Assembly (NCBI RefSeq): GCF_021484805.1
Contig: NZ_CP090557.1
Span: 1,624,001-1,688,000 of the forward strand
Length of the DNA: 64,000 nt
Reading direction: 5' to 3'
Source: Tellurirhabdus bombi
GTDB taxonomy: Bacteria; Bacteroidota; Bacteroidia; Cytophagales; Spirosomataceae
The notes below the pieces were generated by a model. It was not told the DNA's origin, did no database searches, and worked only from the letters and a program-made list of their open reading frames with translations. A program made the translations under genes and the position numbers. Positions 1 through 64,000 of this stretch are shown here, in pieces (position 1 is the stretch's first letter; each line of letters begins with the position of its first letter).

Positions 1-2
1 TT

Positions 3-338
3 CAGAAAATTTATCAGGCTATTGAGTCTGATACGCCCGTTGAGTGGATTCGTGTTCACAATTTGCCTGACTTGGCTTACTTCAATCACGCACAACACGT
101 GAATGTTGGTGGTGTACAATGCCAGTCTTGTCACGGAGAAGTGGAAACAATGGAAGTAATGGAGCAGCGCTCTTCACTGACGATGGGGTGGTGTATTGAC
201 TGCCACCGTAAAACAGAAGTGAACACAAAAGGCAATGCTTATTACGACAAGTTAGTAGCACTCCACAACAAAAGCTCGAAAGAACCTTTACGTGTTGCAA
301 ACATCGGTGGTCTGGAGTGTTCAAAATGCCACTATTAA
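3..338 (+). CDS. actA: ActA, multiheme cytochrome c subunit of alternative complex III (3' end only)
   Basis: The reading frame is open from base 3, so the window holds only the last 111 codons and the true start lies upstream; the internal TTG at 63 is not a start. Three heme-binding CxxCH motifs are visible (CQSCH, CIDCH and CSKCH, the last two residues from the C-terminus). In the alternative complex III family ActA is a membrane-anchored, periplasmic multiheme c-type cytochrome that passes electrons from the quinol-oxidising core toward cytochrome c or the oxidase. The next gene, 48 bases downstream, is actB, which fixes the identity. Confidence 0.9.
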   Translation, partial: QKIYQAIESDTPVEWIRVHNLPDLAYFNHAQHVNVGGVQCQSCHGEVETMEVMEQRSSLTMGWCIDCHRKTEVNTKGNAYYDKLVALHNKSSKEPLRVANIGGLECSKCHY

Positions 339-386
339 TCCAAGCTTGAACCATTCATAATTGATTGATCTGATTATCAGGCCTAT

Positions 387-3300
387 ATGGAAAATACTAC
401 AAAACGGTATTGGAGAGGACTTGAAGAACTGCGGAACGAAGAATCGTTTGTAAAGAACGCACATAAAGAGTTTTCTGATACCAATCTTGATAAACCTGCC
501 GAATCTGAAAGCATTGTCGACGGAATCGGTAGTGATCGTCGGGATTTCTTAAAAGTACTGGGTTTTGGTATGGCTGCTGTTTCTTTGGCTGCCTGCGATG
601 CGCCCGTAAGAAAAGCAATACCTTATATTAATAAGCCGGAAACTATATTTCCGGGAATTGCTGATTACTATGCTTCTACTTATAGTGAAGGTGGTGATTA
701 TGTGCCTGTTTTGGTGAAAACCCGTGAAGGACGACCCATCAAAATTGAAGGGAACACTTCATCAACAATTACTAAAGGAGGAACTTCAGCTCGGGTTCAG
801 GCGTCTGTATTGTCATTGTACGATATTGATAAACTAAAAGGACCTAAACGCGGCGAAGCTGATATTGACTGGAATACGGCGGATAAAGACATTTTGGCAT
901 TGCTTCAGCGGGGCGGCGCTATTCGAATCGTTTCTCCAACGATTTTGAGTCCTTCTACAAAAGCCGTTATTGCCTCATTTATTGCTAAATATCCAACAGC
1001 TACTCACATTCAGTACGATGCTAACTCAGTATCTGGGCTGATTCAGGCTAACCAGCTATCATTCAATCAGGCAGTTGTGCCTTCTTATGATTTTAGCAAA
1101 GCCAGAACGATTGTAAGCATTGGAGCTGATTTCTTAGGAACTTGGATTGCTCCTTTGGAGTATACAGATCAATACGTAGCAACTCGTAAAGTAGGTGCTA
1201 ATGCTGGTAACAGAACTGATATGTCAAGACATTATCAGTTTGAGACGGGCTTGTCCATGACGGGCTCGAACGCCGATTACCGGTCTGCTATCAAACCTTC
1301 ACAAGAAGGTTTAGTTGTGGCTAGCCTCTATAATAAAGTTGCTGCGAAGTTAGGTGGTGCTGCTATCAGCGCACCTGCTATTGACATTCCTTACTTAGAC
1401 AAAGCAGCCACTGATCTAGCGGCCTCTCGGGGTGCTTCATTGGTTGTATCAGGTTCAAATGATCCAAACGTCCAAGTACTTGTTAATGCACTGAATAGTC
1501 TGCTCAACAGCTATGGGTCTACCATTGACCTGAACCGTCCGGCTTATTATCGTCAAGGGAATGATGCTGCAATGAACCGGTTCGTTGACGAAGTTAAGGG
1601 TGGACAAGTTCAGGGGGTTATTTTCTACGGAGCTAATCCCGTATATGATCACCCACGGGGTACAGAATTAAAAGATGCCTTATCACGAGTAGCCTTATCT
1701 GTATCTTTTTCAGATCGGGCTGACGAGACTGCATCACTTTGTAAATATATTTGCCCTACACCGCATTATCTGGAGTCTTGGGATGATGCTTCGCCAAAAG
1801 CAGGTTTTTATAGCCTGACACAGCCAACCATTAATTTGATTTTCAAAACTCGTCAACCACAAGTTTCTTTGTTGAAATGGGCTGGTCTGAACACGAGTTA
1901 TGAAGCTCAAATTAAGAATTACTGGCGTTCAACGGTTTATCCGCAGGCAGGTAGCAGCCTTTCATTTGAACAATTTTGGGTTCAAGCACTGCATGAAGGT
2001 GTTTTCGAATCAAAAACTGCTCAAGCTGCATCTGGAGCTACATTTAATCAAGCTGCTGTTGCAACCGCTGCCGCTGGTGTAGCCAGACGGTATAAAGCAA
2101 ATGCTACTGGCTTCGAGCTTTCGTTGTACGAAAAAGTAAGCTTAGGAACTGGCGCCATGGCTAATAACCCGTGGCTTCAGGAAATGCCAGATCCAGTATC
2201 GAAGGCTTGCTGGGATAACTACGCTTGTATTTCACAAAAGACAGCAAAAGAACTTGGCGTTAAGCAGAATGATCTGGTTTCTATTGAAGTGACTGGTAAA
2301 CCTGCTGTTGAATTGCCAGTTTTAGTTCAACCAGGACAAGCCGACAATACGGTATCAGTTGCGATTGGTTACGGACGCGAAAAGGCTGGAAAATCAGCTA
2401 ACGGCGTAGGTAAAAATGCATATAGCTTAGCATCAGTTACGAATGGTTATTTGACATTTGCAGCAGATGTAAAAGTTAGCAAAGCTAGTGGAAGCCGCGA
2501 GATTGCGCAGACACAAACCCACGATACTGTAATGGGGCGTCGGGCAGTTCTCCAAGAGACGGTATTAGCTGCTTACAAGAAAGACAAAAAAGCGGGTCGC
2601 TACTTCCCGAAAGTTGAAACTTCGGAAGGGGCGGTTAAGCCTACTGATATTAGCTTGTGGGATGGTTACGCAAAGCCAAACCATTCGTGGGGAATGGTTA
2701 TTGACCTGAACTCTTGTACGGGTTGTGGTGCTTGTGTTATTGGTTGCCAGGCTGAAAATAACATTCCGGTTGTTGGTCGCCAGGAGGTAATCAACCGACG
2801 TGAAATGCACTGGATTCGTATTGACCGCTATTATAGCAGCGATGCAGATCCTGAAGATTGGAAAGCGATTGAGATTGCTTCGGCAAACCCAGAGGTTACT
2901 TTCCAACCGATGCTGTGCCAACACTGTTCAAATGCTCCGTGTGAGACCGTATGTCCAGTATTAGCAACAACACACAGCACAGAAGGGTTAAACCAAATGA
3001 CGTACAACCGTTGTATTGGTACGCGTTATTGCGCGAACAACTGCCCATACAAAGTGCGTCGTTTCAACTGGTTTAAGTACTTTGATAACGATAACTTCGA
3101 TTACCATTATAACAACGATCTTGGTAAAATGGTAATTAACCCGGATGTGACTGTTCGCTCACGGGGGGTTATTGAAAAATGTTCATTCTGTGTACAACGG
3201 ATTCAGGATGGTAAACTGGTTGCTAAGAAAGAGCGCAGAAGACCATATCCAGATGAAATTCAGGTAGCTTGTGCACAAGCATGTCCTACAGGTGGTATTG

Positions 3301-3488
3301 TTTTTGGTGACATGAACGATCCAGAAAGCTCAATTTCTAAACTGCTGAAAGAAGAGAAAGAAGGACGGGCCTTCCAGGTTCTGGAGGAAATCAACGTACG
3401 GCCACAAATTTCTTATCTGACGAAAATTCGGAATAAGGATGAAGCACCAAAACCAGTTGCCCATCAGGAACCTAAGCAAGAAGCTTAA
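387..3488 (+). CDS. actB: ActB, fused molybdopterin-oxidoreductase-like and iron-sulfur subunit of alternative complex III
   Basis: At 1033 residues this is the fused B1-B2 form. A twin-arginine signal (RRDFLKVLGFG, residues 51-61) runs into a lipobox-like Cys70, predicting Tat export of the folded protein and possible lipidation. Residues about 80-740 resemble the molybdopterin oxidoreductase fold, which in this family is known to lack the cofactor. Residues about 770-1000 form an NrfC/PsrB-like ferredoxin domain with four Cys clusters (CTGCGACVIGC, CQHCSNAPCETVC, CIGTRYCANNC, and CSFC with ACAQAC). It carries electrons from quinol oxidation in the NrfD-like subunits toward the hemes of ActA and ActE. 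Confidence 0.95.
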   Translation: MENTTKRYWRGLEELRNEESFVKNAHKEFSDTNLDKPAESESIVDGIGSDRRDFLKVLGFGMAAVSLAACDAPVRKAIPYINKPETIFPGIADYYASTYSEGGDYVPVLVKTREGRPIKIEGNTSSTITKGGTSARVQASVLSLYDIDKLKGPKRGEADIDWNTADKDILALLQRGGAIRIVSPTILSPSTKAVIASFIAKYPTATHIQYDANSVSGLIQANQLSFNQAVVPSYDFSKARTIVSIGADFLGTWIAPLEYTDQYVATRKVGANAGNRTDMSRHYQFETGLSMTGSNADYRSAIKPSQEGLVVASLYNKVAAKLGGAAISAPAIDIPYLDKAATDLAASRGASLVVSGSNDPNVQVLVNALNSLLNSYGSTIDLNRPAYYRQGNDAAMNRFVDEVKGGQVQGVIFYGANPVYDHPRGTELKDALSRVALSVSFSDRADETASLCKYICPTPHYLESWDDASPKAGFYSLTQPTINLIFKTRQPQVSLLKWAGLNTSYEAQIKNYWRSTVYPQAGSSLSFEQFWVQALHEGVFESKTAQAASGATFNQAAVATAAAGVARRYKANATGFELSLYEKVSLGTGAMANNPWLQEMPDPVSKACWDNYACISQKTAKELGVKQNDLVSIEVTGKPAVELPVLVQPGQADNTVSVAIGYGREKAGKSANGVGKNAYSLASVTNGYLTFAADVKVSKASGSREIAQTQTHDTVMGRRAVLQETVLAAYKKDKKAGRYFPKVETSEGAVKPTDISLWDGYAKPNHSWGMVIDLNSCTGCGACVIGCQAENNIPVVGRQEVINRREMHWIRIDRYYSSDADPEDWKAIEIASANPEVTFQPMLCQHCSNAPCETVCPVLATTHSTEGLNQMTYNRCIGTRYCANNCPYKVRRFNWFKYFDNDNFDYHYNNDLGKMVINPDVTVRSRGVIEKCSFCVQRIQDGKLVAKKERRRPYPDEIQVACAQACPTGGIVFGDMNDPESSISKLLKEEKEGRAFQVLEEINVRPQISYLTKIRNKDEAPKPVAHQEPKQEA

Positions 3489-3549
3489 ATAACTTCTTTA
3501 GATTCAGATTAGTAATTAGTCAATGTACAGCATTCAACTTTTATAACCC

Positions 3550-4977
<1,428 letters not shown>

Positions 4978-5020
4978 GATTATAGTCAAGACAGAATTAA
5001 CAGAATAGTATCGTACCAGA

Positions 5021-5551
5021 ATGGCTGATTTTCATAATAGCAAATTTCTCGTAGGCGTCTATGACGACGATGATGTCGTACTGAAGGCGGTTAAAGATGT
5101 AAAGGAGGCAGGCGTACGAATCCACGAAGTTTATACACCTTTTCCCATTCACGGATTAGATGTAGCGTTGGGCCATCCGCGTACCCGCATTGGTATTGCA
5201 GCCTTCTTGTTTGGCTTAACAGGCTTTTTGTGTATGGTGGCATTGACCCTATACACCATGAAGTTTGATTGGCCAATGGTTATCGGTGGTAAGGATCCAT
5301 ATGCATATCCGGCTTATATACCGGTTATGTTCGAGTTTACAGTTCTTTTTACAGCTCTTGGAATGGTAGGCACATTCTTAGTTTCCAATGGCTTGGGACC
5401 AACTGTTAAACCACTTATGTTTGACCTTCGTAGCACAGACAATAAATTTGTGATGGCCATTGATTTGGAGAAAAACAAATTGTCTGAAGCTGAAATATCT
5501 AGTGTTTTAAAAAGCTCCGGTGCTGCCGAAGTGAATATCAAACAATTCTAA
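5021..5551 (+). CDS. actD: ActD, DUF3341 membrane subunit of alternative complex III
   Basis: A 176-residue protein with a soluble N-terminal part (residues 1-55, including YTPFPIHGLD, a typical DUF3341 segment) and two membrane helices at about 60-80 and 105-125, then a short soluble tail. In solved complexes of this family ActD is a small two-helix subunit on the membrane arm. Its place between actC and actE matches the standard actABCDEF order. It has no redox motif, so a structural role is expected. Confidence 0.93.
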   Translation: MADFHNSKFLVGVYDDDDVVLKAVKDVKEAGVRIHEVYTPFPIHGLDVALGHPRTRIGIAAFLFGLTGFLCMVALTLYTMKFDWPMVIGGKDPYAYPAYIPVMFEFTVLFTALGMVGTFLVSNGLGPTVKPLMFDLRSTDNKFVMAIDLEKNKLSEAEISSVLKSSGAAEVNIKQF

Positions 5552-5566
5552 TTACGATTGACACAC

Positions 5567-6178
5567 ATGAAATTCATGCGTCTGAACCGTTCGCTTTTAG
5601 TGATGGCGGCAGCCCTGCTGACTTTCTCGGCGTGTAAGCGTGGTCATGATAGTACGGGGACTGAATATGCCCCAAATATGTATGATCCCGTCGGATACGA
5701 GCCGTATAAGCAAATAGACGGATTTAAAAATCCATATAATAAGGATGGTAGTAACCTATGGACGCCTGTACGTGGTACAGTCTCTCGCCGTAATTACCAT
5801 ACTACGTTTACTGATAGCACGGGTCGGTCAGTAAAAGACTTAATGGTTTACAACATCAACCCAGATAGCATTACTATCTCAGAACGCGTACTAACCAACC
5901 CGGTTGCCTTAAGCGAAAAGACTTTAGCTGAAGGAAAAGAATACTATGCGCGTTACTGCCAGCACTGTCATGGTGAAGGTGGCAAGGGAGATGGACCTGT
6001 AGCGAAACAATACAAAGGGGTTCCAATCTATTCGGGTTTAGCACCGATGAATGATGGACATATTTTCCACGTCATAACACACGGAAAAGGTCGGATGTGG
6101 CCACATGGTTCACAAATGACACCGGAAGAAAGATGGAAGATTGTTCACTACGTTCAAAAGCTGCAAAACGAAGGATAA
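5567..6178 (+). CDS. actE: ActE, monoheme cytochrome c lipoprotein of alternative complex III
   Basis: The ATG at 5567 is preferred to the upstream TTG at 5558 because it begins a clean lipoprotein signal (charged MKFMRLNR, hydrophobic core, LTFSAC). The mature part carries one heme site, CQHCH, followed by GEGGKGDGP, which is typical of class I cytochrome c, and later Met residues that can serve as the second iron ligand. About 203 residues. In the family it delivers electrons from ActA to the oxidase or to soluble cytochrome c. It starts 15 bases after actD. Confidence 0.93.
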   Translation: MKFMRLNRSLLVMAAALLTFSACKRGHDSTGTEYAPNMYDPVGYEPYKQIDGFKNPYNKDGSNLWTPVRGTVSRRNYHTTFTDSTGRSVKDLMVYNINPDSITISERVLTNPVALSEKTLAEGKEYYARYCQHCHGEGGKGDGPVAKQYKGVPIYSGLAPMNDGHIFHVITHGKGRMWPHGSQMTPEERWKIVHYVQKLQNEG

Positions 6179-6212
6179 TTACAGCAAGTGCATTATAATT
6201 CATAGAAAGGTA

Positions 6213-7514
6213 ATGGCTCATACTCATTCTATACCGTCGTTAGACGAACAATTTGAATTTACAGCGGATAGCAAGCGGCGGCTAATTATCGGTGGTGTAG
6301 CAGGTGTATTGCTTGTTGCCCTCGGTGCTTATCTGTTAGCCTCTGGTGCAGGTGATCATGGGCATGCAGAAGTAGCCCACGAGCATGCAGCGGCAGAAGG
6401 GGGACATCATGCTTTTAAATGGACAACCCGTTTATGGGCAAATGTTTGGTTAAACTGCGTTTATTTTACAGGAGCATCTGTAATTGGGATGTTCTTTATG
6501 TCATATAACTATTTAGCTCAAGCTGGATGGACAGCCGTTTTCAAACGCGTTCCAGAAGCTTTGCCGGCTTTCTTACCAATAGCAGGGATTTTGATGCTAG
6601 TTACTTTCTTCGTAGCTGGTCACGATTTATTCCACTGGACGCATGAGGGGTTATATGATCCAAACAGCCCAGAATATGATCGTGTTATTGCCGGAAAGCA
6701 CGGCTTCCTGAATACACCTTTCTTTGTTGGTCGTATCGTTTTCTATTTTGTAGCTTGGTACTTCCTGTGGAAGAAACTACGGGACTTTTCGCTGCAAGAA
6801 GATTTACATGGCGGAACAGAATACTATGAAAAAAGCATCAAGTTTGGCGTTGCCTTCTTACTGGTATTTGGCGTAACCTCTTCAACATCGGCCTGGGATT
6901 TTGTGATGTCAATTGATACGCACTGGTTCTCTACAATGTTTGGATGGTATACACTGGCAAGCTGGCATGTAACAGGCTTGGCTATCATTACGCTAGTTGT
7001 TGTTACATTACGGGAACGTGGTTATTTACAAGCGGTTAACGAAAGCCACCTGCATGACTTAGGCAAGTTTATGTTTGCCTTTAGTATTTTCTGGACTTAC
7101 GTTTGGTTTGCGCAGTTTATGCTTATTTACTATGCTAACCTGCCAGAGGAAACGATTTATTACCGGGAGCGGTTTAGTGGTTATGGAGGGATCTATCAGG
7201 CTCCGTTTTTCGTTAATCTTTTGTTAAACTTTGTTGTTCCCTTTCTAGTATTGATGCCAAGAGACTCAAAGCGGACGCCAATTATTTTGAAAGTTGCTGC
7301 TTGGTCGATTATAGTAGGTCATTACTTTGACTTCTGGGAAAATATTATGCCAGGAACGGTCGGCGAGCATGGTGGTTTTGGACCAATAGAATTTGGAATG
7401 ATCCTAATTTTTGCAAGTGCTTTTATCTGGTCAGTATCGTCTCAGTTGACCAAAGGAAACTTGATCGCAAAAAATCATCCAATGCTCGAAGAATCATTGC
7501 ATCACGATATTTAG
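6213..7514 (+). CDS. actF: ActF, polytopic membrane subunit of alternative complex III
   Basis: The start is taken at the ATG at 6213 (MAHTHSIPSLDEQ); the longer frame from 6141 would overlap actE and adds a non-conserved-looking sequence. About 433 residues with around ten hydrophobic segments. ActF is a paralogue of ActC, and the two sit back to back in the membrane arm. A His-rich stretch (HGHAEVAHEHAAAEGGHH, residues about 48-65) lies between the first two helices and could bind metal or simply be a flexible linker. It is followed 36 bases later by coxB, which links complex III and oxidase genes in one transcript. Confidence 0.93.
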   Translation: MAHTHSIPSLDEQFEFTADSKRRLIIGGVAGVLLVALGAYLLASGAGDHGHAEVAHEHAAAEGGHHAFKWTTRLWANVWLNCVYFTGASVIGMFFMSYNYLAQAGWTAVFKRVPEALPAFLPIAGILMLVTFFVAGHDLFHWTHEGLYDPNSPEYDRVIAGKHGFLNTPFFVGRIVFYFVAWYFLWKKLRDFSLQEDLHGGTEYYEKSIKFGVAFLLVFGVTSSTSAWDFVMSIDTHWFSTMFGWYTLASWHVTGLAIITLVVVTLRERGYLQAVNESHLHDLGKFMFAFSIFWTYVWFAQFMLIYYANLPEETIYYRERFSGYGGIYQAPFFVNLLLNFVVPFLVLMPRDSKRTPIILKVAAWSIIVGHYFDFWENIMPGTVGEHGGFGPIEFGMILIFASAFIWSVSSQLTKGNLIAKNHPMLEESLHHDI

Positions 7515-7550
7515 AGCACTAATTAACAATTACTCTTACCCACAGCTAAT

Positions 7551-8651
7551 ATGGTTTACGTTGTAGGACTTTTGTCGCTAGTATTCCTGGTACTGACCAT
7601 CGTAGTACTAACGCGATTGACCTCTCTATTAAAAGGTCTGAATGGCAATCAAACGGAGACTCGGGTTGGCTTGAGTAATCGAATCAATGCCGTTTTATTC
7701 TTAGCTTTTCTAGTACTAGGCACAATAGCGGCTGCATGGTCATTTATTCATGCTTCTGACTTCTTTTTACCAGAAGCATCAACGCCCCATGGACGTCGGA
7801 CTGATTCCTTGTTCTGGCTGGTAATGGCTGTAATTACAGCTGCATTCGTTGTGACCAATACGTTGCTATTCTTCTTTGCCTATAAGTATCAGTATCGGGA
7901 AGGTCATAAAGCAACATACTATCCTGAAAATCACAAGTTAGAACTGATTTGGACGGTTATACCAGCTGTAGTAATGGCATTGCTTGTATTCACAGGCTGG
8001 CGTGCTTGGCGAGATATTACATCTGAGGCACCAGCAGATGCTGTTGTAATTGAGCTAATGGGAAAACAGTTTGACTGGACAGCCCGTTATGCCGGTGTTG
8101 ATGATAACAAGTTAGGCAATTATAATTATAAGCTGATCGATCCAGGTAACACAATGGGTATCGATTTATCGGATGAAGCAGCTTTCGATGACTTTACTGA
8201 TAATACGCTACATATTCCAGTTGGAAAGCCGGTGCTTTTGAAGATTCGTGCTCGTGATGTTTTGCACAGTGTGTTTCTGCCTCACCTACGGGTTAAGATG
8301 GATGCTGTTCCAGGAATGCCAACTCGCTTTTGGTTTATTGCTGACAAAACAACAGACCAAATGAAAGCTGAGACAGGTAATCCTAACTTCAAATATGAAT
8401 TGGCTTGTACAGAAGTTTGTGGACAGGGTCACTTCTCAATGAAGATGAACGTTGTTGTTGAAGATGAGTATGCATTTAACAAATGGGTTTCGGAACACAA
8501 AACGTGGCTTTCACAAAACCCAGATTATGCTTCTCGCATACCTGCTAATCTAAAAAGCAAAGCAGCAAAATATTTGCCGCAGGATGGAGCAGCTAGTGAA
8601 GCTGATACGACAGGAACCGCGACTGCAACTGCAAGCGTTTCAATGCGATAA
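7551..8651 (+). CDS. coxB: Cytochrome c oxidase subunit II (CuA-containing)
   Basis: A 366-residue subunit II. The CuA site is intact: His239 (LHSVFLPH) and the cluster C286-TEV-C290-GQG-H294-FS-M297. It accepts electrons from ActE or cytochrome c and passes them to heme a in subunit I. The N-terminus is unusual: hydrophobic segments at about 1-22, 46-65, 84-110 and 130-150, so there are probably three or four helices rather than the two of classical subunit II. The tail after residue 325 is Ala/Thr-rich and low in complexity. No heme c motif is present, so this is not a caa3 type. Confidence 0.95.
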   Translation: MVYVVGLLSLVFLVLTIVVLTRLTSLLKGLNGNQTETRVGLSNRINAVLFLAFLVLGTIAAAWSFIHASDFFLPEASTPHGRRTDSLFWLVMAVITAAFVVTNTLLFFFAYKYQYREGHKATYYPENHKLELIWTVIPAVVMALLVFTGWRAWRDITSEAPADAVVIELMGKQFDWTARYAGVDDNKLGNYNYKLIDPGNTMGIDLSDEAAFDDFTDNTLHIPVGKPVLLKIRARDVLHSVFLPHLRVKMDAVPGMPTRFWFIADKTTDQMKAETGNPNFKYELACTEVCGQGHFSMKMNVVVEDEYAFNKWVSEHKTWLSQNPDYASRIPANLKSKAAKYLPQDGAASEADTTGTATATASVSMR

Positions 8652-8684
8652 TTTATTTGAACAAGATTAGACTGTACCTGATAT

Positions 8685-10565
8685 ATGGCAACTGTTGAAC
8701 CGCACGTAACGTCGATTGCTCATCACGAAGAGCATGACCACCACGAGCATCAAAGCTTCATTAGAACCTATATTTTTTCAGAAGATCACAAGACAATTGC
8801 AAAGCAATACATGCTGTCTGGTATCTTCTGGGCAATTATTGGGGCTTCATTATCCATCATATTCCGTTTACAACTGGGTTTCCCAGACATGAAATTGGAA
8901 TGGCTTCGCCCAATTCTAGGAAACTGGATTGATGAAAGCGGTCGTTTGGATAAAGAGTTTTACCTAGCCTTAGTGACTATGCATGGAACCATTATGGTGT
9001 TCTTTGTATTAACAGCTGGCTTAAGTGGTACGTTTTCAAACTTCCTGATTCCATTACAGATAGGTGCCCGTGATATGGCATCAGGGTTTTTGAACATGTT
9101 ATCTTATTGGTTCTTTTTCTTGTCTAGCGTGATCATGTTTGTTTCGCTCTTCATTGAAACAGGACCAGCTTCTGGTGGTTGGGTAATTTATCCGCCATTG
9201 AGTGCATTACCAAAAGCAATGTCAGGGTCTGGCTTGGGAATGTCCATGTGGCTTACCAGTATGGCTTTGTTCATTGTTTCCCAACTCTTAGGAGGAATCA
9301 ATTACATCACAACTGTAATTAACCTTCGTACGCGGGGAATGTCTTTTAGTAAATTGCCACTACCAATCTGGGCATTCTTCCTAACGGCTGTTCTAGGGTT
9401 AATTTCATTCCCAGTATTATTGTCTGCTGCCTTGTTGTTGATCTTTGACCGTAGCTTCGGAACAAGTTTCTATTTATCTGAGATCTACATTGGTGGTGAA
9501 GCCTTGCCAAATATGGGTGGTAGCCCCGTATTATTCCAGCACTTATTCTGGTTCTTAGGACACCCAGAAGTGTATATCGTACTACTGCCAGCTCTAGGTA
9601 TTACGTCTGAAATTATTGCTACGAACTCGCGGAAGCCGATCTTTGGTTACCGGGCGATGATCGCGTCAATGATTGGAATTGCCTTCTTAGCCTTTATCGT
9701 ATGGGCGCACCATATGTTTGTTTCAGGAATGAACCCCTTCCTGGGATCAATCTTTATGTTCTTGACGTTGATTATTGCTGTACCATCAGCGGTGAAAGCG
9801 TTCAATTACATTACGACACTATGGCGAGGTAATATCATCTTTACGCCAGCAATGCTATTTTCAATCGGTCTGGTGTCCTTCTTTATCTCAGGTGGTCTAA
9901 CAGGGATCATTTTAGGGAACAGTGCTTTGGATATTCAATTACACGATACGTATTTCGTGGTTGCTCACTTCCACCTTGTAATGGGAGCTGCTTCAGCGTT
10001 TGGATTCCTGGCGGGTGTTTATCACTGGTTCCCTAAGTTCTTTGGTCGCATGATGAATGAGAAATTAGGATATATTCACTTCTGGTGTACGTTCATAGGA
10101 ATTTACTTGGTTTTCTTCCCGATGCACTATATTGGAATTGCTGGTTTCCCTCGTCGATACTATTCGTTTACTAGCTATGATGCTTTTAAAACGTTTGGCG
10201 ATTTGAATACGTTTGTGAGCTTAGCAGCTATCTTTACGTTTGGAGCTCAGTTCTTATTCCTAATCAATTTCTTCTATAGTATATTCAAAGGGCGTAAGGC
10301 CTCGGCTAACCCTTGGAACTCTAATACGCTGGAGTGGACAACGCCAGTAAAACCGGGTCATGGAAACTGGCCAGGCGAAATTCCAGCTGTTTATCGTTGG
10401 CCATACGATTATAGCAAGCCAGGTGCGCAGGGAGATTTCATTCCGCAAAACGTACCTTTTTCTCAAACTCCAGAGTCTAACCTGCCGCATGAAAATGCAC
10501 TGATTGCAATTGAGAAGGAGATTGAGGCGCAGAATTATAATGACCAATTCAAACAACCTCACTAA
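8685..10565 (+). CDS. coxA: Cytochrome c oxidase subunit I (heme-copper catalytic subunit)
   Basis: A 626-residue A-type heme-copper oxidase. Metal ligands are all present: His100 (HGTIMVFF, low-spin heme), His293 with Tyr297 (HPEVY, CuB and the cross-linked Tyr), His342-His343 (AHHMF, CuB), and His428/His430 (VAHFHLVMG, heme a3 and heme a). It reduces oxygen to water and pumps protons. A His/Glu-rich N-terminal stretch precedes the first helix at about residue 40. Its 3' end overlaps ctaA by 26 bases, so translation of the two is probably coupled. Confidence 0.97.
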   Translation: MATVEPHVTSIAHHEEHDHHEHQSFIRTYIFSEDHKTIAKQYMLSGIFWAIIGASLSIIFRLQLGFPDMKLEWLRPILGNWIDESGRLDKEFYLALVTMHGTIMVFFVLTAGLSGTFSNFLIPLQIGARDMASGFLNMLSYWFFFLSSVIMFVSLFIETGPASGGWVIYPPLSALPKAMSGSGLGMSMWLTSMALFIVSQLLGGINYITTVINLRTRGMSFSKLPLPIWAFFLTAVLGLISFPVLLSAALLLIFDRSFGTSFYLSEIYIGGEALPNMGGSPVLFQHLFWFLGHPEVYIVLLPALGITSEIIATNSRKPIFGYRAMIASMIGIAFLAFIVWAHHMFVSGMNPFLGSIFMFLTLIIAVPSAVKAFNYITTLWRGNIIFTPAMLFSIGLVSFFISGGLTGIILGNSALDIQLHDTYFVVAHFHLVMGAASAFGFLAGVYHWFPKFFGRMMNEKLGYIHFWCTFIGIYLVFFPMHYIGIAGFPRRYYSFTSYDAFKTFGDLNTFVSLAAIFTFGAQFLFLINFFYSIFKGRKASANPWNSNTLEWTTPVKPGHGNWPGEIPAVYRWPYDYSKPGAQGDFIPQNVPFSQTPESNLPHENALIAIEKEIEAQNYNDQFKQPH

Positions 10566-11559
10566 TACATCTGAACGCTTATTCCGGAGGCTGGCCCTTC
10601 TGACAGTAATTACCATTTACCTACTCATTGTAGCTGGTGGTATTGTCAGAAGCACTGGCTCCGGAATGGGTTGTCCAGACTGGCCGAAATGCTTTGGGAG
10701 TTGGGTTCCACCTACAACCTCATCACAGCTCCCCCCCAACTACGCTGAAATTTACGGGGCAAAACTAAAGGGCGAAGTTGTATTCAATGCAGCAAAAACC
10801 TGGACAGAATACATAAACCGTTTAGCGGGTGCTTTTTCTGGCTTGCTCGTATTTGCTACTCTACTTGCTTCAATTCGATTTTTGAAAACTGACCGAGCTA
10901 TCTTCTATGGTAGTTTGGTGGCATTTGTTCTAATAGGTGTAAACGGTTGGCTAGGAGCAAAAGTTGTATCAACTGAACTAGCTACATACATGGTAACCTT
11001 GCATATGCTGCTAGCAATCATAGTAGTATTTGCGCTTTTGTATGTTATGGTTCGTTCGAATGCAGAAGCCTATTCGAGCATTTCTAGTCAAATACCGACA
11101 ACAGCAATAAATAATGTCCTTTACTGGGTGATTGGGTTGTCAACCATACAGGTTGTTTTTGGAACCCAGGTTCGAGAAGCAATGGATGAAGTGATTGTGA
11201 GGATGGGAGAAGCAGGAAGAATGTATTGGATCGAACGTTTGGGCTTGCCATTCTATATTCATCGCTCCTTTTCAATAGTAGTATTCGGAGTCCATTTACT
11301 GTTAATTTATCGGCTTCGCAAATACAGCAAGCTGGATGCTAAACTATCCACTTGGGCTACCATTTTAGCCATTGCTGTAGCAGTAGAAATTTTAACGGGT
11401 ATTCTACTATCGTATTTAAGTGTTCCTGCTTTCGCACAACCTATACATTTAACAGTGGCTATTGTCATGTTAGGTGCACAATTTGTAATTTTGTTAATGA
11501 TCAATGCACAAACGTTCCTGAAAAATAAATCAGCCAACGCTCTTTCTTACTCTCATTAA
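10540..11559 (+). CDS. ctaA: Heme A synthase (COX15/CtaA family)
   Basis: The start is placed at the ATG at 10540 (MTNSNNLTNTSERLFRR), inside the end of coxA; the longer frame from 10504 would add an Arg-rich extension. 339 residues, about eight hydrophobic segments. Family marks include the extracytoplasmic Cys pair C45-x5-C51 (GCPDWPKC), the EYINR motif near residue 88, and His residues in helices (TLHMLLA, YIHRSF, PIHLTVA) that bind heme. It oxidises the C8 methyl of heme O to give heme A for the neighbouring oxidase. Confidence 0.95.
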   Translation: MTNSNNLTNTSERLFRRLALLTVITIYLLIVAGGIVRSTGSGMGCPDWPKCFGSWVPPTTSSQLPPNYAEIYGAKLKGEVVFNAAKTWTEYINRLAGAFSGLLVFATLLASIRFLKTDRAIFYGSLVAFVLIGVNGWLGAKVVSTELATYMVTLHMLLAIIVVFALLYVMVRSNAEAYSSISSQIPTTAINNVLYWVIGLSTIQVVFGTQVREAMDEVIVRMGEAGRMYWIERLGLPFYIHRSFSIVVFGVHLLLIYRLRKYSKLDAKLSTWATILAIAVAVEILTGILLSYLSVPAFAQPIHLTVAIVMLGAQFVILLMINAQTFLKNKSANALSYSH

Positions 11560-11562
11560 AGA

Positions 11563-12453
11563 ATGCAATCAGAAACAAATATTCTACAATCATTAACACT
11601 GTCTGACAAAGCAAAAGCGTATTCAGAGCTTTTGAAGTTTCGTCTTTCAATGTTCGTTGCCTTATCGGGAGGTTTCGGGTATAGTTTAGCCGTAAACGAT
11701 CTATCCTGGTATAAGTTAGTAATGCTCTTACTTGGATCATTAGCCATTACAGGAGCTGCTAACATCATCAATCAAATTATTGAAAAAGACAGTGATAAGC
11801 TAATGAAGCGTACTGCTAAACGCCCGCTACCGAGTGGACGTTTGAGTGTGCAGGAAGCTACTATTTTTGGTTTTATTCTGTTTGTAGTTGGATGCTATAT
11901 TTTCCTGGCTTTTTTTAATCTACGGGCATGTGCCTTATCAATCTTGTCCTTGCTTCTTTATGGCTTCGTATATACACCATTGAAAAAGGTGGGTCCGATT
12001 GCTGTATTTGTTGGGGCGCTACCGGGAGCATTTCCGCCCATGATTGGATGGATAGCAGCAACTAACCATTTTGGACTAGAGCCAGGTATTCTCTTCGCCA
12101 TTCAGTTTTTTTGGCAGTTCCCTCACTTCTGGGCCATTGCTTGGGTGGCAGATGAAGACTATAAACGTGCAGATATTAAGCTTTTGCCATCGGCAGGAGA
12201 AAAAAATATTGATACTGCTTTCCAAATCATGATTTACACCTTGTTCCTACTACCAGTAGGGTGGTTACCTTATGTAATGGGTATGACAGGGTTTAATTCA
12301 GCTATTATAGCTATGATTTTTGGAATCTTGTTTCTGGCGCAAACGTTTCATCTAATGAGACGATGTACAGACAAAGCAGCCTTACAAATTATGTTTGGAT
12401 CGTTCCTGTACCTTCCAGTGGTGCAGATCGCGTTTCTTTTGGATAAATTATAG
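11563..12453 (+). CDS. ctaB: Protoheme IX farnesyltransferase (heme O synthase)
   Basis: A 296-residue UbiA-superfamily prenyltransferase with about nine membrane helices. The Asp-rich, Mg-diphosphate-binding loops are visible: NQIIEKDSDKLMKRT near residue 67 and ADEDYKRADIKLLPS near 200. It attaches a farnesyl group to heme B to make heme O, the substrate of CtaA. The gene starts 3 bases after ctaA ends, so both heme A steps are encoded directly behind the catalytic oxidase subunit. Confidence 0.95.
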   Translation: MQSETNILQSLTLSDKAKAYSELLKFRLSMFVALSGGFGYSLAVNDLSWYKLVMLLLGSLAITGAANIINQIIEKDSDKLMKRTAKRPLPSGRLSVQEATIFGFILFVVGCYIFLAFFNLRACALSILSLLLYGFVYTPLKKVGPIAVFVGALPGAFPPMIGWIAATNHFGLEPGILFAIQFFWQFPHFWAIAWVADEDYKRADIKLLPSAGEKNIDTAFQIMIYTLFLLPVGWLPYVMGMTGFNSAIIAMIFGILFLAQTFHLMRRCTDKAALQIMFGSFLYLPVVQIAFLLDKL

Positions 12454-12462
12454 CAACAACTA

Positions 12463-13056
12463 ATGAGTGATTCAGTTAAAACATTAACCATGATTCAAGA
12501 AGAGCCCGAAGAGACGCTCTCTATGAATCCCAAAAAATTTACGCTCTGGCTATTTATCGTAAGCATACTTATGCTTTTCGCGTCGATGACAAGTGCGTAT
12601 TTGGTGAGGAGGGCTGAAGGAAACTGGCTGGAGTTTACGATTCCTGCTATTTTCAGCTATAGCACAGGAGTCCTGATTATCAGCAGTGCATCCATGCAAT
12701 GGGCTTACAATGCCGCAAAAAAAGACAATTTTGGCGTTTTGAAAACGGCAATTTCTATTACTTTTGTGTGCGGCTTACTCTTTCTGGTCATGCAATACTT
12801 AGGCTGGAGAGATTTGGTAGCTCAAAATGTGTACTTTGTTGGTAACCCTTCAGGTTCATTCATGTACGTATTTACCGGGCTACATGCCTTTCACTTAATC
12901 AGTGGTTTGTTTGTATTGCTATTCGCTTTACGGGCAGCATTTAACTTGAAAATCCATGCGAAAAATCTAACGCAGATTGAAATCGCAAATACCTATTGGC
13001 ATTTTCTAGATATTTTGTGGATTTATTTATTAGGCTTTTTATTGTACTTCAATTGA
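12463..13056 (+). CDS. Cytochrome c oxidase subunit III, short form (first of two)
   Basis: A 197-residue heme-copper oxidase subunit III-like protein with about five membrane helices. Typical segments are TGLHAFHLISGLFVLL (residues about 138-153) and YWHFLDILWIYLLGFL near the C-terminus, matching the YWHFVDxxW motif of the family. Subunit III stabilises subunit I and its proton uptake; it binds no metal. A second, longer subunit III gene follows 16 bases later, an arrangement seen in Bacteroidota. Whether both are in the same enzyme cannot be read from sequence. Confidence 0.92.
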   Translation: MSDSVKTLTMIQEEPEETLSMNPKKFTLWLFIVSILMLFASMTSAYLVRRAEGNWLEFTIPAIFSYSTGVLIISSASMQWAYNAAKKDNFGVLKTAISITFVCGLLFLVMQYLGWRDLVAQNVYFVGNPSGSFMYVFTGLHAFHLISGLFVLLFALRAAFNLKIHAKNLTQIEIANTYWHFLDILWIYLLGFLLYFN

Positions 13057-13072
13057 TTTAAAAGAATAGAGC

Positions 13073-13852
13073 ATGGCTGCTACGGTTACAACGGCGGAAA
13101 CTCCAGCATTCGACAAAAAGACCTGGATGGGTGGAGTGGAACCCATGAAAGCAAGTTACGGTAAGTTGATGATGTGGTTCTTCCTATTATCGGATACCTT
13201 TACATTCTCAGCTTTGCTGGTAACGTATGGACTAATCCGGTTTAGTTTCCCCGCTTACGATCCGGCCCTTCATGGTGAATTTCATTTTTCAAATTTGTAC
13301 TGGCCAATACCGGAAAAGGTTTATGCCTCATTGCCATTTTTGCATGGCGTAGATGCTCCGCTGGTATTTGTTGGGATCATGACATTTATCCTGATTTTCT
13401 CGTCAGTAACTATGGTACTTGCGGTAGAAGCAGGACATCGTCGGGATCGGGCAGCCGTTGAGAAATACATGCTCTGGACTATTATTGGTGGTATTACCTT
13501 CCTAGGAAGCCAAGCGTGGGAATGGAGCCACTTTATTCATGGTACCGATCAGGGTACTATCATGAAGGAGTATATAAATGGTGAATGGGTGTCGCATACG
13601 GTTTTTGGAGCGAACCTGGTAGAAAATCAATATGGTCCTGCTGCCTTTGCTGATCTGTTTTTCTTCATCACTGGCTTTCACGGAACACACGTTTTGTCAG
13701 GGGTTGTACTGAATATCCTGATCTTCTACCGGGCTTCAACTGGTTTATATGAGCGTCGTGGCCACTATGAGATGGTAGAGAAAGTAGGCTTGTATTGGCA
13801 CTTTGTTGATTTAGTGTGGGTATTTGTCTTTACGTTCTTCTATTTAGTATAA
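13073..13852 (+). CDS. coxC: Cytochrome c oxidase subunit III, long form (second of two)
   Basis: A 259-residue subunit III paralogue. It carries the family marks FFFITGFHGTHVLSGVVL (residues about 196-213) and LYWHFVDLVWVFVFTFFYL at the extreme C-terminus. Compared with the 197-residue copy just upstream it has an insertion of about 50 residues in the middle (around HGTDQGTIMKEYINGEW). The pair probably arose by an old duplication. It acts in the inner membrane as a structural partner of subunit I. Confidence 0.94.
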   Translation: MAATVTTAETPAFDKKTWMGGVEPMKASYGKLMMWFFLLSDTFTFSALLVTYGLIRFSFPAYDPALHGEFHFSNLYWPIPEKVYASLPFLHGVDAPLVFVGIMTFILIFSSVTMVLAVEAGHRRDRAAVEKYMLWTIIGGITFLGSQAWEWSHFIHGTDQGTIMKEYINGEWVSHTVFGANLVENQYGPAAFADLFFFITGFHGTHVLSGVVLNILIFYRASTGLYERRGHYEMVEKVGLYWHFVDLVWVFVFTFFYLV

Positions 13853-13873
13853 TCCGTAAGTTTTAGAAATATT

Positions 13874-14200
13874 ATGGCAGAGCATACATATCATCACGAG
13901 CACGAGCAGGGCGAAATTGCACCTCCGCAGACAAAAGGAATCTGGCGTACATTTTACATTTTGTCCGCAATCACAGCCCTTGAGTTTTTAATCGCCTTTA
14001 CAATACCAGCGGGTACACTGAAAATTGCGATCTTCATTGGATTGACAATTGTGAAAGCATTCTACATCGTTGGTGAGTTCATGCACTTAAAGCATGAAGT
14101 AAAGACGCTAATCTGGTCAGTTCTTCTACCTTGTATTTTTGTTGTTTGGCTATTACTTGCTTTATTAATGGAGGGTGGATCAATCTTCCAACTTAGATAA
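13874..14200 (+). CDS. Cytochrome c oxidase subunit IV family protein
   Basis: A 108-residue protein with a His/Glu-rich N-terminus (YHHEHEQGE) and three hydrophobic segments (about 25-45, 50-72 and 80-100). This matches the prokaryotic subunit IV (CyoD/CtaF-like) family, small accessory subunits of heme-copper oxidases. It contains EFMHLKHEVK between helices 2 and 3, a typical family segment. It lies 21 bases after subunit III and 2 bases before the SCO-like gene. Confidence 0.88.
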   Translation: MAEHTYHHEHEQGEIAPPQTKGIWRTFYILSAITALEFLIAFTIPAGTLKIAIFIGLTIVKAFYIVGEFMHLKHEVKTLIWSVLLPCIFVVWLLLALLMEGGSIFQLR

Positions 14201-14202
14201 AA

Positions 14203-14934
14203 ATGCAACAAATCATAAAAGCCGGAGCCCTCATCCTTGTGTTGGTGGTTCCGGCTTTAGTTTTTTTATTTCTGAGGTTTTTTGGGGAAAATCATTTTAG
14301 TCTGAAAACGTACTATCCGCTAACTAACCCTTCAACTGGGGATGTATTAGTGCGGGCTAGTCCGGATGCTGACTGGTGGGAGAGTCCAAAGGATACGGTT
14401 TTCTATACCGTTCCTTCTTATACCTTATCTGTTCCTCCAAAAGATTCAACATCAGGCAGACTGAAACTTAAAAGTACGAAAGACTTTAAGGATAAAATTG
14501 TAATTGTTTCATTCACCGGATCAGTTTGTGATCAAACTTGTTTACAGACCGCTGGGCAGATTTCTCGTATCCTGGATATTTTCAACAAAGAGTCTGAAAT
14601 TGTTGCTTTAACCTTAATGGATAGGCTGGGAGCTGCTCGTCCTTTGCAACACCAGTGGGGCAACATGCCAGACAAATGGACTTTAGGTCAGCCTACGCAC
14701 AAGTCTGTACAACGGGTAGCCGATTATGAGTTCAGATTTAATGAAAGGCCAATTATAAATCCTAAGAAAGAAACGTTTGCCTACAATGAAGGGTTTGTAT
14801 TAGTAGATAAAGAAGGACACATTAGAGGCTATTACAAAAGTACGGATAAAACAGATGTAGATCGGCTAATCCTGGAAATCCGGGTGTTACTCGATGTGTA
14901 TGCAAAAAATAACTTGACCAATGGCAACGCTTGA
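14203..14934 (+). CDS. SCO1/SenC-like, membrane-anchored copper/thiol protein
   Basis: 243 residues: one N-terminal membrane anchor (about 5-25) and a periplasmic thioredoxin-like domain. The SCO CxxxC copper/redox motif is present (C109-DQT-C113). The third copper ligand of canonical SCO, a His just before the strand ending in LVD, is not where expected: that region reads FAYNEGFVLVDKEGH, so a Tyr or Asn occupies the place and the nearest His (206) is about 12 residues later. SCO proteins deliver copper to, or reduce thiols of, the CuA site in CoxB. It overlaps the next gene by 14 bases. Confidence 0.85.
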   Translation: MQQIIKAGALILVLVVPALVFLFLRFFGENHFSLKTYYPLTNPSTGDVLVRASPDADWWESPKDTVFYTVPSYTLSVPPKDSTSGRLKLKSTKDFKDKIVIVSFTGSVCDQTCLQTAGQISRILDIFNKESEIVALTLMDRLGAARPLQHQWGNMPDKWTLGQPTHKSVQRVADYEFRFNERPIINPKKETFAYNEGFVLVDKEGHIRGYYKSTDKTDVDRLILEIRVLLDVYAKNNLTNGNA

Positions 14935-15463
14935 GTTAGAAAAAAAACAAAATATTGAGCGGCTCATAAATGTTCTAGCAGTGGCTATTCCAGTGGTAGT
15001 AGCTGTATTATTAGGCGTGCGACAAAAAATTGATCTGGGCGTTTGGACAACATCATTGCCGCATCTGAATGCTGGAATCAACTCCATTACTTCCGTAACA
15101 TTAATTCTAGGGCTTTACTTCATTAAACAGCGAAACGTAAATGCGCATCGAATAACGATGCTGATTTCATTTGTGCTAGGATCTCTTTTTCTGGTGAGTT
15201 ATGTATTGTACCACCTTTCGAATGAATCAACTCCTTTCGGAGGAGAAGGGTGGATTCGACCCGTATATTATTTCTTACTAGTCTCGCATATTCTATTATC
15301 AATTGTAGTCGTTTGGTTTGTACTGAGGGCTGTGTACTACGCACTTACTGAACAGTTTGCCCGGCATAAGGCTGTGGTTAAATGGGCGTATCCTATATGG
15401 CTGTATGTGAGCGTAACCGGCGTAGTTGTGTATTTTCTGATCAAGCCTTATTACAACCATTAA
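14921..15463 (+). CDS. DUF420 membrane protein, CtaM/YozB-like oxidase assembly factor
   Basis: A 180-residue protein with about five hydrophobic helices (around 15-30, 45-62, 74-96, 112-135 and 150-170). The layout fits DUF420. The characterised member CtaM/YozB of Firmicutes is needed to mature heme-copper oxidases. Its place at the end of the oxidase operon, overlapping the SCO-like gene by 14 bases, supports the same role here. Several helix-edge His residues (HLNAGINS, NAHRITML, LYHLSNES) could bind a metal or heme. Confidence 0.82.
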   Translation: MATLELEKKQNIERLINVLAVAIPVVVAVLLGVRQKIDLGVWTTSLPHLNAGINSITSVTLILGLYFIKQRNVNAHRITMLISFVLGSLFLVSYVLYHLSNESTPFGGEGWIRPVYYFLLVSHILLSIVVVWFVLRAVYYALTEQFARHKAVVKWAYPIWLYVSVTGVVVYFLIKPYYNH

Positions 15464-15474
15464 AAGAAAGCAGG

Positions 15475-15753
15475 ATGAAAGGTTGGCATAAGTTATTATT
15501 AGTAGGAGTTTTTGTTTTCTTGACCATAAACCAAGCAACGGCCCAATGTGCTATGTGCCGGGGAACGGTCGAGAGCACGATGAGTAATGGGCGCAACATG
15601 GTAGCCACAGGATTAAATTTTGGCATCTTGTACCTTTTGGCTGCGCCGTATTTAATTGTAACAGTTATTGCTTATCTCTGGTACCGAAACAGTAAAAAAG
15701 AACATGGCCAACGTATCGAAATCACAAGCCGTGTTAGAAGGGCGCTGTCCTAG
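15475..15753 (+). CDS. Small membrane protein with a periplasmic CxxC motif, unknown function
   Basis: 92 residues, starting at the ATG at 15475; the longer frame from 15382 lies inside the DUF420 gene. It has a signal peptide (MKGWHKLLLVGVFVFLTINQATAQ), then CAMC directly at the predicted mature N-terminus, then a single membrane helix (about 52-68, LYLLAAPYLIVTVIAYLWYR) and a short basic tail. I do not recognise the family. A secreted CxxC next to SCO and DUF420 genes suggests a copper- or thiol-handling assembly factor, but that is inference from position only. Its end overlaps the DUF983 gene by 50 bases. Confidence 0.75.
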   Translation: MKGWHKLLLVGVFVFLTINQATAQCAMCRGTVESTMSNGRNMVATGLNFGILYLLAAPYLIVTVIAYLWYRNSKKEHGQRIEITSRVRRALS

Positions 15754-16081
15754 ATGTAGACAAGGCAAAATTTTTAAGTATCCCTGGTATAAAATTGCCA
15801 AATTCGACAACATGCATGAGCATTGTCCTCACTGCAATTTACGATTTGAGATTGAGCCAGGTTATTTTTGGGGAGCTATGTACGTCAGTTATATGTTATC
15901 CGGCGGGTTAGCGTTGCTGATTGGATTTACTCTGTTCTATGGATTTAATGATCCAAGCTCCTGGATTTATTTAGGTATTATTTGTCCAGCCCTGGTTTTA
16001 ATAACACCCATTAATTTCCGCATCTCTAGAATCGTTTGGTTACACTATGTTTCAGGTATAAGCTACGATCCCAGATTATAA
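15704..16081 (+). CDS. DUF983 zinc-ribbon membrane protein
   Basis: The ATG at 15704 gives 125 residues. The N-terminal part holds two CxxC pairs (CPRCRQGKIF and CPHCNLRFEIEPGYFWGAMYVS), the pattern of DUF983, followed by two membrane helices (about 65-85 and 90-108). Members often sit at the end of cytochrome oxidase operons, but the biochemical role is not established. It overlaps the preceding small gene by 50 bases in another frame, which suggests coupled translation. A terminator follows 20 bases later, so it is the last gene of the respiratory operon. Confidence 0.85.
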   Translation: MANVSKSQAVLEGRCPRCRQGKIFKYPWYKIAKFDNMHEHCPHCNLRFEIEPGYFWGAMYVSYMLSGGLALLIGFTLFYGFNDPSSWIYLGIICPALVLITPINFRISRIVWLHYVSGISYDPRL

Positions 16082-16101
16082 GTAAACTTAAGAATTATAG
16101 G

Positions 16102-16145
16102 AGGCTCTGTGATAACTGAAAAAGTTGTTGCAGAGCCTTTTTTAT
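16102..16145 (+). terminator. Intrinsic terminator of the act-cox operon
   Basis: Perfect 8-bp arms AGGCTCTG (16102-16109) and CAGAGCCT (16131-16138) enclose 21 bases that can pair further (AACT with AGTT), followed by TTTTTT. It lies 20 bases after the DUF983 stop. Confidence 0.9.
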
Positions 16146-16232
16146 AATATTCGTTTTAGATGAATAAAATTTGAAAACACATGCAACCTATGACTTGGTT
16201 TTGCGCATCTTACTGATGAATCGACCTCAGCT

Positions 16233-16820
16233 ATGATTCGAATTATACCCTTTTTTATAACAGAAGCGCAACTTATCAGTGCATTGCAACGCGCCGACGC
16301 TCGGGCCCAGAAAGTGGTTTACGAGCGGTATGCAAGTCGTATGCTCACGGTATGTGCTCGTTATATTGGAGATCGTTTTACAGCTGAAGAAGTTTTGATG
16401 GATGGGTTTATGCGAGTGTTTGAGCGGATTGACCAGTACAAAGGTGAAGGAAGCTTTGAGGGATGGGTACGCAGGATCATGGTTAATGAAGCGTTGACTT
16501 ATCTACGCCGTAACAAACATTGGCTTGCAGAGGTTGCCTTGGATGATGCATTACCAACGGCAGATGTAGCGTTTGCCGATCAAAATATCCAAGCTGAAGA
16601 CCTATTAAACCTATTAGAAAAATTACCGGAAGGTTACCGAACCGTGTTCAACTTATATGCTATCGAAGGATATAATCACGCCGAGATAGCCGAATCATTA
16701 GGAATATCAGAAAGTACGTCAAAATCGCAATTGCACCGGGCTCGAGCCTTATTGCAAAAGCAATTAGCACACTTGGACGTAAAAAAAAACTATCTGGATT
16801 ATGAAACAGCATCCCGTTGA
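16233..16820 (+). CDS. ECF-type RNA polymerase sigma factor
   Basis: 195 residues. Region 2 spans about residues 20-90 (core-binding RYIGDRFTAEEVLMDGFMR and DNA-melting FEGWVRRIMVNEALTYLRR); region 4 spans about 125-180 with the helix-turn-helix EGYNHAEIAESLGISESTSK. There is no region 1.1 or 3, as in extracytoplasmic-function sigma factors. The ATG at 16233 is the first usable start, since an ATG at 16213 meets a stop after a few codons. The next gene overlaps by 20 bases and encodes a one-helix membrane protein, a usual sign of a sigma/anti-sigma pair. Confidence 0.93.
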   Translation: MIRIIPFFITEAQLISALQRADARAQKVVYERYASRMLTVCARYIGDRFTAEEVLMDGFMRVFERIDQYKGEGSFEGWVRRIMVNEALTYLRRNKHWLAEVALDDALPTADVAFADQNIQAEDLLNLLEKLPEGYRTVFNLYAIEGYNHAEIAESLGISESTSKSQLHRARALLQKQLAHLDVKKNYLDYETASR

Positions 16821-17634
16821 CGACCTTTTTGCCAAAAAGCTGAATGAGCATAGCTTAGAACCGAAGCGGGCAAATTGGGACGAAATGCAAAAACGTTTGC
16901 ATCCGCAACCCCTGCAACGAGAAAGCCGAATTGGGAGCGTTTGGTGGTATGCAGCTGCGGCTAGCGTGTTATTAACTTTATTAATAAGTCGGTCTGAATG
17001 GCAGAAGCAAGAGCCTACAATTAGTGAAAACCATATAGCAGCAAAAAAGCAAGAAAAGGTATACGGCAAAGAACAAAGCGAGCAAAAAGCTGAAGAACTC
17101 AGTAAAACTGAGCAACTCACAGCAGTGGGTAACAATAAAATGAAAAAAATGCCAGGCGTTACTGATTCACGTAAAAGCTCAAAAGAGCAGATCTCGGAGC
17201 CTGTAGAATCTCTTTCTTTTAAGGAGGAGAAATTGCTCGCCAAAGTTCGGGAGCCTGTAATAAAGCCAATTGAGAATACGGATCAATTAGAACAAAAGCA
17301 GATTCATTTGACTGCCGTAGAAAAAGTGTCGGTAAAAAAAGAACCTGCAAGAACGCTGGTTGTGCAACTTGATGAGCCAATAATCGCCAGAATAGATCCA
17401 GTCGATGAAACAGAAGAGATAGTAGCGCAAGAGACTAAGAAAAAGCGTTTGCGATTGGGTAGGCTGGTACGCCAATTTAACAACTTGCGGGAAGGGGAAC
17501 CACTTAATCTGAAAGATGCCGGAATAGATCCGAATACCATACTTGCGAAAGCATCAGATAAAGTACATGATGGCAAAGAGAAAATTGGCGAATCCTATGA
17601 GCAGCTTCGCTCCAGAGCATTTAGAAACGACTAA
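16801..17634 (+). CDS. Probable anti-sigma factor, single-pass membrane protein
   Basis: 277 residues, not recognised as a named family. The N-terminal 45 residues are charged (MKQHPVDDLFAKKLNEHSLEP, then NWDEMQKRL) and likely cytoplasmic; a single membrane helix follows at about 47-63 (VWWYAAAASVLLTLLIS). The remainder is Lys/Glu-rich, low in complexity and probably periplasmic. The layout is that of membrane anti-sigma factors in Bacteroidota, and the 20-base overlap with the sigma gene supports this. No zinc-binding HxxxCxxC motif is seen, so it would be an atypical anti-sigma factor. Confidence 0.7.
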   Translation: MKQHPVDDLFAKKLNEHSLEPKRANWDEMQKRLHPQPLQRESRIGSVWWYAAAASVLLTLLISRSEWQKQEPTISENHIAAKKQEKVYGKEQSEQKAEELSKTEQLTAVGNNKMKKMPGVTDSRKSSKEQISEPVESLSFKEEKLLAKVREPVIKPIENTDQLEQKQIHLTAVEKVSVKKEPARTLVVQLDEPIIARIDPVDETEEIVAQETKKKRLRLGRLVRQFNNLREGEPLNLKDAGIDPNTILAKASDKVHDGKEKIGESYEQLRSRAFRND

Positions 17635-17649
17635 ACAACAAATAAACTC

Positions 17650-18699
17650 ATGAAATACTTACTAACAAGTGTTTTTCTATTACTAGGCAGCCTTGGAATG
17701 GCAGCCAACTATACGGCGGAACAAGATTCACTGGTCATCTTATTCGGAAATAAGACACGGCTAGTTATTCATTCTATAGATCGAAATGGAATTCGCGAGT
17801 TAACCAATTACGACATAAATAAGATTATTCGTGATATGGGAATGAAGCTTGACTCTGCCGATGCCGGAAACACATTTGTGGTAATGGATCGCAACAATAC
17901 GGTCCGGTACCTGCAAGATACTGTTTTGGTAGTAACACGCGGGGAGGGTAACGTAACGGTTACGGTGCGGGAGCATGGCAATGAGCAAAAAAGAAGCAGC
18001 GATAAGCGATTTGATAAAGAAGATGAGGATTATTCTGTGCGGCCCCGTGAATACCGAAAGAACCATAGCTGGAGCCGCTGGAGCGTATTTGGCGCTTCGA
18101 TTGGTTTGAATACATTAATCGAGCAGAATGCACTGAGCGCATATCCCGTAGAAAGCTATGAACTACGTCCCATTGGGTCACGGTATTTCAACCTAAGCCT
18201 GGGACAGCTGCCAACAATCGTGCGGGGGAAAACAGTAGCTTTCAAGCTCTATTATGGAGTAGAAGTAGCCTGGAATAACTTTATGTTCGATGGCAATACC
18301 CGCATGGATAAAAGAGATAATGGAGTTATCTTCTATGAAGGAGTAGATGCCAATGGAAATGTGGAGCGGCTTGATAAAAGTAAATTGACCGTATGCACAA
18401 TCGGAATTCCGTTTGTTCCACGCGTCTCTTTTTACAATCCGAGTGGCCGACGGGTTTTTCACATAGGTGTTGGTCCTTATGTCAACTACCGGATTGATAG
18501 CTACACAAAAGTAAAGCCAGACAACATGGGTGCAGACCGAAGCCATTCTAATTTTCATTTAAACGATTTTCGTTACGGAATGATGATGCACTTAGGGCTC
18601 GCGCGGGTTAATTTCTTCGCAAAATATGATCTGAGTCCTCTTTTCAAGGATAATTTAGGCCCCGATGTTCGAGTTGCTAGCTTTGGAATAAGCCTTTAA
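17650..18699 (+). CDS. Outer-membrane beta-barrel-like protein, unknown function
   Basis: 349 residues with a signal peptide (MKYLLTSVFLLLGSLGMAA). Residues about 20-130 are soluble and charged. From about 135 to the end the sequence alternates polar and hydrophobic residues with many aromatics (YGVEVAWNNFMFD, HIGVGPYVNYRID, YGMMMHLGLARVNFFAKYDL) and finishes VASFGISL, as expected of a small outer-membrane barrel. It follows the probable anti-sigma gene by 15 bases and may be a target or sensor of that regulatory pair. No closer family is recognised. Confidence 0.7.
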   Translation: MKYLLTSVFLLLGSLGMAANYTAEQDSLVILFGNKTRLVIHSIDRNGIRELTNYDINKIIRDMGMKLDSADAGNTFVVMDRNNTVRYLQDTVLVVTRGEGNVTVTVREHGNEQKRSSDKRFDKEDEDYSVRPREYRKNHSWSRWSVFGASIGLNTLIEQNALSAYPVESYELRPIGSRYFNLSLGQLPTIVRGKTVAFKLYYGVEVAWNNFMFDGNTRMDKRDNGVIFYEGVDANGNVERLDKSKLTVCTIGIPFVPRVSFYNPSGRRVFHIGVGPYVNYRIDSYTKVKPDNMGADRSHSNFHLNDFRYGMMMHLGLARVNFFAKYDLSPLFKDNLGPDVRVASFGISL

Positions 18700-18725
18700 T
18701 TGCTGAAAGGCTAGGTAATAAGAAG

Positions 18726-18800
18726 AGCTACAAAAAAGTAATTTTGCCATTGGAAGGATATTTTTTCACTGGACGGAATACTTTTTTGTAGCTATTATTT
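18726..18800 (+). terminator. Large inverted repeat, terminator after the sigma-factor operon
   Basis: Perfect 15-bp arms AGCTACAAAAAAGTA (18726-18740) and TACTTTTTTGTAGCT (18779-18793), with 38 bases between them, followed by ATTATTTTTGT. It is placed 26 bases after the barrel gene. The long loop makes it a less classical terminator. Confidence 0.6.
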
Positions 18801-18861
18801 TTGTAACAGTGCTCAAAATCATTGGTTTAAAAATTCTGCAAGAATAATTTTGAGTAAACAT

Positions 18862-18891
18862 TTGAAAAGATTTAAAAACAATATAATTTTG
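18862..18891 (+). promoter_or_regulatory. Promoter of the tRNA-Tyr/Gly/Thr-tuf operon
   Basis: Bacteroidota-type elements: TTG at 18862-18864 (in TTTG), a 19-base spacer, and TAATTTTG at 18884-18891, 60 bases before tRNA-Tyr. A second TAATTTTG occurs at 18845-18852. The bases just after the -7 element (CAACTCC) resemble those of other translation-gene promoters in this window. Confidence 0.75.
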
Positions 18892-18951
18892 CAACTCCAT
18901 TGACAAAGGCAGTGAAAACAGAAATGTTTGAATGGCTTTTATAAGGGTATC

Positions 18952-19034
18952 GGGGAGTTTCCAGAGTGGCCAAATGGATCAGACTGTAAATCTGCTGGCG
19001 AACGCCTTCGGAGGTTCGAATCCTCCACTCCCCA
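18952..19034 (+). tRNA. tRNA-Tyr (anticodon GTA)
   Basis: 83 bases with acceptor arms GGGGAGT/ACTCCCC and discriminator A; no CCA is encoded. The anticodon loop reads CTGTAAA. A long variable arm (about 13-14 bases, class II) and the T-arm GGAGGTTCGAATCCTCC are present. First of three tRNAs upstream of tuf, an arrangement also known in Proteobacteria. Confidence 0.97.
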
Positions 19035-19087
19035 CAAAGTTGTATTGATGTTTTTTTATACAGCTTTTATGATTTTTGAATTAACAA

Positions 19088-19163
19088 GCGGGAGTAGCTC
19101 ATTTGGTAGAGCGGTAGCCTTCCAAGCTTCAGGTGGCGGGTTCGAGCCCCGTCTCCCGCTCCA
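19088..19163 (+). tRNA. tRNA-Gly (anticodon TCC)
   Basis: Acceptor arms GCGGGAG/CTCCCGC, discriminator T at 19160, CCA encoded at 19161-19163. The anticodon loop CTTCCAA gives TCC. The anticodon stem GTAGC/GCTTC has a T-T mismatch at the second pair (positions 28 and 42), the only imperfection in the cloverleaf. Confidence 0.96.
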
Positions 19164-19225
19164 TAATGAATAATGTTTAATGAACAATGAATAAATAGTC
19201 ATTTTCATTTAGCATTATTCATTAT
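19163..19225 (+). repeat. 13-bp inverted repeat between tRNA-Gly and tRNA-Thr
   Basis: ATAATGAATAATG (19163-19175) and CATTATTCATTAT (19213-19225) are perfect reverse complements 37 bases apart. The hairpin would begin at the last base of the tRNA-Gly CCA end and stop 16 bases before tRNA-Thr. It is very AT-rich with no T-run, so processing or spacer structure is more likely than termination. Confidence 0.7.
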
Positions 19226-19241
19226 TTTGTTAGTAATAGAA

Positions 19242-19313
<72 letters not shown>

Positions 19314-19377
19314 CTGAAACGGCAAATTTCATACAATAACAGAAACAATAACAAGTAAACTTTAAGCTTTTCCAACA

Positions 19378-20565
19378 ATGGCAAAAGAAGCATTTGACCG
19401 TTCCAAGCCTCACGTCAATATTGGTACGATTGGTCACGTTGACCACGGTAAAACGACGCTGACGGCTGCCATTACAAAGGTGCTATCCGAAAAAGGATTG
19501 GCCGCAGTACGGGACTTCTCTTCAATTGACAACGCTCCAGAAGAAAAAGAGCGTGGTATCACTATCAATACATCACACGTTGAGTACGCTACAGCTAACC
19601 GCCACTATGCGCACGTTGACTGTCCAGGTCACGCTGACTATGTGAAAAACATGGTTACAGGTGCTGCCCAGATGGATGGTGCTATCCTGGTAGTTGCTGC
19701 TACTGATGGACCGATGCCACAAACGCGTGAGCACATCCTGCTTGCTCGTCAGGTAGGTGTACCTCAGTTGGTTGTTTTCATGAACAAAGTGGACATGGTA
19801 GACGATCCAGAACTTCTGGAACTCGTTGAAATGGAAATTCGTGAACTGCTAAGCTTCTATGACTTCGACGGCGATAACATTCCAGTTATCCAAGGTTCTG
19901 CTTTGGGTGGTTTGAATGGCGACGCTCAGTGGGTTAAAACCATTGACGAACTGATGGAAGCCGTGGATAGCTTTATCCCTCTGCCTCCTCGTCAGACAGA
20001 TCTGCCGTTCTTGATGCCAGTTGAAGACGTGTTCTCAATCACAGGTCGTGGTACAGTTGCTACTGGCCGTATTGAGCGTGGTATCATCAACTCAGGTGAG
20101 CAAGTTGAAATCCTAGGTATGGGTGCAGAAAACCTGAAATCAGTTGTAACTGGGGTTGAAATGTTCCGGAAAATTCTGGATCGTGGAGAAGCTGGTGATA
20201 ACGTAGGTTTGTTGCTCCGTGGTATTGAGAAAACGGATATCCGTCGTGGTATGGTAATCTGTAAGCCAGGTTCGGTTAAGCCGCACTCTAAATTCAAGGC
20301 TGAGGTTTACGTACTATCGAAAGAAGAAGGTGGCCGTCACACGCCATTCTTTAACAAATACCGTCCTCAGTTCTACTTCCGTACAACGGACGTTACTGGT
20401 GAAATCGTTCTGCCAGCTGGTGTAGAAATGGTTATGCCAGGTGATAACATCACAATTGAAGTAACATTGATCAACAAAATTGCTATGGAAAAAGGTCTTC
20501 GCTTCGCGATTCGTGAAGGTGGCCGTACTGTAGGAGCTGGTCAGGTTACAGAAATTCTTGACTAA
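19378..20565 (+). CDS. tuf: Elongation factor Tu
   Basis: 395 residues, the normal EF-Tu length. GTPase motifs are GHVDHGKT (residues 19-26, P-loop), RGIT (switch I), [12 protein letters not shown] (switch II) and NKVD, followed by beta-barrel domains 2 and 3 (for example [12 protein letters not shown] and [16 protein letters not shown] near the end). It brings aminoacyl-tRNA to the ribosome. It is downstream of three tRNA genes and upstream of tRNA-Trp-secE-nusG, the classical tufB arrangement. No second tuf lies in this window. A terminator follows 17 bases after the stop. Confidence 0.98.
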
Positions 20566-20581
20566 TTCAAGTATATGATTG

Positions 20582-20616
20582 CAAGTGCATTTCTTTAGGG
20601 AGATGCACTTGTTTTT
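20582..20616 (+). terminator. Terminator after tuf
   Basis: Perfect 9-bp stem CAAGTGCAT (20582-20590) and ATGCACTTG (20603-20611) with a 12-base loop and TTTTT. The final TTG also serves as the possible -33 element of the next promoter. Confidence 0.88.
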
Positions 20617-20638
20617 ATCTAGATATTTAGTATCTTTG
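20609..20638 (+). promoter_or_regulatory. Promoter of tRNA-Trp-secE-nusG-rplKAJL-rpoBC
   Basis: TTG at 20609-20611, a 19-base spacer, then TATCTTTG at 20631-20638. The -33 element overlaps the last bases of the tuf terminator. The sequence after the -7 element (CAGCCCGA) starts an 8-bp inverted repeat with TCGGGCTG at 20662-20669. Confidence 0.75.
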
Positions 20639-20669
20639 CAGCCCGAAAGGCTTGAAACCTGTCGGGCTG
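20639..20669 (+). repeat. Inverted repeat in the tRNA-Trp leader
   Basis: CAGCCCGA (20639-20646) and TCGGGCTG (20662-20669), with an inner AGG/CCT pairing. It starts at the base after the promoter -7 element, so the RNA probably begins inside the first arm. It may protect the 5' end or guide tRNA processing. Confidence 0.6.
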
Positions 20670-20690
20670 TAATTTTTACAGTTGTACCAT

Positions 20691-20764
20691 ACGGGTGTAG
20701 TTCAAGGGTAGAATAGCGGTCTCCAAAACCGTTGATGGGAGTTCGAATCTCTCCACCCGTGCCA
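20691..20764 (+). tRNA. tRNA-Trp (anticodon CCA)
   Basis: Acceptor arms ACGGGTG/CACCCGT, discriminator G at 20761, and encoded CCA at 20762-20764. The anticodon loop CTCCAAA gives CCA. It is followed 6-12 bases later by secE, so the tRNA is cut from a long mRNA, as in other bacteria with trpT-secE linkage. Confidence 0.97.
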
Positions 20765-20776
20765 ATCATAATGCAG

Positions 20777-20968
20777 ATGGACAAATTTACTGCGTTTCTA
20801 AAAGCTTCTTGGGAAGAGGTTCAGCAAAATGTTACTTGGCCCAAGTTTGGTGATTTACAGGCTAGCTCAACGCTAGTTTTAGTAGCGTCGCTCATCTTTG
20901 CCTTACTGGTGGGCTTAATTGATTTTGTCTTCGAGAACGGCCTGAACCTGTTTTATCAGTCGTTTTAA
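20777..20968 (+). CDS. secE: Preprotein translocase subunit SecE
   Basis: 63 residues from the ATG at 20777 (MDKFTAFLKASWEEVQQNVTW); an ATG two codons upstream at 20771 is equally possible. It is the short, single-helix form of SecE: an amphipathic N-terminal helix with the conserved WP (NVTWPKFGDLQ), then one membrane helix (about 33-55). It clamps SecY in the protein-export channel. The gene lies between tRNA-Trp and nusG, its near-universal neighbour. Confidence 0.95.
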   Translation: MDKFTAFLKASWEEVQQNVTWPKFGDLQASSTLVLVASLIFALLVGLIDFVFENGLNLFYQSF

Positions 20969-20994
20969 GGCGCACGTAGTAACCAGCACAAAGA

Positions 20995-21552
20995 ATGGAT
21001 AGCGGAGTTAAATGGTATGTCGTCCGGGCTGTTTCGGGCCAGGAAAAAAAAGTCAAGTCTTATCTGGAAAATGAAATTTACAGACAAGGTTTGGGTGACT
21101 ACGTTCCGCAAATTCTGATTCCTTCTGAAAAGGTATATGAAATGCGGAATGGAAAAAAGCGTGTTCGAGAGAAGACTTTTTTTCCAGGTTATATTTTAAT
21201 TTCTGCTGATTTATCGAACGGCGAAGTTATGCACGTAATCACCAGTATGCCTGGTGTATTAGGCTTTTTAGGAAACAGCAATGGTCCGACAAAAGTCCCA
21301 GTGCCCCTTCGTCAAGCAGAGGTAAATCGGATTTTGGGTAAAGTCGATGAAGTTACCCAAGAAGTATCGACACCAACCTTGTCGTTTATTAAAGGCGAGT
21401 CGGTGAAGGTAGTTGATGGCCCATTCAGTGGTTTTATCGGTACGGTAGAAGAAGTATTCGATGAGCGTAAAAAACTGAATGTCGTTGTCAAAATTTTCGG
21501 GCGCAATACGCCTGTAGAGCTGAGTTACGCACAAGTAGAAAAGGAAAGTTAA
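20995..21552 (+). CDS. nusG: Transcription termination/antitermination factor NusG
   Basis: 185 residues: an NGN domain (about 5-110, KWYVVRAVSGQEKKVKSYLE and the FFPGYILI strand) and a C-terminal KOW domain (about 130-182, GESVKVVDGPFSGFIGTVEEV). NusG binds the RNA polymerase clamp and links it to Rho or the ribosome. It starts 26 bases after secE. The order secE-nusG-rplK is standard, and no terminator is seen between nusG and rplK. Confidence 0.97.
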   Translation: MDSGVKWYVVRAVSGQEKKVKSYLENEIYRQGLGDYVPQILIPSEKVYEMRNGKKRVREKTFFPGYILISADLSNGEVMHVITSMPGVLGFLGNSNGPTKVPVPLRQAEVNRILGKVDEVTQEVSTPTLSFIKGESVKVVDGPFSGFIGTVEEVFDERKKLNVVVKIFGRNTPVELSYAQVEKES

Positions 21553-21634
21553 ATTGCGATGCCCGAGACAATTCTGACGCGCTTCCCCCGGTTAGATAGT
21601 CATTTGCAGGGCGTAGCTTAACATGTTTTAAGCA

Positions 21635-22081
21635 ATGGCAAAAGAAGTAGCTGGTTACGTGAAGCTGCAGGTAAAAGGCGGTCAAGCCAATCCTGCTCCT
21701 CCAATTGGTCCGGCGCTGGGTTCCAAAGGTTTGAATATCATGGAATTCTGCAAGCAGTTCAATGGACGGACGCAAGATAAGGTAGGTACTGTACTTCCTG
21801 TTCTGATTACGTACTACAAAGACAAGTCATTTGACTTCGTCATCAAAACTCCCCCTGCTCCCATCTTGCTGATGGAAGCTGCAAAGGTTAAAACCGCTTC
21901 GGCACAACCAAATCGGAACAAAGTTGGATCAGTATCGTGGGATCAGGTTCGTCAGATCGCTGAAACTAAAATGGCTGATTTAAATGCCTTCACAGTGGAA
22001 TCAGCAATGAAAATGATTGCCGGAACGGCTCGTTCAATGGGTATTACTGTTACAGGTGAAGCCCCTTTCGAAACTAAATAA
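21635..22081 (+). CDS. rplK: Large ribosomal subunit protein uL11
   Basis: 148 residues. The N-terminal domain has the Pro-rich segment [20 protein letters not shown] (about 23-42); the C-terminal RNA-binding domain has [20 protein letters not shown] and ends [11 protein letters not shown]11 binds the GTPase-associated centre of 23S rRNA and is needed for RelA-type stringent signalling. It opens the rplKA pair and is 82 bases after nusG. Confidence 0.98.
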
Positions 22082-22105
22082 CGGCAGCCAAATTCAGAGA
22101 AGATC

Positions 22106-22804
22106 ATGGGAAAACTGACAAAAAAGCAAAAAGATGCGCTGTCAAAGTTTGATTCTAAAGGGTCATACTCATTGGCGCAGGCTGCAGAGATTCTGAAAAC
22201 AATCTCCTACACTAAGTTTGATGCATCTGTAGATATCGACGTTCGTTTGGGCGTTGATCCCCGCAAAGCTGACCAAATGGTTCGGGGTGTTGCAACACTA
22301 CCACACGGTACGGGTAAGACCGTCCGCGTTTTAGTACTGTGTACGCCGGATAAAGAAGCTGAAGCAAAAGAGGCAGGTGCTGATTACGTTGGACTGGACG
22401 ATTACATTTCGAAAATCGAACAAGGCTGGACTGATATAGATGTTATCATTACAATGCCTAACGTAATGGCAAAAGTTGGTAAGCTGGGCCGGGTTCTAGG
22501 TCCACGCGGCTTGATGCCAAATCCAAAATCAGGAACGGTTACGCCAGAAGTTGGCAAGGCTGTGCGTGAAGTGAAAGCGGGTAAAATTGACTTTAAAGTT
22601 GATAAATTCGGGATCATTCACACGAGTATTGGAAAAGTATCTTTTGATCCAGATAAACTGGCTGATAATGCACAAGAAGTTATTGCAACCCTTATGCGTT
22701 TGAAACCTTCTTCATCAAAAGGAACGTATGTGAAAACGATTCATTTGTCGAGTACAATGAGTCCAAGTGTTGTAATTGACAAATCGACAGTAGCTGGTAT
22801 ATAA
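22106..22804 (+). CDS. rplA: Large ribosomal subunit protein uL1
   Basis: 232 residues of the two-domain L1 fold, including the RNA-binding segment [20 protein letters not shown] (about 129-148). L1 forms the mobile stalk by the E site. In many bacteria it represses its own rplK-rplA mRNA by binding a mimic of its rRNA site; I did not identify such a site before rplK. The stop is 2 bases before rplJ starts. Confidence 0.98.
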
Positions 22805-22806
22805 TC

Positions 22807-23343
22807 ATGACACGCGAAGAAAAAGGAGCCATTATTGAGGAACTGAGCGAAAAGTTCAAAGAAGTTCCTTACTTCTACATCACCGACGCAAGTGGCATGA
22901 CAGTTGCTGAAGTGAATCGACTACGTCGGTTGTGCTTTGAAAGAGGTGTTGAATACCGCGTTATTAAGAATACCCTTATCAAAAAGGCTCTTCAGACGCT
23001 GGATACAGATTATTCTTCTTTTGAAGATACAGTATTAACGGGATTCTCAGGTGTTATGTTCACCTCTGAATCTGGTAAAATACCGGCAAAATTAATCAAG
23101 GATTTCCGTCGGGAACTTGGGAATGATAAGTTGAAATTAAAAGGAGCCTCTGTTGATTATAGCTTGTTTATCGGCGCTGATCAATTGGATACGCTTCTGA
23201 CGCTGAAAAGCAAAAACGAGCTTATCGCCGATGTTATTGCTCTGCTACAATCACCAGCCAAAAATGTTATTTCTGGTCTGCAAGGTGGTGGCAACAAACT
23301 GGCTGGTATCCTCAAGACATTATCGGAGCGCGAAGCTGCCTGA
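22807..23343 (+). CDS. rplJ: Large ribosomal subunit protein uL10
   Basis: 178 residues. The N-terminal domain binds 23S rRNA (MTREEKGAIIEELSEKF, later RVIKNTLIKKAL); the C-terminal helix (about 145-178) is the platform for L7/L12 dimers. It forms the base of the ribosomal stalk. The gap of 97 bases to rplL shows no clear terminator or leader structure. Confidence 0.98.
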   Translation: MTREEKGAIIEELSEKFKEVPYFYITDASGMTVAEVNRLRRLCFERGVEYRVIKNTLIKKALQTLDTDYSSFEDTVLTGFSGVMFTSESGKIPAKLIKDFRRELGNDKLKLKGASVDYSLFIGADQLDTLLTLKSKNELIADVIALLQSPAKNVISGLQGGGNKLAGILKTLSEREAA

Positions 23344-23440
23344 GTGGTTTAAGCTTGGGCTAGTAATCCGATAAAAAAATATGGCCTTGCGCCAAGAGTA
23401 TCTAAATCAATCTTGTAACAATTAATCAAATAATACGAAA

Positions 23441-23827
23441 ATGGCAGATCTGAAAGCGTTCGCAGAGCAGCTTGTTAATCTGACGGTTAAAGAAGTTAAC
23501 GAACTTGCTGCTATTCTGAAAGATGAATATGGCATCGAGCCGGCTGCTGCCGCGCCGGTGATGGTAGCAGGTGGTGCTGCAGGTGGAGGTGACGCTGCTG
23601 CGGCTGCTCCTGAGAAAACGTCTTTCGACGTTATCCTGAAAAGCCCAGGTGCTGGTAAATTAGCCGTTGTTAAACTGGTGAAAGACTTAACTGGTCTTGG
23701 CTTGAAAGAAGCGAAAGAACTGGTAGACGGTGCTCCTAAGCCAGTTAAAGAAGGTGTAGCGAAAGACGAAGCTGAAGCACTGAAAAAACAACTGGAAGAA
23801 GCCGGTGCTGAAGTAGAAGTTAAGTAA
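23441..23827 (+). CDS. rplL: Large ribosomal subunit protein bL12 (L7/L12)
   Basis: 128 residues: an N-terminal dimerisation domain (1-33), an Ala/Gly-rich hinge (about 36-57) and the C-terminal factor-binding domain (about 60-128) with [20 protein letters not shown]. It recruits EF-Tu, EF-G and IF2. The Ala-rich hinge makes a long meaningless ORF on the other strand. A hairpin with a short T-run lies 39 bases downstream, before rpoB. Confidence 0.98.
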
Positions 23828-23866
23828 TCATACGATTCTACAGATACGGATTTCTTCAAAGGAATA

Positions 23867-23890
23867 GGCCTGACCAACGTCAGGTCTTTT
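23867..23890 (+). terminator. Hairpin between rplL and rpoB, probable partial terminator
   Basis: 8-bp stem 23867-23874 with 23879-23886 (core CCTGAC/GTCAGG, one G-U pair), a CAAC loop, then TTTTCC. Since rpoB has no obvious promoter of its own, it likely lowers, rather than stops, read-through from the far more highly needed rplL. Confidence 0.6.
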
Positions 23891-24012
23891 CCTGTTTGGA
23901 GATAGACGAACTAATAGCCGGCAAATAAACTATTTTCCGGGAAAATGCGTTGTCCGTTTACGCCCTATTACGGACGAATGAGCCTCGATCACGAACTAAA
24001 CGCAGAGAAGCC

Positions 24013-27000
24013 TTGGCCACGAACATAACCACGCGTAAAAGTTTTGCGAACATTAAACCAGTGATCGAATATCCGGATTTTTTGGATGTTCAGTTACAGT
24101 CTTTTCAAGATTTTTTTCAGCTAGACACTCCCTCGGATAATCGATCTGAAGAAGGATTGTTTAAAGTTTTCCAGGAAAACTTTCCTATTTCGGACTCCCG
24201 CGAAAATTTCGTGCTGGAGTTTATTGACTATTCGGTTGATCCACCGAAGTATTCAGTTGACGAATGCATTGACCGGGGGTTGACGTATTCAGTACCTCTG
24301 AAAGCCAAATTACGGCTTTCATGCAATGATGCAGACAATGAGGATTTCGAAACCATCGAACAAGAAGTGTTCCTTGGTAATATTCCTTATATGACTGTTA
24401 AAGGCTCTTTTGTAATCAATGGAGCTGAGCGTGTAATTGTTTCTCAATTACACCGTTCGCCAGGTGTGTTCTTCTCAATGAGCAAGCACACGAACGGCAC
24501 GAAACTATATTCTGCTCGTATTATTCCATTCAAAGGTTCTTGGATTGAATTTTCAACGGACGTAAACAATGTCATGTATGCGTATATCGACCGGAAAAAG
24601 AAGTTTCCGGTAACGACTTTGCTACGTGCTATTGGTTTTGGGTCTGATAAAGAAATTCTAGATCTGTTTGGTCTATCGGAAGAAGTACCAGCAACACCAG
24701 CCAATCTGAAAAAGGTAGTCGGTCGGAAACTAGCTGCGCGGGTTCTAAGAACCTGGACAGAAGATTTCGTGGATGAAGATACAGGTGAGGTTGTTTCAAT
24801 TAGCCGTAATGAGGTATTGATGGAGCGCGACTCTGCTGTATCTCAAAGCGACATTGATACGATTGTTGAATCAGGCTCTAAATCAATCATCCTGCATAAG
24901 GAGGACATGAACGTGGCTGATTACAACATTATTTATAATACGCTGCAAAAAGATAGCTCAAACTCGGAAAAAGAGGCTGTTGAGCAAATCTATCGCCAGC
25001 TACGGAATACAGAAGCACCGGATGAACAAACGGCTCGTGAAATTATTCAGAGCTTGTTCTTCTCAGATAAACGCTACGATTTAGGTGATGTTGGTCGTTA
25101 TAGGATTAACAAGAAACTAGGTCTTGACGTAGCCGCTGACACAAAAGTATTGACGACGGAAGACATTGTCTCTATCGTTAAATACTTGATTGGTTTGATT
25201 AACTCCAAAGCAGTTGTCGATGACATTGACCACTTGAGCAACCGTCGTGTACGGACTGTAGGGGAGCAATTATATGCGCAATTTGGTGTTGGTCTGGCCC
25301 GTATGGCTCGGACAATCAAAGAGCGGATGAACGTACGTGATAACGAAGACTTCAAACCGGTTGATTTGATCAACGCTCGGACATTGTCTTCCGTAATTAA
25401 CTCGTTCTTTGGTACTAACCAGCTGTCGCAGTTCATGGACCAAACGAACCCATTGGCTGAGGTGACGCACAAGCGTCGAATGTCAGCACTGGGGCCAGGT
25501 GGTCTGTCTCGTGAGCGTGCAGGTTTTGAGGTACGTGACGTTCACTATACACACTACGGTCGTCTTTGTACAATCGAAACGCCGGAAGGACCAAACATTG
25601 GTTTGATTTCTTCGCTTTGTGTATACGCGAAAGTGAATAGCATGGGCTTTATTGAAACTCCTTACCGGGCTATTGAAAACGGTAAGGTGCTTGAAAAACC
25701 CGTTGTTTACCTGACCGCAGAAGAAGAGGATACGCATTACATTGCTCAGGCGAACTCGCAAGTTCAAACGGATGGTACGTTTGGTAACGATCGGATCAAG
25801 TCTCGTTTTGAAGGTGACTTCCCGATGTCTGAGCCAACGAGCGTATCGTACATGGACATTGCGCCAAACCAAATTGTATCGGTGGCTGCTTCTATGATTC
25901 CATTCCTGGAACACGATGATGCTAACCGTGCTTTGATGGGTTCTAACATGCAACGTCAGGCTGTACCTCTGTTACGGCCACAAGCTCCGATTGTAGGTAC
26001 AGGACTGGAAGGCCGCGTTGCGGTTGACTCTCGTGCACTTTACATCGCAGAAGAAGATGGTGTTATTGAATTTGTTGATGCGACAGTTATTAAAGTTCGT
26101 TACGACCTGGCCGATGACCAGCGTCTGGTGAGCTTCGATAATGACGTCAAAGAATATAACCTGATCAAGTTCCGTCGTACAAACCAAGATACCTGTATCA
26201 ACCTGAAACCGATGGTGTTGAAGGGACAGCGGGTTAAAAAAGGGGATGTACTTTGCGAAGGCTATGCAACCCAAGGTGGTGAATTAGCACTTGGTCGGAA
26301 CATGAAAGTTGCCTTCATGCCATGGCAGGGATACAACTTTGAGGATGCCATTGTTATCTCAGAACGCGTTGTTCGGGATGATATCTTTACCTCGATTCAC
26401 ATTGAGGAATTCGAATTGGAAGTGCGTGATACAAAGCGTGGAGAAGAAGAACTCACCGCTGAGATTCCGAACGTTTCAGAAGAAACGGTTCGTAACCTGG
26501 ACGAAAACGGTATCGTACGGGTTGGAACTGAAGTAAAAGAAGGTGACATCCTGATTGGTAAAATCACGCCAAAAGGGGAGAGTGATCCAACTCCGGAAGA
26601 AAAACTGCTTCGCGCCATCTTTGGTGACAAAGCGGGTGATGTGAAGGATGCCTCGAAAAAGGCGCCACCATCGTTAAAAGGGGTTGTTATCGATACTAAG
26701 TTGTTCTCTCGTCCGAATAAGGATGAGCGTTCGAAGCATAAAGAAGAAATCAAGGCGTTGATGAAGCGGTATAGCCGTGAGTTGATCGGTATTCGTGAGA
26801 AGATGATCAACAAAATGTCAACCCTGCTGGAAGGCAAAACATCACTCGGTATTCGTCACAAATTTGGTGATGAGATTATGAGTAAGGGCGTTAAGTTTAC
26901 CCGTAAGAATATGACGGATAACTTATTCCCTGACAAAAACTCATACCGTGATGAAAGTAGCTACGCAGTGGCAGAAGAAGTAAACCTTCTGGCTGATTTA

Positions 27001-27873
27001 CTTCTTGAAGGCTGGACAGAAGACGATCATACTAACCGTCTGTTGACCCAGATGGTGAAAAACTACAACAACCGTCGCAACGAAATCACAGGTCGCTTTA
27101 AGCGTGAGCGTTTTACGCTTGAGGTGGGTGATGAACTACCGGCAGGTATTGTGAAACTGGCTAAAGTCTACATTGCTAAGAAGCGTAAGCTGAAAGTAGG
27201 GGATAAGATGGCCGGTCGCCACGGTAACAAAGGGGTTGTCGCGCGGATCGTACGGGACGAAGACCTTCCATTCCTTGAGGACGGAACGCCGGTAGATATC
27301 GTATTGAACCCACTAGGGGTACCTTCACGGATGAACTTGGGCCAGATTTATGAGACTGTTCTTGGTTGGGCAGGCTTGAAACTGGGTCGTAAGTATGCAA
27401 CGCCAATTTTTGATGGTGCTACGGAAGGTGAAGTTGTGGCGGAACTAGATGCAGCGGGCTTGCCAGAGTTTGGCCGTACTTATCTCTATGACGGTTTATC
27501 AGGTGAACGCTTTGATCAACCCGTTACGGTTGGAGTTATCTATATGCTGAAACTTGGTCACCTTGTTGATGACAAGATGCACGCCCGTTCAATCGGACCA
27601 TACTCTCTCATTACGCAGCAACCATTGGGTGGTAAAGCTCAGTTCGGTGGACAGCGTTTTGGAGAAATGGAAGTATGGGCGCTTGAAGCGTTCGGTGCGT
27701 CACACATTCTTCAGGAGATCCTGACGGTCAAGTCGGATGACGTTGTAGGCCGTGCGAAAGCATACGAGGCAATCGTAAAAGGTGAAAACCTGCCGAAGCC
27801 AAATATTCCGGAATCATTCAACGTACTTGTCCACGAATTACGTGGTCTTGCGCTGGAAATTACATTGGATTAG
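24013..27873 (+). CDS. rpoB: DNA-directed RNA polymerase subunit beta
   Basis: About 1286 residues. No in-frame ATG exists near the 5' end; the frame opens after a stop at 23926. TTG at 24013 gives [20 protein letters not shown], which is judged the natural N-terminus; TTG at 23950 would add 21 Arg-rich residues. The rifampicin region is wild-type ([29 protein letters not shown] in two adjoining blocks near residue 475-505), and the KxxGRHGNKG segment of the active centre is present. It joins beta-prime, encoded 78 bases downstream. Confidence 0.95.
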
Positions 27874-27884
27874 TAAAAGTCAAC

Positions 27885-27913
27885 ATCCTGGAGGATAGCT
27901 TATCCTCCAGGAT
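27885..27913 (+). repeat. Perfect 13-bp hairpin between rpoB and rpoC
   Basis: ATCCTGGAGGATA (27885-27897), loop GCT, TATCCTCCAGGAT (27901-27913), 11 bases after the rpoB stop. No T-run follows (ACGACTAAAAAACAG), so this is not a standard terminator; an RNase site, pause signal or mRNA-stability element is more likely. Confidence 0.85.
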
Positions 27914-27951
27914 ACGACTAAAAAACAGTTAAACTTATAAAACTCCAACCA

Positions 27952-30900
27952 ATGTCATTCAAAAAGAACAAGAAACTCAACAGCGATTTCTCTAGAGTTC
28001 TGATCAGTCTGGCATCGCCTGAATCGATTCTGGAAAGTTCGTACGGAGAAGTTACGCAGCCAGAAACGATCAACTACCGAACTTACAAGCCTGAAATGGG
28101 CGGTTTGTTCTGCGAGCGGATTTTCGGGCCGGTGAAAGACTGGGAATGTCATTGTGGTAAATACAAACGTATTCGCTACAAAGGCATTATCTGTGACCGC
28201 TGTGGGGTGGAGGTGACGGAGAAAAAGGTTCGTCGGGAACGGATGGGCCATATTGAACTGGTTGTTCCAGTAGCGCACATCTGGTATTTCCGTAGCCTTC
28301 CTAATAAAATTGGATATCTGTTAGGGTTATCGACTAAAAAACTCGATCAGATTATCTACTACGAACGTTATGTTGTCGTTCAACCCGGTATTAAAGGAGA
28401 AGATGGCGTACAGGAATTAGATTTCCTGACTGAAGACGAATACCTGGATATCGTTGATAAGCTGCCAAGTGGCAATCAATTACTGCCGGATACCGATCCG
28501 CAGAAATTCATTGCCAAAATGGGAGCGGAATCGCTTGAAATGTTGCTAAGTCGTGTAGCACTAGATGAGCTATCGTATAACCTACGTCACGCTGCTGCTA
28601 CAGATACATCGCAACAACGGAAAGCAGAAGCCCTGAAACGACTAAAAGTTGTAGAAGCTTTCCGGGATGCAAACACCCGCGTTGAAAACCGTCCTGAATG
28701 GATGGTGATTCGCATGGTACCTGTTATTCCACCAGAACTACGCCCACTTGTTCCTTTGGATGGTGGTCGTTTTGCAACGTCGGATTTGAATGACTTGTAT
28801 CGCCGGGTAATTATCCGGAACAACCGTCTGAAGCGTCTGATTGAGATCAAAGCACCTGAGGTGATCTTGCGGAATGAAAAGCGGATGTTGCAGGAAGCTG
28901 TTGACTCTTTATTTGACAACTCGCGGAAAGTTAACGCCGTTCGTTCAGAAGGGAACCGTGCGCTGAAGTCATTGTCAGATATGCTGAAAGGTAAGCAAGG
29001 ACGTTTCCGTCAGAACTTACTTGGTAAGCGGGTTGACTACTCCGGTCGTTCAGTAATCGTTGTTGGTCCAGAGCTAAAACTCAATGAGTGCGGTTTGCCG
29101 AAAGACATGGCGGCTGAGTTATTCAAGCCGTTTATTATTCGGAAGTTGATCGAACGGGGTATTGTTAAAACCGTTAAGTCTGCCAAGAAAATCGTTGACC
29201 GGAAAGACCCTATCATCTGGGATATCCTGGAAAACGTTTTGAAAGGACACCCTGTACTGCTTAACCGGGCTCCAACACTGCACCGTTTAGGTATTCAGGC
29301 TTTCCAGCCGAAACTAATTGAGGGAAAAGCAATCCAGCTGCACCCACTCGTCTGTACGGCCTTCAACGCTGACTTTGACGGTGACCAAATGGCGGTTCAC
29401 GTTCCACTGGGACAAGAAGCGGTATTGGAAGCCTCTCTGTTAATGTTAGCCTCACACAATATTCTGAACCCTGCCAATGGCGCGCCGATTACGGTACCTT
29501 CGCAGGACATGGTATTGGGACTATATTACGTAACCAAAGGTCGTCGTAGTACGCCAGAATACCCAATTGTGGGTGAAGGCATGACGTTCTATGGATCTGA
29601 GGAAGTAATTATTGCCATCAATGAGAAAAAGCTTTCTAAACACGCCAATATCAAAGTTCGGACGAAAGTTCGGAATGAAGCAGGCGAATTAGAAACTAAA
29701 ATCATTGAAACGGTAGCTGGCCGGGTGTTGTTTAACCAGGCGGTTCCTGAAGAAGTTGGATACATTAATGAGCTGCTGACGAAAAAGAAACTTCAGCAAA
29801 TCATTTCATATATCTTCAAAATTTCTGGAATGGCGCGGACTGCGCACTTCCTTGATGATATCAAAGAACTTGGTTTCCAAATGGCCTTTAAAGGCGGTTT
29901 GTCAATCGGTTTGAATGACGTTAAGGTTCCGGAAACTAAAGAAAGTCTGATCCAGGAGGCCAAGCAGGAAGTAGAAAGCGTATGGCAGAACTACCTGATG
30001 GGTCTTATTACGGAGAACGAACGTTACAACCAGGTAATTGATATCTGGACGCGCGTAAACTCACGGATTACAGAGACATTGATGAAGCAACTAGAGGGCG
30101 ACCAGCAAGGTTTCAACTCTATCTTCATGATGATGCACTCTGGAGCGCGTGGTTCGCGGGAACAGATTCGTCAGTTGGGTGGTATGCGGGGTCTGATGGC
30201 TAAGCCACAGAAAAACCTGCAAGGCTCAGTTGGTGAGATTATTGAAAACCCAATTCTTTCGAACTTTAAAGAAGGGTTGGACGTACTCGAGTACTTTATC
30301 TCTACACACGGGGCGCGGAAGGGTCTTGCCGATACGGCTTTGAAAACAGCCGATGCCGGTTACCTGACTCGTCGTCTACACGATGTTGCGCAAGACGTAA
30401 TTATCACGGAAGATGACTGTGGTACGCTACGTGGTATCCAGATTTCTGCTCTGAAAGACAACGAAGATATCGTTGAACCACTATCAGAACGGATCCTGGG
30501 CCGTGTTTCCGTACACGATATTTACGATCCGCTTTCGAAAGATCTGATTGTATTAGCTGGTCAGGAAATCAATGAAGAGATCGCTGCTCAAATCGATGAA
30601 ACAAGCATCGAGACAGTAGAGATTCGTTCTGTATTGACTTGCGAAGCGAAAAAAGGCGTTTGTGCCAAATGCTACGGACGTAACCTGGCTTCAGGACGGA
30701 TGGTAGATATTGGTGAAGCGGTTGGTGTAATTGCCTCGCAATCAATTGGTGAGCCAGGTACACAGTTAACACTTCGTACATTCCACGTGGGTGGTACGGC
30801 ATCAAACATTGCGGTTGATGCATCGATCCGCGCGAAATTCTCCGGCGTTGTCCAATTTGAAGAAATGCGGACAGTTGAGTCGGCGGATAACGAAGGAAAT

Positions 30901-32280
30901 TCTGTAACGGTTGTAATGGGTCGTTCTGGTGAGGTAAAAGTGGTCGATCCAACAAATCCAAACCTGATTCTGATCAGCAACAACGTACCATACGGTGCTT
31001 TCCTACGGGTGAAAGAAGGACAGCGCGTTGAAAAAGGAGATGAGCTTTGCGCTTGGGATCCTTACAACGCCGTTATCTTGTCGGAAGTTACTGGTAAACT
31101 GGAATTCGAAGCGATTGAAGAAGCAATTACCTACCGTGAGGAGTTTGACGAACAGACAGGCTTCCAGGAAATGGTGATCATCGAAAGTCGCGATAAGACG
31201 AAAAACCCGGCCATCATGGTTCGTGGTACAAGTACGTTGCTGGAGGATACAAATGAAAAAGCGTATAACCTTCCGGTAGGTGCTCGTCTGGTTGTGAAGA
31301 ACGGTGCTGATATCAAAGCTGGTCAACCGCTGGCGAAGATTCCTCGTAACGTAGGTAAAACACGCGATATTACCGGTGGTCTTCCACGGGTAACCGAACT
31401 TTTCGAAGCCCGTAACCCGTCGAACCCGGCAGTTGTATCGGAAATCGATGGTGTTGTTACGTATGGTACCATCAAACGGGGTAACCGGGAGATTTACATC
31501 GAGTCTAAAGACGGTACGCGTAAAAAATACCTTGTTCCGCTGTCGAAGCACATCCTGGTTCAGGATAATGACTTCGTACGGGCCGGCGATCCGCTGTCAG
31601 ATGGTGCAATCACACCTTCAGACATTCTGGCTATCAAAGGACCAACGGCAGTACAAGAATACCTGGTGAATGAAATTCAGGAAGTATACCGTTTGCAAGG
31701 GGTGAAAATCAACGATAAGCACATTGAAGCGATTGTTCGCCAGATGATGCAGAAGGTTGAAATCATCGATGCAGGGGATACAAACTTCCTGGAGGGTCAA
31801 GTTGTTGACAAGTGGTCATTCCGCGATGAAAACGATAAGATCATGAACATGAAAGTCATTACGGAAGCCGGCGACTCTGAGACGTTGAAACCTGGTATGA
31901 TTATTTCGGTTCGTCGTCTGCGTGATGAAAACTCAACGCTGAAGCGTCGCGACCAACGTATCGTTGAAGTACGGGATGCGATGGCTGCGGTTTCGCAACC
32001 AACCTTGCTGGGTATCACCCAGGCTTCGTTGGGTACAGAAAGCTTCCTGTCAGCGGCCTCGTTCCAGGAAACAACCAAAGTGCTAAGCGAAGCGTCGATT
32101 CGTGGTAAAGCGGATTACTTGGAAGGACTGAAAGAGAACATCATTGTTGGTCACTTAGTACCAGCAGGAACGGGTGTTCGTCGTTATCAGAACCTCATCG
32201 TTAGTTCGAAAGAAGAATACGAATCATACGTTGAAAATAAAGAGAAGTTTACACGCAACAAGCGCCGGGAAACGGTATAG
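27952..32280 (+). CDS. rpoC: DNA-directed RNA polymerase subunit beta-prime
   Basis: 1442 residues. The N-terminal zinc site is [20 protein letters not shown] (about 65-85); the catalytic Mg loop NADFDGDQM is near residue 475; the second zinc site uses CGTLRG and [13 protein letters not shown]. The bridge helix and trigger-loop segments ([20 protein letters not shown]) are intact. Together with rpoB, rpoA and rpoZ it forms core RNA polymerase. A strong terminator follows 24 bases after the stop. Confidence 0.98.
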
Positions 32281-32303
32281 GTAGCGTATAACGAACAAGT
32301 GAA

Positions 32304-32338
32304 CAAAGGTTAGGCCTCATGGCCTGACCTTTGCTTTT
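32304..32338 (+). terminator. Terminator after rpoC
   Basis: 13-bp stem CAAAGGTTAGGCC (32304-32316) with GGCCTGACCTTTG (32321-32333), one G-U pair, loop TCAT, followed by CTTTTTC. Confidence 0.92.
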
Positions 32339-32409
32339 TCATACTAAATCGTGACGTTCGTAACAATAAGGTGTCTATTGTAAAGGGATAATACTAACTA
32401 GAGTGTCTC

Positions 32410-32730
32410 ATGGAAGAGCAAAAACAAGAACAGGAAAGTCAGATCAATATAGAACTGACGGAGGAAATAGCAGAAGGCACCTATGCTAATCTGGCAATGA
32501 TTGCCCATTCAAATAGTGAATTTATTATTGACTTCATCAGGCTTATGCCTGGCGTTCCGAAAGCAAAGGTAAAGTCCCGCATTATCTTAACACCTGAACA
32601 CGCAAAGCGTCTATTGTCAGCATTAAAAGAAAATATCCGTAAATACGAAGAGGCTTTCGGGGATATCAATGGTGCAGATGAAGCTTTTCGCTTTCCTTCT
32701 CAGTTTGGTGGCCCCATGGGAGAGGCCTAA
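32410..32730 (+). CDS. DUF3467 domain protein
   Basis: 106 residues matching DUF3467 by its core: NIELTEEIAEGTYANLAMIAH, then SEFIIDFIRLMPGVPKAKVKSRIILTPEHAKRLLSAL. The fold resembles a single-stranded nucleic-acid or protein-binding domain, but no function is established. It is a free-standing gene between the rpoC terminator and the rpsL promoter. That close association with RNA polymerase genes in Bacteroidota hints at a role in transcription, which is inference only. Confidence 0.85.
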   Translation: MEEQKQEQESQINIELTEEIAEGTYANLAMIAHSNSEFIIDFIRLMPGVPKAKVKSRIILTPEHAKRLLSALKENIRKYEEAFGDINGADEAFRFPSQFGGPMGEA

Positions 32731-32785
32731 CAGTGCGTCAATATTGCTGATTAAGAAGGAATTGCAAAAAAAAGTCAGGATCGTT

Positions 32786-32816
32786 TTGGGTATTGAAGTG
32801 GGTTTTGCTAATTTTG
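32786..32816 (+). promoter_or_regulatory. Promoter of rpsL-rpsG
   Basis: TTG at 32786-32788, a 20-base spacer, TAATTTTG at 32809-32816, then CACTCCG. The block TGCTAATTTTGCACTCCG is repeated exactly before rplC (37235-37252). Confidence 0.8.
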
Positions 32817-32862
32817 CACTCCGATTTTCCCGGAATACTGCATTTATACAAATTCAGATAAA

Positions 32863-33288
32863 ATGCCTACTATACAACAGTTAGTACGTAAAGGTCGCGA
32901 AAAGCTGGTTTTTAAGTCAAAATCACCAGCTTTAGATTCGTGCCCACAGCGTCGCGGTGTTTGTACGCGTGTGTACACGACAACGCCTAAAAAACCAAAC
33001 TCGGCACTACGTAAGGTTGCCCGTGTTCGTTTAACGAACCAAAAAGAAGTAAACGCATACATTCCTGGTGAAGGCCATAACCTGCAAGAGCACTCAATCG
33101 TGCTTGTACGTGGTGGACGGGTAAAAGATTTACCAGGGGTACGTTACCACATCGTTCGTGGTGCGCTTGACACAGCAGGTGTGAATGGTCGTCTGCAAAG
33201 CCGTTCGAAATACGGTACAAAACGTCCGAAACCAGGCCAGGCTCCAGCAGCTGGTAAAGGAGCTCCTGCAAAAGGAAAGAAAAAATAA
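32863..33288 (+). CDS. rpsL: Small ribosomal subunit protein uS12
   Basis: 141 residues, longer than the usual 124 because of a Lys/Pro/Ala-rich C-terminal tail ([21 protein letters not shown]). The decoding-centre loops are wild-type: TPKKPNSA (site of streptomycin resistance changes) and [13 protein letters not shown]. First gene of the str operon; rpsG follows 69 bases later. Confidence 0.98.
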
Positions 33289-33357
33289 GTAAGAGAAATT
33301 CGCACTGAGCGTAGATAAACAAAGCTGCGTTTAGAGTAAGATTAATATCTGAAGATC

Positions 33358-33825
33358 ATGAGAAAGGCAAAACCTAAGAAAAGATACGTTTTACCAGATC
33401 CTAAATACAGGGAAGTTCTGGTAACGAAGTTTGTGAATAACCTCATGTATGAGGGCAAAAAGAGTATTTCATACTCTATCTTCTATGATGCACTAGAAAT
33501 CGTTGAGAAAAAAACCAGCGACAATGGACTCGAAGTATGGAAGAAAGCGTTGAACAACGTTATGCCTTCAGTTGAGGTGAAGAGCCGCCGCGTAGGTGGT
33601 GCTACATTCCAGGTTCCAACGGAAGTGCGTCCTGACCGTAAGGTATCAGTAGGCATGAAATGGCTGATCAAGTATGCCCGTTCACGTGGTGAGAAAACCA
33701 TGGTAGATCGTTTGGCAGCGGAAATCGTGGCCGCATCGAAAGGTGAAGGCGCAGCCGTTAAGAAAAAGGATGATACGCACCGGATGGCCGAAGCGAACAA
33801 AGCGTTCTCTCACTTCCGCTTCTAA
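33358..33825 (+). CDS. rpsG: Small ribosomal subunit protein uS7
   Basis: 155 residues, the normal length. S7 nucleates assembly of the 30S head. Family segments include [38 protein letters not shown] and [16 protein letters not shown] strong terminator sits 21 bases after its stop, so fusA is transcribed mainly from its own promoter, unlike in E. coli. Confidence 0.98.
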
Positions 33826-33846
33826 GCTGTATCTAATACATCTTGA

Positions 33847-33877
33847 AAAGACCTTCTCCATCGGGAAGGTCTTTTTG
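33847..33877 (+). terminator. Terminator after rpsG
   Basis: Perfect 10-bp stem AAAGACCTTC (33847-33856) and GAAGGTCTTT (33865-33874) with loop TCCATCGG and TTTTT. Confidence 0.92.
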
Positions 33878-34111
33878 TTTTATAGGCTTACACCAAGAAA
33901 GGCAAAGGAACTATTTAAAACATATTTACGTAAAACGATTGAACGCAAAGAAACTAAAGGCTACTTCGTGCCACTGCCTTCCTTCATGAATGATCGCTTC
34001 AAATCCTGGGTTAAACGTGTTGGTTGGCTTGGGTTCTTCTTTTTCTTGATTAAAGGTTTACTCTGGCTTCTTATTCCGTATTTGATTGCTAAGGGTGTCC
34101 TGTCTAAATGA
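33875..34111 (+). CDS. Possible small one-helix membrane protein, unknown
   Basis: An open frame after the rpsG terminator encodes a plausible short protein: a basic stretch (YRLTPRKAKELFKTYLRK), then FVPLPSFMNDRFKSWVKRVGW, then one strong membrane helix (LGFFFFLIKGLLWLLIPYLIAKGVL). The start is unclear. TTG at 33875 lies in the terminator T-run, GTG at 33968 gives 47 residues, and ATG at 33986 gives 41 residues. The frame is open further upstream but overlaps rpsG. The amphipathic-then-hydrophobic pattern argues for a real product; the lack of a clear promoter argues against. Confidence 0.4.
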   Translation: MFYRLTPRKAKELFKTYLRKTIERKETKGYFVPLPSFMNDRFKSWVKRVGWLGFFFFLIKGLLWLLIPYLIAKGVLSK

Positions 34112-34179
34112 TCCCGTTTCATTTTAAAAGCAGTACGGTTAAATCTAGGTTAACTTTTCGATTTGTCCTGGATTAGCGT

Positions 34180-34209
34180 TGCTTTTGCAACTGAAACTCA
34201 CTACCTTTG
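34180..34209 (+). promoter_or_regulatory. Promoter of fusA-rpsJ
   Basis: TTG at 34180-34182, a 19-base spacer, TACCTTTG at 34202-34209, then CGCTCTG. It leaves a 5' leader of roughly 120 bases before fusA in which I see no strong structure. Confidence 0.72.
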
Positions 34210-34333
34210 CGCTCTGATTCACGAAAAGCGTCTATTTCAGAACGAACATTTGTCCTCTTTACATCTGTTCATTTAAAGGCACTTAAGAGTGAATTAAAAA
34301 GTGAGCATAAACAAACTTCTTAGATAATTCAAT

Positions 34334-36436
34334 ATGGCAACTGATCTTCGATACCTACGCAACATCGGTATCGCTGCCCACATTGACGCTGGTAAAACCA
34401 CTACGACCGAGCGGATTTTATACTACGCCGGGGTAAGCCACAAAATTGGTGAAGTACACGAAGGAGCGGCTACCATGGACTGGATGGAGCAGGAGCAAGA
34501 GCGTGGTATCACCATCACTTCAGCAGCTACGACTGTTAACTGGACTTATCGGGGTGACAAATTCCATGTAAACATCATTGATACGCCGGGTCACGTGGAC
34601 TTTACCGTTGAGGTAAACCGTTCTCTGCGCGTTCTGGATGGCTTGGTGTTTCTATTCAGCGCCGTTGATGGTGTAGAGCCTCAGTCAGAAACAAACTGGC
34701 GTTTGGCAAATAACTATAACGTTGCTCGCCTTGGCTTCGTTAACAAAATGGACCGGGCTGGTGCAGACTTCCTGAATGTCTGCAAGCAGGTAAAAGAAAT
34801 GCTGGGCAGCCATGCTGTACCGCTGCAATTACCAATCGGTGCAGAAGACCAATTTAAAGGTGTAGTTGACTTGATCAACAACCGGGGTATTGTTTGGAAT
34901 GAATCAGATAAGGGGATGACCTTTACCGAAGTTCCTATTCCAGATGATATGGTTGAAGATGCACAGTACTGGCGTGAGCAATTGCTCGAATCCATTGCTG
35001 AGTTCGACGATACGCTGATGGAAAAATACTTCGAAGATCCAGATTCGATCTCAGAAGCTGAAATACTAAAAGCGCTTCGTGAAGCTACGATTTCAATGAA
35101 AATCGTTCCGATGCTTTGCGGTTCTTCCTTTAAGAACAAAGGTGTTCAAACGATGCTTGATTATGTGATGGCCCTGTTGCCTTCACCGATCGATAAGCCT
35201 GAAATCAAAGGGACAAATCCAAATACGGATGCTGAAGTAGTTCGTCATCCAAGCATTGAAGATCCATTCTCAGCACTGGCATTTAAAATTGCTACTGACC
35301 CTTACGTTGGTCGTTTGTGCTTTGTGCGGGTTTATTCTGGCGCCTTGGATTCAGGTTCATACGTACTGAATACGCGTTCTGGCAACAAAGAGCGTATCTC
35401 TCGTATCTTCCAAATGCACGCTAATAAGCAAAACCAAATCGATAAGCTACAAGCTGGCGATATTGGTGCGGTAGTTGGATTTAAGGATATTAAAACAGGA
35501 GATACACTTTCTGACGAAAAAAATCCGATTGTTTTGGAATCAATGGTCTTCCCAGATCCAGTTATCGGGTATGCCATCGAACCTAAGAAATCAGCCGATC
35601 AGGATAACTTCTCGAAAGCAATTGGTAAGCTGATCGAAGAAGATCCAACGTTGAAAGTAGAATCTGACGAAGAAACTGGCCAGACCATTATTCGTGGTAT
35701 GGGTGAGCTTCACCTGGAAATTATCATCGACCGGATGCGTCGTGAGTTCAAGGTAGAAGTAAACCAAGGTGCTCCGCAGGTAGCTTACAAAGAAACGCTG
35801 ACGAAGAACTTTGAACACCGTGAGGTATACAAAAAGCAGACGGGTGGTCGCGGTAAATTTGCGGACATCGTGTTTGAAATCATGCCTGGTGAAGAAGGAA
35901 AAACAGGACTAGAGTTTGTTAACGGCATCGTTGGTGGGGTAATTCCACGTGAATTCATTCCATCAGTTGAGAAAGGCTTCAAAGAAGCTATGTCTAACGG
36001 ACCACTAGCCGGTTATCCGCTGGATTCAATGAAAGTGCGTTTGTTCCACGGTTCATTCCACGACGTTGACTCCGATTCACTATCCTTCGAATTAGCCGCT
36101 CGGATTGGTTTCCGTGAAGCAGCAAAAAATGCTGGTCCACGCCTGTTGGAGCCAATTATGGCAGTTGAAGTATTAACGCCTGAAGAATATACTGGTCCAA
36201 TCACAGGTGACTTAAACCGTCGTCGTGGTATTATGAAAGGTATGGACTCACGTGCTGGTTCACAAGTAATCAAAGCTGACGTGCCTCTGTCAGAATTATT
36301 TGGTTATGTAACTGACTTGCGTACCATGTCATCTGGACGGGCAACAGCTAACCTTACTTTCTCGCACTACGAGCAAGTGCCAACTAGTTTGGCGGAAGGT
36401 ATTGTAGCTAAAGCCAAAGGAACAGTAAGAGCATAA
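34334..36436 (+). CDS. fusA: Elongation factor G
   Basis: 700 residues, standard EF-G size. GTPase motifs: [12 protein letters not shown] (about 15-26), [11 protein letters not shown] (switch I), DTPGHVDFT (switch II) and NKMDRAG. Domain IV contains the [12 protein letters not shown] region, and domain V follows. It drives translocation on the ribosome. Only one EF-G gene lies here. The terminator downstream separates it from rpsJ. Confidence 0.97.
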
Positions 36437-36448
36437 ATGCAATAAGCT

Positions 36449-36503
36449 ATCACTAATGGACGATGAGTGTCAACAAGTACACGCTCGTTCATTAGTGATT
36501 TTT
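36449..36503 (+). terminator. Terminator after fusA
   Basis: A long imperfect hairpin whose outer arms ATCACTAATG and CATTAGTGAT pair perfectly, with further pairing inside (ACGA/TCGT), followed by TTTTT. rpsJ starts 90 bases later, so some read-through or an unseen promoter must serve it. Confidence 0.8.
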
Positions 36504-36592
36504 CTATAGTTGCGTTACCGGAGTAAATGGTTCTTTCGGTAACGAACGGCGCGTCGGGAACGAGTCCTATTTTTCAGAACCAATCCAAAAAC

Positions 36593-36898
36593 ATGAATCA
36601 AAAAATTCGTATCAAACTGAAGTCGTTCGATCACATGCTGGTCGACAAATCGGCTGAGAAAATTGTTAAGGCGGTAAAGTCAACGGGTGCTGTTGTTAAT
36701 GGTCCGATTCCTTTGCCAACAGACAAAGAAATCTTTACTGTACTGCGTTCTCCGCACGTAAACAAGAAATCGCGTGAGCAATTCCAATTGTGTACGTATA
36801 AGCGTTTAGTTGATATCTATTCAACGAGCGCTAAAACGGTAGATGCGTTAATGAAACTGGAATTACCAAGTGGCGTTGATGTAGAGATTAAGGTATAG
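36593..36898 (+). CDS. rpsJ: Small ribosomal subunit protein uS10
   Basis: 101 residues from the ATG at 36593 ([18 protein letters not shown]); the longer frame from 36527 has a non-family N-terminus. S10 is part of the 30S head and also the NusE transcription factor. Family segments: [28 protein letters not shown]. In this genome it belongs to the str cluster, with its own terminator 28 bases downstream. It is separated from rplC by about 400 bases of regulatory sequence, unlike the E. coli S10 operon. Confidence 0.97.
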
Positions 36899-36926
36899 TT
36901 TTCTCGTCGAAAGACAGCTTTGATAA

Positions 36927-36975
36927 AATGCCGCTGTGCAATTCCTTTGTGATTTGCCAGCGGCATTAGATTTTT
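36927..36975 (+). terminator. Terminator after rpsJ
   Basis: Perfect 10-bp stem AATGCCGCTG (36927-36936) and CAGCGGCATT (36958-36967) with a 21-base loop, then AGATTTTTA. Confidence 0.82.
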
Positions 36976-37020
36976 ATAGAAATTTAATTCGTTCTAATTT
37001 TTCTATAAAAGAAATTATCA

Positions 37021-37028
37021 TACCTTTG
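37021..37028 (+). promoter_or_regulatory. Promoter -7 element upstream of the rplC leader RNA
   Basis: TACCTTTG followed by CAGTCCGAATAA, matching the other translation-gene promoters here. A -33 TTG at the usual distance is not clear (the region reads TAATTTTTC), so the upstream half is weak. Confidence 0.55.
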
Positions 37029-37034
37029 CAGTCC

Positions 37035-37171
37035 GAATAAGAACTTAGTTCTCAAAAACATACGCGGGTGAAGGTCCTTTCCAGGAAACCGCATCTGACT
37101 TGTTTGGTAACTATCTACTGATAGAGCTACCAAATTATAAGGTCAGGTGTTTATATGCCTGGCCTTTTTTA
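37035..37171 (+). ncRNA. Structured leader or small RNA before rplC, with competing stem and terminator
   Basis: The interval 36968-37297 holds no convincing gene. From the promoter at 37021 an RNA of about 135 nt can be drawn. Elements: a small hairpin AGAAC/GTTCT; GCGG (37065-37068)/CCGC enclosing TCCT/AGGA; and a long stem pairing 37091-37101 (GCATCTGACTT) with 37140-37150, capped by TTTGGTA/TACCAAA (37103-37109, 37128-37134) and CTATC/GATAG. The 3' arm of that stem is also the 5' arm of an intrinsic terminator, AGGTCAGG (37140-37147) with CCTGGCCT (37158-37165) and six Ts. This mutually exclusive design is that of an attenuator; a stand-alone sRNA is the alternative. No known family signature (SRP, 6S) was recognised. 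Confidence 0.6.
37140..37170 (+). terminator. Intrinsic terminator of the rplC leader RNA
   Basis: 8-bp stem AGGTCAGG/CCTGGCCT (one G-U), 10-base loop, TTTTTT. It shares its 5' arm with the competing upstream stem. Confidence 0.8.
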
Positions 37172-37213
37172 TTGCTGGAAACTGTAAAATTTTGAGAATA
37201 AAGGAAATAGGAG

Positions 37214-37244
37214 TTGTAATCGGATTAGATTATTGCTAATTTTG
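37214..37244 (+). promoter_or_regulatory. Promoter directly upstream of rplC
   Basis: TTG at 37214-37216, a 20-base spacer, TAATTTTG at 37237-37244, then CACTCCG. It lies after the leader-RNA terminator, so the S10 operon has a second, unattenuated start. Confidence 0.8.
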
Positions 37245-37297
37245 CACTCCGTTTTTTTATTCATTTATCATAAATTCCTGCTTTACAACAACTTACC

Positions 37298-37918
37298 ATG
37301 TCTGGTTTAATAGGAAAAAAGATTGGGATGACCAGTCTGTACAATGCTGACGGGCAGGCTCTGGCATGTACAGTAATTGAGGCCGGTCCCTGCGTAGTCA
37401 CGCAAGTGAAAACGCAAGAGAAAGATGGCTATGAAGCTATCCAGCTCGGATACGGCGAAAAGAAAGAGAAGCGTACTACGCAACCATTGCTGGGCCACTT
37501 CAAGAAAGCCAACACTACGCCAAAGCGTAAACTGGTTGAGTTCAAAGAATTCACAGATGAATTGACTTTGGGCCAATCGTTAAGCGTTACGGATATCTTT
37601 GCTGAAGGTGATTTTCTTGATGTAGTTGGTACAGCCAAAGGACGCGGTTTCCAAGGCGTTGTGAAACGTCACGGTTTCGGCGGGGTTGGTGGCCAAACAC
37701 ACGGTCAGCACAACCGCCAGCGGCACCCAGGTTCCATTGGTGCTTGCTCCTTCCCTTCTCGTGTATTCAAAGGTATTCGCATGGCAGGCCGCATGGGCGG
37801 TAACCGCGTGAAAGTTCAAAACCTGCGTGTCCTGAAAGTGCTAGCCGATCAGAATCTGCTCGTGATCAGTGGTTCAGTTCCGGGCGCAAAAAATTCGTTC
37901 GTTATCTTAGAGAAGTAA
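37298..37918 (+). CDS. rplC: Large ribosomal subunit protein uL3
   Basis: 206 residues. Starts [20 protein letters not shown] and has the long loop reaching the peptidyl-transferase centre ([19 protein letters not shown], with the Gln residue that is methylated in some bacteria). First gene of the main S10-spc-alpha block; rplD follows 4 bases after its stop. Confidence 0.98.
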
Positions 37919-37922
37919 TCTG

Positions 37923-38549
37923 ATGGAAGTAGCAGTATATAACTCGAAAGGCGAAGAGACGGGTAAGCAAATTAGCCTGTCAGACGCCATCTTCGGAATT
38001 GAGCCGAACGAGCACGCGATCTATCTGGACGTTAAGCTATATCTAGCTAACCAACGTCAAGGTACGCACAAAGCGAAAGAACGCGCTGAAAACGCTCACT
38101 CTACCCGCAAGATTAAAAAGCAAAAAGGAACAGGTGGCGCACGTGCTGGTTCGATTAAATCGCCAGTATTCGTAGGTGGAGGTACCATTTTTGGTCCCCG
38201 TCCCCGTGACTACTCTTTCAAGCTGAACAAAAAAGTAAAGCAACTGGCTCGTAAGTCAGCCTTTGCTGCAAAAGCACAAGCAAACAGTGTTTCTGTTTTA
38301 GAAAACTTTACACTGGAAGCGCCGCAAACGAAAGCATACATTGATTTCTTGAATGCTTTCCAGGCAGCAGAAACAAAAACGCTGCTCATTCTGCCCGACG
38401 TGGATAAGAATGTTGTTCTATCAAGCCGCAATCTGAAAAAAGCAAAAGTTGTAACGGCTGATCAGGTAAATACATACGACCTGATTAATGCTGACCGACT
38501 GCTGATCAGTGAAGGTGCACTTTCGAAGCTAGAAACTCTCCTCGCGTAA
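37923..38549 (+). CDS. rplD: Large ribosomal subunit protein uL4
   Basis: 208 residues. The tunnel-lining loop is visible (HSTRKIKKQKGTGGARAGS with the following PVFVGGGTIFGPRPRDYSFK). In E. coli L4 is the autogenous repressor of the S10 operon, acting through an attenuator in the leader. Here L4 is the second gene behind a leader with competing stems, which makes a similar loop plausible but unproven. Confidence 0.98.
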   Translation: MEVAVYNSKGEETGKQISLSDAIFGIEPNEHAIYLDVKLYLANQRQGTHKAKERAENAHSTRKIKKQKGTGGARAGSIKSPVFVGGGTIFGPRPRDYSFKLNKKVKQLARKSAFAAKAQANSVSVLENFTLEAPQTKAYIDFLNAFQAAETKTLLILPDVDKNVVLSSRNLKKAKVVTADQVNTYDLINADRLLISEGALSKLETLLA

Positions 38550-38555
38550 AAAGTC

Positions 38556-38843
38556 ATGAGTGTATTAAAGAGACCGATTATTACGGAAAAGTTGACAGCC
38601 CTCAATAAGCAGGGTAAATATGGCTTCGAAGTGACGCTGAATGCCAACAAAATCGAGATCAAAAAAGAAATCGAAAAAATGTATGGCGTAAAAGTATCGG
38701 ATGTGAAGACATTGCGTAGCATCGGACATACAAAGTCAAGAAGCACAAAAAAAGGGGTTACTTCTGGTCGTACTTCAACAACGAAGAAAGCGATTGTGAC
38801 CCTGGCGGAAGGCGAAGTACTGGATATCTACGCCGAAATCTAA
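38556..38843 (+). CDS. rplW: Large ribosomal subunit protein uL23
   Basis: 95 residues. Begins MSVLKRPIITEKLTALNKQGKY and has the K-rich loop (RSTKKGVTSGRTSTTKKAIVTL). L23 lies at the exit tunnel and docks trigger factor and SRP. It starts 6 bases after rplD. Confidence 0.97.
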   Translation: MSVLKRPIITEKLTALNKQGKYGFEVTLNANKIEIKKEIEKMYGVKVSDVKTLRSIGHTKSRSTKKGVTSGRTSTTKKAIVTLAEGEVLDIYAEI

Positions 38844-38881
38844 GGGGTTCTAACCACGAAGTCTAAACGCATTAGTTAGAA

Positions 38882-39706
38882 ATGGCTGTTAAGAAACTGA
38901 AACCAGTAACCCCGAGTCAACGTTTTCGCGTGGCTCCGGACTTCTCCGATGTGACGACAAACGTTCCGGAGAAAAGCTTGCTGGTGTCGATAAAGAAAAC
39001 AGGTGGCCGTAATAATCAGGGTCGCCGGTCAATGCGCTACATTGGTGGCGGGCATAAGCAACAGTACCGCATTATCGATTTCAAACGCGATAAAGCAAAT
39101 GTTCCAGCAACAGTAAAAACGATTGAGTACGATCCAAACCGTTCTGCTCGTATTGCTCTGTTGTTCTACGCAGATGGAGAAAAACGCTATATTATTGCAC
39201 CACAAGGTTTAACCGTTGGTCAGCAAGTAGTTAGTGGTCCTTCAGTTGCTCCGGAAGTTGGAAATGCATTGCCTTTAGGTTCAATGCCAATCGGTACAAT
39301 CATTCATAACCTGGAATTAAAACCAGGTAAAGGAGGTGCACTTGTTCGCAGTGCAGGTACGTACGCTCAGCTAGTTGCTCGTGAAGAGAAATACGCCGTT
39401 GTACGTATGCCGTCTGGTGAGCAACGTCGTATCTTGTCTACTTGCCTGGCGACGGTAGGTTCGGTATCAAACCCGGATCACATGAACGTTAGCATCGGTA
39501 AGGCAGGCCGTAACCGTTGGTTAGGAATTCGTCCTCGTGTTCGTGGTGTAGCTATGAACCCTGTCGATCACCCGATGGGTGGTGGTGAAGGTCGTGCTTC
39601 CGGTGGACAGCCTCGCTCACGCACAGGTTTGTACGCAAAAGGCAAGAAGACTCGCCCAGCGAACAAGTACTCTGATAGACTGATTATTAGCAAACGGAAA
39701 AAATAA
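38882..39706 (+). CDS. rplB: Large ribosomal subunit protein uL2
   Basis: 274 residues. Family segments: [39 protein letters not shown], and the peptidyl-transferase-proximal [19 protein letters not shown]. The first His of VDHP is kept; the residue after it, His in E. coli (VDHPH), is Met here, which I believe is common in Bacteroidota. It stabilises 23S rRNA and subunit joining. Confidence 0.98.
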
Positions 39707-39713
39707 GTCGTAG

Positions 39714-39992
39714 ATGGCACGCTCACTTAAAAAGGGTCCCTACATAGATTTTCGTCTGGAGAAAAAAATCGACACGATGAACGACTCTGGAAAGAAGTCG
39801 GTGATCAAAACCTGGTCTCGTCGTTCAATGATTTCTCCAGATTTCGTCGGCCATACGTTTGCTGTGCACAACGGCAACAAATTTATTCCGGTATATGTAA
39901 CGGAAAACATGGTCGGTCACAAACTGGGTGAATTTGCCCCTACCCGTAACTTCCGGGGTCACGTTGCGAAGAAAGATAAAGGCCGTCGTTAA
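39714..39992 (+). CDS. rpsS: Small ribosomal subunit protein uS19
   Basis: 92 residues, usual length. Starts [20 protein letters not shown] and carries [21 protein letters not shown] and the [15 protein letters not shown] segment. S19 sits in the 30S head near S13. It starts 7 bases after rplB. Confidence 0.98.
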
Positions 39993-40059
39993 CATTTAGT
40001 TTGACGTTGAAAGTTTTGAGGAACTCTCAAACTTTAGACTACAAACCAGAAAACAAAAA

Positions 40060-40455
40060 ATGGAAGCAATAGCAAAGCTCAAAGATGTGCCTTCTTCGCC
40101 TCGTAAAATGCGGTTAGTAGCCAATTTGATCCGTGGCCAGAAGGTTAGCAAAGCCCTTGGTATTCTGCGTTTTCAACCGCAGTCAGGTGCCAAGGTGATG
40201 GAAAAAGTACTGCTGTCAGCAGTAGCTAACTGGCAAGTAAAAAACGAAGGGGATAGTATTGAAGATGCTGATCTTTTCGTAAAAACAGTCTTCGTAGATG
40301 GTGGTCGTATCCTGAAGCGGTTACGTCCGGCACCTCAAGGCCGGGGTCATCGGATCCGTAAGCGTTCCAACCACATCACACTGGTTGTAGATAGCGCGGC
40401 TCAGAACCTCCTAACGGTTTCAGAAGACGATACTACAGATAATTCAGAAAAATAA
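40060..40455 (+). CDS. rplV: Large ribosomal subunit protein uL22
   Basis: 131 residues, a little longer than most because of an acidic C-terminal tail ([13 protein letters not shown]). Core segments: [21 protein letters not shown] at the start and the tunnel-wall hairpin with [21 protein letters not shown]. The preceding 67-base gap contains a small repeat (TTTGA.. and TCAAACTTT) but no terminator. Confidence 0.97.
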
Positions 40456-40464
40456 GACAACAGA

Positions 40465-41325
40465 ATGGGACAAAAAGTAAACCCCGTTGGTCTGCGGCTT
40501 GGCATCGTTAAAGGATGGGATTCAAGCTGGTATGGCGGTAAAGAATTTTCTGACAAGCTGGTTGAAGACGTTAAAATCCGTAAATATATCCAGGCTCGTA
40601 TTCCGAAAGGTGCTATTGCTCGTGTTGTTATCGAGCGTACGCTGAAACGGATCACTCTGACAATTCATACTGCCCGTCCAGGTATCGTTATCGGTAAAGG
40701 TGGTGGCGAAGTAGACAAGATCAAAGAAGAGCTGAAAAAAATTACGGGCAAGGACGTTCAAATCAACATCTTCGAAATTAAACGTCCAGAAATCGATGCT
40801 AAGCTGGTTGGTGAAACAATCGCTCAGCAGTTGGAAGCTCGGATTTCTTACCGTCGCGCTATGAAGCAAGCAATTAGCTCAGCCATGCGTGTAGGTGCTC
40901 AGGGAATCAAAGTGCGCGTATCTGGTCGTTTAGGTGGTGCTGAGATGGCCCGTACAGAAGAGTATAAAGAGGGACGCGTTCCTTTGCATACACTCCGTGC
41001 GGATATCGATTACGCGCTGTCTGAAGCACAAACGGTATACGGAAAGATTGGTATCAAAGTTTGGGTCTTCAAGGGTGAAATCTACGGTAAACGTGATCTT
41101 TCCCCAGCTGCGCAAGTAAGTGCAGTGCAGGCCGAACGCAGTGGTGACCGTGGAGATCGTCGCAGCAATGACCGTGGTGGTCGTGATGGCGGTCGCGATG
41201 GAGGCCGTGATGGAGATCGTCGCCGTGGCCGTAATGATCAAAACCGGGGTGGTGCAGGTGGCGGCGGTGGCCGTGGCGGCAACAACCGGGGTGGTGCAGG
41301 CGGCGGAAACCCACGTAGAAAATAG
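40465..41325 (+). CDS. rpsC: Small ribosomal subunit protein uS3 with long Arg/Gly/Asp-rich tail
   Basis: 286 residues. The KH domain has [14 protein letters not shown] (about 77-90), and the C-terminal core ends near residue 215 (EIYGKRDLS). Beyond it is a 70-residue tail of repeated GRD/GGR/RGG units (residues about 222-286). Most bacterial S3 proteins end near 210-235 residues. The tail is encoded by a GC-rich repetitive stretch (41140-41320). Such RGG-like tails bind RNA in other proteins. S3 lies at the mRNA entry channel, where its helicase-like residues act. Confidence 0.97.
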
Positions 41326-41381
41326 TAAATTGAACATCGGATTAATGCTGAAAGGCGTAGATCCTCAGATGCAATAAGACA

Positions 41382-41807
41382 ATGTTACAACCAAGAAGAA
41401 CCAAGTTTCGTAAGCAGCAGAAAGGAAAGATCAAGGGTCTTGCTACCCGGGGTCACCAGATTGCTTTCGGATCGTTTGCGATCAAATCGCTCGAAGAAGG
41501 TTGGATTACAGCGCGTCAGATTGAAGCAGCTCGTATCTCCGTTACTCGTGCGATGAAACGTGAAGGCCAGGTTTGGATTCGTGTTTTCCCGGATAAAGTG
41601 ATCACGAAGAAACCGGCTGAAGTACGGATGGGTAAAGGAAAAGGGGCTCCCGAATACTGGGTTGCCGTTATCAAACCCGGTACTATTCTGTTCGAAGCAA
41701 CGGGTGTTCCCCTAGCTATCGCGAGTGAAGCACTTCGCTTGGCCGCTCAGAAATTGCCGGTTAAGACTAAGTTCATCGTTCGTCGGGACTATCAGGAACA
41801 GGAGTAA
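41382..41807 (+). CDS. rplP: Large ribosomal subunit protein uL16
   Basis: 141 residues. Begins [21 protein letters not shown] and contains [29 protein letters not shown] in adjoining blocks. L16 contacts the A-site tRNA elbow and is needed late in 50S assembly. It lies 56 bases after rpsC. Confidence 0.98.
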
Positions 41808-41842
41808 GCCCGACAGGTTTAACGAATTTATAAAGTAAGACC

Positions 41843-42037
41843 ATGAAAAAGAACGATATCAAAGGACTAACCGTTGAGCAATTGAAGGAGCAGGTAGTAG
41901 CTGAAACTGACCGTCTGCAAAAACTGAAATTTGCGCATGCTGTTTCTCCTATTGAAAACCCGATGCGTATCCGGCAAACACGCCGGCTGATCGCTCAACT
42001 AAATACTGAGCTGGCGCAAAAAAGCCGTCAGGCCTAA
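41843..42037 (+). CDS. rpmC: Large ribosomal subunit protein uL29
   Basis: 64 residues: two antiparallel helices (KGLTVEQLKEQVVAETDRLQ and NPMRIRQTRRLIAQLNTEL). L29 is next to L23 at the tunnel exit. Order rplP-rpmC-rpsQ is standard. Confidence 0.97.
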   Translation: MKKNDIKGLTVEQLKEQVVAETDRLQKLKFAHAVSPIENPMRIRQTRRLIAQLNTELAQKSRQA

Positions 42038-42063
42038 GACCAACCGATCAACACTTTTGATCC

Positions 42064-42327
42064 ATGGAACAGCAAGAAAGAAATCTAAGAAAAGAACGTA
42101 TCGGGAAGGTTGTTAGCAACAAGATGCAGAAATCCATCACTGTTGCCGTTGACCGTCGAGTAAAAGACCCGATGTACGGTAAATTTGTACACCGTACAAA
42201 GAAATTGGTAGCTCATGACGAGACAAATGAATGTGGTATTGGTGATACAGTACGCATCATGGAAACTCGTCCGCTGAGTAAGAACAAACGTTGGCGTTTA
42301 GTCGAAATCATCGAAAAAGCGAAGTAA
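42064..42327 (+). CDS. rpsQ: Small ribosomal subunit protein uS17
   Basis: 87 residues, OB-fold rRNA-binding protein. Family segments: [21 protein letters not shown], then the loop [21 protein letters not shown] and [18 protein letters not shown]. It ends 3 bases before rplN starts. Confidence 0.98.
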
Positions 42328-42330
42328 CCC

Positions 42331-42699
42331 ATGATACAGCAAGAATCACGTCTAAGCGTAGCAGACAACAGCGGTGCCAAGGAAGTACTCGTTATTCGGG
42401 TACTAGGCGGTACAGGTAAGCGTTATGCTTCCATAGGCGATAAAATTGTAGTAACGGTCAAAGCGGCGCTTTCTTCAAGCACAATGAAGAAAGGAACAGT
42501 CTCTAAAGCAGTTGTTGTGCGGACAAAAAAAGAAATTCGTCGTAAAGACGGTTCTTACATCCGCTTCGAAGACAACGCAGCCGTTCTTTTGAACAATAAC
42601 GATGAGCCACGTGGTACACGTATCTTTGGGCCTGTAGCGCGGGAGTTACGTGAGAAGCAATTTATGAAAATCGTTTCCTTGGCTCCAGAAGTTCTCTAA
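42331..42699 (+). CDS. rplN: Large ribosomal subunit protein uL14
   Basis: 122 residues, exactly the usual length. Begins [20 protein letters not shown] and contains [19 protein letters not shown] and [13 protein letters not shown]. It lies at the subunit interface and contacts release and silencing factors. rplX starts 3 bases after the stop. Confidence 0.98.
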
Positions 42700-42702
42700 G
42701 AC

Positions 42703-43041
42703 ATGAAGACAGTAGCAAATAAGCCTAAAAAGTTACACGTTAAGTCGGGAGATACTGTAAAGGTTATCTCTGGTAACTCAAAGGGTCAGACCGGCAAAAT
42801 TCTGCGTGTACTCGTAGATAAGCAACGGGCAACGGTAGAAGGTATTAACATAATCACAAAGCATGTTAAGCCCTCAGCCGCTAATCCACAAGGTAGCATT
42901 GAAAAAACAGAAGGTACAATTCACATCAGTAACCTGATGGTAATCGACCCTGCTACGGGAGAAGCCTCACGCACAGGCCGGAAGCTGAACGACAAAAGTA
43001 AGTTGCAGCGGTACTCCAAAAAGTCGGGCAACTTTATCTAG
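42703..43041 (+). CDS. rplX: Large ribosomal subunit protein uL24
   Basis: 112 residues: KOW motif (VKSGDTVKVISGNSKGQTGKIL, split about 14-34) followed by NIITKHVKPSAANPQGSI. L24 starts 50S assembly. The C-terminus is somewhat longer than average and ends LNDKSKLQRYSKKSGNFI. Confidence 0.97.
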   Translation: MKTVANKPKKLHVKSGDTVKVISGNSKGQTGKILRVLVDKQRATVEGINIITKHVKPSAANPQGSIEKTEGTIHISNLMVIDPATGEASRTGRKLNDKSKLQRYSKKSGNFI

Positions 43042-43073
43042 ATCAGGTTTTGGATATTTAAAGCGGAAACACA

Positions 43074-43628
43074 GTGGCAACTCCGAGACTTAAAGAAAAA
43101 TATTTACAGGAAGTCGTTCCCCAGCTGAAAGATAAATTTCAGTATAAGAGCGTCATGCAAGTGCCTCGTTTGGCGAAAATCGTCTTGAACAAGGGCATTG
43201 GAGCGGCTGTCGCCGATAAGAAATTAGTTGACGTTGGTGTCGATGAATTAACGCAAATCACGGGTCAAAAGGCAGTACCTACACTGTCTAAAAAGGCCGT
43301 CTCAAACTTCAAACTGCGGGAGAATATGCCGATTGGTGCGAAGGTGACACTACGGGGTGAGCGGATGTTCGAATTTCTAGATCGTCTGACTGCTGTTGCA
43401 TTACCTCGGGTACGTGATTTCAAAGGGGTCAGTGATAAAGGTTTTGATGGACGCGGAAATTATACGTTCGGCGTGAAGGAGCAGATTATCTTCCCAGAAA
43501 TTTCTATTGAGAAAGTGGCACGGATCTCAGGGATGGACATCACGTTCGTAACTACGGCTCAAACTGACGAAGAAAGCTACGAGCTATTGAAAGCGTTAGG
43601 AATGCCGTTTGCCAATATCAAGAAATAA
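43074..43628 (+). CDS. rplE: Large ribosomal subunit protein uL5
   Basis: 184 residues, starting at GTG 43074 ([20 protein letters not shown] after the initiator). No in-frame ATG is near, so GTG is required. L5 binds 5S rRNA and the P-site tRNA; family segments include [36 protein letters not shown] and [18 protein letters not shown]. Confidence 0.97.
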
Positions 43629-43652
43629 GTTCGAATAAGCGGACATAGAAAC

Positions 43653-43922
43653 ATGGCAAAAGAATCAATCAAAGCAAGAGAACGTAAGCGGGAGCATCTG
43701 GTAGCGAAATATGCCGCCAAGCGTGCAGCGCTGAAAGCTGCCGGCGATTATGCCGGATTAGACAAACTGCCGCGCAATGCATCGCCGGTACGCGTCCACA
43801 ATCGTTGTAAGCTAACAGGTCGTCCGCGTGGTTACATGCGGAAGTTCGGAATCTCTCGGGTAACTTTCCGCGAAATGGCTTCTGCGGGTCGTATCCCAGG
43901 TGTAACGAAATCGAGCTGGTAA
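43653..43922 (+). CDS. rpsN: Small ribosomal subunit protein uS14
   Basis: 89 residues of the zinc-independent long form: there is a single Cys in [20 protein letters not shown], and the CxxC pairs of the zinc form are absent. Ends [18 protein letters not shown]. An internal promoter follows before rpsH. Confidence 0.98.
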
Positions 43923-43977
43923 TATAAACTATAGCGCTAGCGCGCTCGTACGGTTCGACGTTTCGTGCGATTCACCG

Positions 43978-44008
43978 TTGCGATTCTAAAAACGATTCCG
44001 TAATTTTG
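43978..44008 (+). promoter_or_regulatory. Internal promoter upstream of rpsH
   Basis: TTG at 43978-43980, a 20-base spacer, TAATTTTG at 44001-44008, then CAAGCC. Spacing and sequence match the rpsL and rplC promoters exactly in form, so the spc operon can be started afresh at rpsH. Confidence 0.75.
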
Positions 44009-44079
44009 CAAGCCAATTTGAGGCCGAGTCTAGAAGGGGCGGTCGGTCGATGCGGTTTGCAGCTAATAATCAGGACAAA

Positions 44080-44478
44080 ATGAATACTGATCCAATAGCA
44101 GATTATCTGACTCGCATCAGAAATGCAATCCGTGCCAAGCACCGGGTTGTAGAAATCCCTGCTTCTAATATAAAGAAGGAGATAACGAAAGTATTGTACG
44201 ATAAAGGCTTTATTCAAAACTATAAGTTTGATGAAGTAGGGCCTCAAGGTACAATCAAAATCGCCCTCAAATATAATCCGGTGACGAAGCAGCCGGCCAT
44301 TGTCGACTTGCAGCGTATCAGCAAGCCAGGCTTACGCCAGTACCGGGGCCACGAAGAGCTGCCACGCGTACTGAACGGACTTGGCATCGCGATCCTGTCA
44401 ACGTCAAAAGGCGTTATGTCGGATAAAGAAGCCCGTACGCTGAATGTAGGCGGTGAGGTATTGTGTTACGTATACTAA
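44080..44478 (+). CDS. rpsH: Small ribosomal subunit protein uS8
   Basis: 132 residues from the ATG at 44080 ([20 protein letters not shown]); the frame from 44050 would add ten residues not typical of S8. C-terminal marks: [20 protein letters not shown] and the final GGEVLCYVY. In E. coli S8 represses the spc operon through a site near rplE; no such site was looked for in detail here. Confidence 0.98.
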
Positions 44479-44487
44479 TCTGAAACC

Positions 44488-45045
44488 ATGTCACGCGTAG
44501 GTAATAAAGTAATTGCACTGCCGGAAAAGGTATCTGTAGAGGTTGAAAATGGTAATGTTGTTACCGTAAAAGGCCCTAAAGGTAGCCTGTCGCAGGCAAT
44601 CAGTTCTGACATTAAAGTTGAAATCACTGACGGTGAACTAAAAGTAGTTCGCCCAAGTGATCAGAAACGGCATAAGGCTATGCACGGATTATATCGTGCT
44701 TTGGTCAATAATATGGTAACTGGTGTTAGCACAGGTTACCGGATTGATCTGGAAATCATTGGGGTTGGTTACAAAGCAGTTGCAACGAACAATATTTTGC
44801 AATTGACGTTGGGCTATTCTCACGATGTATATGTTGCCATTCCGGCTGAAATTAAAGTTACAACAGTAACGGAAAAAGGGCAAAATCCTAAAGTAATTCT
44901 GGAAGGGATCGATAAACAACTCATCGGTGATGTAGCTGCTAAGATTCGGTCGTTGCGGAAAGTTGAGCCTTACAAAGGTAAAGGTATCCGTTTCGTTGGT
45001 GAAGTTGTCCGCCGTAAGGCAGGTAAGTCTTCTTCCAAGAAGTAA
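44488..45045 (+). CDS. rplF: Large ribosomal subunit protein uL6
   Basis: 185 residues, two repeated alpha/beta domains. Starts MSRVGNKVIALPEKVSVEVE; the C-terminal domain contains KVEPYKGKGIRFVGEVVRRK. L6 is near the sarcin-ricin loop. It starts 9 bases after rpsH. Confidence 0.98.
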   Translation: MSRVGNKVIALPEKVSVEVENGNVVTVKGPKGSLSQAISSDIKVEITDGELKVVRPSDQKRHKAMHGLYRALVNNMVTGVSTGYRIDLEIIGVGYKAVATNNILQLTLGYSHDVYVAIPAEIKVTTVTEKGQNPKVILEGIDKQLIGDVAAKIRSLRKVEPYKGKGIRFVGEVVRRKAGKSSSKK

Positions 45046-45076
45046 TTGGTGAACCATATAATAAGCACAGGCGAAA

Positions 45077-45433
45077 ATGGCTGTCACAAAAACAAGCAGA
45101 AGACTGCGAATTAAGCATTCAATTCGGAGAAAGGTCTCCGGTACAACCGAGAGACCAAGATTATCCGTATTCCGTTCGAATACACGTATTTATGCACAGA
45201 TTATTGACGACGTAAAGGGGCAGACATTAACTGCCGCTTCATCCGTTGAAATCAATGGCAAAGATAAAAAAGGTGTTAACGTAGAGATTGCGAAGCAAGT
45301 AGGCCAGAAATTGGCTGAAAAAGCAACAGCAGCTGGCGTAAGTGCCGTTGTTTTTGACCGGAATGGTTATTTGTATCACGGTAAGGTAAAAGCACTGGCT
45401 GATGGCGCTCGTGAAGGAGGCCTTCAATTCTAA
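45077..45433 (+). CDS. rplR: Large ribosomal subunit protein uL18
   Basis: 118 residues. Family marks: [21 protein letters not shown] at the start, [18 protein letters not shown], and the C-terminal [26 protein letters not shown] (in two blocks). It binds 5S rRNA together with L5 and L25. Confidence 0.98.
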
Positions 45434-45442
45434 GCAAAGAAC

Positions 45443-45958
45443 ATGGTAACGAATACAAGACCTGCTAAGGTAAACGAGTCGGAACTGAAGGAAAAAGTCG
45501 TCGCTATCAATCGCGTTGCGAAAGTAGTGAAAGGTGGTCGCCGGTTCAGTTTCGCGGCAATCGTGGTAGTTGGCGACGGCAACGGTGTAGTCGGCTACGG
45601 TCTGGGAAAAGCTAACGAAGTAACAGACGCCATTGCTAAAGGAATTGAAGACGCTAAGAAAAATCTTGTTCAAGTTCCCCTTCTGAAGCACACTGTGCCT
45701 CACGAAATGGAAGGCAAGTTTAGCGGAGGCTTCGTTCTTCTGAAGCCAGCTTCTCCAGGTACAGGAGTAATTGCCGGTGGTGCAATGCGTGCTGTATTGG
45801 AAAGCGCCGGGATCAGAGATGTATTGGCGAAGTCGAAAGGCTCGTCAAATCCACATAACGTGGTGAAGGCAACTATTGATGCTCTGTTGAAGATGCGGGC
45901 TCCGTATCAAGTTGCTTCACAGCGTGGTGTTGCCCTGAGTAAGGTTTTTAACGGCTAA
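45443..45958 (+). CDS. rpsE: Small ribosomal subunit protein uS5
   Basis: 171 residues: dsRNA-binding-like N-terminal domain ([20 protein letters not shown]) with the accuracy loop [21 protein letters not shown], and a C-terminal domain with [21 protein letters not shown]5 lines the mRNA entry site with S3 and S4. It starts 9 bases after rplR. Confidence 0.98.
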
Positions 45959-45970
45959 GCAAAAAAAAGA

Positions 45971-46150
45971 ATGGCACGGGTTAAAATCACACAGGTTCGC
46001 AGTACGATTGATCGGCCACAAACACAGAAACTTGCGATTAAATCGCTAGGTCTGGGTAAGATCAATCGAAGCGTTGAGTTGGAATACAACGACGCAGTAG
46101 CCGGAATTATCCGCAAGGTACAACATTTGGTGAAGATCGAAGAAATCTAA
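45971..46150 (+). CDS. rpmD: Large ribosomal subunit protein uL30
   Basis: 59 residues, too short for many ORF callers. It begins MARVKITQVRSTIDRPQTQK and contains LGLGKINRSVELEYND and GIIRKVQHLVKIEEI, the typical L30 pattern (rRNA-binding ferredoxin-like fold). It sits between rpsE and rplO, its standard position, with gaps of 12 and 7 bases. Confidence 0.97.
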   Translation: MARVKITQVRSTIDRPQTQKLAIKSLGLGKINRSVELEYNDAVAGIIRKVQHLVKIEEI

Positions 46151-46157
46151 TAATACC

Positions 46158-46604
46158 ATGAACTTAAGCTCTCTGAAACCAGCACCAGGCTCTGTCCGTG
46201 TAAACAAACGGGTTGGCCGTGGTACAGGGTCGGGTATGGGTGGAACATCTACCCGTGGTCACAAAGGTGCTCAGTCTCGTTCGGGTTACAGTGCGAAAAA
46301 GAACTTTGAAGGTGGTCAGATGCCATTACAGCGTCGGGTACCTAAGTTCGGCTTCAACAATCCTAATCGCGTTGAGTACAAGCCTATCAACTTGGATACA
46401 CTTCAGGAATTGATAAGCAAAACAAATGCAACAACCATAAACCGTGATCTTCTTCTAGAAAATGGTTTAATTGGTAAAAATGACAAGGTTAAAATCTTGA
46501 GCCGCGGTGAATTAAGTGCTGCAATCGAAGTTTCAGCGGATGCTTTCTCTGAGAAGGCTGTTGAGGCTATCGAGAAGGCTGGTGGTAAAGCCGTAAAGCT
46601 GTAA
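46158..46604 (+). CDS. rplO: Large ribosomal subunit protein uL15
   Basis: 148 residues. The basic N-terminal extension (RVNKRVGRGTGSGMGGTSTRG followed by HKGAQSRSGYSAKKNFEGGQ) threads into 23S rRNA; the C-terminal domain ends AIEKAGGKAVKL. A promoter -7 element lies 32 bases after its stop, so secY may have extra transcription. Confidence 0.98.
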   Translation: MNLSSLKPAPGSVRVNKRVGRGTGSGMGGTSTRGHKGAQSRSGYSAKKNFEGGQMPLQRRVPKFGFNNPNRVEYKPINLDTLQELISKTNATTINRDLLLENGLIGKNDKVKILSRGELSAAIEVSADAFSEKAVEAIEKAGGKAVKL

Positions 46605-46635
46605 GCGTCATTTAGGTAAACAGCGCAAAAAGTCG

Positions 46636-46643
46636 TATCTTTG
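46636..46643 (+). promoter_or_regulatory. Possible internal promoter upstream of secY
   Basis: TATCTTTG at 46636-46643, with only a weak upstream partner (TTTAG near 46611). Following bases GATAACTAG do not match the translation-gene promoters. Confidence 0.45.
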
Positions 46644-46700
46644 GATAACTAGTTCCTTTGGCTTTTAGTCTGAGGAGATCCAAGAAGCAATAAGAAGCAG

Positions 46701-48014
46701 ATGAAACGATTTATCACGACCCTTCAGCACATTTTTTCCATTGAGGAGTTGAGAACGCGTATCTTGAACACCCTGCTGTTCCTGACCGTTTTCAGATTGG
46801 GTTCTCAAATTGTATTGCCTGGTGTTGATCCAAGCCAATTGAATCTAACTCCTCAAGGGTTATTAGGTTTGCTTGATACATTCCTAGGTGGTGCCTTTAG
46901 TAAGGCGTCGATTTTTGCGCTGGGGATTATGCCGTATATCTCGGCGTCCATTGCGATTCAGTTGTTAACGCTGGCTTTGCCTTACTTCCAGAAAATGCAG
47001 AAGGAAGGCGAATCGGGCCGGAAGCGCTTAAATCAGATTACACGTGTTCTGACAATTGCGGTAACCGCAGTTCAGGCTACCACGTATTTGACAACTACGA
47101 TTCCAAACGAAGCCATTCTAATTAACCCCGTTACTTTTAAATTAGTATCTGTATTCATTTTAACGGCAGGTACGATTTTCTGTATGTGGTTAGGTGAGCG
47201 GATCACGGACAAAGGAATTGGAAACGGTATTTCAATGCTAATCATGATTGGTATTGTATCTCGTTTTCCAGGTGCACTTCTTGGAGAAGCCCAGTCACGG
47301 GGAACAGGCCAGTTGCTGATCTTTGTATTAGAAATCGTTGCATTGTTCTTTGTGGTAATGGGTGCAGTTGTTCTAACGCAAGCTGTTCGCCGGATTCCGA
47401 TTCAATATGCTAAGCAAATCGTTGGTAACAAAGTTGTAGGTGGCCAACGCCAGTACTTACCGCTTAAGCTTAATGCTGCGGGTGTAATGCCAATTATTTT
47501 TGCTCAGGCACTGATGTTCGTTCCCTCTTTAGTAGGAGGTCTGTTCGCTGAAAAAAGTGATTTTGCTGGTTCAGTAGTTACTGTTTTCTCAGATTATACT
47601 ACTTGGCAATATAATGTACTTTTCGGCTTCCTGATCATTGTCTTTACGTTTTTCTATACGGCAATTTCGGTTAATCCAAACCAGATTGCAGATGATATGA
47701 AGCGTAGCGGAGGTTTTATTCCGGGTGTTAAACCTGGGTTTATGACTTCTGAGTACATTGGTCAAGTGCTCGATCGAATTACATTACCGGGTGCTGTTTT
47801 GTTAGCAGTAGTTGCTATTTTACCATCGATCGGAGTATTGTTAGGAATGACAAGAAACTTCTCAACGTTTTTTGGAGGTACTTCTTTGCTGATTATGGTT
47901 GGGGTTGTTCTTGATACCTTACAGCAAATTGAAAGTTATCTCTTGATGCGTCGGTATGAAGGGTTGATGAAGTCAGGACGTGTACAGGGCCGCGCAGAAA
48001 GCGTTACTGCATAA
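46701..48014 (+). CDS. secY: Preprotein translocase subunit SecY
   Basis: 437 residues with ten membrane helices. The plug region (TPQGLLGLLDTFLGGAFSKAS) and the cytoplasmic loops that dock the ribosome and SecA (RRIPIQYAKQIVGNKVVGGQ and NPNQIADDMKRSGGFIPGVKPG) are visible. It forms the export channel with SecE, encoded at 20777. It is followed 3 bases later by map, as in many bacteria. Confidence 0.98.
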   Translation: MKRFITTLQHIFSIEELRTRILNTLLFLTVFRLGSQIVLPGVDPSQLNLTPQGLLGLLDTFLGGAFSKASIFALGIMPYISASIAIQLLTLALPYFQKMQKEGESGRKRLNQITRVLTIAVTAVQATTYLTTTIPNEAILINPVTFKLVSVFILTAGTIFCMWLGERITDKGIGNGISMLIMIGIVSRFPGALLGEAQSRGTGQLLIFVLEIVALFFVVMGAVVLTQAVRRIPIQYAKQIVGNKVVGGQRQYLPLKLNAAGVMPIIFAQALMFVPSLVGGLFAEKSDFAGSVVTVFSDYTTWQYNVLFGFLIIVFTFFYTAISVNPNQIADDMKRSGGFIPGVKPGFMTSEYIGQVLDRITLPGAVLLAVVAILPSIGVLLGMTRNFSTFFGGTSLLIMVGVVLDTLQQIESYLLMRRYEGLMKSGRVQGRAESVTA

Positions 48015-48017
48015 GAA

Positions 48018-48830
48018 ATGATTTATCTGAAGTCCGACCAGGAAATCGAACTCATTAAAATAAGCGCTCAAGTTCTGGGTAAAGCGCATGCTGAAGTTGC
48101 AAAACGAATTCAGCCCGGCGTTACAACGAAAGAATTAGATCGCACAGCTGAGGAATTCATCCGTGATCACGGAGGGATTCCTTCTTTTAAGGGGTATAAT
48201 GGTTTTCCAGCTTCGCTTTGTATTTCAGTCAATGAAACAGTTGTTCATGGAATACCAGGCAAGTACGAATTGAAAGAAGGAGATATTATCTCTATTGATT
48301 GCGGAGTGAAATTGAACGGTTATCATAGTGACAGTGCATATACTTATCCTGTAGGTGAAATTGCATTAGAAGTCCGTGATTTACTAACTCGTACAAAACA
48401 GTCTTTATATGCTGGTATTGGTAAAGCAGTTGAAGGAGGTAGAGTAGGAGATATCGGTTACACCGTTCAAAGTTATGTTGAGCAATTTGGTTATACCGTT
48501 GTTCGGGAGCTGGTCGGTCATGGAGTTGGTAAGAATCTACATGAAGGTCCAGAGGTTCCAAATTATGGAAAACGAGGCCAAGGAGCAAAGCTTAAAGAAG
48601 GAATGGTCATCGCTATTGAACCGATGATTAATCTTGGTAAGAAAAATATTGTTCAGGAGCGTGATGGCTGGACAATCCGTACCGCTGATCGCAAACCTTC
48701 TGCACACTTCGAACATACCGTAGCGATACGGAAAGGACAAGCAGAAATCCTAACTACGTTCCAATACATTGAGGAAGTAACAGCTAATACGACTCTCATG
48801 GTGGGAACTAATGAGGCTACGATAGTGTAA
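48018..48830 (+). CDS. map: Methionine aminopeptidase, type I
   Basis: 270 residues. Metal ligands are in [20 protein letters not shown] (two Asp), [16 protein letters not shown] (His), AIEPMIN (Glu) and the C-terminal HFEHTVAI with a later Glu. It removes the initiator Met from new proteins. Codon usage and base composition look slightly more AT-rich than the surrounding ribosomal genes. infA follows 8 bases later. Confidence 0.97.
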
Positions 48831-48838
48831 GGCATAGT

Positions 48839-49057
48839 ATGGCAAAACAGAATTCCATCGAGCAAGACGGTACAATAGTAGAAGCACTTTCTAATGCGAT
48901 GTTCCGGGTACAACTGGAAAACAAGCATGAAGTAGTGGCTCACATTTCTGGTAAAATGCGGATGAACTATATAAAGATTCTACCGGGTGACCGGGTGAAG
49001 CTTGAAATGTCTCCGTATGACCTGACAAAGGCAAGAATTGTTTATCGGTATAAATAA
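48839..49057 (+). CDS. infA: Translation initiation factor IF-1
   Basis: 72 residues, one S1-like OB fold. Typical segments: [40 protein letters not shown] and ARIVYRYK at the end. IF-1 binds the A site of the 30S subunit. Order secY-map-infA-rpmJ is standard. Confidence 0.98.
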
Positions 49058-49097
49058 GGGTTAAGGTTCTAACTTTAAACCGCAACGGAGCAAGACC

Positions 49098-49214
49098 ATG
49101 AAAGTCAAAGCGTCAATCAAAAAGCGCAGTGCTGAATGTAAAGTGATCCGCCGCAAAGGCAAACTTTACGTTATTAACAAAAAGAATCCTCGGTACAAAC
49201 AAAGACAAGGTTAA
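49098..49214 (+). CDS. rpmJ: Large ribosomal subunit protein bL36, zinc-free form
   Basis: 38 residues: [20 protein letters not shown], then [18 protein letters not shown]. The zinc-binding Cys/His set of the common form (C-x2-C, C, H) is reduced to one Cys, so this is a C-minus variant that needs no zinc. Too short for many ORF callers. It lies between infA and rpsM, its usual place. Confidence 0.96.
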
Positions 49215-49223
49215 TTTAAGGAT

Positions 49224-49601
49224 ATGGCACGTATTGCAGGTGTTGATATTCCCGATCGGAAGCGTGGTGAAATTGCATTGACCTACATCTTCGGTATCGG
49301 TCGTAGTACGGCTACGAAAATCCTGGAACAAGCAGGAATCAGCGTTGATAAAAAGGTCAGCGAATGGAATGATGATGAAACAACGGCAATCCGTAACATC
49401 ATTACGAATGAATATAAAGTTGAAGGTGCTCTGAAATCAGAGGTTCAGCTTAATATCAAACGTTTGATGGATATTGGATGTTACCGTGGACTTCGTCACC
49501 GGAAAGGCTTGCCAGTTCGTGGTCAGCATACTAAAAACAACTCCCGGACACGGAAAGGGAAACGGAAGACAGTTGCCAATAAGAAAAAAGCGACTAAGTA
49601 A
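49224..49601 (+). CDS. rpsM: Small ribosomal subunit protein uS13
   Basis: 125 residues. N-terminal [21 protein letters not shown]-terminal [20 protein letters not shown] followed by the basic [19 protein letters not shown] tail that contacts P-site tRNA. First gene of the alpha operon part. An imperfect hairpin lies in the 85-base gap before rpsK. Confidence 0.98.
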
Positions 49602-49686
49602 TAAGTGAACAGTAAGCAGGATGTAGTAGGCAGTTACCCTCATACTGCTGCCTGCTAAGCACTGGAAGCTGTAAACTCTCAAAAAA

Positions 49687-50082
49687 ATGGCTCAAGCAAA
49701 ACGCAAGGATAAAGCGAAAAAGCGGATTGTAGTTGTTGAACAAGTAGGCCAAGTACACATCAAGGCTACGTTCAATAACATCATTATCTCAGTAACTAAC
49801 AGTTCAGGACAAGTAATTTCTTGGGCATCGGCAGGTAAAATGGGCTTTAAAGGCTCAAAGAAAAACACGCCGTACGCTGCTCAAACTGCTGCCCAAAACT
49901 GCGCTGCCGTAGCTCACGAAGCTGGTATGCGTAAAGCAGAAGTTTTTGTGAAAGGCCCTGGTGCAGGTCGTGAATCTGCCATCCGGACAATCCAAAACTC
50001 AGGAATTGAGGTAACATCAATCAAAGACATTACGCCGCTGCCACACAATGGTTGCCGGCCACCTAAGCGTCGTCGTGTTTAA
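49687..50082 (+). CDS. rpsK: Small ribosomal subunit protein uS11
   Basis: 131 residues. Family segments: [39 protein letters not shown], and the C-terminal [19 protein letters not shown]11 sits on the 30S platform beside the anti-Shine-Dalgarno end of 16S rRNA. Confidence 0.98.
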
Positions 50083-50196
50083 TACAACGTTCGCTTTGCT
50101 AACGTATAGTTGGCAACAGTAGGATGAATAACGAGCAGGTGACATTGAGTTGTATCTGTTCATCGTTCAAGTTTTATTCATTAAGTTAACAGTAAA

Positions 50197-50802
50197 ATGG
50201 CAAGATATACAGGCCCCAAGGCCAAAATCTCCCGTAAATTTGGCGAGCCAATCCTCGGCCCCAGCAAAGCCCTGCAAAAGAAAGCATACGGACCTGGTAT
50301 GCATGGTCGCGGCCGCAAGCGGAAGCAATCAGAATATGCAGTTCAGTTACAGGAAAAACAAAAAGTAAAATATATCTACGGAATTTTGGAACGCCAGTTC
50401 CGTAGTCTATTTCACCGCGCTACTATTAAAGAAGGTATCACAGGTGAAAACCTGCTGAAATTGTGCGAAGCCCGTCTGGACAACACGGTTTACCGTTTAG
50501 GCCTAGCGCCAACTCGCCGGTCTGCCCGCCAGCTTGTTTCTCACAAACACATCATTGTTGATGGTGAAGTAGTGAACATCCCTTCCTATTCATTGAAGCC
50601 TGGTCAATTAATTGGTGTACGCGAAAAGTCAAAGTCACTGGAAGCTATTTCAGATAGCCTATCAGGACGTGGCAACAAGCGCTATAATTGGTTAGATTGG
50701 GACAACCAGCAATTGGTTGGCACGTTTACCGCGTTTCCAGAACGCGATCAGATTCCGGAAAATGTGAACGAGCAGTTAATCGTCGAATTATACTCCAAGT
50801 AA
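50197..50802 (+). CDS. rpsD: Small ribosomal subunit protein uS4
   Basis: 201 residues. N-terminal [20 protein letters not shown] without a zinc Cys cluster; S4 RNA-binding domain near residues 90-155 ([20 protein letters not shown], then [19 protein letters not shown]). S4 starts 30S assembly and in E. coli represses the alpha operon. The 114-base gap before it shows no clear terminator. Confidence 0.98.
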
Positions 50803-50810
50803 TCGTTGGC

Positions 50811-50846
50811 GTCCAATAAATCCTTTCAAAAAAGGATTTATCGGAC
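50811..50846 (+). repeat. Long hairpin between rpsD and rpoA
   Basis: Perfect 11-bp arms ATAAATCCTTT (50816-50826) and AAAGGATTTAT (50831-50841) with loop CAAA, extended by GTCC/GGAC (50811-50814, 50843-50846) across one mismatch. No T-run follows. It starts 8 bases after the rpsD stop. Confidence 0.85.
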
Positions 50847-50931
50847 GATTATTGTGTCAATTTATTGATGCACAACGATTTTATATATCAACAGCGGTTC
50901 CAAGCCGCCTAACACCAAACTACGAACTCGT

Positions 50932-51921
50932 ATGTCAATACTAGCGTTCCAAATGCCCGACAAAGTTGTCATGGAAAGAGCTGACGACTTTCACGGGTTG
51001 TTTGAGTTCAAGCCGCTCGAAAAGGGCTATGGCGTGACAATCGGGAATGCATTGCGGAGAATTCTGCTTTCTTCGTTGGAGGGCTACGCAATTACTAGCG
51101 TACGGTTCCCCGGCGTTTTGCACGAGTTCTCGTCTATAGAAGGCGTTGTTGAAGATGTTACTGAAATTATTCTGAACCTAAAAATGGTTCGTTTTAAGAA
51201 AATTTCGGAAATGGTCGACAACAAAATTACCGTTACGGTTAAAAATCAACCGGTTCTTAAAGCAGGCGATATTTCTAAATTCTCGGCTTCGTTTGAAGTG
51301 TTGAATCCAGAACTGGAAATCTGCCATATCGACGATACCCGTGAGTTTGAAATGGAAATTATCGTTGAGAAAGGCCGCGGATATGTTCCTGCTGATGAGC
51401 CTCGCGCAAACGAGCTTCCTTTCGGACATATTCCGATTGATGCTATTTATACGCCAATCAAAAACGTTCGTTACAGCGTTGAAAATACGCGGGTAGAACA
51501 AAAAACAGACTACGAAAAACTGCTCCTGGATATTGAGACTGATGGATCAATTCACCCAGAAGAGGCTTTGAAAGGTGCTGCCCATATTCTGATTCAGCAT
51601 TTCATGCTGTTCTCAGACCAGACAATGACCTTTGAGACTGCCAAACCAGAAGAAGATAATGTTGTTGATGAAGAAATGCTGCACATGCGCAAACTTCTGA
51701 AAACACCGCTAGCAGATCTGGACTTGTCGGTACGCGCATACAACTGTTTGAAGTCCGCTGATGTTAAAACACTAGGCGATCTGGTTAGACTGGAGATTTC
51801 AGACATGATGAAATTCCGTAACTTCGGTAAAAAATCATTAACGGAGTTAGAACAACTAGTTGCCGAAAAGGGTCTAACCTTCGGCATGGATATTGGTAAA
51901 TACAGATTAGACGAGGACTAA
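50932..51921 (+). CDS. rpoA: DNA-directed RNA polymerase subunit alpha
   Basis: 329 residues. The N-terminal assembly domain contains [20 protein letters not shown] (about 32-51); the C-terminal DNA- and activator-binding domain (about 255-325) has [20 protein letters not shown] and [17 protein letters not shown]. Two alpha subunits scaffold beta and beta-prime. It lies between rpsD and rplQ, as in most bacteria. Confidence 0.98.
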
Positions 51922-51986
51922 AATACCTGGCCGTTTGTGCAGGCTGTGAAGCGACGCACAAGATCTGGCCGCAATAGTTAACATCC

Positions 51987-52532
51987 ATGAGACACGGTAA
52001 AAAAGATAACCACCTGGGCAGGACTTACTCGCACCGACAGGCCTTGCTGTCAAACTTGGCGTCCTCGCTGATTCTGCACAAGCGGATCGAAACGACAGTG
52101 CCGAAAGCCCGCGAACTGCGTAAATACGTAGAGCCGCTCTTGACGCGTGCAAAAGAAGATACTTACCAAAACCGCCGCGTTCTTTTCTCGTATCTGAATA
52201 ACAAAGAGACGATGAAAGAATTGTTCAACACAGTAGCAGACAAAATCTCTACTCGTCCGGGCGGTTATACACGCATCATTAAATTGGGCGTTCGTCTTGG
52301 TGATAATGCGCAGAAATGCATCATCGAGCTAGTAGACTTCAACGAGACGCTTCTGGCGGCTACTGAAGAAAAAGCAACGCGTACACGTCGTAGCCGTCGT
52401 GGTGGCCGTAAGGCTGACGCTACTGCTGAGGCAGCACCAGTTGCCGCTTCAACTACCGAAGCACCAGCAGTAGAAGCTGCTCCAGAAACGAAAACGGAAT
52501 CAACTGACGAAGCGGAAGCGCCGAAAGAATAG
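51987..52532 (+). CDS. rplQ: Large ribosomal subunit protein bL17 with C-terminal extension
   Basis: 181 residues; the usual core is about 120-130 ([20 protein letters not shown] to VDFNETL). The extra 50 or so residues are first basic ([14 protein letters not shown]) then Ala/Glu/Thr-rich and acidic. Such tails are common in Bacteroidota L17. Last gene of the ribosomal block; a strong terminator follows. Confidence 0.97.
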
Positions 52533-52553
52533 ATGATTCCAAAATCACATAAG

Positions 52554-52589
52554 AAAAAGGGCTGACCGTACGGTTTAGCCCTTTTTTTT
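52554..52589 (+). terminator. Terminator of the S10-spc-alpha block
   Basis: 10-bp stem AAAAAGGGCT (52554-52563) and AGCCCTTTTT (52577-52586), with an inner ACCGTACGGT palindrome, ending in a run of eight Ts. Confidence 0.93.
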
Positions 52590-52687
52590 GAACTGTAATT
52601 AAATAAAAGTTAAAAGGGACGAGAGAAAAGAACTAAAAAGACAAATCTCATGTCTCATAGCTAATATTTTAAGTTTAAATAAAGCTG

Positions 52688-53800
52688 ATGCAGAAGCGTT
52701 CACAACAACAAGAAGCATTGCTGGTACTTGAAGATGGTACCGTTTTCAAAGGGTTAGCGCTGGGTAAAATTGGTACAGCGGGAGGCGAGATTTGCTTCAA
52801 TACGGGTATGACAGGGTATCAGGAGATTTATACTGATCCGTCGTATTTCGGACAAGTTATCGTTAACACCACATCGCACATTGGAAACTATGGAGTCCAA
52901 TTTCAGGACGAAGAGGAATCCAATGGGGTGAAGATTAGCGGTATGGTTTGCAATTCTTTTTCTCAAATTCACTCACGTTATACTGCCGATACATCGTTAC
53001 AGGCATATTTTGAGCGAGCAAATATTGTTGGAATTAGTGGAGTAGATACGCGGCAAATTGTGCGCCACATCCGGAATAAAGGGGTGATGAATTGCATCAT
53101 CTCATCTGAAATTTTGGACGCTGGTTTACTCTTAGACCAGTTGAAGGCTGTTCCAGATATGGAAGGTTTAGAGCTGTCTTCGGAAGTTTGTTCAAAGCTG
53201 ATCTATGATCTAGATAGTACAAACGCCGAATTTAGAGTAGCTGTTCTTGACCTGGGCGTCAAAAAAAGTATCCTGAGTAACCTGACTGACCGGGGTGCAC
53301 AGTGCCGGGTATTTCCCGCAAAAACGCCATTTGAGGAAATTGCTGCCTGGAATCCAGATGGCTATTTTATATCGAACGGTCCCGGTGACCCGGCGGCAAT
53401 GCCTTATGCGGTAGAAACAGTTAAACAGGCGCTTGAAACAGAAAAAGCCCTATTTGGAATCTGCCTGGGGCATCAAATTCTGTCGCTAGCTAGCGGATTA
53501 TCAACGTACAAAATGCATAACGGGCACCGTGGATTGAACCATCCAGTAAAAAACCTAATCACAGGTCGGTGCGAAGTGACATCACAAAATCATGGTTTTG
53601 CGGTGCGTGCAGAAGAAGTTATGGAACATCCAGACGTTGAGTTGACGCACGTAAACCTAAATGATAAAACTATCGAAGGAATCAGACGGAAAGATAAGCC
53701 GGCCTTTTCGGTTCAATATCACCCGGAAGCTTCACCAGGACCGCATGATTCGCGGTATTTGTTCGATCAGTTTACTGATTTAATTAAGGAAACGAAATAA
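52688..53800 (+). CDS. carA: Carbamoyl-phosphate synthase small subunit (glutaminase)
   Basis: 370 residues. The N-terminal domain has VLEDGTVFKGLALGKIG and FNTGMTGYQEIYTDPSY; the C-terminal class I glutamine amidotransferase domain (about 185-365) has the nucleophile in GICLGHQIL and the His/Glu pair in QYHPEASPGPHDS. It frees ammonia from glutamine for the large subunit (carB, not in this window), feeding pyrimidine and arginine synthesis. Confidence 0.97.
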   Translation: MQKRSQQQEALLVLEDGTVFKGLALGKIGTAGGEICFNTGMTGYQEIYTDPSYFGQVIVNTTSHIGNYGVQFQDEEESNGVKISGMVCNSFSQIHSRYTADTSLQAYFERANIVGISGVDTRQIVRHIRNKGVMNCIISSEILDAGLLLDQLKAVPDMEGLELSSEVCSKLIYDLDSTNAEFRVAVLDLGVKKSILSNLTDRGAQCRVFPAKTPFEEIAAWNPDGYFISNGPGDPAAMPYAVETVKQALETEKALFGICLGHQILSLASGLSTYKMHNGHRGLNHPVKNLITGRCEVTSQNHGFAVRAEEVMEHPDVELTHVNLNDKTIEGIRRKDKPAFSVQYHPEASPGPHDSRYLFDQFTDLIKETK

Positions 53801-53803
53801 TAC

Positions 53804-53837
53804 AAAAAAGTCCGTACCAGCTGGTACGGACTTTTTT
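53804..53837. terminator. Bidirectional terminator between carA and the rhodanese-thioredoxin gene
   Basis: A perfect 34-base palindrome (arms of 17, starting AAAAAAGTCCGTACCAG) with As on one side and Ts on the other, between two convergent genes. It works equally in both directions. Confidence 0.95.
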
Positions 53838-53894
53838 ATGGTTTCTATAGAATAATTCAAAAGCCATTGAGTCAATCCAATATAGAGCTAAAGC

Positions 53895-54602
53895 TTATTG
53901 GTGACTCCTAATTTTTTCCTTAAAGGTTTCTTCCTGAACGGTTCCAAGACCGCGCCACTGAATTTTCTCGTCCTTATAAAGGAGAAAAGTAGGTATTTCG
54001 TCAACGCCTAATTGTTGCGCTAAAGAGCGATTCTGATCATAATCGATGGTAACAATGGTTACTTTATCGGCTAGCTCTTTTTTCAGGCGATCGATCATCG
54101 GAAGCATTTGCTGGCAGGGAGCGCACCATTTGGCGTAAAAATCAACCAAAACTGGCTTGGTAGACTTCGTAAGCTTCTTGAACTCTTCCATCGAGAGGGC
54201 GCCCTTTGGATTAGTCTTACCGCCTTCTATAGCGCGCTTACCAGCGGTCCACTGAACGAACCCACCTTGCATGTCATATACTTGCTTAAATCCCTGGTTA
54301 GCTAATATAGTTGAGGCTTTCGCGCTGCGTCCACCGGAAAGGCAATAGACCAAAACGGGTTTGTTAGGATCAAGCTCTTTAAGTTTTTGGGCAAACGTAG
54401 AATCGCGGATATCGAGATTGCGGGAGTTTGTCAAATGGCCATTGGCATATTCGCCGGCAGTCCGAACATCCAGCACTTGAATGTTCGGTTGAGCCCGAAG
54501 CAAAGAATCAGAACGATCAGCTGTCAAGAGAACAGGTTTCTGAGCAAACCCACTAATACTGGTCAATAAAGCCAGAAAAGTGAAAACCGACTTATAGCGC
54601 AT
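53895..54602 (-). CDS. Secreted rhodanese-thioredoxin fusion protein
   Basis: 235 residues: signal peptide (MRYKSVFTFLALLTSISGFAQ), a rhodanese domain (about 25-125, active loop C87-LSGGRS) and a thioredoxin domain (about 135-230, W159-C160-AP-C163, cis-Pro in EIPTFLL). Both active sites are intact. The rhodanese part can carry a persulfide sulfur and the thioredoxin part could reduce or release it, so the fusion suggests periplasmic sulfur or thiol handling. The partner is unknown. It has its own unit, convergent with carA and divergent from eno. Confidence 0.93.
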   Translation of the reverse strand: MRYKSVFTFLALLTSISGFAQKPVLLTADRSDSLLRAQPNIQVLDVRTAGEYANGHLTNSRNLDIRDSTFAQKLKELDPNKPVLVYCLSGGRSAKASTILANQGFKQVYDMQGGFVQWTAGKRAIEGGKTNPKGALSMEEFKKLTKSTKPVLVDFYAKWCAPCQQMLPMIDRLKKELADKVTIVTIDYDQNRSLAQQLGVDEIPTFLLYKDEKIQWRGLGTVQEETFKEKIRSHQ

Positions 54603-54712
54603 GGAGTTAGTCTTTTATTGGTAATACGCAATTTACACATACAGTTCCGCACAATCGCGAAAAATCCGTTACTTTGTACGGCCAAAATTGGCTTATCGCC
54701 AAGCATTGGTAA

Positions 54713-56083
<1,371 letters not shown>

Positions 56084-56096
56084 TTAATAGTACGTA

Positions 56097-56130
56097 CCGT
56101 GAGCGGTTTTCTGCCGCTCACGGTTAATTT
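56097..56130 (+). terminator. Terminator after eno
   Basis: Perfect 10-bp stem CCGTGAGCGG (56097-56106) and CCGCTCACGG (56114-56123), loop TTTTCTG, then TTAATTT. The next gene starts 9 bases later, so it may be partial. Confidence 0.8.
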
Positions 56131-56138
56131 ATACGTCT

Positions 56139-56453
56139 ATGTTCGTTCAAAAGCTTATCCGTCTCAGCAAAAATTTCTACGTAGTAACCGGTGTTATTTT
56201 GTTTGCTTGGATGCTTGGTTTTGACACCAACGACTTAGGCACCCAGTTTCGGAATTGGTGGAAGCTCCGCGAATTAGAAACCGACCGGCTTTATTACGAG
56301 GAAGAAATTGCCAAAATACAGCAACAACGGAAAGAAATTTTTGGAAGCGCTCGCTCTCAGGAAAAATTCGCCCGCGAAAACTACTTAATGAAAAAGAACG
56401 GGGAGGAAGTCTATGTGCTGGTTAATGAGAACAATGAACCGATTGAGAAATAA
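56139..56453 (+). CDS. Septum formation initiator family protein (DivIC/FtsB-like)
   Basis: 104 residues: short cytoplasmic part, one membrane helix (about 14-28, FYVVTGVILFAWML), then a coiled coil (WKLRELETDRLYYEEEIAKI and on) and a segment ending EKFARENYLMKKNGEEVYVL, typical of the DivIC/FtsB family. It would bind FtsL and FtsQ in the division complex. Location just after eno is a widespread arrangement (eno-ftsB). Confidence 0.9.
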   Translation: MFVQKLIRLSKNFYVVTGVILFAWMLGFDTNDLGTQFRNWWKLRELETDRLYYEEEIAKIQQQRKEIFGSARSQEKFARENYLMKKNGEEVYVLVNENNEPIEK

Positions 56454-56510
56454 AGAACGGGCGATTGTGCAGCCAGCCGCTTGATTTCTTTCGGGTTTGA
56501 ATGATTGCTT

Positions 56511-57032
56511 ATGATTACTGTTCTGTTCTTATGCCTGGGAAACATTTGCCGCTCACCCCTGGCAGAAGGCGTTTTTCGGCAATTGGTGGAGGAGCGGGGA
56601 TTAGACGGCCAGATTGAATGTGATTCGGCGGGAACTGCTTCCTATCACGTCGGGGATTTACCCGACCGCCGCACTCGAGAAAATGCCCTTAAGCACGGAA
56701 TTACACTAACGCACCGTGCCCGCCGATTAAGCGGGGAAGATTTTGTGCAGTTTACCTACCTGGTTGCGATGGATGAAGCTAATTACGATGCCATTCAATA
56801 CGCCAGCCACCGCAGTACCGGATTTTACAGCGAAGAAAACACATTTTTACTGCGCGAATTCGATCCCCTGGTTGACGATCCTGAACAAGGGGGCACAAAC
56901 GTACCCGATCCTTATTACGAGGAGGCTAATGTCTTCGAGCAAGTCTATCAGATTGCTTACCGGTGTTGCAATAACCTACTAAATTACATCGTGGATCAAC
57001 ATAATCTAGTGGCGGGTGGTACGCAGCAATAG
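56511..57032 (+). CDS. Low-molecular-weight protein tyrosine phosphatase
   Basis: 173 residues from the ATG at 56511. The P-loop is C8-LGNI-C-R14-S (CX5R) at the N-terminus; the general acid is in PDPYYEE (about residue 136). It removes phosphate from protein tyrosines or, in some members, arginines. Its stop at 57032 is only one base from the stop of the convergent small gene. Confidence 0.94.
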   Translation: MITVLFLCLGNICRSPLAEGVFRQLVEERGLDGQIECDSAGTASYHVGDLPDRRTRENALKHGITLTHRARRLSGEDFVQFTYLVAMDEANYDAIQYASHRSTGFYSEENTFLLREFDPLVDDPEQGGTNVPDPYYEEANVFEQVYQIAYRCCNNLLNYIVDQHNLVAGGTQQ

Positions 57033-57033
57033 A

Positions 57034-57294
57034 TTAGTTATCCGTTTCGCCGTAGCCTAACAACGGAATTTCTCCATCATCGTAGTAATTGGGATAATTA
57101 ACCCGCAATACTTCATCCAGATTATGTGGCCCTTCAATGAGAAGGATGCTGTAAACCATGCCGATAACGCTCTGAAGCTTTTCAGTCCGCTCGTCATTGG
57201 CACAATTGTGCTGGACCTGGCTTACCGTTTTATACAATGAATCGAGGTGCTTCTCGTATTCCTGATTTTCATCTTCCATATGCGTGTGCCTCAA
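57034..57294 (-). CDS. Small acidic protein, unknown
   Basis: 86 residues, or 81 if the second Met (57279, MEDENQEYEKHL) is the start. It is acidic and helical, with SLYKTVSQVQHNCANDERTE and IGMVYSILLIEGPHNLDEVL, and ends in a Tyr/Asp-rich tail (NYPNYYDDGEIPLLGYGE). No signal peptide or membrane helix. I do not recognise the family. It converges with the phosphatase gene with one base between the stop codons, and shows codon use like its neighbours. Confidence 0.6.
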   Translation of the reverse strand: MRHTHMEDENQEYEKHLDSLYKTVSQVQHNCANDERTEKLQSVIGMVYSILLIEGPHNLDEVLRVNYPNYYDDGEIPLLGYGETDN

Positions 57295-57397
57295 TTAGCT
57301 TGGTGTCAGTATTAACATTACCATTTTTCAGGCTAAATGTTCGTGGATTTTCACAATTATGGTCTCAAATTGGTTTTCCTTTTGACAGATAGCAGTA

Positions 57398-57405
57398 TAA
57401 CTTTG
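57398..57405 (+). promoter_or_regulatory. Promoter -7 element upstream of gpmI
   Basis: TAACTTTG about 100 bases before gpmI; possible -33 partners (TTTTG at 57380-57384, TTG at 57370-57372) have unusual spacing. Confidence 0.5.
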
Positions 57406-57504
57406 CGGCGAGTTCTGCTGATCGATGGTATGCTTCGATGGGCTTTAACAAACAAAATGATAGCTGGCTAACTTGTTTACAAGCGGTTGGCACTGAGGAA
57501 AACT

Positions 57505-59040
57505 ATGGATAAGAAAGTCATTCTAATGATTCTGGACGGCTGGGGTATCGCTACCAAGCCGGAAGTGTCAGCCATTGCCAAGGCTAAAACGCCCTTTATC
57601 GACTCGTTATATACGAAGTATTCCAATAGTACGCTGGAAGCGTCAGGATTAGCCGTAGGCTTACCAGCGGGACAAATGGGTAATTCAGAGGTCGGCCATA
57701 TGAATCTGGGAGCCGGACGGGTTGTCTATCAGGATTTGGTAAAAGTTAACAAAGCTGTTGAGGAGCATACGCTCGAAAAAGAGGCTGTACTGTCTGATGC
57801 CCTGAATTACGCCAAAACCAACGGTAAAAAAATTCATTTTATTGGTCTGGTTTCAGATGGTGGTGTTCACTCACACATCAACCATTTGAAAGGACTTTGT
57901 TCCATTGCCGCTGCTGAAGGTTTATCGGATGTATACATCCATGCCTTTATGGATGGCCGTGATACCGATCCTAAAGGCGGTTTAGGCTACCTGACTGACT
58001 TGCAGGAACACCTGAACACGACTACAGGGAAAATCGCCAGTGTGATTGGGCGCTTTTATGCCATGGATCGGGATAACCGATGGGAACGCGTTAAAATGGC
58101 ATACGATGTAATGGTGAATGGCATAGGAACCACCGTTAAGGCCGATGAATTGTTGCCAACTATTCAACGCTCGTATGAAGAAGGCTTAACGGATGAGTTT
58201 ATTAAGCCAATCGTAGTTACCGACGAAGCAGGCACAGCTCTTGCTACAATTAGCGAAGGCGATGTGGTGCTGTGTTACAACTTCCGTACCGACCGGGGCC
58301 GTGAAATTACAATGGCACTGACGCAGCAGGATTATCCAGAGCAGGGCATGCATAAGCTAAAGCTCTATTACGTCACCATGACGAATTACGACAATGATTT
58401 TAGTGACGTAAAGGTGATCTTTGATAAGGACAATTTGACTAATACGTTGGGAGAGGTTGTGGCTAAAGCGGGTAGAAAGCAGATTCGCATTGCTGAAACG
58501 GAAAAATACCCCCACGTTACCTTTTTCTTTTCGGGAGGGCGAGAGCAGGTTTTTGACGGTGAGAAGCGCCTGTTATGCCCATCGCCTAAGGATGTAAAAA
58601 CGTACGACGAAAAGCCCGAAATGGCAGCACGGGACATCCAGAATGCCATTATTCCAGAGCTGGAGCGAGAAGACGTTGATTTTGTTTGCCTTAACTTTGC
58701 CAATCCCGATATGGTCGGTCATACCGGCGTTTTTGAAGCGGTTATTAAGGCCGTTGAAACGGTTGATCAGTGCGCCGAAGCTGTCGTTACGACCGCCCTG
58801 AAGCACGGATATACAACCATAATCATTGCTGATCACGGGAACGCCGATTACATGCTTAACGAAGACGGTACACCGAACACCGCGCATACGACCAATTTAG
58901 TGCCTTGTATTCTGGTGGATGATACCCTACATCCCAAGATGAAAAGTGGCAAACTAGCCGATATTGCACCAACAATTCTGGCTTTGATGGGTATTCCCCA
59001 GCCAGCCGATATGAATGGAGAAAGCCTGATTGTAGCGTAA
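57505..59040 (+). CDS. gpmI: Phosphoglycerate mutase, 2,3-bisphosphoglycerate-independent
   Basis: 511 residues from the ATG at 57505 (MDKKVILMILDGWG); the frame from 57487 adds six residues. The phosphoserine nucleophile is Ser61 in GNSEVGHMNLGAGR; manganese ligands include DGWG at the start, and DHGNAD and HTTNLVP near the C-terminus. It interconverts 3- and 2-phosphoglycerate, directly before enolase in glycolysis. Confidence 0.97.
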   Translation: MDKKVILMILDGWGIATKPEVSAIAKAKTPFIDSLYTKYSNSTLEASGLAVGLPAGQMGNSEVGHMNLGAGRVVYQDLVKVNKAVEEHTLEKEAVLSDALNYAKTNGKKIHFIGLVSDGGVHSHINHLKGLCSIAAAEGLSDVYIHAFMDGRDTDPKGGLGYLTDLQEHLNTTTGKIASVIGRFYAMDRDNRWERVKMAYDVMVNGIGTTVKADELLPTIQRSYEEGLTDEFIKPIVVTDEAGTALATISEGDVVLCYNFRTDRGREITMALTQQDYPEQGMHKLKLYYVTMTNYDNDFSDVKVIFDKDNLTNTLGEVVAKAGRKQIRIAETEKYPHVTFFFSGGREQVFDGEKRLLCPSPKDVKTYDEKPEMAARDIQNAIIPELEREDVDFVCLNFANPDMVGHTGVFEAVIKAVETVDQCAEAVVTTALKHGYTTIIIADHGNADYMLNEDGTPNTAHTTNLVPCILVDDTLHPKMKSGKLADIAPTILALMGIPQPADMNGESLIVA

Positions 59041-59088
59041 ATAAACTTTTTCGCGAAAGTTCATGTTCGGCCATCATAGACCGTACCT

Positions 59089-59119
59089 CCCCCGACCAAC
59101 TGGTTGGGGGAAATTTTTT
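59089..59119 (+). terminator. Terminator after gpmI
   Basis: CCCCC (59089-59093) with GGGGG (59106-59110), inner ACC/GGT pairing, then AAATTTTTT. The lipoprotein gene starts 6 bases later. Confidence 0.82.
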
Positions 59120-59124
59120 GCCCT

Positions 59125-59667
59125 ATGAAACACGTATTCTTCTTGCTGCTTCTAAGTCTGACAGCCTGCACCAACCCCACTAAAGAAGCGACAAGCGGTC
59201 AGTTTTATGATCTCAAATCATACATCGAAAAACAGATCGCGGTTTTAAACAAGAAAAAACCAACCGTAGAGAAGCAGATTGGTCTGGCCGGCGGACGCGA
59301 TTTGCAAACGACCAACGAAATTGATTGGACCCGCGAACTGGATTTGTTTCTGCAAGCCGATATCAATAAACAGGCCTATCAGGCTAGTTATCGGGTGACC
59401 CGTCCTGATTCACTTACCTACGAATACCAGCTTAAAGAAGGCGAAAAGCTTCCCGTTGGCTACCTGAAAATTTCGCTCGATTCTGTGAACCGCCAACCCA
59501 TACGAATTGAAGCTATTCTGGCGACAAAAAATTCTCTCTACGAATCCAAGCGAATGGTATGGTTACAAACCAAAGAAGGAACGGTTAGCAAATACCACGT
59601 CGAAGGATACCAGCAACTAGCTTGGTTGGAGAAAAAACCATTCCTGATCGAAGGAAAAATTAGATAA
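59125..59667 (+). CDS. Lipoprotein of unknown function
   Basis: 180 residues from the ATG at 59125, with a lipoprotein signal (MKHVFFLLLLSLTAC, Cys15). The mature part is charged and mixed alpha/beta (FYDLKSYIEKQIAVLNKKKP, then YRVTRPDSLTYEYQLKEGEK and strands to the end). Family not recognised. It is convergent with the TPM gene, 10 bases between stops. Being just after the gpmI terminator, its promoter is not evident, and read-through may be needed. Confidence 0.75.
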   Translation: MKHVFFLLLLSLTACTNPTKEATSGQFYDLKSYIEKQIAVLNKKKPTVEKQIGLAGGRDLQTTNEIDWTRELDLFLQADINKQAYQASYRVTRPDSLTYEYQLKEGEKLPVGYLKISLDSVNRQPIRIEAILATKNSLYESKRMVWLQTKEGTVSKYHVEGYQQLAWLEKKPFLIEGKIR

Positions 59668-59677
59668 GTGCCAGGGA

Positions 59678-60490
59678 CTAATAGTCCCCACCAGCACCAC
59701 CGCCTCCAAAACTACCGCCACCGAACCCGCCGAAGCTTCCACCGCCTCCGCCACCGCCACCGCCCCAGTTGCCTGAGGAACCGCCCCAGCCAGAGAATGT
59801 CGTGTAAGGGAAAGGGAAAAAGCCGCCACCACCGCGCGAACGATTGCCGCCGCCACCCCGGTTGCGTCCAATCCAGGCGATAACAATGAGGATGATAAAC
59901 AGAATAAGGAGCATAGCAAAAATGCCGTAGCCTTCGCTGTCACCAGACTCCTCTGATTGATACTCGCCCGTAGCACGGCGAATAATTTCGTTAGTCCCCT
60001 CATTTAAACCTGCATACCACTCTTCCTTTTTAAAGTGCGGCGTGATGATCTGGCTAACAATCCGCTTGGCAATGGCGTCTGGTATGGCCCCTTCAAGTCC
60101 GTAGCCTGTAGCAATAAAGACCTTGCGAGCTTGTGGATTCCAGGTTAAAATAAGGCCGTTATTTTTCCCTTGTTGACCCACGCCCCAGGCGCGTCCAACC
60201 TGAAAGCTAAAGTCTCCAATAGGGTAGGGTTCTGTTGTTTTAACAATCAGAACAACGATCTGAGTAGAGGTTGAGTCGTTGTAAGCGCGTAATTTTTGCT
60301 CTAGTTGCTCCCGTTCGTTGGGCTTTAGAATGCCCACCAGGTCATTGACCAAACGAGGCGGATTAGGGCGGGGCGGAATTCCTTCTGGTATATCCTGTCC
60401 AAATGCGCCCACTTGAACCAGCAGAAAAAGCAAGAGCAAAGCGCTGCGCAAAAGCGAAAACAGGCGTATGGTCAGAGGTGTGTTTGTCAT
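59678..60490 (-). CDS. TPM-domain protein, membrane-bound, Gly-rich tail
   Basis: 270 residues: signal peptide (to about 32), TPM domain (about 45-175; VNDLVGILKPNEREQLEQKL, then TGYGLEGAIPDAIAKRIV), one membrane helix (about 190-208) and a 60-residue Gly/Ser/Phe-rich tail. This is the layout of the YgcG family, usually encoded beside LemA. TPM proteins are linked to photosystem II repair in plants; the bacterial role is unclear. It starts directly after the next TPM gene ends. Confidence 0.9.
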   Translation of the reverse strand: MTNTPLTIRLFSLLRSALLLLFLLVQVGAFGQDIPEGIPPRPNPPRLVNDLVGILKPNEREQLEQKLRAYNDSTSTQIVVLIVKTTEPYPIGDFSFQVGRAWGVGQQGKNNGLILTWNPQARKVFIATGYGLEGAIPDAIAKRIVSQIITPHFKKEEWYAGLNEGTNEIIRRATGEYQSEESGDSEGYGIFAMLLILFIILIVIAWIGRNRGGGGNRSRGGGGFFPFPYTTFSGWGGSSGNWGGGGGGGGGSFGGFGGGSFGGGGAGGDY

Positions 60491-60925
60491 TTAAAAAGAT
60501 AATTCGTCAGAAAGCTCATTTTTATCATCGTTTGCACGAGGAAAATACTGTTTTAACTGTTGCCCGGCCTGTTCGATGCCCTGGCACAATCCTTCTGTAA
60601 ACTGTCCGCGGCGGAAATGGGTACGCATTAACTCCTTGGTTGACTCCCAAAAATCCTTTGGAACAACCTGATTTATGCCCTTGTCGCCCAAAATGGCAAA
60701 CTTATGATCTTCCGTCGCCAGATAAAAAAGGACACCGTTTTGCTGGGCCGTTTTATCCATTTCCAGTTGGTAAAAAACCTGTACGGCACGGTCTAACACA
60801 TTCGACTCCGCACATTTTGCTTCCAGATGCACCCGGACCTCGCCCGATGTATGGCCCTCAGCTTCCTGAATGGCTGCAACAATCTGTTTTTGCTGCTCTG
60901 GCGAAAATAAGTTGATGGCCGACAT
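60491..60925 (-). CDS. TPM-domain protein, soluble
   Basis: 144 residues made of one TPM domain (about 8-130: FSPEQQKQIVAAIQEAEGHT, GEVRVHLEAKC, FAILGDKGINQVVPKDFW), with no signal peptide or membrane helix. It is the middle gene of lemA-TPM-TPM. Its stop abuts the start codon of the following TPM gene (60490/60491), so the two are surely cotranslated. Confidence 0.88.
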   Translation of the reverse strand: MSAINLFSPEQQKQIVAAIQEAEGHTSGEVRVHLEAKCAESNVLDRAVQVFYQLEMDKTAQQNGVLFYLATEDHKFAILGDKGINQVVPKDFWESTKELMRTHFRRGQFTEGLCQGIEQAGQQLKQYFPRANDDKNELSDELSF

Positions 60926-60943
60926 AGCGTAAGAAAGAATAAG

Positions 60944-60981
60944 AAGCCATACAAAAAGCCTTAGCGCTTCTCGTATGGCTT
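60944..60981 (-). terminator. Hairpin after lemA
   Basis: AAGCCATAC (60944-60952) and GTATGGCTT (60973-60981), 9-bp perfect. Read on the minus strand it is followed by a moderately T-rich CTTATTCTTTCTT, so a weak terminator that would reduce expression of the two TPM genes. Confidence 0.55.
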
Positions 60982-60988
60982 TCTAGGA

Positions 60989-61570
60989 TTAAAACTGTAC
61001 CGATGGGGCCGATTGAGCTGCCTGAGACGCTTCGAAAAGACCCCGACGCTGGAAACCAAAAACACCAGCAAAAATATTGTTCGGGAACGAACGAACGGAA
61101 CGGTTATACTCCGTTGCGGCTCCGTTGAAATCATTACGCGCTACCGTAATCCGGTTTTCCGTTCCTTCAAGCTGGGATTGCAATTCCTGGAAATTTTGGG
61201 TTGCTTTCAGGTCTGGGTATTTCTCGACTGTCACCAACAGGCGCGACAGGGCACCACTTAACTGATCTTGTGCCTGCTGAAAACGCTGAATATTTTCGGG
61301 CGTTAGCTGATCCGCATTCAGGTTGATACCCGTAGCGCTGGCCCGTGCTTTAACGACTGACTCCAATGTGCTTTTCTCGAAGTTAGCCGCCCCTTTCACG
61401 GTGTTTACCAAATTAGGAATCAGATCTGCCCGCCGTTGATACTGAGTTTGTACATTAGCCCAGGCTTGATCAACCCGAACATCTTTATCGACCAAGCCGT
61501 TGTAGGAGCTACATCCGAATACAACAAAAACAAGTGCTATAACAATACCAATAATGAGACCTCTTGACAT
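60989..61570 (-). CDS. lemA: LemA family protein
   Basis: 193 residues. N-terminal membrane segment with a lipobox-like Cys (IVIALVFVVFGC), then an all-helical domain: NGLVDKDVRVDQAWANVQTQ, YQRRADLIPNLVNTVKG (the family signature) and VARNDFNGAATEYNRSVRSF with FPNNIFAGVFGF. The function of LemA is unknown; it is commonly paired with TPM proteins, as here. First gene of the minus-strand operon. Confidence 0.95.
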   Translation of the reverse strand: MSRGLIIGIVIALVFVVFGCSSYNGLVDKDVRVDQAWANVQTQYQRRADLIPNLVNTVKGAANFEKSTLESVVKARASATGINLNADQLTPENIQRFQQAQDQLSGALSRLLVTVEKYPDLKATQNFQELQSQLEGTENRITVARNDFNGAATEYNRSVRSFPNNIFAGVFGFQRRGLFEASQAAQSAPSVQF

Positions 61571-61620
61571 GGTTGTGTTGAATAGGTTAATACGTCAAAG
61601 TTGCGCAAAACAAGGCATAT

Positions 61621-61641
61621 ATTGTGAATATATTACACAAT
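61621..61641. promoter_or_regulatory. Operator-like palindrome between lemA and the SDR gene
   Basis: ATTGTG (61621-61626) and CACAAT (61636-61641) flank AATATATTA; the pattern TGTGA-N6-TnACA resembles CRP/FNR-family sites. It lies between divergent genes, 51 bases from lemA and 110 from the SDR start. No regulator is known from this window. Confidence 0.35.
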
Positions 61642-61750
61642 TGGGCCTTTTCAACTATTAACCATATATCTGTGTTGATGGTTGGAAATGGATGGCTTCT
61701 GCTTCATTTTAGTTTGCAGATAGAAGCCCCTGGAATTAAACACATATTGT

Positions 61751-62539
61751 ATGAATCTGTCACTTAAAGGAAAAACGGCTCTTGTCTGCGGAAGTACCCA
61801 GGGAATTGGCTGGGCCAGTGCCGTCGAACTTGCCCTGCTCGGTGCGAATGTAACCTTGTTCGCCCGAAATGAAGAAAAACTAAAAGAAGCCGTTGAGAAA
61901 CTGGATACAACGCAAGGGCAAACGCATCGCTATCTGGTAGCGGACTTCGCCCAAACGGAGCAGGTGAAAGCTGCTTTGGATGCTTATCTGGTTGAAAATC
62001 CAGTCGTCCATATTCTGATTAACAATACCGGCGGACCGGCGGGCGGACCCTTAATCGACGCCAAGCCGGAAGAATTTACAAAAACTTTCGCTGCGCATCT
62101 GATTAACAACCAGCAACTAGTGCAGGCGCTCGTACCAGCCATGAAGGAAGCGGGCTATGGGCGAATTGTCAACATCATTTCCACATCCGTTAAACAGCCC
62201 ATTGTGGGTTTGGGCGTATCCAATACGATTCGGGGAGCCGTGGCTCAGTGGGCAAAATCGCTGTCGCTGGAACTGGGAAGTTTTGGCATTACGGTGAATA
62301 ACGTATTGCCGGGTTACACGCGAACCGCCCGTCTGGAATCGGTGCTGAACATGCGGGCCGAAAGTTCAGGCAAGTCGAAAGAAGAGGTAGTCGAGCAGAT
62401 GCAGCGTGAAATTCCAACGCAACGCTTTGTCGAGCCAGAAGAAGTAGCGGCTGCCGTTGCTTTTTTATGTACGCCCGCTGCGACCTCGATCAATGGCATT
62501 AACGTGCCGGTCGATGGCGGCAAAACCGGAAGCTTGTAA
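61751..62539 (+). CDS. SDR family oxidoreductase with changed catalytic residues
   Basis: 262 residues, Rossmann fold. Nucleotide-binding GSTQGIG (14-20) and NNTGG (91-95) are present, and Ser144/Ser146 sit at the catalytic-Ser position. Where classical members have YxxxK, the sequence reads S157-NTI-R161 (GVSNTIRGAVAQWAKSL), so the Tyr and Lys are missing. It still has the C-terminal VDGGKTGSL. It belongs to an atypical FabG-like subfamily; substrate unknown. The start codon ATG at 61751 gives a standard N-terminus. Confidence 0.9.
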   Translation: MNLSLKGKTALVCGSTQGIGWASAVELALLGANVTLFARNEEKLKEAVEKLDTTQGQTHRYLVADFAQTEQVKAALDAYLVENPVVHILINNTGGPAGGPLIDAKPEEFTKTFAAHLINNQQLVQALVPAMKEAGYGRIVNIISTSVKQPIVGLGVSNTIRGAVAQWAKSLSLELGSFGITVNNVLPGYTRTARLESVLNMRAESSGKSKEEVVEQMQREIPTQRFVEPEEVAAAVAFLCTPAATSINGINVPVDGGKTGSL

Positions 62540-62544
62540 AATAA

Positions 62545-62573
62545 AGGAGCCCGAAAACTAGTCTCGGGCTCCT
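62545..62573. terminator. Terminator between the SDR gene and prfA
   Basis: Perfect 10-bp stem AGGAGCCCGA (62545-62554) and TCGGGCTCCT (62564-62573). On the minus strand it is followed by TTTATTTT, so it mainly ends prfA; on the plus strand no T-run follows. Confidence 0.85.
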
Positions 62574-62593
62574 GTCATCAAAAAAAAGGAAGA

Positions 62594-63667
62594 TTAAGCT
62601 ACCTGCGCTTCTTTCATGCGTTCGGCATTCTCCGCAATCCGAAGCTGCTCAATAAATTCGTCAATATCGCCATCCATCACCGTTGGCAGGTTATAAACCG
62701 TTAGACCAATGCGGTGATCGGTAACGCGACTTTGGGGGTAATTATACGTCCGGATTTTATCAGAACGGTCACCACTTCCAACCATCGATTTCCGCTGGGA
62801 TGAAATGGCGTCGTTGTGTTTCTGCAACTCAATCTCGTACAAACGCGACCGCAATACTGTTAATGCTTTGTCGAAGTTTTTCAACTGCGAACGTTCATCT
62901 TGGCACTGCACTACCAGACCCGACGGAATATGCGTTAGCCGAACTGCTGAGTACGTGGTGTTAACCGACTGTCCACCAGCACCTGACGAACAGAAAGTAT
63001 CTTTCCGAACGTCATTCATGTTGATCTCAACGTCAACTTCTTCCGCCTCGGGAAGCACGGCAACGCTGGCTGCCGAGGTATGAATGCGTCCCTGCGATTC
63101 GGTTGCTGGAACGCGTTGGACGCGGTGCACACCCGACTCAAATTTCAGTTTGCCGTAAACGTCTTCACCTTCGATCTGGCAGATAATTTCTTTATAACCG
63201 CCTGCCGTACCATCCGTAAAGTCCATGAGCGACATCCGCCAGCCCATGCGGTCACAGAGACGCTGGTACATCCGGAAAAGGTCGCCAGCAAAAATGGCTG
63301 CTTCGTCGCCACCTGTACCACCCCGAACTTCGAGAATGACGTTCTTACTGTCGTTGGGGTCTTTCGGAATCAGCAATTCTTTCAGAACCTCTTCCATCGG
63401 CTCCTGCTGAGGCCACAACTCGTCAAGCTCGGCTTTAGCTAGCTCCCGAATGTCTTCGTCTTTTTCGTTGGCAATAAGGTCCTTAGCCCCTTCAATATCG
63501 TTGAGCAGCTTCTGGTAAGCCTTATACTGCTGAACAATTTTTTCCAGGTCTTTATATTCTTTACTCAACTTCATGAACCGTTTCTGGTCGGAGACGACCT
63601 CGGGCATCATAATTTGCTGAGAAACTTCGCCAAATCGTTCTTTTATGGCTTCTAACTGGTGAATCAT
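62594..63667 (-). CDS. prfA: Peptide chain release factor 1
   Basis: 357 residues. The PxT stop-codon-reading motif is PAT (187-189), as in RF1, and the catalytic GGQ is at 231-233 ([17 protein letters not shown]). It releases the peptide at UAA and UAG. The Gln of GGQ is normally methylated by PrmC, not encoded here. No programmed frameshift is seen; that feature belongs to RF2. A minus-strand TAACTTTG at 63724-63731 is a possible promoter element. Confidence 0.98.
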
Positions 63668-63761
63668 GTATTTCTAAAAGACTAGATCCAAGGAATGATC
63701 GGCAATTGATTTTGCCGTAGAGACAAAGTTACAAAAATTCGCTCAGTCAACCGTTGATTTG

Positions 63762-63769
63762 TAGCTTTG
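63762..63769 (+). promoter_or_regulatory. Possible promoter -7 element before the last lipoprotein gene
   Basis: TAGCTTTG 69 bases before the ATG at 63839, with no TTG at normal spacing upstream. It is in the divergent gap between prfA and the lipoprotein gene. Confidence 0.35.
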
Positions 63770-63838
63770 CTAACGAATCTGATCATCGTTTCGTTATCTT
63801 CATAAATGACATTATTCAGACGTATTAAGTTCCTGACA

Positions 63839-64000
63839 ATGAAATACCCTACTCGTTTCTGCCTTCCATTTGCCTGGATCTTTGGTCTTGCGTTTTTAAT
63901 GATATCCTGTAATTCTGAACGCGTACAGAACACTAGGGAGTTGGCGCAGGAAATGAACAACCGGAAAATCAAGCGCATCACCAGCGCTCAATTAACAAGC
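63839..64000 (+). CDS. Lipoprotein, 5' part only
   Basis: The first 54 codons of a gene cut by the window end. They encode a lipoprotein signal (MKYPTRFCLPFAWIFGLAFL, then MISC with the lipid-attached Cys about residue 24) and the start of a charged mature region (NSERVQNTRELAQEMNNRKI). The family cannot be judged from this. An overlapping minus-strand frame (63682-63981) is less likely because it lacks protein-like features. Confidence 0.65.
   Translation, partial: MKYPTRFCLPFAWIFGLAFLMISCNSERVQNTRELAQEMNNRKIKRITSAQLTS

Follow-up and report, generated by a model that had tools for sequence, protein, structure and literature searches.

A conserved CxxC membrane protein encoded with A-type cytochrome oxidase genes in Bacteroidota is a candidate oxidase biogenesis factor

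To our knowledge, it is an open question how bacteria that have neither Cox11 nor PCuAC supply their cytochrome oxidases with copper. The question is raised by a short gene of Tellurirhabdus bombi that lies among oxidase genes in the 64,000-nucleotide stretch of DNA analyzed here (the window) and encodes a 92-residue protein of an unnamed family, which we call X. According to the consulted part of PMC9145763, further oxidase assembly proteins are expected and not yet identified. The initial annotation of the locus proposed that X is an unrecognized copper or thiol factor, and we asked how far homologues, gene order, and co-occurrence bear this out. The gene order in the window is COX2, COX1, CtaA, CtaB, COX3, COX3, COX4, SCO-like, DUF420, X, and DUF983, with the following features.

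387..7514, + strand: alternative complex III genes (ActB to ActF), upstream of the oxidase cluster, from our reading of the translations only
7551..14200, + strand: COX2 (CuA motif CTEVCGQGHFSM), COX1, CtaA, CtaB, two COX3-like genes, and COX4; translations were read and the names used as search labels
14203..14934, + strand: SCO-like gene, with the CxxxC kept (CDQTC) and no His at the position of the canonical-SCO His; below the Pfam SCO cut-off
14921..15463, + strand: DUF420 (CtaM-like), PF04238, E 5.5e-45 in Pfam; immediate upstream neighbor of X
15475..15753, + strand: X, 92 aa, with a signal peptide, CAMC, one membrane helix, and a basic tail, from the translation and homologues
15475..15543, + strand: signal peptide of X, residues 1-23, predicted cleavage between ATA and Q, from our reading of the sequence
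15547..15558, + strand: CAMC motif codons of X (C25 to C28); of all columns in 58 homologues, the two Cys alone are invariant
15610..15684, + strand: membrane helix of X, approximately residues 46-70 (G-L-N-x-G-I-L-Y-L...P-Y...W-Y-R), from hydropathy, alignment, and model
15704..16081, + strand: DUF983, PF06170, E 6.8e-7 in Pfam; ATG at 15704, sharing 50 nt with the 3′ end of X

The translation of 15475-15753 and its hydropathy agree with the initial annotation, which had described a protein of this length with a signal peptide, CAMC at the start of the mature chain, and one membrane helix. The N terminus is hydrophobic and ends in A-T-A, followed by Q-C-A-M-C, so that CAMC occupies residues 2-5 of the predicted mature chain. 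The signal peptide is probably cleaved, as far as the sequence can tell; the predicted site has A at -1 in 50 and Q at +1 in 56 of 58 homologues. Around 20 residues separate the N-terminal CxxC from the single membrane helix, the hydropathy maximum falling in 19-residue windows that start at residues 46-52, and a basic stretch follows (WYRNSKK), giving a mature protein of about 69 residues whose helix presumably runs N-out/C-in. The AlphaFold2 model consists of two helices with a pTM of 0.44 and is uninformative on function. The neighbors were correctly given as DUF420 and DUF983, but the frames overlap on the DUF983 side only, the end of DUF420 (15463) being separated by 11 nt from the ATG of X (15475). 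The DUF983 protein that overlaps X has two CxxC pairs of its own (CPRC and CPHC) ahead of its hydrophobic part.

X is far more than a chance reading frame, because 56 of 59 genomes, counting that of T. bombi, contain a match, because all 115 of the 115 homologues extracted carry the CxxC, and because DUF420 lies directly upstream on the same strand at 90 of these 115 loci. The three genomes without a match comprise two that are 63% and 88% complete and one of 1.1 Mb. The 115 loci (36 named and 79 from further searches) yield 114 sequences that are distinct in the mature part. The motif reads CAMC in 84 of the 115, the others having CSMC, CPMC, CSIC, CSQC, and more. For the alignment, 58 diverse members were picked by hand; L115 and L164, for which no start was found, and L143 were omitted, and many other loci were left unpicked. 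Its only invariant columns are the two Cys, which are conserved above any membrane residue, while Q24, N48, G50, I51, and P58 reach 90%. Counted from the motif to the C terminus, each of the 58 members contains two Cys and no more, 44 have no His there, and 43 have Met at the third motif position.

Searches of Pfam, NCBIfam, and PHROGs returned nothing above cut-off for X. Single scans of the 58 members against Pfam and NCBIfam gave scattered weak matches, any one family being hit by at most 3 of 58, and we read the NCBIfam rows for STEVOR and the Shiga-toxin B subunit (E 0.06-0.1) as chance matches to the signal peptide or helix. hhalign showed no homology between X and the other cluster proteins, tblastn of a plasmid collection with X and one divergent member found no match, an Rfam scan found none either, and promoter and terminator scans gave nothing useful. 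Among the literature matches listed, we recognized no description of X, most subscription journals being outside the scope of the search.

The surroundings of X are predominantly those of an oxidase. COX1, COX3, COX4, or CtaB lies within the fetched flank at 95 of the 115 loci, and DUF983 is the next gene at 26. Outside its own class, the phylum has divergent CPxC forms (ACPACK, ACPNCK, ACPLCQ), which follow SCO-DUF420, COX4-SCO, or COX3/COX4, and this synteny supports the X matches with weak E-values. At seven loci of other classes (L159, L160, L162, L164, L213, L214, and L217), X comes right after COX3 or COX4 with no DUF420 between them. One genome (G267) carries two X paralogues, one after DUF420 (L212) and the other after COX3 in a second oxidase cluster (L213). 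In a genome of just 0.49 Mb (G371, L234, 93% complete), COX2, COX1, COX3, COX4, DUF420, and X are kept together; no SCO, CtaA, or CtaB was seen in the fetched 12 kb around this cluster.

Homologues away from oxidase genes, which the initial annotation had named as evidence against its reading, do exist in the literal sense. No cox gene is nearby at 20 of the 115 loci, some of which are contig ends and ten of which belong to family f23, where the six displayed X loci stand among unrelated genes. However, COX3 and DUF420 were found elsewhere in the 14 of these genomes that were examined for them (all ten of f23, G060, G099, G136, and G214), so the link with the oxidase survives as co-occurrence, X persisting in f23 with both genes when unlinked.

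A sample of 217 genomes of the same class showed this co-occurrence directly, X being an unnamed protein present in 193 of them and nearly always found with COX3: both were found in 192, neither in 17, COX3 only in 7, and X only in a single genome that is 70% complete (G528). The 193 genomes scored as positive have a best E of ≤3.5e-13; at E 0.01 the tally is 198, and genomes with an X E-value above 5e-4 (G383, G447, G453, G481, and G482) were scored as absent. Four of the seven COX3-positive genomes without X (G395, G426, G453, G462, G472, G489, and G499) are at most 87% complete. In G462 the contig ends at DUF420, G453 and G489 have DUF420 without X after it, and in G472 and G499 the cox cluster follows another order and contains neither DUF420 nor X. 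A cox cluster in a different order, with a CuA-type COX2 and without DUF420 or X, was seen in family f121 (L219 and L220).

Four genera (g220, g276, g211, and g245) each contain a genome with both X and COX3 and one with neither. Two genomes, G377 and G437, keep DUF420 while both X and COX3 are missing, so the distribution of X matches that of the oxidase and not simply that of DUF420. A search of 29 selected genomes for FixO (cbb3) found six that match it and have no COX3, and X is missing from all six; FixO is full-length in G070 and G410 and partial in G383, G417, G437, and G447, and DUF420 is present in G437 and missing from the other five. In a sample of 296 genomes across the phylum, DUF420 was found in 149, COX3 in 221, and X in 72 at E 0.001; at E 0.01, X reaches 90, the weakest of which are probably chance. 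One match, G295 (L163), a 423-aa frame aligned through its helix only, was dropped as a false positive. Of the genomes in this sample, 73 belong to the same class; 65 of them carry all of X, DUF420, and COX3, and the other 8 carry none of the three. Many genomes of other classes have DUF420 and COX3 and no detectable X, so X is not universally needed. Linkage to and co-occurrence with an A-type oxidase, and not with cbb3 alone, as looked for in an A-type oxidase assembly factor, were thus found for X, with exceptions, although the co-occurrence is partly expected from linkage in one operon and the sampled genomes are related.

Neither Cox11 nor PCuAC had any match in the T. bombi genome and 58 relatives, the 14 control genomes giving one and three matches, respectively, while SCO was found in 58 of the 59 and in 6 of the 14 controls. 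The CuA Cys pair is present in 43 of 43 COX2 sequences, three of which come from loci without X, and the full CxExCGxxHxxM pattern in 39. What stands of the copper or thiol factor proposed at the outset is therefore an unrecognized family with a constant CxxC that follows a CuA-type oxidase in a set of 59 genomes without Cox11 and PCuAC, whereas its copper or thiol chemistry, its partner, and the step that it serves are what we infer.

The initial annotation also suggested that X may compensate for the altered SCO two genes upstream. The operon SCO does appear, from its sequences, to be decaying: many Cytophagales relatives have lost its CxxxC and/or His, and X retains its Cys there. However, among the 98 loci with an SCO-like gene and X, the window included, X adjoins an SCO with both CxxxC and His at 65, the rest being 28 without CxxxC (two of them doubtful, L126 through an alignment gap and L032 through a Cx4C) and 5 partial ones, including that of the window; the CxxC of X is present at all 98, which are the 100 loci examined minus L218 and L219, where SCO is present and X missing. 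The T. bombi genome also encodes a canonical SCO lipoprotein (CPTICP and His) at C1:2876000-2884000 (L226), 1.2 Mb from the oxidase cluster, so X need not replace SCO, and we consider compensation for a lost SCO copper site quite improbable. Two SCO-like genes, of which as a rule one is canonical and the other lacks the site, occur at all 29 loci of family f25, which we take to be Flavobacteriaceae.

In the main rival to an assembly factor, X would belong to the oxidase itself, or to an ACIII-oxidase supercomplex, as a small structural subunit similar to COX4, and its CxxC would form a structural disulfide. The tight linkage of X to subunit genes fits such a subunit equally well as an assembly factor, and its single-helix architecture and the seven loci directly after COX3 or COX4 point in the same direction. 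On the other hand, the usual neighbor of X is the assembly-type gene DUF420, its Cys pair is better conserved than its membrane residues, and a sequence search of solved structures gave no credible match, a Bacteroidota aa3/caa3 oxidase not being established among them; overall, we judge a structural role unlikely, though it deserves serious consideration. It is similarly doubtful that X is a pure thiol-disulfide partner that reduces the cysteines of SCO or CuA and carries no copper. The middle residues of the motif vary (CAMC, CSIC, CPMC, CSQC, and others), which is as compatible with redox activity as with metal binding, and COX2 keeps its CuA Cys pair in all 43 sequences, but the two-helix model shows no thioredoxin fold, no electron donor is visible, and Met occupies the third motif position in most members. 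Least probable, to the point of being hardly credible, is a CutF-like nascent-chain copper sensor whose own translation would control the next gene. X is indeed a small exported Cys-motif protein in an operon, its frame overlaps the downstream gene, and CutF-like proteins are reported in Bacteroidota in the consulted part of PMC9973294. Nevertheless, none of the 58 members has PP in the last 15 residues, the downstream gene is not conserved (DUF983 at 26 of 115 loci), the membrane helix is, and scanning the 58 members against Pfam gave no match to DUF2946, to which CutF belongs.

We therefore somewhat favor the reading that X is a dedicated biogenesis factor for the CuA-containing A-type (aa3/caa3) cytochrome oxidases of Bacteroidota; it would act alongside CtaM and SCO, with a dithiol that handles Cu(I) or thiols. 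An assembly factor for Cu(I) or thiols is the best reading because of the constant exported dithiol, the strict pairing with the oxidase in the class, the adjacency to CtaM, and the lack of Cox11 and PCuAC in the relatives. Once the signal peptide is cut, X would be a short periplasmic peptide with a single-helix anchor, and its dithiol would sit at the extreme N terminus, some 20 residues away from the membrane. The Cys pair would most likely ferry Cu(I) from the DUF420/CtaM step to SCO or straight to the oxidase (CuA or CuB); in a close variant, it would keep the Cys of SCO or CuA reduced. CtaM of B. subtilis has been proposed as a copper exporter for Sco, as stated in excerpts of PMC13344008.

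DUF420, the upstream neighbor of X, was compared with other oxidase proteins. Its 111 sequences share four conserved His (H76, H98, H123, and H149; 92-100%) and no conserved Cys, and its model is confident (pLDDT 94.5). In a Foldseek search with this model, rows 1-13 are oxidase chains, most of them named COX3, with a probability of 0.96-1.0 and E-values of 0.05-0.5, none being <0.001. hhalign of DUF420 against COX3 gave 89.5-92.7% (E 4e-7 to 2e-6), compared with ≤16% against COX1, COX2, CtaA, CtaB, COX4, SCO, DUF983, and X, and the DUF420 Pfam model, below its own cut-off, matches the COX3 gene of G426 (E 8.8e-4). In contrast, when the DUF420 alignment served as a profile for searching PDB sequences, no COX3 chain was found at E up to 10, and COX3 is not among the rows of a Pfam scan of the DUF420 protein of the window at E up to 1. 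VIA-align gave a Z of 9-11 for DUF420 against COX3, but designed helical bundles score equally, so we based the relation on profile comparison and the Foldseek ranking. By these two lines, and against the Pfam and PDB profile searches, DUF420/CtaM may be a paralogue of subunit III (COX3), which would provide a structural hypothesis for CtaM, a protein whose role is unsettled. An alternative proposal, that DUF420 is the root of the haem A synthase CtaA (PMC8239418, consulted in part), is disputed in the accessible portion of PMC12808453, and the 9.9% obtained by hhalign for DUF420 against CtaA lends no support to that link.

More speculatively, and with a chance that we regard as small, DUF420/CtaM and X may act together as a metallation module and so stand in for Cox11 in Bacteroidota. 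In this reading, CtaM, as a paralogue of subunit III with four conserved His, would dock on subunit I and hold the place of COX3; X, as its one-helix dithiol partner, would pass Cu(I) into CuB (or CuA) before COX3 arrives. A gene-deletion system and an aa3 respiration assay have been published for F. johnsoniae, as described in the consulted part of PMC8552683.

Assignment of X to several known classes was rejected. It is not a c-type cytochrome (CxxCH), the residue after C28 being R, K, T, or A in 56 of 58 members and R in the window. A thioredoxin-like or TlpA-type protein is contradicted by the approximately 17 residues from CxxC to helix, which are too few, by the lack of a Pfam match, and by the two-helix AlphaFold2 model, low as its pTM is. 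Cox11/CtaG and PCuAC are in the Pfam rows of neither X nor the 58 members, and SCO1/SenC is rejected for want of an SCO1-SenC Pfam match and by a CxxC in place of CxxxC without a conserved His.

Comparison with the known systems places X beside them rather than within them. Cox11/CtaG and PCuAC, which serve CuB/CuA loading according to the part of PMC9145763 consulted, would share that step with the proposed X and have no match in the 59 genomes. The CutF-like (DUF2946) sensors, as described in the consulted part of PMC9973294, resemble X in being short exported proteins with a Cys motif, but X lacks their C-terminal PP motif and has a membrane helix. CtaM, on which aa3/caa3 activity depends in S. 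aureus and B. subtilis according to the consulted part of PMC9145763, shares the gene cluster with X and differs in its four or five helices, its conserved His, and its lack of conserved Cys and of homology to X. Finally, like X, the chaperones of the SCO1/SenC class have a periplasmic Cys pair and are encoded in the same cluster; they have a thioredoxin fold with CxxxC and His, whereas X presents its CxxC, without a conserved His, on a mature chain of about 69 residues.
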